37,148 nt of DNA. Source: a bacterium (GTDB lineage: Bacteria > Patescibacteriota > Minisyncoccia > Minisyncoccales > RBG-13-42-11). Position numbers and translations under genes: made by a program. The stretch covers positions 1 to 37,148 of the forward strand of contig JAUSLA010000023.1 of assembly GCA_030646565.1 (NCBI GenBank), written 5' to 3'. Positions 1-37,148 of this stretch are shown piece by piece. Under the pieces are notes generated by a model. It was given only the letters and a program-made list of their open reading frames with translations. It did no database searches and was not told the DNA's origin. Position 1 is the stretch's first letter. Each line of letters opens with the position of its first letter.

Positions 1-1
1 T

Positions 2-91
2 CAAATGAGCTGGCCGGGGATCGTCTTACAGTTAATTTTAATTCCGTTTATTGTTTTTATTCTGCAAAAGATTGTCTTTGAAAAAAAATGA
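2..91 (+). CDS. C-terminal end of a membrane protein (5' partial)
   Basis: The window opens inside an open frame that ends at TGA 89-91. The 29 visible residues contain a hydrophobic stretch (GIVLQLILIPFIVFILQ) followed by a short charged tail (KIVFEKK), as at the end of a polytopic membrane protein whose last helix leads to a cytoplasmic tail. The hairpin at 134-156 fits as its terminator. Too little is visible to name the family. Confidence 0.5.
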   Translation, partial: QMSWPGIVLQLILIPFIVFILQKIVFEKK

Positions 92-133
92 ATGAATTGA
101 TTGAAAATTAATTTTTCAAAAAAAATAAAAGAG

Positions 134-160
134 CCCCGGTGCTTAAAGCGTCGGGGTTTG
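134..160 (+). terminator. Hairpin terminator after the partial membrane protein
   Basis: A 10-bp stem CCCCGGTGCT / AGCGTCGGGG (two G-T pairs) closes a 3-nt loop and is followed by TTTGGTCTT. The T tract is weak, but the stem is strong and lies 43 nt after the stop codon. Confidence 0.6.
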
Positions 161-275
161 GTCTTGCGACACTATGCATGGCTCAACACCTTGTAACCAT
201 AACAGTAGGTAAAAATTATTAAATATGCTTTTATAATACTAAGTTAAAAATAGAAAAAGAAAGGATGGCATAAAG

Positions 276-797
276 TTGGCTGATATAGTTGCTTTGACCA
301 AGGAGCTGCTGGGGGAAGCGATAATATTGGTGGATAAAATATTTCCGCCGGAATACGAGGAAGAGCCTGCCAAAGATGAAATTGCTGCCAGCTTGTTTCC
401 AGAGAAATATGAAAAGTACTTTAATAAGACAGGAATTCGGCCAAGTCTAAAGTATTGGGTCGCGATCAGCAAGGGAAAGGTTGTCGGCATAGTCGGGCTT
501 TATAACTATGTGTTTGACCTCGCAGACATTACTTGGCTAGGCTGGTATCTCGTTTCCCCGAAGGCGCGGAAACACGGTACAGGCACTTCTCTTTTGCTAT
601 TTGCCATAGAAGAAGCAAAAAGACAAGGGAAGAAGCGCTTGATGGTTTATACGACCGATGATCCGGAAGAACTTTACAGCCATCATTTTTACAGAAAGCA
701 CGGGTTCCGGGAGATTGGTCAAAATCCTTGGGGGCCTAATCCGGAATTAACAGAGTTTTATTTTGAACTCGATCTTATGAAGGCGCAAGCTGAATAG
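276..797 (+). CDS. GNAT family N-acetyltransferase
   Basis: A 173-aa single-domain protein of the GNAT fold, which moves an acetyl group from acetyl-CoA to an amine; the substrate cannot be read from sequence. The acetyl-CoA loop is the segment VSPKARKHGTGTSLL (about residues 92-106), a version of motif A R/Q-x-x-G-x-G/A. A C-terminal Y-x-x-x-GF segment (HFYRKHGFREIG) is the usual motif B end. The start is TTG 276, preceded by AAAGGA about 10 nt upstream; the ATG at 265 runs straight into a stop. It is monocistronic: a -10 TATAAT lies at 232-237 and a terminator overlaps its stop codon. Confidence 0.8.
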   Translation: MADIVALTKELLGEAIILVDKIFPPEYEEEPAKDEIAASLFPEKYEKYFNKTGIRPSLKYWVAISKGKVVGIVGLYNYVFDLADITWLGWYLVSPKARKHGTGTSLLLFAIEEAKRQGKKRLMVYTTDDPEELYSHHFYRKHGFREIGQNPWGPNPELTEFYFELDLMKAQAE

Positions 798-812
798 CTT
801 GCGCCCTTTTTT
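782..812 (+). terminator. Strong intrinsic terminator overlapping the GNAT stop codon
   Basis: A perfect 10-bp stem GGCGCAAGCT / AGCTTGCGCC with loop GAAT (782-805) is followed by CTTTTTT. The stem contains the last codons and the TAG of the acetyltransferase, so gene end and terminator are fused. Confidence 0.9.
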
Positions 813-832
813 ATAAGCAAAAATAAGCGCAG

Positions 833-861
833 TTTACAAAAACGTAATTTTTAAGTATGAT
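833..861 (+). promoter_or_regulatory. secA promoter giving a very short leader
   Basis: TTTACA (833-838), a 17-bp spacer, then TATGAT (856-861). The expected start of transcription (about 868) is only about 4 nt before the secA ATG at 872, so the message would be nearly leaderless, and no Shine-Dalgarno sequence is present. Confidence 0.6.
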
Positions 862-871
862 ATAGAATATT

Positions 872-3445
872 ATGTCATTCTTATCTAAGGTCTTTGGCGA
901 CGCTAACGAGAAATATGTAACTAATATCCAGCCCATTATTGAGAAGATAAATTCCCTTGAAGAACAGTTCAAGGGTTTTTCTGATGAAAATTTAAAAGAA
1001 AAAACACAAGAATTGAAGGCAAAATTAAACGAAGCCCGAGGTTGTTTATTGGATGATATTCTTCCCGAAGCATTTGCTTTAATCAGAGAAGCTGCTAAAA
1101 GAACTCTTAATCAAAGGCATTTTGATGTGCAGTTGGTTGGTGGTATTGTTTTGCATGAGGGTAACATTGCTGAAATGAAAACAGGCGAAGGAAAGACATT
1201 GGCTGCCACCTTGCCTGTCTATTTAAACGCTTTAACCGGAAAAGGGGTTCACGTAGTCACGGTGAACGACTATTTGGCAAAAAGAGACGCGGTTTGGATG
1301 GGGCAGATTTATAATCTTCTTGGATTGTCAATAGGATGTATTATGCATGAGGGGGCATATACATATGACTCTGCTTATATGAGTCCCGCGAAGCGGGATG
1401 AGTCGAAGAATATCCATTCTTCTTCATCCCTCGCTACGCTCGGACAAATTAAGAAGAGAACGCAGTTCTCTTCGCCTCAACAGGAAGCTCCTGTTTTAGC
1501 TGGCGAACGCGACAAAGAAAGAGATATTATTGGAGGATTTAAGGTTTTTGATAGTTATCTAAGGCCTTGTCAGAGGAAAGAAGCGTACGCGGCCGATATT
1601 ACTTATGGTACCAACAATGAGTTTGGGTTTGATTATTTGAGAGATAATTTAGTATATGATCTGCAACAACAAGTTCAGAGAGGGTTTAATTATGCCATTA
1701 TTGATGAAGTCGACTCAATCTTAATTGATGAAGCCAGAACTCCTCTGATTATTTCAGCTCCCGATACGGAAAGCTCGACATGGTATCGAGAATTTTCCAG
1801 AATAATCCCGAAATTAGATTCAAAAACCGATTATGAAATTGATGAAAAAATGAAGGCCGTTACTTTGACGGAGGGAGGAATTAATAAAATTGAAAAAATC
1901 CTGGGAATGGAGAATATTTATGAAGCGCGGGGAATAAAGTATCTGCATTATTTAGAGCAGGCTTTAAAGGCAGAAGTTCTTTTTAAAAAAGACAAAGACT
2001 ACGTAGTGAAGAATGGCGAAATTATTATTGTGGATGAATTTACCGGAAGATTGATGCCGGGCAGAAGATGGTCGGGCGGACTTCATCAGGCAATTGAAGC
2101 AAAAGAAAATGTAAGAATTCAGGCAGAATCAATTACTTTAGCTTCAATTACTTTTCAGAATTATTTTCGTCTTTATAAGAAATTAGCCGGAATGACCGGA
2201 ACTGCCGCCACTTCAGCTGAAGAATTTGATAAAGTTTATAATCTGGATGTAATTACAATTCCGACTCATAGACAGCTGATAAGGAAAGAGTTGCCGGATA
2301 GAATTTATAAAAATGAAAAAGGAAAATTTGAAGCGGTTGTCAGAGAAATTAAAGAAAGGCATAATTTAGGACAGCCTATCTTGGTTGGCACCACCTCAAT
2401 TGAAAAAAATGAATATTTGGGAAAGTTATTGGACAGAGAGGGTGTTCCCCACGAAATTCTTAACGCAAAGAATCATGAAAAGGAAGGAGAAATTATCGCG
2501 CAAGCAGGCAGATTTGAAGGTGTTACCATAGCTACAAATATGGCGGGCAGAGGAGTGGATATCGTTTTGGGAGGCAACCCGCCGAATTCCGATGGGGCTC
2601 AAAAAGTTGTAGAACTCGGCGGACTTCATATAATTGGCACAGAAAGGCATGAAGCCAGAAGAATTGATAATCAGCTAAGAGGAAGATCTGGCAGGCAGGG
2701 AGACCCGGGTTCCTCTCAATTTTTTCTTTCTTTGGAAGACGATATATTGAGAATTTTTGGGTCAGATAGAATAAAATCTTTAATGGGTGTTCTTAAAATT
2801 CCAGATGACGAGGCCATTGAGGCAAAAATGGTTTCCGGAGCAATTGAGTCGGCCCAGGCGAAAATCGAAGGAATGAATTTTGATTTGAGAAAGCATGTTC
2901 TAGAATATGATGACGTAATGAATAAACATAGAGAGGTGATTTATAAAAAAAGAAGAGAGATACTGGAAAAGTCTAAAGTCCAAAGTCTAAAGTCCGAAGA
3001 CGGCCTAAGATTCCATATCCTTGAATTAATTAAAAAAAATGGTTTTACAGAAGCCGATTATGAAAAAAAAGAGAAAGAGATTGGCGAGGAAAAAATGAGA
3101 GAAGCAGAAAAAATTGTTTCCTTGAGAGTTTTAGATATGTTTTGGCTGGAACATTTGGAAAATATGGAGCATCTAAGGGATTCTGTGAGATTGAGGGCTT
3201 ACGGCCAGAAAGATCCTTTAATTGAATATAAATCAGAGGGCCACAAAATGTTCCAGGGATTATTAAGCCAGATTGAAAAGACCACCGCGGATACTTTAAT
3301 GAAAGTTATGATTGAAGAAAATCCTTCACCGACTTCTTTGGTTTCTCGAGCACCCTCAACTATCAAATCAAAAAATATTCCTGGTCGCAATGACCCATGC
3401 GTGTGTGGAAGCGGGAAAAAATATAAAAGGTGTTGTGGGAAGTAG
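872..3445 (+). CDS. secA: Preprotein translocase ATPase SecA, with a palindromic-element insertion
   Basis: The ATPase that pushes unfolded preproteins through SecYEG; 857 aa, normal family length. The Walker A GEGKT is at residues 105-109. The hallmark block AYAADITYGTNNEFGFDYLR, the DEVDSILIDEARTPL block, the NMAGRGVDI helicase motif and RGRSGRQGDPG are all present. A C-terminal SEC-C zinc motif ends the protein (C843, C845, C854, C855). Residues about 170-202 are not SecA: they are encoded by a reverse-oriented long palindromic element (1380-1477) sitting in the loop just before the AYAADITYG block. A short tandem repeat (2971-2995) adds a few residues around KSKVQSLKSE. secD and secF lie downstream. 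Confidence 0.97.
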   Translation: MSFLSKVFGDANEKYVTNIQPIIEKINSLEEQFKGFSDENLKEKTQELKAKLNEARGCLLDDILPEAFALIREAAKRTLNQRHFDVQLVGGIVLHEGNIAEMKTGEGKTLAATLPVYLNALTGKGVHVVTVNDYLAKRDAVWMGQIYNLLGLSIGCIMHEGAYTYDSAYMSPAKRDESKNIHSSSSLATLGQIKKRTQFSSPQQEAPVLAGERDKERDIIGGFKVFDSYLRPCQRKEAYAADITYGTNNEFGFDYLRDNLVYDLQQQVQRGFNYAIIDEVDSILIDEARTPLIISAPDTESSTWYREFSRIIPKLDSKTDYEIDEKMKAVTLTEGGINKIEKILGMENIYEARGIKYLHYLEQALKAEVLFKKDKDYVVKNGEIIIVDEFTGRLMPGRRWSGGLHQAIEAKENVRIQAESITLASITFQNYFRLYKKLAGMTGTAATSAEEFDKVYNLDVITIPTHRQLIRKELPDRIYKNEKGKFEAVVREIKERHNLGQPILVGTTSIEKNEYLGKLLDREGVPHEILNAKNHEKEGEIIAQAGRFEGVTIATNMAGRGVDIVLGGNPPNSDGAQKVVELGGLHIIGTERHEARRIDNQLRGRSGRQGDPGSSQFFLSLEDDILRIFGSDRIKSLMGVLKIPDDEAIEAKMVSGAIESAQAKIEGMNFDLRKHVLEYDDVMNKHREVIYKKRREILEKSKVQSLKSEDGLRFHILELIKKNGFTEADYEKKEKEIGEEKMREAEKIVSLRVLDMFWLEHLENMEHLRDSVRLRAYGQKDPLIEYKSEGHKMFQGLLSQIEKTTADTLMKVMIEENPSPTSLVSRAPSTIKSKNIPGRNDPCVCGSGKKYKRCCGK
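1380..1477 (-). repeat. Long palindromic element inside secA
   Basis: Read on the minus strand it gives GGCGA, hairpin 1 GAGAACTGCGTTCTC, the CCGAG...GAGGG middle hairpin, GAAGAATGGATATTCTTC, and hairpin 2 TCCCGCTTCGCGGGA ending ACTCA. This is the same order of modules as the intergenic copy at 21920-22019. It stays open in the secA frame. Confidence 0.88.
2971..2995 (+). repeat. Short tandem repeat inside secA
   Basis: Units of the type GTCTAAAGTCCAAA repeat here (GTCTAAAGTCC occurs twice, joined by AAA). It encodes a variable, lysine/serine-rich surface segment in the C-terminal helical part of SecA. Confidence 0.6.
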
Positions 3446-3465
3446 GGGTAGGGTATAATAAAAAA

Positions 3466-3489
3466 GCCAGTTATTAGGGAATAACTGGC
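3466..3489 (-). terminator. Terminator of the minus-strand zinc-ribbon gene
   Basis: A perfect 10-bp stem GCCAGTTATT / AATAACTGGC with a 4-nt loop. On the minus strand it is followed by a T-rich run (TTTTTTATTATA). It lies 12 nt after the stop codon of the small gene and may also stop secA readthrough from the other side. Confidence 0.8.
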
Positions 3490-3500
3490 GGATACATAAG

Positions 3501-3638
3501 CTAGGAGAAACCAACAGCGATCCCTCCTTGTTGCGTGAAGCATTTATCACAGAGAAGAGTATTCTTCCCTGCGATCTTCCACACTGCTGGTCTTTCGCGA
3601 CAGCACTCACAAGTGGGCCGCTCGTTACAATCTTTCAT
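3501..3638 (-). CDS. 45-aa zinc-ribbon-like small protein
   Basis: A short minus-strand gene convergent with secA. The protein begins MKDCNERPTCECC and later has LLCDKCF. Cysteines at 4, 10, 12 and 13 plus C30/C33 suggest a zinc ribbon, most simply C10 and/or C12-C13 paired with C30-x-x-C33. It has all the marks of a real gene despite its size: Shine-Dalgarno AAAGGAG 6 nt before ATG 3638, a good promoter, and a dedicated terminator 12 nt after the stop. No membrane segment is seen. Function unknown; small zinc ribbons often bind nucleic acid or a protein partner, but that is only inference. Confidence 0.75.
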   Translation of the reverse strand: MKDCNERPTCECCRERPAVWKIAGKNTLLCDKCFTQQGGIAVGFS

Positions 3639-3660
3639 GATCCACTCCTTTCCGAGAGGA

Positions 3661-3689
3661 ACATATCATAATTTGTGATAGTTTGTCAA
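3661..3689 (-). promoter_or_regulatory. Promoter of the small zinc-ribbon gene
   Basis: On the minus strand a perfect -35 TTGACA (3684-3689) is followed after 17 nt by ATATGT (3661-3666). It points into the 45-aa gene that starts at 3638. Confidence 0.55.
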
Positions 3690-3768
3690 GAATTCGCTTT
3701 TATGGAATTTAACAAAGTTTAGAAAAATGAGTTTAAAACTTTATGAGAAATAACTATCAAATAAAAAT

Positions 3769-4209
3769 ATGGAGCATTTGGCGATAATGAAAAAATCTTG
3801 GGAATTGACTGATAAAATTTTGAATAAACAGAAGAAGATTGAATCGCGCTGGTATTCCGTAAAATATAAACCTTGGGATAGTATTAAAGAGGGAGAGACA
3901 ATTTACTTTAAAGATTCGGGAGAGCCGGTAAGAATAAAAGCAGAGGTCAGTAAGGTTATACAATTTGCCGATTTGACTCCGAGTCGAGTAAAAGAAATTT
4001 TGGACGAGTATGGCAAGGATGATGGCATAGAAAAAGTAAAAATTCCTGAATTTTTTGAGAGATTCAAAAATAAAAAATATTGTATGCTTATATTTCTAAA
4101 AAATCCAAGAGCAATAAAATCATTTGAAATTGACAAAACAGGATTCGGAGCGATGTCGGCGTGGATTGAAGTTAATAATATAAATAGAATAAAGCGCTAT
4201 GGAAAATAA
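3769..4209 (+). CDS. ASCH-domain (PUA-like) protein
   Basis: A 146-aa protein with the ASCH signature near the N terminus: KKIESRWYSVKYKPWDSIK (about 25-43) followed by EGETIYFKDSGEP, the pattern K-x-I-E-x-R ... G-D-x-I-x-F. ASCH domains are RNA-binding beta-barrels related to PUA; a few have nuclease or deacetylase activity. A second start, ATG 3787, with GGAG upstream is possible. Its 3' end overlaps the NUDIX gene by 11 nt, so the two are probably co-translated. Confidence 0.7.
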   Translation: MEHLAIMKKSWELTDKILNKQKKIESRWYSVKYKPWDSIKEGETIYFKDSGEPVRIKAEVSKVIQFADLTPSRVKEILDEYGKDDGIEKVKIPEFFERFKNKKYCMLIFLKNPRAIKSFEIDKTGFGAMSAWIEVNNINRIKRYGK

Positions 4210-4666
4210 TCCTAAAAAAATTTTGACGCTTTGCATTATTCACCAAAAGAACAAAGTTTTGCTTGGAATGAAAAAGCGAGGATTCGGACAGGGAAGATGG
4301 AACGGTTTTGGCGGAAAAATTAAAGAAGGGGAGTCAATTATCGACGCGGCAAATAGGGAATTAATGGAAGAGATTGGAATTAAGGTTCAGGATTTTCAGC
4401 ATTTGGGCGTTTTGGATTTTAGCTGGAAAAATAAGCCGGAAATTTTGCAAGTTCATATTTTTAAAGCAAGCGATTTTATCGGCGTGCCGTCAGAAAGCGA
4501 AGAAATGAAGCCAGAATGGTTTAGTGTCAATGAAATTCCTTTTCAAGAAATGTGGCAAGACGACAAACACTGGCTTCCTTTATTTTTGGAAAACAAGAAA
4601 TTTCAGGGAAAATTCCTTTTTGACGACGCAGATAATATCCTTGATTATTCTTTGGATTTAGTTTAA
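4199..4666 (+). CDS. NUDIX hydrolase (MutT/MTH1-like)
   Basis: A 155-aa single-domain protein with a complete NUDIX box, GKIKEGESIIDAANRELMEE then IGI (about residues 38-60), matching G-x5-E-x7-R-E-U-x-E-E-x-G-U with all metal-binding glutamates. The preceding RGFGQGRWNGFGGK is characteristic of the MTH1/8-oxo-dGTPase-like subgroup, so cleaning of oxidised nucleoside triphosphates is the likely role. It overlaps the ASCH gene by 11 nt and is followed 19 nt later by secD. Confidence 0.85.
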   Translation: MENNPKKILTLCIIHQKNKVLLGMKKRGFGQGRWNGFGGKIKEGESIIDAANRELMEEIGIKVQDFQHLGVLDFSWKNKPEILQVHIFKASDFIGVPSESEEMKPEWFSVNEIPFQEMWQDDKHWLPLFLENKKFQGKFLFDDADNILDYSLDLV

Positions 4667-4685
4667 AATAATAAAATATGCAAAT

Positions 4686-5999
4686 ATGCCGAAAAAGAAA
4701 GTTTATATAACTATTGCCGTTATTTTTATTTTGGTTTTTTTTGCCGGGTATTTGGTGTACCCTTTTTTCAAATTGCCGTATATCCCGCAAGTCCCTTTTA
4801 AGTTAGGGCTGGATTTACAGGGGGGAACCCACTTGATTTTTGAAGCGGACCTATCAAAAATCAAAGACGCGGAAAAGAAGGATTTAATGCAGGGATTAAA
4901 AAACGTAATTGAAAGAAGGGTTAATTATTTCGGGGTTAGAGAGCCGGTTGTCCAGACCCAGGAGGCAAGCGGCCAGTATAGGTTGATTGTAGAGCTGGCA
5001 GGCATTAAGGATCCTGCCGAAGCTATAAGAATGATAGGGGAGACGCCATTTTTGGAATTCAAGGAGCAAAAGCCAAATTATGACGAGATTATTGCGAATG
5101 ACAAGAAGGTTCAAGAGACAGGATCTGGAAATTTTGAAGATCCATTTCAGTCCACAGACCTTACTGGTCAGTATCTGCAGAAATCCGGTATTGATTTTGA
5201 CCAGACAACGGGAAAACCTTCCATTTCCATCCAGTTTAACGATGAGGGAGCTAAAATTTTTGAGGAGCTTACTGAACGAAACGCTGGGAAACTTTTGGCA
5301 ATTTCTATTGATCAAATTATAATTTCCAGCCCGGTTGTTCAGGAAAAGATTTCTGGAGGAAAAGCCCAGATTACAGGCAACTTTTCAATTGATGAAGCTA
5401 AAACGCTGGTCAGGAATTTAAACGCCGGAGCATTGCCAGTTCCAATTAAAATTATTTCGCAAGAAACAGTGGGTCCTATACTAGGAAAGGTTTCTTTGGA
5501 GCAGAGCTTGAAGGCAGGCATCATCGGTTTTTTGGGCGTAATTTTATTTATGATTTTATTTTACCGCTTGCCGGGTGTTTTGGCTGCCCTAGCTTTGTTG
5601 ATTTATGTGATTTTTGTTTTAGCTATGTTTAAAATTGTTTCCGTTACACTTACTCTAGCTGGCATTGCCGGCTTTTTACTTTCCATCGGCATGGCTGTGG
5701 ACGCCAATATTTTGATTTTTGCCAGAATGAAAGAAGAGCTATCTTTAAAAAAGAGTCTGCCGACAGCCATTGAAGAAGGATTTAGAAGGGCTTGGCCTTC
5801 TATCAGAGACAGTAATTTTAATTCTTTGATCGTTTGCGCTATTTTATTCAGCGTTGCCGCCAGCTTTATTAAGGGGTTTGCCTTGACTTTAGGAATTGGT
5901 ATTTTAGGCAGCATGTTTTCGGCAATTTTTATCACCAGAAATTTCCTCAAATTATTTATGGGCACAAAAATTGAAAAAATTACGTGGTTGTGGAAATAG
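4686..5999 (+). CDS. secD: Protein translocase subunit SecD
   Basis: 437 aa. SecD works with SecF at SecYEG, using the proton gradient to draw translocating proteins outward. A first membrane helix lies at about residues 5-26. The hallmark LGLDLQGGTHL follows, then a periplasmic P1 region, and the C-terminal five-helix block with SIGMAVDANILIFARMKEEL (D4/D5 region). The length is short but complete for a stand-alone SecD. secF follows 12 nt downstream, as usual. Confidence 0.95.
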   Translation: MPKKKVYITIAVIFILVFFAGYLVYPFFKLPYIPQVPFKLGLDLQGGTHLIFEADLSKIKDAEKKDLMQGLKNVIERRVNYFGVREPVVQTQEASGQYRLIVELAGIKDPAEAIRMIGETPFLEFKEQKPNYDEIIANDKKVQETGSGNFEDPFQSTDLTGQYLQKSGIDFDQTTGKPSISIQFNDEGAKIFEELTERNAGKLLAISIDQIIISSPVVQEKISGGKAQITGNFSIDEAKTLVRNLNAGALPVPIKIISQETVGPILGKVSLEQSLKAGIIGFLGVILFMILFYRLPGVLAALALLIYVIFVLAMFKIVSVTLTLAGIAGFLLSIGMAVDANILIFARMKEELSLKKSLPTAIEEGFRRAWPSIRDSNFNSLIVCAILFSVAASFIKGFALTLGIGILGSMFSAIFITRNFLKLFMGTKIEKITWLWK

Positions 6000-6011
6000 T
6001 TTATTTTCAAT

Positions 6012-6899
6012 ATGATTAATTTTGTAAAATATTCAAAACTGTATTATATTTTTTCAGGGATTATTTTTGCGGTTGCGGTTTATTCATTGATTAGCTTTGG
6101 ATTGAAATTCGGGATTGATTTTACCGGCGGAAGCATTTTAGAAGTGCGTTTTGAGCAGAGGCCAGAAAACGCCGTGATTCAGGAAAAGCTGAAGGATTTT
6201 AATCTGGGCGAGATTGTTGTTCAGCCGACCGGGGAAAAGGGGATTATTTTGAAAACGAAAGAGGTTTCAGAGGAAACGCATCAATCAATCATTGTTAAAT
6301 TGGGCGAGATTAATAAGGTAGAAGAATTAAGCTTTGAATCAATCGGTCCGGTAATTGGAAAAGAGCTGGAACAGAAAACAAGGAATGCGATTATTTTAGC
6401 TTTGATTGCCATAACTTTGTATATTACATTTGCTTTCAGAAAGATCTCAAAAGTTATAAATTCCTGGCAGTGCGGAATCGCTTCTTTAATCGCCCTTTTC
6501 CATGATATTTTAATCCCTTTGGGAGTTTTTGCTGTTTTGGGAAAACTTTACAACATTGAAATTACAATACCGATTATCGCGGCTTTATTGACTATTTTGG
6601 GTTTTTCGGTTCACGACACGATTGTAATTTTTGACAGAATTAGAGAAAATGTGCTTAGGGGCGGATTTTCTTCTTTTGGGGAGACGGTAAATGTAAGTTT
6701 GAACCAGACACTTGGCCGCTCTATCAACACGGTTTTAACGGTTTTGATTGTTCTTTTTGCTATTTTCTTTTTCGGCGGCCAAACCCTTAAATATTTTTCC
6801 TTAGCCTTGATTATTGGAATTACTTCCGGCGCTTATTCTTCAATCTTCATTGCCAGTTCTTTATTGGTTAGTTGGTTTAGGGAGAAAAAGAAAGCTTAA
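6012..6899 (+). CDS. secF: Protein translocase subunit SecF
   Basis: 295 aa, the partner of SecD. N-terminal helix at about 8-28, then the SecF motif KFGIDFTGGSILEV, a small periplasmic domain, and five C-terminal helices with LGFSVHDTIVIFDRIREN. Its stop is followed by a repeat-rich spacer without an obvious terminator. Confidence 0.95.
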   Translation: MINFVKYSKLYYIFSGIIFAVAVYSLISFGLKFGIDFTGGSILEVRFEQRPENAVIQEKLKDFNLGEIVVQPTGEKGIILKTKEVSEETHQSIIVKLGEINKVEELSFESIGPVIGKELEQKTRNAIILALIAITLYITFAFRKISKVINSWQCGIASLIALFHDILIPLGVFAVLGKLYNIEITIPIIAALLTILGFSVHDTIVIFDRIRENVLRGGFSSFGETVNVSLNQTLGRSINTVLTVLIVLFAIFFFGGQTLKYFSLALIIGITSGAYSSIFIASSLLVSWFREKKKA

Positions 6900-7141
6900 A
6901 AGAAACATAATCTTCGGGCAATTTACCCCGGGTGACCACGCAGTTTCCGTTCGGCCAACTTGCCTTAGGGAGCACGCCATCGGCTTAATTAGAAGAAAGA
7001 AGTTTATTTCCAGCCGTGGCTATTTCTCGCCCCGCCTCCTTAACTTAGAAGATAGTTTATAGTCAGTAGCGGGCGGGGCTGCGAAGTGCACCCTTCGGCA
7101 AGATTGGCCTCGCTTAAAGATTTTTTATTCGTACATTCGTA
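6900..7141. other. Gene-free spacer after secF
   Basis: No supported gene on either strand. It holds degenerate palindromes. CTTCGGGCA...CCGGGTGA at 6911-6934 is similar to one at 12669-12692, suggesting a second small repeat family. GCCCCGCC around 7030 and GGGCGGGGC around 7074 can pair. The rest shows no recognisable structure. Confidence 0.5.
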
Positions 7142-7244
7142 TACCGAGTCCCGCTTTGCGAAGAACTTTCGTTCTTCTTTACCCTTCGCCTGTGGCTCGG
7201 GTGCGGGACGAAGGTGAAGAAGAGAACGAAGTTCTCTTCGCCTT
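7142..7244 (-). repeat. Palindromic element, long form (rearranged)
   Basis: Read on the minus strand it has GGCGA, hairpin 1 GAGAACTTCGTTCTC, TTCACCTTCG, then CCGAGCC/GGCGAAGGG and GAAGAACGAAAGTTCTTC modules, ending with part of hairpin 2 and CTCGGTA. Hairpin 2 lacks one arm, so the copy looks partly deleted. Confidence 0.8.
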
Positions 7245-7261
7245 AATTCGTAATTCGTAGG
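7238..7261 (+). repeat. 24-bp direct repeat, copy 1
   Basis: TCGCCTTAATTCGTAATTCG plus TAGG, identical to 12743-12766. It includes the GGCGA end of a reverse-oriented palindromic element plus 19 nt of flank with a tandem ATTCGTA. The shared flank suggests that this end of the element is longer than the core consensus, or that one copy was duplicated with its flank. Confidence 0.75.
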
Positions 7262-7264
7262 GTA

Positions 7265-7293
7265 TTTGACAATCTGTCTGCAAAATGCTTAAA
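7265..7293 (+). promoter_or_regulatory. Candidate promoter before the sigma-4/HARE gene
   Basis: TTGACA (7266-7271), a 17-nt spacer and TTAAAT. The -35 is perfect and the -10 is weak. If used, the leader would be about 125 nt and would contain two tandem palindromic elements. Confidence 0.4.
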
Positions 7294-7310
7294 TAGGATA
7301 ACATAATATC

Positions 7311-7366
7311 AGCGACGAGGACTACGTCCTCGTCTTCACCTTCGTCCGCCAGAGGCGGACTCGGTG
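7311..7366 (+). repeat. Palindromic element, short form
   Basis: GCGA, hairpin 1 GAGGACTACGTCCTC, GTCTTCACCTTCG, hairpin 2 TCCGCCAGAGGCGGA, CTCGGTGG. It stands directly upstream of a second, differently built copy. Confidence 0.9.
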
Positions 7367-7420
7367 GTTAAAGAAGATAAATCTTCTTTTCCACCTCGCT
7401 CAATTTTATTGAGCTCGGTT
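7367..7420 (+). repeat. Palindromic element, short form (subtype with TTTTCCACC linker)
   Basis: Hairpin 1 AGAAGATAAATCTTCT, linker TTTCCACCTCG, hairpin 2 CTCAATTTTATTGAG, CTCGGTTT. The stems differ completely from the copy 60 nt upstream, but the layout is the same. It ends right at the start codon of the next gene. Confidence 0.88.
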
Positions 7421-7421
7421 T

Positions 7422-8402
7422 ATGAAGTTCAATTATTCTCAAATTTGTTTCGAAATTCTAAAAGATCTTCCCAAGCGGCAAAAGGATGTATTACTGCGGC
7501 GTTTTGGTTTACGTTCAAAAGCCGGCAAAAGGGAAACTTTAGAATCAATCGGGAAAAGCATGAATGTTACCAGGGAAAGGGTGCGTCAGATTGAAAGAGA
7601 CGGATTTTTAGGGTTAAAATCGGAAGTCAAAAATTCTTCCGTTGTTTTCCAATTTTTGCAGGAATGTCTTAAGAAAAAAGGCGGTTTAAAAAGAGAAGAA
7701 GCTCTTTTGGAAGAATTGGGGGGACAGAAAGAAAAAAATCAGATTTATTTTTTATTGACTTTAAGCGAAAATTTTCAACGTTTCGCAGAGACGGAAGATT
7801 TCTATAGTTTATGGACCTTGGGCCAAAATTATCTTTTAAAGGCGGAAAAAGTTTTAACTTCAATTTATAGCAAGCTCAAAAAATTCGGCAAACCCGCCAC
7901 CTTCAATGGTTTAAAATCTTTCGGTCTCGTAAACCAAAATACTCTTGCTTCTTGTTTGGAGGTTTCCAGAAAAATTCAGCGAAATTCGGAAGGGTTTTAT
8001 GGTTTGAAAGAGTGGCCGGAAATTAATCCGAGAGGAGTAAAAGATAAGGCCTACATAGTGTTTAAGAAGGAAAAAAGGCCCCTCCACTTTAATGAGGTTG
8101 CTTCTCTTTTGGAAAAGGCCTTGCCCCAAACCGTCCATAACGAATTGATAAAGGACCCAAGGTTTGTTTTGGTCGGCAGGGGATTGTACGCTTTGCAAGA
8201 ATGGGGATACGAGCAGGGTTATGTCAAAGACGTTATTTACAAGATTTTAAAAGAGGCAAAAGGGCCATTAAGCAAAGAAGATGTGTTGGCTAAAGTTTTA
8301 AAGCAGAGAATGGTCAAAGAAAATACTATTTTGCTCAATCTGAACAACAACCAATATTTCTCAAAAACGCCAGAGGGCGGCTATACGATCAAAGAAGCGT
8401 AA
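7422..8402 (+). CDS. Sigma-70 region 4 protein with HARE-like C-terminal wing helix
   Basis: 326 aa. The N terminus is a sigma region 4 domain: LPKRQKDVLLRRFGL (about 16-30) and the -35-binding helix-turn-helix ESIGKSMNVTRERVRQIERD (about 41-60). Sigma region 2, needed for -10 melting, is absent. The C-terminal half (about 212-326) contains winged-helix-type segments such as RPLHFNEVASLLEKALP and KGPLSKEDVLAKVLKQ, resembling HARE-HTH / RNA polymerase delta domains. It is probably a transcription regulator that binds RNA polymerase or promoter -35 elements, not a complete sigma factor. ATG 7422 follows a repeat element with no Shine-Dalgarno sequence. Confidence 0.75.
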   Translation: MKFNYSQICFEILKDLPKRQKDVLLRRFGLRSKAGKRETLESIGKSMNVTRERVRQIERDGFLGLKSEVKNSSVVFQFLQECLKKKGGLKREEALLEELGGQKEKNQIYFLLTLSENFQRFAETEDFYSLWTLGQNYLLKAEKVLTSIYSKLKKFGKPATFNGLKSFGLVNQNTLASCLEVSRKIQRNSEGFYGLKEWPEINPRGVKDKAYIVFKKEKRPLHFNEVASLLEKALPQTVHNELIKDPRFVLVGRGLYALQEWGYEQGYVKDVIYKILKEAKGPLSKEDVLAKVLKQRMVKENTILLNLNNNQYFSKTPEGGYTIKEA

Positions 8403-8410
8403 AGATATTT

Positions 8411-8479
8411 GCCCCGTAGTGAATTTCGACTGCTGCGGGGCAGCAAAATAATGTAATTAGTCGAAATTCTACTACGGGG
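8411..8479. repeat. 69-bp cruciform inverted repeat
   Basis: Arms 8412-8431 (CCCCGTAGTGAATTTCGACT) and 8459-8479 are complementary except for one bulged base. An inner hairpin GCTGC-GGG-GCAGC sits in the loop. It fills the gap between two genes and ends one base before the next ATG. There is no T tract, so it is not a standard terminator, and it shares no linker with the main palindromic family. Confidence 0.8.
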
Positions 8480-8480
8480 T

Positions 8481-9773
8481 ATGTTGGTCGAATTTTCTTC
8501 TCAAGCATTTGACATCATCTGGCAAATTTTCAAAGCTTGGTGGTGGCTTCCAACTCCTTTTATTTTGCAAAAGCCCTTTTTATTTCTCTATAAATGGTGG
8601 CGAATTGACGGCTGGATAAGCAAGCGCAAAATGGTTTTGCTGGAAATAAAAACGCCGAGAGAATTTTTAAAGCCCATCAAAGCAATGGAAACCGTATTGG
8701 CAGGCATCCACGGCGCTGCTTACCAGCCCCCCGATTGGTGGGAAAGATGGATTGAAGGCCAAATTCAGCTTTCCGTCCATTTTGAGATTGCTTCAATTGG
8801 AGGAGAAACCCATTTTTATATCAGGTTTGACTCACCTTATCGCGACTCAATTGAGGCAAGCATTTATTCTCAATATCCTCAAGCTGAAATTAGAGAAGTG
8901 CCGGAATACGCAAAACAAGTGCCCCAAAATATTCCCAACGCTGAAATAGATATGTGGGGTTCTGATTACAAGCTGCTGAAAGACGACCATTATCCCATTA
9001 AGACCCATCAGGAATTTGAAACAGGCCGTGAGGCGGAAAAAGAAGAAGTGGTTGACCCGGTAGCCACGCTTTTGGAGGCAATGGGCAAAGTAAAGCCCGG
9101 GGAACAGTTTTGGATTCAAATTTCAGCAGAGCCGTTTTCAGAAGGGCCCTTAATGGCTTGGCTTGAGAAAGGAGCAGAAATCAGGGATAAGTTAGCCAGA
9201 AGGGAGGATAAACCAAAAGACCAGTCAATTATTCAGGAGGCGGCCAAAATTTTAATAACCGGAGAGCCAACAGTAGCCAAAGAAGAAAAAAAAGAGGTTT
9301 TGCCGCCGGAAATGAAGCTTACTCCCGGTGAAAAAGTAATCATCACCGCTTTAGAGGAAAAGATGTCAAAACCAATTTTCAATACAAACATTAGGTTTGT
9401 TTATTTTGGCCAAAAAGATATTTTTTTCAGGGCGAATTTCAGATTAGCTTTCGCCTATTTTAACGCCTACACGACTCTCAACTGCAACAGCCTTGTTCCT
9501 CTGGGAAGCACTTTCCCCAAAGTTCATAAATCCTGGTTTTTGCCTAAGAATCGGCTGGTTCCCCAGAGGCGTTATTTAAGATTAAGAAAATTGTTCAGAA
9601 ATTACGTTAACAGGTTCTCTCCTTTTTTCCCAAGAAGCGGCGGAAAATTTATGCTAAATACCGAGGAGTTAGCTTCTCTTTATCACTTCCCGAGCGAAGC
9701 GACAGCTCCTGCTCCAGGCGCTCCGAGGATAGAAGCGAAAAAAGGAGAAGGGCCTTTAACACTGCCTATTTAA
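8481..9773 (+). CDS. Membrane-anchored partner of the VirD4-like ATPase
   Basis: 430 aa. The N-terminal 40 residues are hydrophobic and aromatic (AWWWLPTPFILQKPFLFLYK), a likely membrane anchor, followed by RMVLLEI-type beta segments and long alpha/beta stretches (EASIYSQYPQAEIREVPEY). The middle is charged, with a probable linker around 245-270. The C-terminal half (RFVYFGQ...FRLAFAYFNAYTTLNCNSL) repeats the style of the first domain. The arrangement, one gene before a VirD4/TraG-like ATPase, is common in CPR genomes; the N-terminal domain resembles families annotated there as DUF8128 (from memory). Probably a membrane platform for the ATPase; function not established. Confidence 0.65.
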   Translation: MLVEFSSQAFDIIWQIFKAWWWLPTPFILQKPFLFLYKWWRIDGWISKRKMVLLEIKTPREFLKPIKAMETVLAGIHGAAYQPPDWWERWIEGQIQLSVHFEIASIGGETHFYIRFDSPYRDSIEASIYSQYPQAEIREVPEYAKQVPQNIPNAEIDMWGSDYKLLKDDHYPIKTHQEFETGREAEKEEVVDPVATLLEAMGKVKPGEQFWIQISAEPFSEGPLMAWLEKGAEIRDKLARREDKPKDQSIIQEAAKILITGEPTVAKEEKKEVLPPEMKLTPGEKVIITALEEKMSKPIFNTNIRFVYFGQKDIFFRANFRLAFAYFNAYTTLNCNSLVPLGSTFPKVHKSWFLPKNRLVPQRRYLRLRKLFRNYVNRFSPFFPRSGGKFMLNTEELASLYHFPSEATAPAPGAPRIEAKKGEGPLTLPI

Positions 9774-9776
9774 CAA

Positions 9777-9836
9777 GGTGGACGAAGAGAGCCTTGCTCT
9801 CTTCTTTATTATTCACCCCGCTTCGCGGGATTCATA
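9777..9836 (+). repeat. Palindromic element, short form
   Basis: GGACGA, hairpin 1 GAGAGCCTTGCTCTC, a changed linker, and hairpin 2 CCCGCTTCGCGGG. It fills the whole gap and ends next to the ATG of the ATPase gene. Confidence 0.8.
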
Positions 9837-11630
9837 ATGGCTGATGAAATAATTTTTTTTGGAGAGACCACCTTCCGGGACAAGAGAAGGAGATTTGGCA
9901 TTAAGACCGATGATAGGCGAAGGCACACGTATCTCATTGGAAAAACCGGCATGGGAAAATCAGCGATGCTGGAAAATATGGCGATTCAGGACATTCAGTT
10001 GGGCCACGGCATTGGCTTTGTTGACCCTCACGGAGAAGCGGCCGAGGGCTTGCTGGATTTTATCCCCAGCAACAGAATCAACGATGTCGTATATTTTAAT
10101 CCGGCCGACATTGACTATCCGGTTGCTTTTAATATTATGGAAAAAGTTGATTTTGGGCATCGACATCTTGTTGCTTCGGGTTTAATGGGCGTTTTCAAGA
10201 AGATTTGGCCAGACGTTTGGTCAGCCAGGATGGAGTATATTTTAAATAACTGTATTTTAGCCCTTTTGGAATATCCGGGCTCCACTCTTTTGGGGGTGAA
10301 CCGAATGTTAGCCGACATAGATTACAGAAAAAAAGTGGTGGATATGGTTACAGATCCAATGGTAAAATCGTTTTGGGTTAAGGAGTTTGCCAGATACACC
10401 CAGAGATACGAGGTTGAGGCAACCGCCGCAATTCAGAACAAAGTCGGCCAGTTCATATCCGCTCCCTTGATTAGAAATATTATCGGGCAAGTTCAGTCAA
10501 AGCTTGATATGCGAGAAATTATGGATGAAAATAAAATTCTAATCCTCAACCTGTCAAAGGGAAGAATCGGCGAAGATAATTCAATGCTTTTGGGAGCGCT
10601 TCTAATCACAAAATTGCAGTTGGCCGCAATGTCCAGAGTGGATATTCCGGAGGAAAAAAGAAAAGATTTTTTCCTTTATGTTGACGAGTTCCAGAATTTT
10701 GCCACGATTTCCTTTGTCAATGTGTTGTCTGAAGCAAGAAAGTATCGACTGTCCCTAATTTTAGGCCACCAATATATTACTCAAATGGAAGAAGAAGTAA
10801 GAGACGCTGTTTTCGGGAACGTGGGAACTCTGGTTTCTTTTCGGATTGGAGCCGACGACGCAGAGTTTTTAGAAAGAGAATATAGCCCGGATTTTATTGC
10901 CGCTGATTTCGTCAATTTAAAAAAGTACAATATTTATGTTAAATTAATGATAGACGGCTTAGCCAGCAGGCCTTTTTCCGCTGAGACCCTTTCGCCTTTC
11001 CCGACTTTAGAAAAATCGAATCGGGAAAAAATCATTCAGGTTTCCAGAGAAAGATACAGCTCTTCAAGGCAAAGCGTTGAGGAAAAAATTTCTAAATGGT
11101 CAGGGGTTATGGACGAGCCGCAAACTTCTTCGCAGACTCAATCCCAATTCCAATCTCAATCTCAATCTCAATATCAACCACAATCTCAAGTAGTTTTATA
11201 TGATGCAAAATGCGCCAGTTGTGAAAAATGGACAAAAGTAACATTTTTACCAGATCCTTTAAGGCCTGTTTATTGCAAGTCTTGTTTGAAAAAGATTAAA
11301 AATCCTCCTGCCAAGCCAGAGGAAAAACTTTCATCCGTCGAGGCTTCCGTCCCGCCCGCAAGCGAGACTTTTACGGATAAGTCGGCGGAGAAACTAGAGG
11401 GCGAACCCGCCTTCGCCGAGGCTTCGGCGGGCAAGGAAAAACCTGAAACCAAAACCATTTCTCTCACAGAGGCAACTAAAAGAGAGCCCTTCACCTTCTC
11501 AAAAAAGAGGTCGGAAGAAAAGCAAGCCCAAAGAAAAGAAGTCAACTTAGAAGAACTAAAAAGCGTTTTAGAGGAGTCATTAAAAAAGATAGAAACCGAG
11601 AAAAAAGATGCTGACTCTAAAGGAACTTAA
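9837..11630 (+). CDS. VirD4/TraG-HerA-like DNA-translocase ATPase with C-terminal zinc ribbon
   Basis: 597 aa. Walker A GKTGMGKS at 35-42, the VDPHGE motif after it, and Walker B FFLYVDEFQNFA with D283-E284 place it with type IV secretion coupling proteins and HerA-like pumps. There is no N-terminal membrane helix, which the gene before it could supply. A Q/S-rich low-complexity linker (about 432-452, from a CAATCT-type DNA repeat) leads to a zinc ribbon, CASC...CKSC (C459, C462, C480, C483). The tail holds the palindrome-encoded peptide PAFAEASAGK. Probable role: moving DNA or protein across the envelope, for instance in DNA uptake; unproven. It overlaps pgk by 23 nt. Confidence 0.85.
   Translation: MADEIIFFGETTFRDKRRRFGIKTDDRRRHTYLIGKTGMGKSAMLENMAIQDIQLGHGIGFVDPHGEAAEGLLDFIPSNRINDVVYFNPADIDYPVAFNIMEKVDFGHRHLVASGLMGVFKKIWPDVWSARMEYILNNCILALLEYPGSTLLGVNRMLADIDYRKKVVDMVTDPMVKSFWVKEFARYTQRYEVEATAAIQNKVGQFISAPLIRNIIGQVQSKLDMREIMDENKILILNLSKGRIGEDNSMLLGALLITKLQLAAMSRVDIPEEKRKDFFLYVDEFQNFATISFVNVLSEARKYRLSLILGHQYITQMEEEVRDAVFGNVGTLVSFRIGADDAEFLEREYSPDFIAADFVNLKKYNIYVKLMIDGLASRPFSAETLSPFPTLEKSNREKIIQVSRERYSSSRQSVEEKISKWSGVMDEPQTSSQTQSQFQSQSQSQYQPQSQVVLYDAKCASCEKWTKVTFLPDPLRPVYCKSCLKKIKNPPAKPEEKLSSVEASVPPASETFTDKSAEKLEGEPAFAEASAGKEKPETKTISLTEATKREPFTFSKKRSEEKQAQRKEVNLEELKSVLEESLKKIETEKKDADSKGT
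11131..11190 (+). repeat. CAATCT hexamer microsatellite in the ATPase gene
   Basis: Imperfect tandem CAATCT units encode the run QSQFQSQSQSQYQPQSQ. Unit length is a multiple of three, so copy-number change would not break the frame. It separates the ATPase core from the zinc ribbon. Confidence 0.75.
11405..11435. repeat. GC-rich palindrome encoding PAFAEASAGK
   Basis: CCCGCC ... GGCGGG arms (11406-11411 / 11426-11431) with an inner GCCGAGGC. It lies in the disordered tail of the ATPase. From memory, the same decapeptide recurs in unrelated CPR proteins, as expected of a mobile palindrome translated in one frame. Confidence 0.65.
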
Positions 11631-12654
11631 CGTCCAAAATAAAAGAGTTTTATTAAGGTGTGATTTTAATGTTCCCCTTTCCAACGAAGGGGTTATTTTA
11701 GATGATTTTCGGATTAAAGAAACTGTTCCAACCATTGAACACTTGATTAAAAACGGGGCAAAAGTTGTTTTAATGAGCCACTTGGGCAGGCCAAAAGGAA
11801 AAGTTGTTGAATCGTTAAAACTGGCTCCAATTCAAGAAAAACTATCGGAATATCTTAATAGAAAAATAGCAAAAGCTTCAGATTGTATTGGCATAGAAAT
11901 TGAGAAAAAAACAAATGAAATGAAGCCGGGAGAAGTTTTACTTTTGGAGAATTTAAGGTTTCACAAAGAAGAAGAGGAAAACGACGCTCAATTCGCCTTA
12001 GAATTGGCAAAGCTGGGCGATATATACATAAATGACGCGTTTGGCGCTTCTCATAGGGCTCACGCTTCAATTGTCGGGGTGCCCAAATATCTGCCTTCTG
12101 CAGCCGGGTTGTTGTTGGAAAAAGAAATAAAGATTTTAACCAAATTAATGGAAAATCCGGTAAAACCGCTTGTTGTAATAATCGGAGGAGCTAAAGCTGA
12201 AACAAAGACAAAATTAATTGACAGGATTTCAGAAATTTCCGATTTCACGCTCATTAACGGTTTGATTCAAAGAGAAATAAAAGAGAAAAATATAAAATTA
12301 AAATATCCTCAAAAAATTATCGGGCCGCTTGACGAAGTTGAGGGAAAAGATATCGGGCAAAAAACAATAAAACTTTTCAAGGAAAAAATATTTTCCGCCA
12401 AAACTGTTTTTTGGAACGGCCCCTTGGGAATGTTTGAGAAAAAAGAGTTTGCCAAGGGAACTGAAGAAATTGCAAGAGCCATTGTTCGAAGTGGCGTTTT
12501 TTCGGTGGTCGGAGGAGGAGAGACGGTAGATTTTATTAACAGTTTAGGCTTACTGTCTAAATTTAACCATGTTTCAACCGGCGGAGGGGCTATGATAGAG
12601 TTTTTATCTGGAGAAAAACTGCCGGGCATTGAAGTATTGCGCTCGGCAAGCTAA
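11608..12654 (+). CDS. pgk: Phosphoglycerate kinase, shortened
   Basis: Catalyses 1,3-bisphosphoglycerate + ADP to 3-phosphoglycerate + ATP in glycolysis. The N-terminal substrate half is intact: RCDFNVPL, SHLGRP, LLLENLRFH, NDAFGASHRAHAS. The C-terminal half keeps GGAKAETK (nucleotide lysines), VFWNGPLGMFE, VGGGETV and STGGGAMIEFL. At 348 aa it is about 45 residues shorter than the usual 390-400: the block around the GGGMAYTFLKA motif is replaced by the short TLINGLIQREIKEKN. Start ATG 11608 lies inside the ATPase gene (23-nt overlap), suggesting coupling. Confidence 0.93.
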   Translation: MLTLKELNVQNKRVLLRCDFNVPLSNEGVILDDFRIKETVPTIEHLIKNGAKVVLMSHLGRPKGKVVESLKLAPIQEKLSEYLNRKIAKASDCIGIEIEKKTNEMKPGEVLLLENLRFHKEEEENDAQFALELAKLGDIYINDAFGASHRAHASIVGVPKYLPSAAGLLLEKEIKILTKLMENPVKPLVVIIGGAKAETKTKLIDRISEISDFTLINGLIQREIKEKNIKLKYPQKIIGPLDEVEGKDIGQKTIKLFKEKIFSAKTVFWNGPLGMFEKKEFAKGTEEIARAIVRSGVFSVVGGGETVDFINSLGLLSKFNHVSTGGGAMIEFLSGEKLPGIEVLRSAS

Positions 12655-12668
12655 TTTTAGGAGATAGT

Positions 12669-12692
12669 CTTCGGGCAGAATTGCCTCGGGTG
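12669..12692. repeat. Small CTTCGGGCA...CGGGTGA repeat
   Basis: Shares CTTCGGGCA and CGGGTGA with 6911-6934 around a variable centre that can form a short stem. A minor repeat family distinct from the main palindromic element. Confidence 0.4.
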
Positions 12693-12699
12693 AATTAAG

Positions 12700-12749
12700 T
12701 TCTCTTCGCCTACCGAAGGTGAAGATAAAAACGCAGTTTTCATCGCCTT
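12700..12749 (-). repeat. Palindromic element, truncated copies
   Basis: Minus strand: GGCGA, hairpin 1 GAAAACTGCGTTTTT, ATCTTCACCTTCGGTA with hairpin 2 missing, then GGCGAAGAGAACTT, the first arm of a second copy. The hairpin-2 module was lost precisely (CTTCG joined to GGTA). Confidence 0.75.
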
Positions 12750-12766
12750 AATTCGTAATTCGTAGG
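12743..12766 (+). repeat. 24-bp direct repeat, copy 2
   Basis: Identical to 7238-7261, including the tandem ATTCGTA. It ends 3 nt before the start codon of the RecJ-like gene. Confidence 0.75.
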
Positions 12767-12769
12767 ATT

Positions 12770-14011
12770 ATGGAGATTAAAAATCTAAAAAAGGCGGCAA
12801 AAAGAATCCTGAAAGCGATAGAAAAAAAGGAAAAAATCATTCTCTACGGAGACGCGGATTTAGACGGCGCGGCTTCGGTAATTATTTTGAAAGAAAGCGT
12901 TAAAAGCTTGGGCGGAAATATTTGCGCGATTTATTTTCCGGATAGGGAAATTGAAGGACATGGCATTACAAAAATGGGTTTGGAATTTCTAAAAAAAGAA
13001 GCTCCGGCTCTTTTAATCGCCGTGGACTGCGGCATTGGAAACTTAAAAGAAACGGCAATGGCAAAGAAAATGGGTTTTTCGGTTTTGATTGTTGACCATC
13101 ACGAGGTTTTGGATAAAATGCCAAAAGCCGATATTATTGTCGACCCTAAACAAAAAGGGGATAAATACTATTTTAAGGGATTGGCCGCAGCCGGAGTTGT
13201 TTTCAAACTCGCAGAGGCCCTTTTTGAGGAGAAAATGGCGAAGAGGACTGCGTCCTCGTCTTCAACTACCCGAGCGAAAACGAAGGGTGGAGAAGAACGA
13301 AAATTCTTCGATTCGTCCTGCAAGCAAGACTCAATGACGGAGAATCTAAGAAAGAATTTTTTGGAATTGGTGGCTTTGGCCACTTTAGCGGATATGATGC
13401 CTCAAGAAGCAGATAATAAGGTTTTTATTTCAGAAGGGCTTCAATCTTTGGAAAATTCCTGGCGGCCCGGAATAAAGGCGTTTTTTGAAACAGAATTTTT
13501 GGAGGAATTTTCCGGAATAAGTCAGAAGGTCGCCAAAATTATTTCTGTTTTAAACGTCAGAGACGTTGAGAGTCGGTTTCCGGCAAGTTTCAGATTGTTG
13601 ACCGTCGTTTCTCTTTCGGAGGCCGGAAGAATCATTGAAGAACTTTTTGAAAGGAGTAAAATTAGAAAGGAAGTAATAAATGGCACCGTAGATGAAATTG
13701 AAAAAATTATAGCTGAAAAAGACGAATCTATTGTTTTTGAAGGAGATTCCTCTTTTGACCTTGCCTTGTTGAGTGCGGCTGCATCAATAATTTGTCAAAA
13801 ATTCCAAAAGCCCGTTTTTCTTTATAAAAAAATGGCAAAAGAGTCCCAGGGTACGGTGCGTGTGCCCTCTGGCGTAGACAGTATTGCCTTAATGAAAAAA
13901 TGCTCAAAATATCCCTTGGCTTTTGGCGGCCATCCGAAAGCGTCGGGTTTCAGGATAAAAAACGATAATTTAGAAAAATTTAAAACTTGTTTAATAGAAA
14001 ATTATCGGTAG
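12770..14011 (+). CDS. RecJ-like DHH-family single-strand exonuclease with element insertion
   Basis: 413 aa, shorter than classical RecJ (about 550+). DHH-domain metal motifs are present: GDADLDGAAS (27-36), AVDCGIG (about 84-90), VDHHE (D109-H110-H111) and TLADMMP. The C-terminal DHHA1 domain ends with AFGGHPKASGF, the GGH substrate motif. Such proteins degrade single-stranded DNA 5'-3' or small oligonucleotides; the short form could be either. Residues about 156-188 (TASSSSTTRAKTK through CKQDS) come from a long palindromic element (13237-13335) inserted in frame between two DHH motifs. Start ATG 12770. Confidence 0.87.
   Translation: MEIKNLKKAAKRILKAIEKKEKIILYGDADLDGAASVIILKESVKSLGGNICAIYFPDREIEGHGITKMGLEFLKKEAPALLIAVDCGIGNLKETAMAKKMGFSVLIVDHHEVLDKMPKADIIVDPKQKGDKYYFKGLAAAGVVFKLAEALFEEKMAKRTASSSSTTRAKTKGGEERKFFDSSCKQDSMTENLRKNFLELVALATLADMMPQEADNKVFISEGLQSLENSWRPGIKAFFETEFLEEFSGISQKVAKIISVLNVRDVESRFPASFRLLTVVSLSEAGRIIEELFERSKIRKEVINGTVDEIEKIIAEKDESIVFEGDSSFDLALLSAAASIICQKFQKPVFLYKKMAKESQGTVRVPSGVDSIALMKKCSKYPLAFGGHPKASGFRIKNDNLEKFKTCLIENYR
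13237..13335 (+). repeat. Long palindromic element inside the recJ-like gene
   Basis: GGCGA, hairpin 1 GAGGACTGCGTCCTC, TTCAACTACCCGAG...CGAAGGGTGGA, GAAGAACGAAAATTCTTC, then a decayed hairpin 2 (GTCCTGCAAGCAAGAC) and TCAATG. About 99 bp, a length compatible with a frame-neutral insertion. Confidence 0.9.
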
Positions 14012-14068
14012 TCAAAGAGAACTTTGTTTTCTTTTCCACCTGCGTCCCGCTTACAGCGGGACTTGGTA
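14011..14068 (+). repeat. Palindromic element, short form (GTCAAAGA subtype)
   Basis: GTCAAAGA, hairpin 1 AGAGAACTTTGTTTTCTTT, TTCCACCTGCG, hairpin 2 TCCCGCTTACAGCGGGA, CTTGGTA. Tandem with the next copy. Confidence 0.85.
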
Positions 14069-14127
14069 GGCGACGAGGCCTTCGGCCTCGTCTTAATCTT
14101 CGCTTTCGCTACGCGAAAGCTTGATGA
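14069..14127 (+). repeat. Palindromic element, short form
   Basis: GGCGA, hairpin 1 GAGGCCTTCGGCCTC, GTCTTAATCTTCG, hairpin 2 CTTTCGCTACGCGAAAG, CTTGATGA. It abuts the ATG of the RNase HI gene. Confidence 0.88.
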
Positions 14128-14571
14128 ATGAAGAAAATTATTATTTATACGGACGGCGGTTCGAGAGGGAACCCGGGGCAGGCGGCAATTGGAGTTGTTT
14201 TTTGCAACGAGAAGGTCCAATGCTTTAAAAATTACACAGAATACCTGGGAGATAATTTCACCAACAACGAAGCTGAATACATGGCGGTGATTTTTGGCTT
14301 GAAAAAATTTAAAGCCCTTTTCGGGAAGAAAATCGCCAAGACCTCGGATATTGAAATAAGGACGGATTCAGAGCTTTTAGTCAAACAACTTAAAGGTGAG
14401 TATAAAATTTTAGAACCAAAAATCCAACTTTTGTTTATTGAAATTTGGAATATTAAAATTGATTTTCAGAAAATAAAATTTACACATATTCCCCGTGAAA
14501 AGAATAAAGAGGCAGATGCATTGGTTAATGAGGCCTTAGACATTCAAGGGAGACAAGCAACGATAATATAA
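14128..14571 (+). CDS. Ribonuclease HI family protein
   Basis: 147 aa. Cuts the RNA strand of RNA-DNA hybrids, as in primer and R-loop removal. The four catalytic carboxylates are visible: D in YTDGGSRGNPG (residue 8), E in TNNEAEYMA, D in RTDSELLVKQL, and the final D in NKEADALVNEAL. The basic handle of E. coli RNase HI is absent, as in many short bacterial and archaeal forms. Start ATG 14128 sits directly behind a repeat element with no Shine-Dalgarno sequence. Confidence 0.9.
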   Translation: MKKIIIYTDGGSRGNPGQAAIGVVFCNEKVQCFKNYTEYLGDNFTNNEAEYMAVIFGLKKFKALFGKKIAKTSDIEIRTDSELLVKQLKGEYKILEPKIQLLFIEIWNIKIDFQKIKFTHIPREKNKEADALVNEALDIQGRQATII

Positions 14572-14581
14572 AGATATTACA

Positions 14582-14637
14582 GTCGACGAGAACTGCGTCC
14601 TCGTCTTGACCTGGGTCCTGCTTCGCAGGGCTTGTGT
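14582..14637 (+). repeat. Palindromic element, decaying copy
   Basis: GTCGAC, hairpin 1 GAGAACTGCGTCCTC with one mismatch, TCTTGACCTGG, hairpin 2 TCCTGCTTCGCAGGG, CTTGTG. The mismatch suggests an old copy no longer under exchange. Confidence 0.75.
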
Positions 14638-14649
14638 TTTAACGGGGGC

Positions 14650-14677
14650 TTGACAAGATTTGTGGGTATGCTATAAT
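14650..14677 (+). promoter_or_regulatory. Consensus promoter of the unidentified ncRNA
   Basis: TTGACA (14650-14655), a 16-nt spacer and TATAAT (14672-14677). Both hexamers are perfect, which in this window is seen only here and at hicB and the coiled-coil gene. Transcription should begin near 14684. Confidence 0.85.
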
Positions 14678-14710
14678 GGCTTTATTAGGTAAAGGAAGGA
14701 GGTGGTTTAC

Positions 14711-14755
14711 TTGATTGTGATCAGTCGCGGCCCTTGCATTTTTGAAATGCCGTGA
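14711..14755 (+). CDS. Possible 14-aa peptide inside the ncRNA
   Basis: TTG start 6 nt after AAGGAGGTG; the peptide would be MIVISRGPCIFEMP. The Shine-Dalgarno is stronger than that of almost any real gene here. A similar GGAGGTGG plus TTG short frame occurs at 32475. It could be a leader peptide, or the Shine-Dalgarno may act only as RNA structure. Confidence 0.3.
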   Translation: MIVISRGPCIFEMP

Positions 14756-14878
14756 TCTCGATCATCGCCGGCATCCCCATTCCCTCCCGAGGGAAGAGCG
14801 AGTAAGAATCCGAGGGGGCGCGAGTAGCGCCTCCTCCCAAGAGAAAAAGCGAGCTTCTGCTCGCTAAGATATATAGGG

Positions 14879-14906
14879 GCCTGACTATTATTAGTTAGGC
14901 TCTTTT
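14879..14906 (+). terminator. Terminator of the ncRNA
   Basis: Stem GCCTGACTA / TAGTTAGGC (9 bp, one G-T pair) with loop TTAT, followed by TCTTTT. Confidence 0.8.
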
Positions 14907-14933
14907 ACATTAACCGACTTCTCTTCTCCCTCA

Positions 14934-14967
14934 ACAAAAAAACAATTCGTCAAGGAATTGTTTTTTT
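14934..14967. terminator. Bidirectional terminator between the ncRNA and rnpB
   Basis: Stem AACAATTC / GAATTGTT (14941-14948 / 14955-14962) flanked by an A run on the left and a T run on the right, so it gives a U tract in both directions. It ends rnpB on the minus strand and backs up the ncRNA terminator. Confidence 0.85.
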
Positions 14968-14969
14968 GT

Positions 14970-15404
14970 GTCCCAGCAAGTCTGTAAGCCGAATTCTGTA
15001 TCCTTCGTTCCGCTTCGCGGAACTCGGGATGGTGATTATCTATCTGGTCCCTCGATTACTCTCGGGATCAAGCGAGTTACCTTTTCAGGAAAATTCTAAG
15101 ATATAAAAACCCAGAACCTCCCGTTTACTCTTGCGCCCGATAAGGATTTAGCCGTTTCACTCCCAAGATTACTCTTGAGATTCGCCCTATTCCGCCTTAC
15201 GGCGGACGGGCGCCCGACGCCTTTCGGCGTCTAGGGCGTCACTGTTCGCACCTCTAGCCTTGCTCCATAAATTACAGAGTTTGCGCCGATGGATGTTATC
15301 CACTATCTTTTTAGATCCCGCTAAAAGCGGGAAATGAGTGTTCGGACTTTCCTCCCGACCAAATATTTATATTGGTATAGGGCAATCACCCGACTTACTG
15401 GGAC
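14970..15404 (-). ncRNA. rnpB: RNase P RNA (type A-like)
   Basis: The catalytic RNA that matures tRNA 5' ends. On the minus strand GGGAGGAAAGTCCGAACACT (the conserved GAGGAAAGTCC region) appears near the 5' end. AGAGGTGCGAACAGTGACG, GAGTGAAACGG and the 3' signature ACAGAATTCGGCTTAC follow in the right order. P1 pairs GTCCCAG at the 5' end with CTGGGAC at the 3' end, which sets the ends. It carries extra GC hairpins, including a half palindromic element just before the ACAGAATTCGG signature. Confidence 0.95.
15000..15031 (+). repeat. Half palindromic element inside rnpB
   Basis: CTTCG, GTTCCGCTTCGCGGAAC, CTCGG: the right half (linker, hairpin 2 and end) of the family. It is inserted between the conserved GATAATCACCAT and ACAGAATTCGG parts of RNase P RNA, where it would form an added stem. 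Confidence 0.75.
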
Positions 15405-15410
15405 AACTAT

Positions 15411-15439
15411 ATCTTATCAAAATATGTGGCCTTTGTCAA
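15411..15439 (-). promoter_or_regulatory. rnpB promoter
   Basis: Minus strand TTGACA (15434-15439), a 17-nt spacer, TAAGAT (15411-15416); transcription would begin near 15404, at the P1 helix. Confidence 0.85.
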
Positions 15440-15464
15440 ACTTTTTGTTTCTTGGCCTTTTTTC

Positions 15465-15493
15465 TTGTTTAACGTGGTAATTTAGATTAGAAT
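15465..15493 (+). promoter_or_regulatory. murJ-lepA promoter
   Basis: TTGTTT (15465-15470), 17-nt spacer, TAGAAT (15488-15493). It is divergent from the rnpB promoter, and is followed by AAAGGA before ATG 15511. Confidence 0.6.
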
Positions 15494-15510
15494 ACAAAGG
15501 ACTAATTGGT

Positions 15511-17151
15511 ATGCTTAACCGCGTTTTTAATCATAAAACTAAAACCGTTACTTTTGCCGCTGTTTTGCTTTTTTTATCCTCTGGAGTGAGCGCTCTTTTG
15601 GGATTGATAAGGGATAGATTGCTGGCTCATTACTTAGGAGCTGGAGCTGAAATGGATATTTACACAACAGCTTTCAGGATTCCAGACTTTGTCTACGGTA
15701 TTTTAATTATGGGAGGAATTTCAGCGGTTTTTTTGCCTATATTTTCTGAAGAATATAAAAAAAATACAAATGGGGCATGGGAGTTCGCCAATAATCTTTT
15801 GCACTGTTTTTTGATTTTACTTGTTTTAATCTGCGGAATCTTGTTTATTTTTGCCCCTTTTTTGATTAATATAATTGCTCCCGGCTTCTCTCCTCAGGCC
15901 AAAGAAACCACGGCTGTTTTGGCAAGAATAATGTTTTTAAGCCCGATTCTTTTCGGTCTAAGCAGTATTTTCTCCGGAGTATTGCATTATTTTAATCGGT
16001 TTTTAATTTATTCAATCGCTCCGATTTTATATAATATCGGCATAATTTTGGGAATTATTTTTTTTCTTCCGAAATTCGGATTAAAAGGTTTGGCTTTTGG
16101 CGTTATTTTGGGAGCTATTTTTTATTTTCTTTTGCAGATACCGGCCGCAAGATTTTCAGGATATAAATATAAGTTCATTCTGAATTTTGGAGACCCAGGA
16201 TTGAAAAAGGTCTTTAAGCTAATGCTTCCCCGGACGATTGGAGCCGCTGTCTATCATTTTAATCTCATAGCTGTTACCGCTATCGCTTCAACCATATCCA
16301 CCGGCTCCATTGCCATAGTTCTTTATTATTCCAACAACCTTCAGCAACTGCCAATAAGCTTGATCGGGGTTTCGTTCGCCTTAGCTGTTTTTCCGACTCT
16401 GTCGAAAATCGCTTCAGACGGATCGAAAGAAGAATTTTTTAAAAATTTTTCGTCGGTTTTTCGCCAGATTCTTTTTTTAATAATCCCGATCTCTGTTATG
16501 ATTTTTCTTTTAAGGGCCCAGCTGGTTCGGCTTATTTTAGGCACGGGCAACTTTGGCTGGACAGAAACCCGGCTTACTGCTGCTTCTCTCGGCATTTTTG
16601 CTCTCGGCATTTTTGCTTTAGCTTTTATTCCTTTTTTAGCCAGGGTCTTTTATTCTTTTCAGGACACAAAAACTCCTTTTTTAATCGGGTTGATTTCTAT
16701 GGTTTTCAATGTCGGGTTAAGCTTGTCTTTGGTTAGATTTCTGTCTTTCCCTAATTTTTTTCACGACTTTACCATAAATGTTTTGAAGCTTCATGGAATT
16801 GAAAATATCGCCGTTATCGGCCTTCCTTTGGCCCTTTCAATTTCAGGAATTTTCCAGTTTTTTTTGCTTTTACTTTTCTTGAAAATAAAAATAAAAAACT
16901 TAGCTTTTAGAGAGATTTTTCTTTCCGCTAAAAGAATTTTATTGTCTTCTTTTTTGATGGCTCTGGCAGTACTTCTTACTTTATATCTGGCAGCTAATAT
17001 TGTTGAATTGAAAACTTTTTTCGCCGTTTTTCTTCAGGCGTTATTGGCCGGCGCAGCCGGAATTATTGTTTATATTCTTCTTTCTTTCTTTTTGAAATCT
17101 CCGGAGCTAAAAACATTTAGAATATCAATCTTGGGCCAATTCCAAAAATAG
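15511..17151 (+). CDS. murJ: Lipid II flippase MurJ
   Basis: 546 aa, a polytopic membrane protein of the MOP superfamily with about 14 helices. It flips lipid-linked peptidoglycan precursor to the outer face of the membrane. Typical motifs: GLIRDRLLAHYLGAGAEMDIYTTAFRIPD near the N terminus (first 20 residues of this block are diagnostic), LARIMFLSPILFGLSS, and the LARVFYSFQDTKTPF block of the second half. Start ATG 15511 has AAAGGA 9 nt upstream. lepA begins 3 nt after its stop. Confidence 0.95.
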   Translation: MLNRVFNHKTKTVTFAAVLLFLSSGVSALLGLIRDRLLAHYLGAGAEMDIYTTAFRIPDFVYGILIMGGISAVFLPIFSEEYKKNTNGAWEFANNLLHCFLILLVLICGILFIFAPFLINIIAPGFSPQAKETTAVLARIMFLSPILFGLSSIFSGVLHYFNRFLIYSIAPILYNIGIILGIIFFLPKFGLKGLAFGVILGAIFYFLLQIPAARFSGYKYKFILNFGDPGLKKVFKLMLPRTIGAAVYHFNLIAVTAIASTISTGSIAIVLYYSNNLQQLPISLIGVSFALAVFPTLSKIASDGSKEEFFKNFSSVFRQILFLIIPISVMIFLLRAQLVRLILGTGNFGWTETRLTAASLGIFALGIFALAFIPFLARVFYSFQDTKTPFLIGLISMVFNVGLSLSLVRFLSFPNFFHDFTINVLKLHGIENIAVIGLPLALSISGIFQFFLLLLFLKIKIKNLAFREIFLSAKRILLSSFLMALAVLLTLYLAANIVELKTFFAVFLQALLAGAAGIIVYILLSFFLKSPELKTFRISILGQFQK

Positions 17152-17154
17152 GAG

Positions 17155-18966
17155 ATGGATAATATACGTAATTTTTGTATAGTCGCGCATATAGACCACG
17201 GAAAGTCCACTTTAGCTGACAGATTTTTAGAATTGACCAAAACTGTTTCAATTGAAAAAATGCGGCCGCAATTTTTAGATATGATGGATTTGGAGAGAGA
17301 GAAGGGGATAACAATCAAAATGCAGCCCGTAAGGATGGAGTATATCTTAAATAATAAACTTTACATCTTAAATTTAATAGACACTCCCGGGCACGTAGAT
17401 TTTTCTTATGAGGTTTCAAGGTCTTTGGCAGCTGTTGAAGGGGCAATTCTTTTGGTTGACGCAACTAAAGGAATTCAGGCCCAGACAATTGCTAATCTGG
17501 AATTGGCCCAAAAACAGAATCTGGTCATTATACCGACCATTAATAAAATTGATTCGGCCCAGGCCAGAATTGAAAGCGCGAGGACTGAATTGGCCGATCT
17601 TCTGAAGATTCCGGAAAACGATATTTTTTTGATTTCCGGAAAAATGGGAACCAATATTGAAGAGCTTCTAAAAGTTGTAATAGAAAAAGTTCCAAAACCC
17701 TCGGGCAGTTTTGACAAGCCGTTTAGGGCTTTAATTTTTGATTCAAAATACGATCCTTTCAAGGGCATTATCGCTTATGTGAGGGTGGTTGACGGGGAAA
17801 TAGGGGCGGGAGAAAAAATTTATTTAATCCAAACAAAAAGCTCGGGCGAAGTAAAAGATTTAGGATATTTTAGGCCCCAAATGGAAAAAGCCGGGCAATT
17901 AAAAGAGGGGGAAATCGGCTGGCTGGCGACAGGAATTAAAGAGCCGGGGAAAGTAATGATTGGAGACACTATTATCAATTATCAATTTTCTCCCCAAAAA
18001 AGCGGGATTCAAACGAAATTGGAAGTGTTGCCGGGATATCAGGCGCCAAAACCTATGGTATTTCTTAGCATTTATCCCGAAAACCCGAATGATTTTGACG
18101 TATTGAAAGACGGTTTGGAAAAATTACGGCTGACCGACGCCGCTTTATCTTTTAAACTGGAACATAAAGAGGCCCTGGGCCGTGGTTTTCAATGCGGATT
18201 TTTAGGTCTTTTGCACGCAGAAATTATTACCGAAAGGTTGAGAAGAGAATTTAATCTGGACTTGGTTTTGTCCACCCCTTCGGTTGTTTATAAAGTAATA
18301 ACAGAAGACGACAAAGAAATTTTTATATATACGCCAAGCGAATGGCCTGATCCCTCCAAAATAAAAGAATCCCAAGAGCTTTGGGCCAGATTGAAAGTTT
18401 TGGCCGAGATTAAATACTTGGGAAATGTTCAGGAACTTTTAAAAAATATTGAGTCCGTTTATATTGAGAGAGAGCATTTGGGCATAGAAAAATTTGAGCT
18501 GGTTTATGAAGTGCCCCTCCGGGAGATTATCAATAAAAATTTTTACGACCAGCTTAAAAGCGTTTCTCAAGGATTTGCCTCAATGAATTATGAAATTTTA
18601 GATTGGAGAAAATCGCGTCTGCAAAAACTGGATATTTTAATCGCGGGACAAAAAGAAGAAGCGCTTTCCAGGATTGTTTCTGAAAAAGAAGCCCAAAAGG
18701 CGGCACGGAGAACGGTTGAGAAATTAAAAGAGAACTTGCCCTCGCAATTGTACGCCGTCGCCATTCAGGCGGCAGTAGGCGGAACAATTATTGCGAGAGA
18801 AACAATATCAGCCAAAAGAAAAGACGTTATAGCTCCTCTTTACGGAGGAGACTACTCAAGAAAGAGAAAACTGCTGGAAAGGCAGAAAAAAGGCAAGAAG
18901 GAATTAAAAGAAAAAGGAAGAGTAAGAATTCCTCCAAAAGTATTTTTGGAATTATTCAGAGATTGA
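17155..18966 (+). CDS. lepA: Elongation factor 4 (LepA)
   Basis: 603 aa, full length. A ribosome-bound translational GTPase. G1 AHIDHGKSTL, G2 region KGITIKMQPV, G3 DTPGHVDFSYEV, G4 NKID, then domain II and EF-G-like domains III and V. The LepA-specific C-terminal domain ends with KRKDVIAPLYGGDYSRKRK. It is the second gene of the murJ operon; GGAG overlaps the MurJ stop/LepA start junction. Its stop codon is part of the next gene's -35 box. Confidence 0.97.
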   Translation: MDNIRNFCIVAHIDHGKSTLADRFLELTKTVSIEKMRPQFLDMMDLEREKGITIKMQPVRMEYILNNKLYILNLIDTPGHVDFSYEVSRSLAAVEGAILLVDATKGIQAQTIANLELAQKQNLVIIPTINKIDSAQARIESARTELADLLKIPENDIFLISGKMGTNIEELLKVVIEKVPKPSGSFDKPFRALIFDSKYDPFKGIIAYVRVVDGEIGAGEKIYLIQTKSSGEVKDLGYFRPQMEKAGQLKEGEIGWLATGIKEPGKVMIGDTIINYQFSPQKSGIQTKLEVLPGYQAPKPMVFLSIYPENPNDFDVLKDGLEKLRLTDAALSFKLEHKEALGRGFQCGFLGLLHAEIITERLRREFNLDLVLSTPSVVYKVITEDDKEIFIYTPSEWPDPSKIKESQELWARLKVLAEIKYLGNVQELLKNIESVYIEREHLGIEKFELVYEVPLREIINKNFYDQLKSVSQGFASMNYEILDWRKSRLQKLDILIAGQKEEALSRIVSEKEAQKAARRTVEKLKENLPSQLYAVAIQAAVGGTIIARETISAKRKDVIAPLYGGDYSRKRKLLERQKKGKKELKEKGRVRIPPKVFLELFRD

Positions 18967-18990
18967 CAAAATAAATACCCGTGCTATGCT
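18963..18990 (+). promoter_or_regulatory. Promoter overlapping the lepA stop codon
   Basis: TTGACA (18963-18968) uses the lepA TGA; 16-nt spacer; TATGCT (18985-18990). The leader then contains a GCGGCA/TGCCGC hairpin (about 19002-19023) and a GAAAGGGG Shine-Dalgarno-like run before ATG 19054. Confidence 0.7.
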
Positions 18991-19053
18991 ACGGGATGAA
19001 ATGCGGCAAATATCTTATGCCGCGAAAGCACCTTAAGAAAGGGGATAACAATC

Positions 19054-19671
19054 ATGGCAATGATGAGAGACGCAGTTCCAACTATGGATGCGGGACAGTT
19101 TGGCGAGTTTGTTGAAGCGGTGGTTAGGCAACTTTGGCCAACTATCAAAGACGCGGATCCCCAAAGGATTCGGAGACTGGTTAGGAATCCTGCAAAACTC
19201 AAAGGAATACTTAGAAAAGCCTTTCCCGGAGAACCTTCCAGTATTCTCGGCTGTCCCGTCATTGTTGACTACGAAGTGACCGTTGAGGAGGCAATAAGGC
19301 TCGGGGGCTATGACCGAGTTAATTCGTTTATTACATCTAAGAATTTCCCAACAGGTCGGAGAGGAATAGTTGAATTAGATATTGATCTTATGTGTATTAA
19401 TCGCCTAATCTCCACAAGAGATTTTTTTAAGGAAATCGGAGAAGTGTATCGTCAAGCCGAACTGCGAGAACTTCTTGCTCTGGGGGCTAAATATCCAAAC
19501 CTTCAAAGAGAATTTCCAATTGCCGGCCTTGGCTCTGTCTGGCAGTCTAAGAGCGGTCATCACCGAGTTTCGGTTCTTGATGGCAGTGACTCGGAGAGAG
19601 GACTAGACCTAGAGACTCTGGACGAGAGCGTTTGGCAACGGTATTGGCAGTTTGCCGTTGTTCGCAAGTAG
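19054..19671 (+). CDS. Hypothetical protein, 205 aa
   Basis: Soluble; no membrane helix or signal. It starts MAMMRDAVPTMDAGQFGEFV, has a charged helical first part (ADPQRIRRLVRNPAKLKGIL) and ends ERGLDLETLDESVWQRYWQF then AVVRK. I associate this ending with a multi-copy family of CPR hypotheticals, but no function is known to me. It stands alone with its own promoter and a strong terminator 30 nt after the stop. Base composition is more GC-rich than that of its neighbours. Confidence 0.8.
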   Translation: MAMMRDAVPTMDAGQFGEFVEAVVRQLWPTIKDADPQRIRRLVRNPAKLKGILRKAFPGEPSSILGCPVIVDYEVTVEEAIRLGGYDRVNSFITSKNFPTGRRGIVELDIDLMCINRLISTRDFFKEIGEVYRQAELRELLALGAKYPNLQREFPIAGLGSVWQSKSGHHRVSVLDGSDSERGLDLETLDESVWQRYWQFAVVRK

Positions 19672-19694
19672 CGCTTTGGTGTTCTTTAATCTGA

Positions 19695-19725
19695 AACCCG
19701 ATAAAAAGATTTATCGGGTTTTTTT
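19695..19725 (+). terminator. Strong terminator after the 205-aa gene
   Basis: Stem AACCCGATAAA / TTTATCGGGTT with a 4-nt loop, T7 tract overlapping the stem end. Confidence 0.95.
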
Positions 19726-19783
19726 CTTCGCCTTCAAAAACTGCTATTATTAAAAATAGTTAACAGACAAATTTGACAAAGGG

Positions 19784-19812
19784 TTGAAAAATCTATTCGC
19801 TTTGGCTAAAAT
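19784..19812 (+). promoter_or_regulatory. Promoter upstream of the DivIC-like gene
   Basis: TTGAAA (19784-19789), 17-nt spacer, TAAAAT (19807-19812). A second -35-like TTGACA lies at 19774-19779 but is too far from this -10. The leader would run through two palindromic elements. Confidence 0.6.
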
Positions 19813-19836
19813 AGAGGAGCGACAAGAAAGCCAACC

Positions 19837-19917
19837 ATGCTTAAAGCCACCAAAGAGACAAGAATAATCCAGATTATTTTTATAAATTTTCGCGACATAC
19901 ACCGAGCTTTCGCGTAG
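19837..19917 (+). CDS. Possible 26-aa leader peptide or gene remnant
   Basis: ATG 19837 lies about 20 nt after the predicted transcript start, with GAGGAG upstream (spacing too long for a good Shine-Dalgarno). The product would be MLKATKETRIIQIIFINFRD plus IHRAFA; the last residues come from the first palindromic element, which supplies the stop. It may be the start of a gene cut short by the element. Confidence 0.25.
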   Translation: MLKATKETRIIQIIFINFRDIHRAFA

Positions 19918-19958
19918 CGAAAGCGAAAGTTAAGATGAGGACGCAGTCCTCATCGCCT
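19900..19958 (-). repeat. Palindromic element, short form
   Basis: Reverse orientation: ACCGAG, hairpin 2 CTTTCGCGTAGCGAAAG, CGAAAGTTAAGA, hairpin 1 TGAGGACGCAGTCCTCA, TCGCCTA. Tandem with the next copy. Confidence 0.88.
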
Positions 19959-20009
19959 ACTCGAGCGAAGCGAAGAGTAAAGATGAGGACGCAGTCCTCA
20001 TCGCCTAAT
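19959..20009 (-). repeat. Palindromic element, tandem second copy
   Basis: Hairpin-1 half identical over 28 nt to the previous copy (AAGATGAGGACGCAGTCCTC and on through TCGCCTA), but hairpin 2 is replaced by CTCGAGCGAAGCGAAGAG. It ends 2 nt before the ATG of the DivIC-like gene. Confidence 0.85.
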
Positions 20010-20011
20010 CT

Positions 20012-20398
20012 ATGTTAGCAAAAAATACCGGAATTAAAAAGCAGCAAACCGGCCAGCCGATGCTATTTATAGCAATTGTCGGTATTTTAACAGCCGGTTT
20101 AATTGTTTTTCTGATTTTTGCCAATATTAAAATCAGTCAAAAAAGAACGGAATTAAAAGACAGAGTTGATTCGTTGAATAAAGAATTAACAGCGCTTAAC
20201 GAAGAAAAGAAAAAACTGGAAGAAGGAATAAATCAGGCCCAAAGCGATTTTTATTGGGAGGGCAAAGTAAGGGAACAGGGCTATAAGCAGCCCGGAGAAA
20301 AGACAGTGGTGGTTCTGCCTCCGGAAGGAAAAACAGGAACGTCTTCTACGGAACAAAAAAGTTTTTGGGGAAAAGTTTTAGAAAAAATAGGATTTTAG
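20012..20398 (+). CDS. DivIC/FtsB-like septum formation initiator
   Basis: 128 aa. Short cytoplasmic N terminus, one membrane helix (about 18-38, LFIAIVGILTAGLIVFLIFA), then a coiled coil (ISQKRTELKDRVDSLNKELT and onward to about 80). It closes with the family end REQGYKQPGEKTVVVLP, matching the A-R-E-x-x-x-x-x-x-P-G-E-x-x-V pattern. Such proteins form the FtsQ-L-B core that links divisome assembly to septal wall synthesis. tRNA-Gly starts 2 nt after the stop. Confidence 0.82.
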   Translation: MLAKNTGIKKQQTGQPMLFIAIVGILTAGLIVFLIFANIKISQKRTELKDRVDSLNKELTALNEEKKKLEEGINQAQSDFYWEGKVREQGYKQPGEKTVVVLPPEGKTGTSSTEQKSFWGKVLEKIGF

Positions 20399-20399
20399 G

Positions 20400-20470
20400 G
20401 CGGGCATAGTATAGCGGCAGTACGTAACCTTCCCAAGGTTGAAGTGTGGGTTCGACTCCCATTGCCCGCT
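20400..20470 (+). tRNA. tRNA-Gly (anticodon CCC)
   Basis: Acceptor GCGGGCA / TGCCCGC with discriminator T. Anticodon stem TAACC/GGTTG around loop TTCCCAA gives anticodon CCC (codon GGG). T arm TGGGTTCGACTCCCA. CCA is not encoded. Confidence 0.95.
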
Positions 20471-20489
20471 TATCTGCATTATATATTGT

Positions 20490-20563
20490 GCCGGAGTAGT
20501 TCAATGGCAGAACACTACTTTCGTAAAGTAGGAATGTGGGTTCGATTCCCACCTTCGGCTCCA
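20490..20563 (+). tRNA. tRNA-Thr (anticodon CGT)
   Basis: Acceptor GCCGGAG / CTTCGGC, anticodon stem CTACT/AGTAG with loop TTCGTAA giving CGT (codon ACG), T arm TGGGTTCGATTCCCA. A CCA follows the discriminator T in the DNA. Confidence 0.95.
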
Positions 20564-20565
20564 AA

Positions 20566-20595
20566 AAAATCTCCCGCTGCCACGGGAGATTTTTT
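20566..20595 (+). terminator. Terminator after the tRNA pair
   Basis: ATCTCCCG / CGGGAGAT stem, extended by A-T pairs, loop CTGCCA, T6 tract. It ends the DivIC-tRNA transcript. Confidence 0.92.
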
Positions 20596-20638
20596 ATCTT
20601 CTTTTCATTCCTCAAAAAAAATGTTATACTATTTTTAA

Positions 20639-20731
20639 AGTCCCGCAAAGCGGGGGAAGTCAAAGAACACGTTCGTGTTCTTTTCCACCCGTCGCCTTCA
20701 GCTAGGGTGAACGGAGTTCTCTTCGCCTTAG
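20639..20731. repeat. Mosaic of palindromic element parts upstream of prfB
   Basis: Contains AGTCCCGCAAAGCGGG (a hairpin 2), AGTCAAAGAACACGTTCGTGTTCTT (hairpin 1 of the GTCAAAGA subtype; 20646 onward) with TTCCACC, and the end GAGTTCTCTTCGCCTTA of a reverse copy. It appears to be copies nested or recombined with one another. Confidence 0.75.
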
Positions 20732-20738
20732 AAACAAT

Positions 20739-21861
20739 ATGGCAAATTTAAATTTTCAGATTGAAGCATTACAACAAAGACTCCTCATCGTTGAGGACCG
20801 TCTTTGACTTGGCCCAAAAACGCAAAGAATTTTCTAAATTGGAAAAAGAACTGCAAAATCCGGACATTTGGAAAGACAGAGAAAAGGCGGTAAAATTCAG
20901 CCAGAGAGCATCTCAAATCCAAGAAGAGCTCGGCCAACTGGATGAATTAAAAAAGGAGCTTAGCGACATAAAAGATATAATAAGCTCGGCAAACGAATCG
21001 GAGAGAGAGTCTTTTCTTGAGGACTTTGAGAAGAAATTGAAAAACGCAGAACTTAGGATTTTTCTTTCCGGCAGATACGACAAGGGAAACGCTATTTTGT
21101 CAATTTATTCAGGAGCCGGCGGCCAGGACGCCCAAGATTGGGCAGCGATGTTGTTTAGAATGTACGAAAGATATTGCGGGAAATCCGGTTTTCAGGTAAA
21201 AATATTGCATCAGTCCTTCAGCGGCGAAGGAGGGGGGCCGGAAGGAAGGATTGGTATTAAATTAGCCACTTTTGAAATAAAAGGAAAATACGCTTTCGGC
21301 TTTTTGAAAAAAGAAAATGGAGTCCACAGGTTGGTCAGGATTTCTCCGTTTTCAGCCCAGTCTTTAAGACATACTTCATTCGCGCTGGTAGAAGTTCTGC
21401 CCGAATTGTCGGAAGATGAAGAATCGGAAATAAAAATTAAACCAGAGGAATTAAGGGTAGATACTTTCCGGTCTTCTGGCCCCGGCGGCCAGAATGTCAA
21501 CAGAAGAGAATCGGCAGTAAGGATAACCCATCTGCCAACCGGAATTGCCGTTGCCTGCCAGGTGGAAAGAACGCAGGGGCAGAATAAAGCAAAAGCAATG
21601 AAAATTCTGTTGGCAAAGCTCTACCAATTAAAAGAAGAAAAGACAAAAAAAGAGCTAAAAGAGATTAAAGGAGAGTTAATGTCAGCCAGCCCCCACACCA
21701 AAATTGGTGTGGGGGCCAGCTGGGGAAACCAGATAAGGTCTTATGTTTTGCATCCATACAAACTGATTAAAGATTTAAGAAGTAACTTTGAAACCTCCGA
21801 TGTGGAAGTTGTTTTGGACGGCGATTTAGACGAGTTTATTGCGGCCGAAGTTAAACTTTAG
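20739..21861 (+). CDS. prfB: Peptide chain release factor 2 with programmed +1 frameshift
   Basis: RF2 ends translation at TGA and TAA. The gene starts at ATG 20739 and reads 22 codons to CTT TGA (stop at 20805-20807). A +1 shift skipping T20805 continues as GAC TTG GCC through the rest, giving about 374 aa. The slippery CTT-TGA-C matches the classical site, and GAGGA just upstream can act as the stimulating Shine-Dalgarno. RF2 motifs: SPF in VRISPFSAQSLRHTSF, the catalytic GGQ in SSGPGGQNVNRRES, and IRSYVLHPYK near the end. A 26-bp palindrome (21690-21715) adds SPHTKIGVGA before the conserved WGNQIRSYV. Confidence 0.95.
20802..20808 (+). promoter_or_regulatory. prfB: RF2 programmed frameshift site
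   Basis: CTT TGA C, preceded by GAGGA at 20793-20797. When RF2 is scarce the ribosome pauses at TGA and slips +1, so RF2 controls its own synthesis (established in E. coli). The same protein sequence resumes exactly one base later. Confidence 0.93.
21685..21720. repeat. 26-bp perfect palindrome in prfB with GCCAGC flanks
   Basis: CCCCCACACCAA - AA - TTGGTGTGGGGG (21690-21715), bounded on both sides by GCCAGC (21685-21690 and 21715-21720), partly overlapping the palindrome. The flanks look like a target-site duplication. It does not share sequence with the main family. Confidence 0.8.
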
Positions 21862-21919
21862 GTCAAAGAGATTTGCGTTCTCTTTTCCATCTTCGCTTTC
21901 GCTACACGAAAGCTCGGTA
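21861..21919 (+). repeat. Palindromic element, short form (GTCAAAGA subtype)
   Basis: GGTCAAAGAG, hairpin 1 with ATTTGCGT centre (imperfect), TTCCATCTTCG, hairpin 2 CTTTCGCTACACGAAAG, CTCGGTA. It begins at the prfB stop codon. Confidence 0.85.
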
Positions 21920-22019
21920 GGCGACGAGGACTGCGTCCTCGTCTTCATCTACCCGAGCAGAGCGAAGGGTGGAGAAGAACGAAAGTTCTTCGACTCGTTC
22001 CGCTTTGCGGGACTTGGTA
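21920..22019 (+). repeat. Palindromic element, long form (reference copy)
   Basis: The best-preserved long form: GGCGA; GAGGACTGCGTCCTC; TCTTCATCTA; CCCGAGCAGAGCGAAGGG; TGGA; GAAGAACGAAAGTTCTTC; GACTCG; TTCCGCTTTGCGGGA; CTTGGTA. I used it to recognise the copies inside genes. Confidence 0.92.
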
Positions 22020-22034
22020 ATAAATTAAAACTCG

Positions 22035-22730
22035 ATGGTAAAGTTTCAAAATATCAGCAAAATTTATCCTGCTTGCCCCGGCGGACATCCGTGCGTTGCC
22101 TTAGACGATGTTTCTTTTGAGATAAAGCCAAAAGAATTTGTTTCAATTGTCGGCAGGTCGGGCGCCGGAAAAACAACCTTGTTCCGTTTACTTTTGGCCG
22201 AAGAAATGCCGACCCAAGGCGAAATTTTTTTTGACGGCAACGATATCTTGAATGTAAAATCAAAGCATTTACCCCTGCTCCGCCGGCAAGTTGGAGCGGT
22301 TTTCCAGGATTATAAATTATTGCCCAATAAAACCGCTTACGAGAACATAGCTTACATTATGGAAATTATAGGCGCTTCCGACGAAGAAATTAGCAGAGAC
22401 GTCTCGGATGTTCTGGAAGTTGTCGGATTAAAGAATAGGGCGAATAATTTTCCTGCCGAGCTTTCAGGTGGGGAGCGGCAAAGAGTGGCGATTGCCAGGG
22501 CTCTGATTCACCGGCCAAAGGTTATATTAGCCGACGAACCGACGGGAAATCTGGACCCTTACAATACTTCGGATATAATACAGCTTTTATTAAAAATTAA
22601 TGAAATCGGGACAACGGTAATTTTGGCCACCCACAACAAAGAAATAATAAATTATTTGCAAAAGAGAGTGATTACTCTGGACGAGGGGAAAGTAATTCGC
22701 GACGAAGAAAAGGGAAGATTTGTAATATAA
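22035..22730 (+). CDS. ftsE: Cell division ATP-binding protein FtsE
   Basis: 231 aa ABC ATPase that works with FtsX to activate peptidoglycan hydrolases at the septum. Walker A GRSGAGKTT (about 38-46), Q-loop FQDYKLLPNKTAYENIA (a typical FtsE stretch), signature LSGGERQRVAIARAL, Walker B VILADEPTGNLD, H-loop ATHNKE. Its last 9 codons and stop lie within a 43-bp sequence duplicated at 22833-22875. ftsX follows after a repeat block. Confidence 0.95.
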   Translation: MVKFQNISKIYPACPGGHPCVALDDVSFEIKPKEFVSIVGRSGAGKTTLFRLLLAEEMPTQGEIFFDGNDILNVKSKHLPLLRRQVGAVFQDYKLLPNKTAYENIAYIMEIIGASDEEISRDVSDVLEVVGLKNRANNFPAELSGGERQRVAIARALIHRPKVILADEPTGNLDPYNTSDIIQLLLKINEIGTTVILATHNKEIINYLQKRVITLDEGKVIRDEEKGRFVI

Positions 22731-22752
22731 GGCGACGAAGACTGTGTCTTCG
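22710..22752 (+). repeat. 43-bp direct repeat, copy 1 (ftsE end plus element start)
   Basis: Covers the last codons and TAA of ftsE and the first hairpin of the next palindromic element. Copy 2 is at 22833-22875 with one difference (T to C). Confidence 0.9.
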
Positions 22753-22833
22753 TCTTCAGCTACCCGAGCCGTAGGCGAAGGGTGAAGAAGAGCTTCGCTC
22801 TTCGACTCACTTTCGTTACACGAAAGCTCGGTA
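22731..22833 (+). repeat. Palindromic element, long form
   Basis: GGCGA, GAAGACTGTGTCTTC, TCTTCAGCTA, CCCGAGCCGTAGGCGAAGGG, TGAA, GAAGAGCTTCGCTCTTC, GACTCA, CTTTCGTTACACGAAAG, CTCGGTA. Hairpin 1 differs from the reference copy by paired changes that keep the stem. Confidence 0.9.
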
Positions 22834-22875
22834 AGGGAAGATTCGTAATATAAGGCGACGAAGACTGTGTCTTCG
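22833..22875 (+). repeat. 43-bp direct repeat, copy 2
   Basis: A near-perfect copy of the ftsE tail and element start, placed after the long element, followed by a truncated end (CGCCTACTAAT) before the ftsX ATG. It includes a vestigial TAA. Confidence 0.9.
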
Positions 22876-22884
22876 CCTACTAAT

Positions 22885-23793
22885 ATGTATATCGATTTTC
22901 AGCGCGTTGTTAAATCGGCTTGGAAAAGTTTTTTCAGAGACGGCGGCATGCTGGCAGCCGATATTTTTATTATGCTCTTGGTTATTTCCGCCGCCACGTC
23001 GCTTTTACTTTTAAACGATTTGAGCAATTTTCTGGCGGCGGAACTTCAGAAAAAGGTTGATATTTCCGTTTATTTCAAGGAGGCCTCTTTGGAATCGGAT
23101 ATTTTAACACTGAAAGAAGATATTGAAAAAATTCCCGAAGTGAAAGGGGTTGAATATCTTTCAAAAGAGAAAGCGTTTGATTATTTTACCGAAAAGCATT
23201 CAGATAACCCGATTCTAATGGAGGCATTGATAGAAGTGGGGGTTAATCCTTTTTTAGCTTCGTTAAACATCCAGGCTTTTACGGCCAGCCAATATCAGGC
23301 AGTAGCTGATTTTTTAGCAAAACCCGATTTTAAAAATATAATTGAAAAAGTTGACTATTATCAGAGAAAGCCGATTATTGACAGAATTTTCTCTTTGACT
23401 TCCAACCTGAAAACAGCCGGAATTTTGTTTTCAATAATTTTAGCGTTTATATCAATTTTAGTGGCTTTCAACACTATCCGACTGGCGATTTATAATGCAA
23501 GGGAAGAAATCAAAATCCAGCGGCTTGTTGGAGCTTCCAACTGGTTTATCAGAGGTCCTTTTTTAGCCCAAGGGGTGATTACCGGTTTTTTTGCGGCCGT
23601 CATTGCTTTTTTTCTTTTCTTTTCTGGTTCTTTTCTCGTGGGAGCCAAAGCAGGGTTTTTATTCACGGGATTTAACGCCTTTAATCTTTTTATGAGCAAT
23701 TTCTGGCTTTTAATTTTTGTTCAGTTATTGACCGGAATCGGCATAGGGGTAATATCAAGCCTGATCGCCATCAGAAAATATTTAAAAGCGTAA
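22885..23793 (+). CDS. ftsX: Cell division membrane protein FtsX
   Basis: 302 aa. N-terminal helix (about 22-42), extracellular domain with DISVYFKEASLESDILTLKE typical of FtsX, then three C-terminal helices with FNTIRLAIYNAREEIKIQRL and VGASNWFIRGPFLAQG. Forms the FtsEX complex with the preceding gene. I chose ATG 22885 (MYIDFQRVVKSAWKSF); an in-frame GTG at 22867 lies inside the repeat and is unlikely. Confidence 0.93.
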   Translation: MYIDFQRVVKSAWKSFFRDGGMLAADIFIMLLVISAATSLLLLNDLSNFLAAELQKKVDISVYFKEASLESDILTLKEDIEKIPEVKGVEYLSKEKAFDYFTEKHSDNPILMEALIEVGVNPFLASLNIQAFTASQYQAVADFLAKPDFKNIIEKVDYYQRKPIIDRIFSLTSNLKTAGILFSIILAFISILVAFNTIRLAIYNAREEIKIQRLVGASNWFIRGPFLAQGVITGFFAAVIAFFLFFSGSFLVGAKAGFLFTGFNAFNLFMSNFWLLIFVQLLTGIGIGVISSLIAIRKYLKA

Positions 23794-23807
23794 AATCTGT
23801 AAATTTT

Positions 23808-23878
23808 TGCGGGGTCGTCTAACGGTAGGACACATTCCTCTGGAGAATGGTATCTTGGTTCGAATCCAAGCCCCGCAG
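23808..23878 (+). tRNA. tRNA-Gln (anticodon CTG)
   Basis: Acceptor TGCGGGG / CCCCGCA with U1-A72 and discriminator G, as expected for glutamine. Anticodon stem CATTC/GAATG, loop CTCTGGA gives CTG (codon CAG). T arm TTGGTTCGAATCCAA. CCA not encoded. Confidence 0.95.
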
Positions 23879-23880
23879 CA

Positions 23881-24127
23881 CTTCGATTTTCACTTCGTTC
23901 AAATCTCAGTGTCTGCGTCCTTCACTAAAGTTCAGGACTACGACCCGCCTCAATAACTATAAGAAAATCGAAGTCCCCGAGGAATAAAATGACGAGGGGT
24001 ATACTATTTCGCTCCCCAGAGCCTTCGGCTCGCTATATTATAATAGCGACGAAGACACTGAGCGGAGCGAAGTGATACAATATAAAATATATAGAAAAGA
24101 AAAGACACTGAGGAGCAAAGTGACGAA
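23881..24127. repeat. Spacer with inverted and direct repeats
   Basis: CTTCGATTTTC (23881-23891) is inverted as GAAAATCGAAG (23963-23973). GACACTGAG occurs at 24054-24062 and 24105-24113 and as its complement near 23905. CCCCGAGG...GAGGGG and AGAGCCTTCGGCTC form further hairpins. No gene is visible. It is a different repeat style from the main family. Confidence 0.6.
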
Positions 24128-24145
24128 GTGACAAAAATCAAAACA

Positions 24146-24394
24146 ATGTCATACAGCGTATATATTTTAGAATGCGCAGATAAGTCTCTCTACGTCGGTT
24201 GCACAAATGACCTAGAAAAACGGATAAAACAGCATAATAATTCAAAACGGGGCGCGCATTATACTAAGATACGGAGGCCAGTAACCTTAAAATATTTAGA
24301 AGAATTTAAAACGTTAAAAGATGCCAGGCAAAGAGAATCAGAAATCAAAAGTTGGAAAAGAGAAAAGAAGTTAACTTTGATTAATTCAAAATAG
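24146..24394 (+). CDS. GIY-YIG nuclease superfamily protein (UPF0213-like)
   Basis: 82 aa single domain: YSVYILECADKSLYVGCTND (GIY and YIG equivalents VYI and YVG), arginine in LEKRIKQHN, and the glutamate in LKYLEEF and ARQRESEIKSW. It is the size of stand-alone GIY-YIG proteins such as YhbQ, linked to DNA repair or nucleic acid processing. ATG 24146 fits family starts; an upstream in-frame GTG at 24128 lies in repeat sequence. Confidence 0.88.
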   Translation: MSYSVYILECADKSLYVGCTNDLEKRIKQHNNSKRGAHYTKIRRPVTLKYLEEFKTLKDARQRESEIKSWKREKKLTLINSK

Positions 24395-24488
24395 TGAACC
24401 GATACGACGCCTTGGTGAAGAACCTAATCATCGTAGCCGTAAATCTATGGAAAACTGAGGAATTACAAAAGAGCAGGCAGAAAAATTA

Positions 24489-25034
24489 GTGGATATTTAC
24501 ATAAGCAATCCGGTTACCAAGTTGCATTTGTTTGAGGCAGAAGCAATTATGAGGGCTTTAGCTAAATATTTCAATGAAGATGAAGAAGCGTGGGGAATAA
24601 TCGGACTGCTCCACGATATTGATTGGGATTTGACTAAAGACAATCAAAAAGAGCATTGTGTAAAAACGCAAGAGATTTTGCGCAAAGCAGGCGCGAACGA
24701 TTTCCTGATTGAAACTGTGATTTCCCACGGCTACGCTAATGAAATGATCCCGGAATTTTTATCAAGACAGCGTTCCTCAAGGATTCAACATTCCTTAGTC
24801 GCAGCCGAAACACTGACCGGCTTGATAATAGCTTCGGCTTTGATTCAGCCAGACAAGAAGCTGGCGAGCGTCAAACCAGAATCGCTTAAAAAGAAATTTA
24901 AGAATAAGGCCTTTGCCGCTAATTGTAAAAGAGAATTGATTTTGGAATGCGAAAAAGCCAGTATTCCGCTGGACGAGTTCCTAAACATCGGTCTGAAAGC
25001 TTTGCAGGAAATCTCAGGCAAACTGGGACTGTAA
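24489..25034 (+). CDS. HD-domain (HDIG-like) phosphohydrolase
   Basis: 181 aa from GTG 24489. HD residues are clear: LHLFEAEAIMRALAKYF, LLHDIDWDLT (the HD pair), KEHCVKTQEIL, and VISHGY. Such proteins hydrolyse phosphate esters of nucleotides with bound metal. Codons upstream still look like the family N terminus (ITKEQAEKLVDIY), back to an ATT at 24462 that follows TGAGG; the frame is closed by TGA at 24456. The true start may therefore be the rare ATT, or the gene has lost its original start. A terminator follows. Confidence 0.82.
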   Translation: MDIYISNPVTKLHLFEAEAIMRALAKYFNEDEEAWGIIGLLHDIDWDLTKDNQKEHCVKTQEILRKAGANDFLIETVISHGYANEMIPEFLSRQRSSRIQHSLVAAETLTGLIIASALIQPDKKLASVKPESLKKKFKNKAFAANCKRELILECEKASIPLDEFLNIGLKALQEISGKLGL

Positions 25035-25068
25035 TCTTAATTTGAAAATATTAAGTCCGTGTTTGTTG

Positions 25069-25094
25069 CCACCTCGCAGGAAAGGTGGTTTTTT
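25069..25094 (+). terminator. Terminator after the HD gene
   Basis: CCACCT / AGGTGG stem, 8-nt loop, T6 tract. Confidence 0.88.
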
Positions 25095-25111
25095 AGTAGA
25101 ATAAAGCTAGA

Positions 25112-25168
25112 GGCGAAGAAAACTTTGTTTTCTTCTTCACCTTCACTGGCATAAATGCCAGCTTGGTA
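25112..25168 (+). repeat. Palindromic element, short form
   Basis: GGCGA, hairpin 1 GAAAACTTTGTTTTC, TTCTTCACCTTC, hairpin 2 CTGGCATAAATGCCAG, CTTGGTA. Both stems are new sequences on the same scaffold. Confidence 0.9.
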
Positions 25169-25186
25169 AAAGAGTAGGGTATAAAC

Positions 25187-25765
25187 ATGGAAATATTAAA
25201 AGCAGAATTTGTTAAGGGTGTTATTGGCGACGATTACAGTTTAAGAGACAATTTGCCACAGGTCGCTTTTTTTGGCCGTTCCAATGTGGGAAAATCAAGC
25301 GTGATCAACTCTTTGGTTGGCAAAAAAGATATTGTAAAAGTAAGTAAGGTCCCAGGAAAAACCCGCGAAGCAAATTTTTTTCGCATCAATAATTCTTTTT
25401 ACTTTGTGGATTTTCCTGGATATGGATATGCCAAGTGTTCAATAAAGGAGCGCAATAAAATGATTAAGAGAATTTTTTGGTATGTGGAGCATTCCAATGC
25501 CAGACCTAAAGCAGTTTTCTTGATTATTGACGTTAAAGTCGGCTTGACCGCTCTTGATCGCGAAATGATAAAAATTCTTGGAGAAAATAAACATCAAGTT
25601 GTTATTATCGCAAACAAAATTGATAAATTCGGGAAGATTGCCGCGGAAAAACAGCTTTCATCTATTCAAAAAGAGGTGCTGAATATACCTGTTTTGGCAT
25701 ATTCTGCGAAAACAAAAGAAGGGAAAGGCGAATTCATCAAAAAAATCATGAGTTTTGTTTTATGA
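25187..25765 (+). CDS. engB: Ribosome biogenesis GTPase EngB (YsxC/YihA)
   Basis: 192 aa. A small GTPase needed for 50S subunit assembly. G1 GRSNVGKSS (about 29-37), G2 T in PGKTREANFF, G3 DFPGYGYA, G4 ANKIDKFG, G5 YSAKTKEG. It overlaps the next gene by 4 nt (ATGA), so the two are probably translated together. Confidence 0.95.
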   Translation: MEILKAEFVKGVIGDDYSLRDNLPQVAFFGRSNVGKSSVINSLVGKKDIVKVSKVPGKTREANFFRINNSFYFVDFPGYGYAKCSIKERNKMIKRIFWYVEHSNARPKAVFLIIDVKVGLTALDREMIKILGENKHQVVIIANKIDKFGKIAAEKQLSSIQKEVLNIPVLAYSAKTKEGKGEFIKKIMSFVL

Positions 25766-26502
25766 AAAAATTAGATCCAAAAATCGTGGAGAAAAAATTG
25801 CAAGACTTGATAGACAGGTACAAGATCGGAGATAAATTAAACATAGAAAAAGTTAAAAGTTTTGTTTTTAACGACGAAGGCGCTTGGGCTATGGATGCCA
25901 GCAATAGGTTTAATAAAAAGTTTTTTGATTATTTTACTGATTCTCCGGATAGTGGCGATGATTTTTTTAATATATTTAAGATAGCGACGGATGCATGGAA
26001 TGCTTTTCCTCATAAATCATTGAAGGGGATGTCGCCGCAAGAGATGTTTGAAAAAGAATCAAAAAAAATACCTCGGTCAACAAAGAAAGACCAAAATAAA
26101 ATGCCTAAAGTCATTATGGGGGGCAGAGAAATGTCTTGGGAAGAACATCAGGCTATGTTGAAGGAAATGGAAAAACACCAAAAGCCGTTTAAAGAATTTA
26201 TCGAAAAAGAAATAATACCAAGCTATAAAATTTTTTTTGAAGAGCAAGCGGGCCTATCGAAAGAAGTAAAAGAAAAATATATTCTAGTGGCGGAGAAGTT
26301 TTTTGATAGGGTGTTGTGGGTTGGTTTTGTAGATTACGAAATGATTCGGCTAGAGCTTGCCAAAGATGAATTTCCCAGCTGGTGGCAAACTCATGTAATG
26401 TTCAGTCGTCTAGATGAAAGTCAGGTTTGGATGGCTTTGCGTCACTTAATTAATTTTATCAAAATCCGTTACGGATTAGAAATGAAAGGACGTAAAGACT
26501 AA
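25762..26502 (+). CDS. Hypothetical protein, 246 aa
   Basis: A soluble, helical, charged protein with no family I can name. A recognisable stretch AWNAFPHKSLKGMSPQEMFE (about residues 78-97) resembles segments seen in several uncharacterised proteins. A polar linker follows and an aromatic C-terminal helical part (SWWQTHVMF, RHLINFIKIRYGLEMK). Start ATG overlaps the engB stop (ATGA), suggesting a shared transcript. Confidence 0.8.
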   Translation: MKKLDPKIVEKKLQDLIDRYKIGDKLNIEKVKSFVFNDEGAWAMDASNRFNKKFFDYFTDSPDSGDDFFNIFKIATDAWNAFPHKSLKGMSPQEMFEKESKKIPRSTKKDQNKMPKVIMGGREMSWEEHQAMLKEMEKHQKPFKEFIEKEIIPSYKIFFEEQAGLSKEVKEKYILVAEKFFDRVLWVGFVDYEMIRLELAKDEFPSWWQTHVMFSRLDESQVWMALRHLINFIKIRYGLEMKGRKD

Positions 26503-26517
26503 AGGTAAGGTATAAAA

Positions 26518-26598
26518 ATCAGTGGCGGTATTCCTTCACTAAGAGTTTTGGAAGCGCATGGCGGAAAAGTCTTCCTTTGTCGAGGATTAGATAGGTAA
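26518..26598 (+). pseudogene. Possible GNAT acetyltransferase C-terminal remnant
   Basis: Right after a stop codon an open stretch reads SGGIPSLRVLEAHGGKVFLC then RGLDR stop. This resembles GNAT motif B (N-x-x-S-x-x-V-L-E-x-x-G). There is no start codon or N-terminal half, so it would be a decayed fragment. Confidence 0.3.
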
Positions 26599-26613
26599 AC
26601 TTTTATGATGTAC

Positions 26614-26642
26614 TTGACTTTTAATAGGCGTTTTGGTAAATT
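26614..26642 (+). promoter_or_regulatory. Promoter of the AbiE operon, leaderless
   Basis: TTGACT (26614-26619), 17-nt spacer, TAAATT (26637-26642). The expected transcription start falls on the ATG at 26649. Confidence 0.65.
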
Positions 26643-26648
26643 GACAAT

Positions 26649-27248
26649 ATGGTCAAATTAGTGAATCAGACAATTTTTGTGGCTAAAATAAAGGAGAAAA
26701 AGCTCTCCTTATTCAATGCGAATGATATTCGCGCGCTTTTTGGGGTATCGGCGGTAGCCACGGCTGGTTTACTTCATAGGTATAAAAAACAAGGGTTTAT
26801 CTTGCAGATTAAGCGCGGGATTTATGTTTTTCCTGATGCTTTGCCACCGGATGTTTACGTTGCTAATAAAATTTACAGTCCGTCATATATATCGCTTGAA
26901 TTTGCGCTGTCATATCACGGCATTATTCCAGAGACAGTGTACGAAATTACTTCAGTCACCACTAAAGCTACGCGCCGATTCGAAGTGTTAGAGAAAACTT
27001 TTTCTTACCGCAAAATAAAAAAAGCGGCTTATACTGGCTACGAAGTCCAAAAACAACAAGGGTTAAGTTTTTTTATAGCAGACGCCGAGAAAGCGTTCGT
27101 GGATGTGAACTACTTGCGGTTGATGAATAGGCAAAAGCCAATTTCCCGTTTTAATAAAGAAAAGATCAATCCGGAAAAAGCTTTGCAATATGCAAAATTA
27201 TTCGGGAATGAGAAACTAATTAGTATAATTAGATCTACATTAAAATGA
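26649..27248 (+). CDS. AbiEi-type antitoxin (type IV toxin-antitoxin)
   Basis: 199 aa. The N-terminal winged helix (FNANDIRALFGVSAVATAGL then LHRYKKQGF) and the QIKRGIYVFPD turn are typical of the AbiEi antitoxin, which represses its own operon. The C-terminal domain (SPSYISLEFALSYHGIIPE, ADAEKAFVD) matches the AbiEi C-terminal family. It overlaps the toxin gene by 4 nt (ATGA). No Shine-Dalgarno sequence; probably leaderless. AbiE systems abort phage infection or stabilise DNA. Confidence 0.85.
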   Translation: MVKLVNQTIFVAKIKEKKLSLFNANDIRALFGVSAVATAGLLHRYKKQGFILQIKRGIYVFPDALPPDVYVANKIYSPSYISLEFALSYHGIIPETVYEITSVTTKATRRFEVLEKTFSYRKIKKAAYTGYEVQKQQGLSFFIADAEKAFVDVNYLRLMNRQKPISRFNKEKINPEKALQYAKLFGNEKLISIIRSTLK

Positions 27249-28006
27249 TATCAATGGAAACACTTGAAAAATTAGGCAGGCAATATCAAATGGGAGTATT
27301 TCCGAATATCGTCCGTGAATACTTCCAGCATGTTTTCTTGGGAGAGTTATATAGATCACCGGATGCTGGAAAATTACTTTTTAAGGGTGGCACCGCGCTT
27401 CGCATTGTGTATGGCAGTCCAAGATTTTCCGAAGATTTAGATTTTTCTTTGTTTGGAATTGGTCAAAAGGAAATTAAATCATTTGTTGAGCAACTCTTTA
27501 TACATGTTTTGGCGGAAATGGCGCATGCTGGTATAAAAGTTGAACTTGGAGATAAAATAGGCGCTACAAGCGGAGGATATTTTGGCGTCGCTACATTCCA
27601 TATGTTTGAATATCCGCCGGTTAGTGTGGAAATAAATGTATCATCACGCAACGGCCGAAGCGTTACGGGAGAAGTAGATAGTGTTGCAAATAATTTTGTG
27701 CCCACCTATACGGTTATTCATTTGCCACAAGTTGAAATTGTGGAAGAAAAGATTTTTGACGCACTTATTAAACGGAAGAAACCCCGCGATTTTTACGATT
27801 TATATTTTCTTATGCGTAAAAGCATGCTGTCTTCCGAGCAAAAGAAAAAACTTGCCGAAGTTAAGGATGGTATTATGGAAGATGCAAGAAAGGTTGATTT
27901 TAAAGGCGAACTTGGCGCTTTTTTACCCTCCGATCAGCACGCAGTCATAAAGGATTTTTCGGATATGCTTAAACGTGAGTTGGAACGTCAAATCGGGTCA
28001 CTTTAG
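27245..28006 (+). CDS. AbiEii-type nucleotidyltransferase toxin
   Basis: 253 aa. Nucleotidyltransferase core LFKGGTALRIVYGSPRFSED then LDFSLFG, with the G-G-T-A-L and D-L-D metal residues. The later K in EEKIFDALIKRKKPRDFYDL is the AbiEii motif. Known relatives transfer nucleotides to tRNA acceptor ends or other targets and are held in check by AbiEi. It overlaps the antitoxin gene by 4 nt; an alternative ATG is at 27254. Confidence 0.88.
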   Translation: MISMETLEKLGRQYQMGVFPNIVREYFQHVFLGELYRSPDAGKLLFKGGTALRIVYGSPRFSEDLDFSLFGIGQKEIKSFVEQLFIHVLAEMAHAGIKVELGDKIGATSGGYFGVATFHMFEYPPVSVEINVSSRNGRSVTGEVDSVANNFVPTYTVIHLPQVEIVEEKIFDALIKRKKPRDFYDLYFLMRKSMLSSEQKKKLAEVKDGIMEDARKVDFKGELGAFLPSDQHAVIKDFSDMLKRELERQIGSL

Positions 28007-28041
28007 GATCTAAAGAATACGCCGAAAATTCTTATACGATT

Positions 28042-28560
28042 ATGCAAAAAGAAAAAGAGGAAATTCTTTACGAAGAAGTTTTCGCGGCATTAAATAAAGA
28101 GAAAATAAACTACGTGGTCTGCGGTGGGGCAGCCGTAGTTATACTTGGTTTTTCTAGATTAACAATTGATTTAGATTTGATCGTTTCTTTGGAGAAAGAA
28201 AACCTAGATAAGCTTTATGATGTTTTATCTCGATTGGGATACAGAACAAGAGCTTCTATCAAAAAAGAGGAATTTATTCAAAGAGAAGTATTGATAAAAT
28301 TAGCCAGTGAAAAAAATATGAAGGTAGTATCTTTTTATGATCCGAAAGATGCTTTTAAAATCGTAGACATTGGCGTGAACTTGCCGGGTGCTTCCGAAAT
28401 TTTGAAAAGAAAAAGATTTATTAAGATTGGAAAATTGAGCATTCCCGTAATTAATATCGATGATTTAATAAAGATGAAAGAAAATTTGGCTAGACCCAAA
28501 GATATAATAGACGCAGAAAATCTTAAAAAGATTAAGCAGGAACAAGATGAAAAAAAATAA
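28042..28560 (+). CDS. Nucleotidyltransferase-fold protein
   Basis: 172 aa. NYVVCGGAAVVILGFSRLTI then DLDLIVS gives the G-G-x-A ... D-x-D nucleotidyltransferase signature; a third acidic residue may be in FKIVDIGVNLP. The end VINIDDLIKMKENLARPKDI is typical of the DUF6036/AbiEii-like group. It lies 35 nt after the AbiE toxin and overlaps a 48-aa gene by 14 nt, a gene pair typical of toxin-antitoxin or small defence modules. Confidence 0.82.
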   Translation: MQKEKEEILYEEVFAALNKEKINYVVCGGAAVVILGFSRLTIDLDLIVSLEKENLDKLYDVLSRLGYRTRASIKKEEFIQREVLIKLASEKNMKVVSFYDPKDAFKIVDIGVNLPGASEILKRKRFIKIGKLSIPVINIDDLIKMKENLARPKDIIDAENLKKIKQEQDEKK

Positions 28561-28693
28561 TAAATATTCGGATAAATACGTGGACGAAAATTTAATTTAT
28601 GTTTTTAGAAACAGCACTCCGTACGAGCGGTTAATTTGGTTAAAAAAAGCTTTCAATTTTTGGAAAATGGCAGTTAAAAATAAAAAATATTAA
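28547..28693 (+). CDS. 48-aa partner of the nucleotidyltransferase
   Basis: ATG 28547 overlaps the upstream gene by 14 nt. The basic, aromatic product reads MKKNNKYSDKYVDENLIYVF, then RNSTPYERLIWLKKAFNFW and a lysine-rich end. The segment P-Y-E-R-L-I-W-L-K-K-A-x-x-F is like the ERLEWLEKANEF motif of small proteins next to such nucleotidyltransferases (from memory). Likely a cognate partner. Confidence 0.65.
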   Translation: MKKNNKYSDKYVDENLIYVFRNSTPYERLIWLKKAFNFWKMAVKNKKY

Positions 28694-28762
28694 TTTTGGA
28701 GTTTCTTTATCATTCTTGTGGAATTCGGGCAACTCTTCGAATCTAATCCTCCCAGCCGTCAC

Positions 28763-29242
28763 ATGCTAAGTCAGACTACTGAGACGCATAATTTAATGTC
28801 TTTCAAAAGGAAGAAAAATTTATTAGCAGAAGAAATTAGAAAAACCTACAGAGAAAAAGAAGGGTTGGCTTTTCACAACTCATTTTTGAGCATTAGAGAT
28901 CCTAGAGAAAAGATCGCATGTGCCACGCATTATAATGAGTTTAATTATTTAAAGGTAAATACTACAGAAACTACATATGTTATTTGTCCAGATTATTTGC
29001 ACAATAGGCTTAAGCTTTATGAATACTATCTTAGTGGAAATTTTAATGACGGCGGAACAATATTGGAAGTTGAGAAAAAAGATATACCAAAACACTATAT
29101 TACAAATATAAATGAAATACCTTATTACATCAGAGAACAAGCGCCGGAGGAAGTGTGGAAAAAATTAAAATGGTTTTTAATCGAGAATAAGCGGCGGAAC
29201 TTGACCGAGACGCGTTGGTGTGGCACGCTAAAAGTCGTCTAA
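28763..29242 (+). CDS. Hypothetical protein, 159 aa
   Basis: No recognised family. Soluble, with helical N terminus FKRKKNLLAEEIRKTYREKE and beta-rich middle (TTETTYVICPDYLHNRLKLY). The frame is open from GTG 28718, but ATG 28763 (MLSQTTETHNL) or ATG 28796 are more plausible starts; none has a good Shine-Dalgarno sequence. In another frame the last 60 nt read AELDRDALVWHAKSRLIYP, which looks protein-like, so a late frameshift is possible. Confidence 0.55.
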   Translation: MLSQTTETHNLMSFKRKKNLLAEEIRKTYREKEGLAFHNSFLSIRDPREKIACATHYNEFNYLKVNTTETTYVICPDYLHNRLKLYEYYLSGNFNDGGTILEVEKKDIPKHYITNINEIPYYIREQAPEEVWKKLKWFLIENKRRNLTETRWCGTLKVV

Positions 29243-29246
29243 TTTA

Positions 29247-29280
29247 CCCTTAAAATCTCGGTTCTAGACCGAGGTTGCCA
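29247..29280. repeat. CTCGGT hairpin repeat, copy 1
   Basis: TAAAATCTCGGTTCTAGACC then GAGGTTG: stem CTCGGT/ACCGAG with a 4-nt loop. Nearly identical to 31944-31978. Not followed by a T tract. Confidence 0.75.
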
Positions 29281-29341
29281 GTCCGACCAATCAAGACCTG
29301 GAAAATAAAATGTTAATATTAAATAATTTAAAATTTATCCG

Positions 29342-30076
29342 ATGATCTGTCCAAGATGTAAAATCACCAATTTGGTTGTAGAAGATAATAATTATTTTTG
29401 TCCGAATTGCCAAATATACATCGGATCGGTTGATTCTTTGGGTGGCATTGAAAAGGAGGATTCTAGTTCTGTCCCCAGTTCTATTCCAAGCCCGAAAGAT
29501 ATTATTATTGAGGGAAGAATTGTGAAGGTTCCCAAGTTGATACTTTTTATTGCCTGGTTCTATCTCATAATAGGTATTCTGCAAATTATCGGCAGCGTGG
29601 CGGTGTTGTTGCTTATGTTTCTTAGGGGAGAATCATACGGAACGTTCTTTTGGTTTATTTTTTTTATTCCTTTATGGGGCATAATGCTGGCGATAAATCT
29701 GGCAATTGCATTCTTTTTTATTATCCTTTCTTTCGGTTTGCGCCATTTGCGCAAATGGGCGTTTATTATCTATGAAATATTATCTGTAATTGCAATAGTG
29801 GCGTTTATCTATCTGTATCTTTTTTCCAACGCTAAACTCAATTTCGGGAATGGAATCGGAATTGCAATAAGCGTGTTTATCGCTCTCTATCTTTGGTTAA
29901 ACTCCGCTTTGTTTTTTTCCAAGAGAGAACTGGCGGAAAAGAAAATTATCATTGATAACAAATTTTCCATGTTCGGAAAAATTATCCTTGCCATAATCGT
30001 TTTTCTTGCGTTGTCTCCCGCGCTGTTTCTTCTTTTTAAAATTTTATCTCCCTTTATCACTGGATTATTATCCTAA
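29342..30076 (+). CDS. Membrane protein with N-terminal zinc ribbon
   Basis: 244 aa. MICPRCKITNLVVEDNNYFC then PNC gives a CxxC-x16-CxxC zinc ribbon at residues 3-24. A linker and four to five hydrophobic helices follow (about 75-100, 110-135, 140-165, 170-190, 210-240). The layout is zinc ribbon in the cytoplasm plus a membrane bundle, common in uncharacterised bacterial and archaeal proteins. Function unknown. Confidence 0.8.
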   Translation: MICPRCKITNLVVEDNNYFCPNCQIYIGSVDSLGGIEKEDSSSVPSSIPSPKDIIIEGRIVKVPKLILFIAWFYLIIGILQIIGSVAVLLLMFLRGESYGTFFWFIFFIPLWGIMLAINLAIAFFFIILSFGLRHLRKWAFIIYEILSVIAIVAFIYLYLFSNAKLNFGNGIGIAISVFIALYLWLNSALFFSKRELAEKKIIIDNKFSMFGKIILAIIVFLALSPALFLLFKILSPFITGLLS

Positions 30077-30148
30077 TTTTTAAAGAGTAAAAAACCGCCA
30101 AGAAGGTCGAAAGATCTCATTCGAGCCTGAGGCTCTCAGAGCCGAATG

Positions 30149-30204
30149 GCCTGAACGTAGTTGAATGGACGGCTTTTGCTTTTAAATTTTCAAGATGATA
30201 TAAT
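30149..30204 (+). promoter_or_regulatory. Promoter of the cupin gene
   Basis: TTGCTT (30176-30181), 17-nt spacer, perfect TATAAT (30199-30204). This places transcription start near 30211, ruling out the in-frame ATG at 30161 and favouring ATG 30245. A hairpin CATTCG...CGAATG lies upstream at 30118-30148. Confidence 0.65.
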
Positions 30205-30244
30205 AAAAGGGTCGCATAAAAATAAAAATAATTCTAATAAAAAT

Positions 30245-30643
30245 ATGAAAGGATACGTAGTAAACATAAACCAAATAACAAAAGAAAACGAAAATTTCCG
30301 AAAAGTGCTTTATACTGCCAAAAACAGCCAATTGGTGCTGATGGCTTTAAAGCCGGGCGAGGAGATTGGGGAAGAAGTGCACACCTTAGACCAGTTTTTC
30401 CGCATTGAAGAAGGCGAGGGAAAAATTGTTTTAGACGGAGTGGAGTACGAAATCAGAGATGATTTTGCAATAGTCGTGCCGGCCGGCGCAAAACACAATA
30501 TTATCAATACTTCGACAGACAGAATGATGAAGCTTTACACGATTTATTCTCCTCCGAACCACAGAGATGGGGTAATGCACCAGACAAAAGAGACAGCTGA
30601 AGCGGATGATGAGACTTTTGACGGAATAACTACGGAAAATTAA
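30245..30643 (+). CDS. Cupin-domain protein
   Basis: 132 aa single-domain cupin. First motif GEEIGEEVHTLDQFFRIEEG (metal ligands E, H, E), second motif VVPAGAKHNIINT (ligand H). The close relatives I recall are small cupins with PPNHRDGV after the barrel, as here (IYSPPNHRDGVMHQTKETAE). The bound metal and substrate are unknown. Start ATG 30245 is set by the promoter position. Confidence 0.85.
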   Translation: MKGYVVNINQITKENENFRKVLYTAKNSQLVLMALKPGEEIGEEVHTLDQFFRIEEGEGKIVLDGVEYEIRDDFAIVVPAGAKHNIINTSTDRMMKLYTIYSPPNHRDGVMHQTKETAEADDETFDGITTEN

Positions 30644-30751
30644 AAATTGCCCCTGAGTGTCAACTCTGATTTTATTCATTAAAACCTCGGCGGACAAGCC
30701 GGGTAAACTCTTTGAGCTCTAGCCTCGTGATTGATTTTATCCTGACTAATT

Positions 30752-30780
30752 TTGACACAGTTCGGATGATTTAATATAAT
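30752..30780 (+). promoter_or_regulatory. Consensus promoter of hicBA, leaderless
   Basis: TTGACA (30752-30757), 17-nt spacer, TATAAT (30775-30780): fully consensus. Transcription should start at about 30787, at the ATG of hicB (30788). Confidence 0.85.
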
Positions 30781-30787
30781 AAAACAT

Positions 30788-31009
30788 ATGGCAAGACAGT
30801 TTACAGCAATATATAAAAAAAGCGGAAAATGGTATCTAGGATGGATAGAAGAAATCCCGGGGGTTAATACTCAAGGAAAAACTCTAAAAGAGGCAAAAGG
30901 AAATCTAAAAGAGGCACTTTTGTTAATTCTGGAAACTAATCGCGTTTTCAATAAAAAAGAAATTTCCAAGGGTAAGGTTATTCGTGAACCTCTTTCTGTT
31001 TCTATATAA
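30788..31009 (+). CDS. hicB: HicB-family antitoxin
   Basis: 73 aa. Partial RNase H-like HicB fold: FTAIYKKSGKWYLGWIEEIP then GVNTQGKTLKEAKGNLKEAL, the typical pattern. No C-terminal DNA-binding domain, so it is the short form. Placed before the toxin gene (B-A order). Apparently leaderless. Confidence 0.88.
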   Translation: MARQFTAIYKKSGKWYLGWIEEIPGVNTQGKTLKEAKGNLKEALLLILETNRVFNKKEISKGKVIREPLSVSI

Positions 31010-31066
31010 GACGAAGAGGAATTTATCTTCTTCTTCACCATCGTTTCTATAAATAGAAACTCGGTT
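31009..31066 (+). repeat. Palindromic element between hicB and hicA
   Basis: GACGA, hairpin 1 AGAGGAATTTATCTTCT (one mismatch), TCTTCACCATCG, hairpin 2 TTTCTATAAATAGAAA, CTCGGT. It starts at the hicB stop and ends at the hicA start, so the toxin message carries a hairpin directly before its start codon. Confidence 0.88.
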
Positions 31067-31067
31067 G

Positions 31068-31262
31068 ATGAAACGAAAAGATTTAATTAAACATCTTTCT
31101 AAAAATAACTGTATTTTTATAAGAGTGGGCGCAAGACATAGCGTCTTTTTTAATCCATTGCTTAGAAAATCATCTACCGTTCCTCGCCACGTAGAAATTG
31201 ACAACTTTTTAGCAGAGAAAATTTGTCGAGACCTTGGAATAGTGTCACCAAAAAGAAAATAG
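31068..31262 (+). CDS. hicA: HicA-family mRNA interferase toxin
   Basis: 64 aa. dsRBD-like HicA fold: KRKDLIKHLSKNNCIFIRV, catalytic histidine in GARHSVFFN, then SSTVPRHVEIDNFLAEKICR and a final DLGI. Cuts mRNA when HicB is lost. Start ATG 31068; a TTG directly before it is in frame. Confidence 0.88.
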   Translation: MKRKDLIKHLSKNNCIFIRVGARHSVFFNPLLRKSSTVPRHVEIDNFLAEKICRDLGIVSPKRK

Positions 31263-31290
31263 TTTTATTAATAGATAAATTTTATTTTAT

Positions 31291-31310
31291 CGCCAAGAAG
31301 GCGGTTTTTT
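31291..31310 (+). terminator. Terminator after hicA
   Basis: CGCC-AAGAA-GGCG then GTTTTTT; A-rich sequence on the left extends the stem. Confidence 0.8.
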
Positions 31311-31324
31311 GATAAAATAAGAGT

Positions 31325-31897
31325 ATGAATATTGAGGTAGAAATAAAAGTTAAAATAGATAGCTTTGAGGGAATAAAAGAGAAATTATTCAGATACGGAA
31401 AATTAAAAAAGAGCATAAAACAAATTGATGAATATTACGTTCCTTATCATAGGGATTTTTTCGCCCAAAAACCCCATCCTACAGAGTGGTTAAGGATAAG
31501 AACAAATCCCGATAAAACAGTTTTTGAATACGATATTTCTATAAATAAAAAGGCGGATGGAGAGCAGGAGTGCGCTGAGGAGTATGAAGCAGAAGTTTCT
31601 CGGGCAGATGAATTTAGAAAAATTCTGGAATTTTTAAATTTTAAAAAAGTGATAACGATTAATAAAAAAAGAGAATATTGGGATTGCGGAGATTTTGAGG
31701 TTGCCTTGGATGACGTTGATGGCTTAGGATTTTTTGTAGAAGTGGAAGCGAAGGGAAATTTTGGAAGCAATGAAAGAGCAAAAGATAAATGCATTAAATT
31801 TTTGGAAAAAGTTGGGGTGCAAAACGGCGATCAAAAATCCATCAAAAAAGGTTATCCGGTTTTACTTTTAGATAAAATAAATTCAAAAGGAACTTAG
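31325..31897 (+). CDS. CYTH-domain protein (class IV adenylate cyclase / thiamine triphosphatase type)
   Basis: 190 aa. Starts with the CYTH signature E-x-E-x-K in MNIEVEIKVKID. Tunnel residues follow: QIDEYYVP, WLRIRTNP, INKKREYWD, EVALDDVDGLGFFVEVEAKG. These enzymes act on triphosphates; without further data the substrate could be inorganic triphosphate, thiamine triphosphate or ATP. A -10 TAAAAT at 31313-31318 puts the transcript start at the ATG. Confidence 0.88.
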   Translation: MNIEVEIKVKIDSFEGIKEKLFRYGKLKKSIKQIDEYYVPYHRDFFAQKPHPTEWLRIRTNPDKTVFEYDISINKKADGEQECAEEYEAEVSRADEFRKILEFLNFKKVITINKKREYWDCGDFEVALDDVDGLGFFVEVEAKGNFGSNERAKDKCIKFLEKVGVQNGDQKSIKKGYPVLLLDKINSKGT

Positions 31898-31943
31898 AGA
31901 GGCAATTCCGACAATTGAACTCTTGCAAAATAAAAAATAGATT

Positions 31944-31978
31944 CCCTTTAAAATCTCGGTTCCAGACCGAGGTTGTCA
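31944..31978. repeat. CTCGGT hairpin repeat, copy 2
   Basis: AAAATCTCGGTTCCAGACCG then AGGTTGTCA, almost the same as 29247-29280, with a T/C change in the loop. Confidence 0.75.
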
Positions 31979-31987
31979 TTCTTAGAT

Positions 31988-32015
31988 TTGACACTAATAC
32001 TTGGGAGATTATAAT
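31988..32015 (+). promoter_or_regulatory. Promoter of the broken coiled-coil gene
   Basis: TTGACA (31988-31993), 16-nt spacer, TATAAT (32010-32015). The transcript would begin inside or just before the palindromic element at 32020. Confidence 0.8.
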
Positions 32016-32019
32016 TAAA

Positions 32020-32074
32020 GGCGATGAGGACTTCGTCCTCATCTTCAGCTTCGTCCCATAAATGGGACTTGCTA
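32020..32074 (+). repeat. Palindromic element in the leader of the coiled-coil gene
   Basis: GGCGA, hairpin 1 TGAGGACTTCGTCCTCA, TCTTCAGCTTCG, hairpin 2 TCCCATAAATGGGA, CTTGCTA. It fills the 5' leader exactly, ending 1 nt before the ATG. Confidence 0.88.
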
Positions 32075-32075
32075 T

Positions 32076-32338
32076 ATGGAAAAGAAAAACATTACAATTG
32101 ATGATTTAGCGGTAATGGTTCAAAAAGAATTCCGTGAGATTGACCAGAAATTGAGTAAATTAGATAGTAATGATCAAATAATACTTAAGCGATTAGAGGG
32201 CGTAGTTTATCGAACAGAGTAGGGCGAAGAGAACTGCGTTCTCTTCTTTACTTTCGTCCGCCAGAGGCGGACTTAGTATTAGAAGTTAGGGTTATTGAAT
32301 TAGAAAATCTGCTCGCAGTAAATACTAAAAAGCGGTAG
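32076..32338 (+). pseudogene. Small coiled-coil protein gene disrupted by a palindromic element
   Basis: ATG 32076 gives 48 residues (MEKKNITIDDLAVMVQKEFR ... KRLEGVVYRTE) to TAG 32220-32222. The rest of the protein, LEVRVIELENLLAVNTKKR, is encoded at 32279-32338 after a 56-bp element. Removing 32223-32278 joins the two parts in one frame, with only the TAG codon between. The family, common in CPR genomes, is a small coiled-coil protein of unknown function (from memory). The 48-aa fragment may still be made, since the promoter is intact. Confidence 0.75.
32223..32278 (+). repeat. Palindromic element that interrupts a gene
   Basis: GGCGA, hairpin 1 GAGAACTGCGTTCTC, TTCTTTACTTTCG, hairpin 2 TCCGCCAGAGGCGGA, CTTAGTA. 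GTA-like bases stand at both borders (GAGTA | GGCGA ... ACTTAGTA | TTAG). Confidence 0.92.
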
Positions 32339-32396
32339 TTCTCAATTTTTTTGTTTGTCAAAAATAGGTACACTATACAGATAGACATATATAGGC

Positions 32397-32421
32397 AAAA
32401 TCGCCGAGTCGGCGATTTTTT
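32397..32421 (+). terminator. Terminator before the 336-aa gene
   Basis: AAAATCGCC-GAGTC-GGCGATTTT with a T6 run. Confidence 0.9.
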
Positions 32422-32426
32422 GATAA

Positions 32427-32454
32427 TTGACAAGATTTTATTTTATGATATAAA
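32427..32454 (+). promoter_or_regulatory. Promoter of the 336-aa gene
   Basis: TTGACA (32427-32432), 16-nt spacer, TATAAA (32449-32454). Confidence 0.8.
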
Positions 32455-32474
32455 TAATTTCAGGAGGTGGGTCA

Positions 32475-32522
32475 TTGAAAACTGAATATCTCAAGGAGGA
32501 AGGCCGTGCCAAGGACATTTGA
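32475..32522 (+). CDS. 15-aa leader peptide overlapping the next start
   Basis: TTG 32475 follows the ideal Shine-Dalgarno AGGAGGTG (32462-32469) by 5 nt and reads MKTEYLKEEGRAKDI to TGA 32520-32522. It overlaps the start of the 336-aa gene in another frame and contains that gene's own AAGGAGG, an arrangement that suggests translational coupling. Confidence 0.45.
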   Translation: MKTEYLKEEGRAKDI

Positions 32523-33516
32523 CATCGACACGCTGGTGGATCTGGTAGTTAATAGGGCGAGAGTGGATACTACCGCGCCAGATCCCAATAATTTGCGAAA
32601 CGGCTGGCTTACGGACGCTTTGCTGACCCAAGCGATTGATGGGTTGGTAGTGGGCCAATATAATGAGCCAGCTGCTTACGCTGAAATCGGCCGAAAAGTT
32701 TTAGCTCAAGTTGGCAATTTGCCGGAGATAGCAGCGCTCGCGCAGTTAGCTATTTTCCGTGGCGAGCGGCTTTTGCCTCTTACCCTAGGGCGTGAACTGT
32801 CCGCGATTCTAATTATTAAAGAATTAGAGCATGGCATTGCGGCTTTGCCAGATGGCCCAAGGAAAATGCGTTGCAGATCACTTCTCCAGTATCACCAAGG
32901 CGTTTTTTATGACGCATGCGGCCGTTTCGCCCTAGCCGCCGAATTTCAATTACGGTCGGCGCAAGAGGCGAGTCGCTTCGATGATTTGTCTGGCATGGCA
33001 ATTGCTCTTTTTATGAATAAGATTTACTGTCTGAAAGATGCGTTACGTACAGGAGAGCCAATTGCTGAATCGATTTTTCCCGATATCGAGAGGGGTTTTG
33101 CGGCTCTTGTCACGACGATGCGTGGATTCATACTTGAGGTACAGTGGGCTGAAGCTAATGGCCCCGTGTACATGATAGAGGCGTGCATATGGCTTAATCG
33201 AATTCATCCCGATTGGAATGATTGGGTTGCGACAGCTCTGGCCGCAGCAGAAAAACTGGGAACATCGTGGGATCTTTGCGCAGAATTTGTTCGCGCGGTG
33301 GACATGGACAGGCGGGGAGATCCACTGGCTGAAGAGGCTTTGAATGCTGTTGCTGAAAGCAGTGATGCGAATGAAAGAAGAGCTGCAGCCCTTCTTATTC
33401 TCGCTCGCCGCGCTATGGACAAAGGACGAGCAGAGAAAGCAAGAGAGATTGTAGCTCGCATGCCGGAACAAGGAGCCCAGCATGTGATAGCTGTCGCTAA
33501 TCGTCGTGTAAAATAG
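32506..33516 (+). CDS. Hypothetical helical-repeat protein, 336 aa
   Basis: Start GTG 32506, 6 nt after AAGGAGG. All-helical, alanine-rich, TPR-like repeats (PAAYAEIGRKVLAQVGNLPE, RSLLQYHQGVFYDACGRFAL, ERRAAALLILARRAMDKGRA), probably a soluble protein-binding solenoid; no catalytic motif seen. It is clearly GC-richer than its neighbours and uses more C/G-ending codons, as does the 205-aa gene at 19054. Own promoter and terminator; a 15-codon leader overlaps its start. Function unknown. Confidence 0.8.
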   Translation: MPRTFDIDTLVDLVVNRARVDTTAPDPNNLRNGWLTDALLTQAIDGLVVGQYNEPAAYAEIGRKVLAQVGNLPEIAALAQLAIFRGERLLPLTLGRELSAILIIKELEHGIAALPDGPRKMRCRSLLQYHQGVFYDACGRFALAAEFQLRSAQEASRFDDLSGMAIALFMNKIYCLKDALRTGEPIAESIFPDIERGFAALVTTMRGFILEVQWAEANGPVYMIEACIWLNRIHPDWNDWVATALAAAEKLGTSWDLCAEFVRAVDMDRRGDPLAEEALNAVAESSDANERRAAALLILARRAMDKGRAEKAREIVARMPEQGAQHVIAVANRRVK

Positions 33517-33537
33517 ACTAAATAAATATCATCCAAT

Positions 33538-33585
33538 GCGCCTTGCGGTTTCGCGAAAAACGAAATTACCGCAAGGTGCTTTTTT
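33538..33585 (+). terminator. Long-stem terminator after the 336-aa gene
   Basis: GCGCCTTGCGGT / ACCGCAAGGTGC (12 bp, one G-T) with inner TTTCG/CGAAA, then T6. Confidence 0.92.
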
Positions 33586-33660
33586 ATAAATTTAATCTCA
33601 CGACTTACCCTTGCTTTTATCAAAGCTTTTTTTGTGGTATTTTCAATAGGTTAAACTCGC

Positions 33661-35211
33661 ATGGATAATCAAGAAGTTATTTTAAGATTTGACAAAGTTT
33701 CTTTTAGCCACGGCCACAGCAAACCCATTTTAAATGAGGTCAGTTTTTCTATGAGGCGGGGATCAAAAATTACTTTAATGGGCCAGAACGGCGCGGGCAA
33801 AAGCACTATTTTCCATCTCATCATCGGCGTCTTGGAGCCTGATTCGGGCGCTATTCATCTTGGCGCCGGGCTTACTGTGGCCGCAGCCAAACAAATCATT
33901 CCCCGGGATCAGCTCCATCTTACCTTGAGGGAGTTCTTCCAGAACTGCTTTAAAGAAAAGATTTATGATATTGATCCTAGGATTGACGAGGTTTTGAAAG
34001 TGGTCAATATGTCGCCGAGTCCTGCGAAGCAGGGCGAATCGAAGAACTTACGTTCTTCTCTACCCTTCGTTGCTACTCGGGCAGGCAAAGATGAAGCAAA
34101 GCTTCATCGCCCAGCTGACCATGGCAGGTTGATTAAATCGTTTTCTGGCGGACAACAAGCCAGGCTGCTTTTGGCTTCAGCTATTATCCAAAACCCTGAT
34201 TTGTTGCTTTTAGACGAGCCGACTAATAATCTGGATAAGGAGGGGATCAGCCATTTGACGCAATTTCTGATTGATTATCAGAAAACCTGCATTGTTATTT
34301 CCCACGACGCTGATTTCCTGAATGCTTTTACCCATGGCGTTTTATATTTAGATATTTTCACCCGTAAAATTGAGCAATACACGGGAAATTATTTTGATTT
34401 ATTGGTTGAAATCGCGGCCAGAATCGAAAGGGAAAACAGGAAAAATGCGCAGTTAGCCAAGAGAATTTTAGAGAACAAAGAAAAGGTAAACTATTTTGCC
34501 CAAAAAGGAGGCAAGATGAGGCTGGTGGCGAAGAAAATGCGGGACCAAGCCAAAGAGATGGAAGAAGCCAAAGTTGACGTTAGGAAGGAGGATAAGACCA
34601 TCAGGCCTTTTACTATTCCTTGCCAGCAGAATATTGGCGGGGAAATTTTGAATATCACTTCTTTCTCGGTTGTGGAGAAACACAAGCTTGTAAAAAAAGA
34701 AGCCAAGATTTCTTTAAGGAAAAAAGAGCGCTTGCTTTTAGTTGGGCCCAATGGTATTGGCAAAACCACTTTGCTTGAATCTTTGGCTTCGGGTAAAGCC
34801 AAGGGCGCAAAAATCACTCCGGGCGTTAAGGTGGGATATTACCGTCAGGATTTTTCTACTCTTAACTTTGACGACACGGTCTATCAATCTCTAATTTCAG
34901 TAGCCGAGGATTCGTCTGAAGAGAGTATCCGTTCTCTGGCGGCCGGTTTTTTAATTACCGGCGACTTGATTTATTCGAAAATCGGCAGCTTGTCCGAAGG
35001 CCAAAAAGGTTTAGTGTCTTTAGTTAGGCTCGTGCTCCAAAAACCCGGCCTGCTTATTTTGGACGAGCCAACCAATCACATCAACTTCCGTCATTTACCG
35101 GTTATTGCAGACGCTTTGAATCAATACGATGGCGCCATGGTTTTGGTCAGCCATATGCCTGAATTCGTCGGGCAAATCAGGATCGATGAGATTCTTGATT
35201 TGAGCAAATAA
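33661..35211 (+). CDS. ABC-F family ATPase with element insertion
   Basis: 516 aa with two ABC domains and no membrane part, the mark of ABC-F proteins that act on the ribosome. Domain 1: Walker A GQNGAGKS (41-48), signature FSGGQQAR (161-168), Walker B LLLLDEPTNNLD. A linker with KVNYFAQKGGKMRLVAKKMR follows. Domain 2: GPNGIGKTT, LSEGQKGLVSLVRL, LILDEPTNHIN (usually NHLD). Residues 118-151 are encoded by a long reverse-oriented palindromic element between Walker A and the signature of domain 1. Which ABC-F subfamily is unclear. Confidence 0.92.
   Translation: MDNQEVILRFDKVSFSHGHSKPILNEVSFSMRRGSKITLMGQNGAGKSTIFHLIIGVLEPDSGAIHLGAGLTVAAAKQIIPRDQLHLTLREFFQNCFKEKIYDIDPRIDEVLKVVNMSPSPAKQGESKNLRSSLPFVATRAGKDEAKLHRPADHGRLIKSFSGGQQARLLLASAIIQNPDLLLLDEPTNNLDKEGISHLTQFLIDYQKTCIVISHDADFLNAFTHGVLYLDIFTRKIEQYTGNYFDLLVEIAARIERENRKNAQLAKRILENKEKVNYFAQKGGKMRLVAKKMRDQAKEMEEAKVDVRKEDKTIRPFTIPCQQNIGGEILNITSFSVVEKHKLVKKEAKISLRKKERLLLVGPNGIGKTTLLESLASGKAKGAKITPGVKVGYYRQDFSTLNFDDTVYQSLISVAEDSSEESIRSLAAGFLITGDLIYSKIGSLSEGQKGLVSLVRLVLQKPGLLILDEPTNHINFRHLPVIADALNQYDGAMVLVSHMPEFVGQIRIDEILDLSK
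34014..34111 (-). repeat. Long palindromic element inside the ABC-F gene
   Basis: Minus strand: GGCGA, hairpin 1 TGAAGCTTTGCTTCA, TCTTTGCCTG, CCCGAGTAGCAACGAAGGG, TAGA, GAAGAACGTAAGTTCTTC, GATTCG, hairpin 2 CCCTGCTTCGCAGG, ACTCGGCGA. All modules are in order and the frame stays open. Confidence 0.92.
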
Positions 35212-35255
35212 GGGTGTTACATACTAAAGTCAGATGACCGAAGCGTATCAAAAAT

Positions 35256-35276
35256 GCCCATCGCTGGGCAGTTTTT
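35256..35276 (+). terminator. Terminator after the ABC-F gene
   Basis: GCCCA-TCGC-TGGGC stem followed by AGTTTTTGTTTT. Confidence 0.85.
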
Positions 35277-35289
35277 GTTTTAAATCATT

Positions 35290-35317
35290 TTGTTTCTCCC
35301 TTTAAAAGGAGTATATT
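35290..35317 (+). promoter_or_regulatory. Promoter of the histidine kinase gene with palindromic spacer
   Basis: TTGTTT (35290-35295), 16-nt spacer CTCCCTTTAAAAGGAG, TATATT (35312-35317). The spacer is itself an imperfect palindrome, a possible operator. Confidence 0.5.
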
Positions 35318-35380
35318 AGATTAATAGATTTTAATTCGTATAAAACAGTTTTAAAAAGGATAGCGGGTTAATTTTTTATT

Positions 35381-37081
35381 ATGGGTAAGCCTAAAAAGAA
35401 AAGAGAGAAAACTAAAATAGGGGCTACAAAAGTTCTTTCAAGTTTGGGCCGACCAGAGAGCGGGAAAAAATTAAGCAGTGATAAAAAACTTATTTTGTCG
35501 CTTCAGGAGATTTCTCGACATCTTACCTCAGAGACTGATATTGCCGGCATATTAAGCAAAATGGCAGAAACTATCGGCAAAACTCTGGGAGCTAAATGGG
35601 TGAATTTCTGGGATTTTACTGCCGACAAAAAACATATCTACATTATTGCTGCTTATAAAATGCAAAAGCAATACATAGAGCATGTCAAGAATCGTCCATT
35701 AGAACTTGGGGAGGCCTGGATTGGCCGTGCTATGAAAACCGGAAAAGTATGGTGTACAAGCGACATGTTAACTGACCCCTTTTTACCGTCGGATTTCAAG
35801 GAAACTATCAAAAAACAAGGGAATCGGGGAATGTTATGCGCTCCGCTTTTGGTAAAAGATGAAGTTGTCGGCGGCGTTTGCATTTATTTTAGCAAACCCC
35901 ATCACTTTAGTGATTTTGAATTGCGTCTTGTTGATGTGGTTACCCATCAGGCGGCTACTGCCGTAGAAAACACCAAAATTTTCAGAGCTCTTCTTTCTGA
36001 AAAGAAAAAAAACGAGGTTATTGTGATGAGTCTTCACGACGGCCTCATTGTTTATGATCTCGATGGGAAAATAGTCGGCTTTAATCGCCGAGCCGAGGAA
36101 TTGCTTTGGGCGCGAAGAGCAGAAGTGATAAATAAATTGCCAAGCAGTCTTAATTTTAAAGCAAACAAATTTTTAAAAAATATTAAAGAAATTTCTTTAC
36201 TTTATCTTGTTTATTTTGAAAGCAGGGAATTCAAAATAAATGATCCCGAAAGGCGAGTTTTACAAATTACCCTTTTGCCGCTAAGAGATGAAAATGATCA
36301 GAAAACCGGTTCAATGATAGTTCTCCACGATATTACTTCGCAGAAAGAGAGCGAAGAACTAAAAAGCCAATTTGTTTCGATAGCCTCTCATCAGTTAAGA
36401 ACTCCTTTATCTGCTTTCAAATGGGCTTTGAATACGATTTTAAGAGAAGAATTTGGGCCAATCAGCGAAAAACAGAGAGAGATTATTAAAAATTGCTATA
36501 CTAAAAATGAAAATCTCATTGATCTTATCAGCGATCTTTTAGATGTTTCCCGGATTGAAGAGGGGAGATTTGGCTATTCTTTTGTTTCAGTTGATATCGA
36601 AAAATTTATCGCAATGATTAAACAAGTTATTCAAGATTTTTCTAACCAGATTGCTATTTCGCATTTCCGGTTTTCGTTTAAACAGCCGGAAAAAATATCC
36701 GGAAAGGTTAAGGTTGATCAAAAAAGAATTAAAATGGCGATCCAAAATATTCTTGACAATGCGTTAAAATATACAAAATCAGGCGGGTCTATAACGGTCT
36801 CCGTTGACATTGGAGAATCAAGCGTTATTCTAAACATATCTGACACAGGCATTGGCATTCCCGAAGACCAAAAGAAATATATTTTTACAAAATTTTTTCG
36901 GGGCCGCAATGCTGTTCTAGTGCAAGTTGAAGGGTCTGGTTTTGGGCTTTGGATTGCCAACGAAATTATCAAAAAACATAACGGCCGCATTCTCTTTGAA
37001 TCAAAAGAAAATGTTGGCAGTTCTTTTTCTGTTCAGCTCCCATTAGAAAAAATGCCAATCGCAGTAAAAAATATAACTTAG
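35381..37081 (+). CDS. Cytoplasmic GAF-PAS sensor histidine kinase
   Basis: 566 aa, no membrane helix, lysine-rich start. GAF domain at about 45-205 (ISRHLTSETDIAGILSKMAE, LCAPLLVKDEVVGGVCIYFS), PAS-like domain at about 215-320 (LHDGLIVYDLDGKIVGFNRR), HisKA with phospho-acceptor H337 in SIASHQLRTPLSAFKW, HATPase with N box NILDNALKYT, G1 DTGIGIP and G2 GSGFGLWIA. It should sense a cytoplasmic signal and phosphorylate a response regulator, but no regulator gene is visible in the window. Confidence 0.92.
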   Translation: MGKPKKKREKTKIGATKVLSSLGRPESGKKLSSDKKLILSLQEISRHLTSETDIAGILSKMAETIGKTLGAKWVNFWDFTADKKHIYIIAAYKMQKQYIEHVKNRPLELGEAWIGRAMKTGKVWCTSDMLTDPFLPSDFKETIKKQGNRGMLCAPLLVKDEVVGGVCIYFSKPHHFSDFELRLVDVVTHQAATAVENTKIFRALLSEKKKNEVIVMSLHDGLIVYDLDGKIVGFNRRAEELLWARRAEVINKLPSSLNFKANKFLKNIKEISLLYLVYFESREFKINDPERRVLQITLLPLRDENDQKTGSMIVLHDITSQKESEELKSQFVSIASHQLRTPLSAFKWALNTILREEFGPISEKQREIIKNCYTKNENLIDLISDLLDVSRIEEGRFGYSFVSVDIEKFIAMIKQVIQDFSNQIAISHFRFSFKQPEKISGKVKVDQKRIKMAIQNILDNALKYTKSGGSITVSVDIGESSVILNISDTGIGIPEDQKKYIFTKFFRGRNAVLVQVEGSGFGLWIANEIIKKHNGRILFESKENVGSSFSVQLPLEKMPIAVKNIT

Positions 37082-37089
37082 ACAAAAAT

Positions 37090-37148
37090 ATGAAGCTTCA
37101 AAACAAAAAAATTGCGATTTTTTTGCTAATTATTGTTGCTCTCGGAGG
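37090..37148 (+). CDS. Start of an exported or membrane protein (3' partial)
   Basis: ATG 37090, 8 nt after the kinase stop. The first 20 residues MKLQNKKIAIFLLIIVALGG show a positive start and a hydrophobic core, as in a signal peptide or membrane anchor. The window ends here. Confidence 0.6.
   Translation, partial: MKLQNKKIAIFLLIIVALG

Follow-up and report, generated by a model that had tools for sequence, protein, structure and literature searches.

Does a short hairpin-forming repeat that stands between the two halves of a small coiled-coil gene mark an insertion into an existing gene, and, if so, what kind of element is it? The locus lies in the window, by which we mean the whole stretch of 37,148 nucleotides analyzed, which is contig C57 of a Parcubacteria-like genome of ~770 kb in 74 contigs (G000). 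Judged by one neighboring protein, its nearest named relatives are of the Parcubacteria type (Nealson-, Staskawicz-, Nomura-, and Wolfebacteria). Our comparison set comprised 59 related genomes, and G000 is the sole member of its genus among the genomes compared. The repeat, here called R1, and the gene that it interrupts are laid out as follows.

Positions 32019 to 32073, plus strand: R1 copy (74.1 bits) that fills the leader of the interrupted gene and ends 2 nt before the ATG at 32076 (GCT-AT-ATG).
Positions 32076 to 32222, plus strand: 5' part of the small coiled-coil gene, 48 codons to VVYRTE, then a TAG formed at the left junction.
Positions 32221 to 32277, plus strand: the interrupting R1 copy, 57 nt, a unit of the form A-GGC...GGT that here reads AG-GGC...AGT; covariance model match at 32218-32282 (67.8 bits, E = 1.5e-16), borders taken from the flank profile.
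Positions 32279 to 32338, plus strand: stranded 3' part of the gene, LEVRVIELENLLAVNTKKR followed by a stop, identified by homologue search and alignment.

When the joined coiled-coil protein was searched against the 59 related genomes, its homologues ran through the insertion site unbroken, which shows that the 3' half downstream of R1 is old coding sequence. The preliminary description had proposed this alignment with intact relatives, and none of the homologues ends at VVYRTE. Five homologues aligned across the site read E-F-[ED]-x-L-[EK]-x-R-V against E-stop-element-L-E-V-R-V in the window; all five carry three extra residues exactly at the junction (FEK, FEK, FDE, FEE, and FEI), and the window has none. 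The reading frame does end at the TAG at 32220-32222, the coiled coil does continue past the element from the TTA at 32279, and a second copy does fill the 5' leader of the same gene, all as first described. The element had also been given as 56 bp at 32223-32278. A two-hairpin element is indeed present there, but, judged by the family as a whole, its unit is the 57 nt given above, which starts 2 nt earlier and ends 1 nt earlier than first stated. Similarly, the idea that exact removal restores the frame with the TAG as the only extra codon survives in part: taking out 56 nt keeps the TAG in frame, and taking out 59 nt joins TE to LEVRV, but the join lacks the three codons of the homologues and removal of the 57-nt unit leaves the frame broken. 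Since the three junction residues are missing relative to the homologues, removal of R1 mends the reading frame without recovering the ancestral sequence. We infer that the insertion was not traceless and that R1 either arrived with, or later underwent, a loss of ~7 to 8 nt. The claim that the insertion was mapped to within a few bases is not upheld, given the absent codons, the different unit edges, and the lack of any visible target duplication at 32221-32277. A GTDB scan with the neighboring CYTH protein for a syntenic empty site returned 17 loci, none adjoining the coiled-coil gene and none with R1. The interrupted gene, which has a paralogue on contig C45 (L009), is most likely inactive.

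To describe the family, a covariance model with two hairpins and 18 pairs was built from nine copies in the window. In the interrupting copy, which exceeds chance both in DNA folding (z = -4.6) and in the genome search with the model (the E value above), the hairpins are placed by fold and covariation as follows.

Positions 32226 to 32246, plus strand: hairpin 1, a 9-bp stem with a 3-nt loop.
Positions 32256 to 32272, plus strand: apical stem of hairpin 2, 7 bp with a 3-nt loop, not including the basal ACC/GGT stem of the family.

Across 150 aligned copies, 93% of the base-pair cells hold standard pairs, and doubly changed cells number 431 against 143 in shuffles, or three times as many. The covariation score is 0.368 compared to ~0.10 at most when the partner is slid, and a slide of a single column collapses it. 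Because the copies were aligned to the structure itself, the compensatory counts are inflated, yet variable pairs of hairpin 1 (AU:79, UA:44, CG:19) are visible by eye. Some copies are compound, their hairpin 2 enclosing an inverted element. Elsewhere in the genome, a tandem array of minimal units with hairpin 2 shrunk to ACC-TTC-GGT is found at L078 124-290 (G000:C59).

Further copies are scattered over the window, both between and within genes:

Positions 1378 to 1481, minus strand: compound copy in frame in secA (open reading frame [ORF] 872-3445), 38.7 bits for 1425-1481; an extra or unalignable segment relative to solved SecA.
Positions 7138 to 7247, minus strand: compound copy of 64.2 bits, the apical loop of its hairpin 2 holding an inverted element.
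Positions 7306 to 7369, plus strand: intergenic copy, 64.3 bits.
Positions 14064 to 14130, plus strand: copy of 77.5 bits whose GGT equivalent (GAT) lies 2 nt before the start of an ORF at 14128 that reads like RNase H.
Positions 14577 to 14640, plus strand: intergenic copy, 49.4 bits.
Positions 19896 to 19962, minus strand: copy of 75.2 bits, ending 2 nt before a minus-strand ATG.
Positions 25107 to 25172, plus strand: intergenic copy, 67.7 bits.
Positions 31005 to 31070, plus strand: copy of 67.2 bits, ending 2 nt before an ATG.
Positions 34029 to 34116, minus strand: degenerate compound copy in frame in an ABC-F-type ATPase gene (ORF 33661-35211); a weak model match (18 bits, E = 0.0014) and the inverted-repeat partner of 13256-13321, supported also by alignment.

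The window holds 31 matches at E values up to 1, partial and palindrome-reverse matches included. An Rfam search of the window returned three tRNAs only, with R1 having no match above the gathering score. The window also contains a second repeat pair, AAAATCTCGGTTCNAGACCGAGGTTG, at 29244-29283 and 31942-31981, both intergenic and apparently unrelated to R1. We counted 173 model matches (E <= 1e-4) over 274 kb of G000, a density to be read as an upper estimate because the stretches were partly picked for richness, and genome-wide there are at least 153 matches among the part of the candidates that was scored. R1 makes up ~3 to 4% of the DNA in the sampled stretches. It is also common in G007 (138 matches), G022, G006, G026, G001, and G004, present in small numbers in a few more genomes, and absent from 41 of the 59 relatives; a phylum-wide sample of 145 genomes added a single further genome with a match. 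This patchy distribution within one order, with near-absence elsewhere in the phylum, fits a mobile element.

Copies within genes point in the same direction. Of 150 copies, 37 lie inside ORFs, and among short copies in long ORFs the length, taken over the A-GGC...GGT unit, is divisible by 3 in 16 of 21, compared to 42 of 115 elsewhere (Fisher p = 8e-4). Extra or unalignable segments relative to solved homologues coincide with R1 in LeuRS, CopA, SecA, and the ABC-F protein; in LeuRS, taking out 54 nt yields a loop equal in length to that of the Thermus protein. Two copies are read in frame in a DNA-ligase-like ORF (L074 2704-4326, minus strand, G022:C23). Copies in genes show no leading/lagging strand bias (37 versus 45). 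The coiled-coil gene broken while its homologues are intact, the insertions relative to solved homologues, and the length bias to multiples of 3 all support the original suggestion that the element moves into existing genes.

When flanks were aligned, conservation stopped at A-GGC to the left and at GGT to the right, and the sole clear signal beyond was a purine (R) at +5 followed by A at +6, counted from GGT (an NNNTRA signature, 0.5 to 0.9 bits per position). These RA bases are native codons in two genes, being the GA of TTA-GAA in the coiled-coil gene and the AA of ATT-AAG in the LeuRS copy, and so they probably belong to the target and not to the element. On the same grounds, we rejected the 3' TRA as part of R1.

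The most unusual observation of this study is the exact spacing of R1 from start codons. Of the copies whose end is clear, 15 of 106 in G000 (22 under a looser ORF rule) and 9 of 53 in G007 (15 under the looser rule) stop exactly 2 nt short of the selected gene start, and every other spacing is represented by at most two copies. Relative to an expectation in which each available intergenic site counts according to the target signature, the excess is ~14-fold in G000 and ~9-fold in G007 (binomial p = 4e-13 and 4e-7); these figures rest on approximate gene calls from ORFs, and the p values treat insertions as independent events. A simple preference for the target would not account for so exact a spacing. 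Copies of the form GGT-NN-ATG are seen at 32019-32073, 14064-14130, 31005-31070, and 19896-19962 of the window and also at L087, L083, L097, and others, in at least two genera. In the sampled stretches of G000 and G007, Shine-Dalgarno-like 4-mers are not enriched before starts (GGAG/GAGG in 5% at -20 to -4, versus 6 to 9% farther upstream), and gene starts favor A at -3 and T at -1. R1 may be tolerated before starts because Shine-Dalgarno motifs are not enriched there, although this does not explain the exact 2-nt spacing.

We consider it probable, at about 0.72, that R1 is a nonautonomous two-hairpin palindromic element that has multiplied to a very high copy number and has broken the coiled-coil gene. 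Weighing against this reading are the lack of strand bias among copies in genes, the absence of a visible target duplication and of an empty site from the same genus, the exactness of the spacing at start codons, and the Y1 results given below. That it is instead a classical REP mobilized by RAYT seems doubtful to us, even though its high copy number, palindromes, BIME-like inverted compounds, and copies in genes are what such a system would give. Like REP/BIME sequences and REPtrons, R1 is mostly but not only intergenic, shows compensatory stem changes, and forms tandem and inverted compounds (PMC2817692, PMC3733652), and intragenic REPs are known in several bacteria, including in DNA ligase and tRNA synthetases (PMC3733652). 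A RAYT gene flanked by inverted REPs is the defining mark of the REP/RAYT system (PMC2817692), and G004 has one candidate for it at L063 1187-2076 (G004:C81), a Y1/RAYT-like gene between inverted R1 copies that lie, in turn, within inverted arms of 108 nt together with a further palindrome (TTGCTTCACC-CGGTGAAGCAA). However, its product scores 31.7 bits against a cutoff of 80 for the NCBIfam RAYT model, and since R1 there seems nested in a longer palindrome and may be a passenger, the link to Y1 is only suggestive. Against REP/RAYT also stand the unit of two dissimilar hairpins and the GT[AG]G foot, which is found at the 5' end of only 36 of 229 copies, many of which seem to come from the GGT of one copy meeting the AGGC of the next. 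Moreover, no Y1/RAYT gene was detected above the cutoff in G000 or G007, the two richest genomes, and PF01797 is absent in G000. Y1 genes are common in the order, occurring in six of nine R1-rich genomes versus about half of the rest, but most of those examined have no adjacent R1: among 30 Y1 loci searched, significant matches near Y1 were found only in G004 and G022 and never as the end hairpins of one element. A Y1 transposase as the mobilizer was thus rejected, being undetected above the cutoff in the richest genomes and uncorrelated with R1 number.

The sharp GGT-NN-ATG peak, the pairs kept by compensation, and the starts lacking Shine-Dalgarno enrichment could alternatively mean that R1 is mainly a functional 5' leader RNA that controls or enables translation without Shine-Dalgarno motifs, with all other copies being by-products of its spread. 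We think this rather unlikely, since the majority of copies do not precede a start, about a quarter lie in ORFs and in both orientations there, and many are intergenic, tandem, or nested, with no Rfam match. It is quite improbable that the palindromes owe their origin and variation to template switching or slippage in replication and not to transposition: stems that vary freely yet stay perfectly paired would suit this, as would tandem copies with common flanks (L086:12554 and 12632; window 22710 and 22833), but the unpaired GGC, TTCACC, and CTCGGT are conserved across genera, and sharp borders with dispersed, unrelated flanks require copying between loci. We give least credence to an error of assembly or binning at 32220-32278 in a repeat-rich metagenome-assembled contig. 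Two similar copies do lie 150 bp apart in a genome of 74 contigs, but they differ in both hairpins, the gene halves are in the correct order, and similar in-gene copies stand in frame on several other contigs and genomes.

Among other known systems, R1 resembles the Rickettsia palindromic elements (RPE), which are ~150 bp long and lie in frame in protein genes, as described in a review (PMC10969869). Like them, it is short, palindromic, numerous in a small host-dependent genome, and found in frame in protein genes (PMC10969869), but its description sets it apart, with ~57 nt, two separate hairpins, an occurrence outside Rickettsia, and the start-codon position. CGTC-tagged REPs, including the rickettsial RPE-4 and RPE-6, are likewise abundant palindromes without a dedicated transposase, some of them in DNA repair or translation genes (PMC3733652); in contrast, the R1 consensus, inspected by eye, shows neither a CGTC tag nor a CCA tail at either end, and it has two hairpins per unit. 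The two subterminal hairpins and short flanking target of R1 would suit single-strand insertion, as in nonautonomous derivatives of IS200/IS605 (PMC6006769). Unlike these, however, it has a weak target ~3 nt from its end and no lagging-strand bias in genes, and no tnpA element bounded by R1 ends was found. A literature search outside of which most subscription papers lay returned nothing on palindromic elements in Patescibacteria. R1 behaves like intragenic REPs and RPE but mostly lacks the REP foot and has no clear RAYT partner, and it is therefore best read as a new REP/RPE-like type of element that would be a member of neither family.

For the two-hairpin mobile element that we favor, we propose that R1 inserts as a hairpin-folded single strand, recognizing its target as an adjacent TY(A)NNN of the complementary strand, and that an enzyme acting in trans, perhaps HuH/Y1-like, moves it. 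Copies would persist where they are least harmful, namely, between genes, in frame in protein loops, and just before starts that seem independent of Shine-Dalgarno motifs. The coiled-coil gene, which has a paralogue, would have been hit by an insertion that either was not in frame or brought a small deletion with it, probably inactivating the gene. A further, tentative possibility is that R1 is fitted to translation without Shine-Dalgarno motifs, being inserted or selected 2 nt upstream of starts so that its hairpins serve as a ready-made 5' leader, and is moved by an enzyme not recognized so far. If this is true, R1 supplies one common structured leader to many genes of a minimal genome.

The reduced genomes of Patescibacteria are usually viewed as streamlined, and here a repeat takes up several percent of the sampled DNA with copies in essential genes. 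R1 offers a natural test of how a palindromic element moves without an obvious transposase. Moreover, its exact spacing from start codons, where Shine-Dalgarno motifs are not enriched, raises a testable question on translation initiation in a large uncultured branch.
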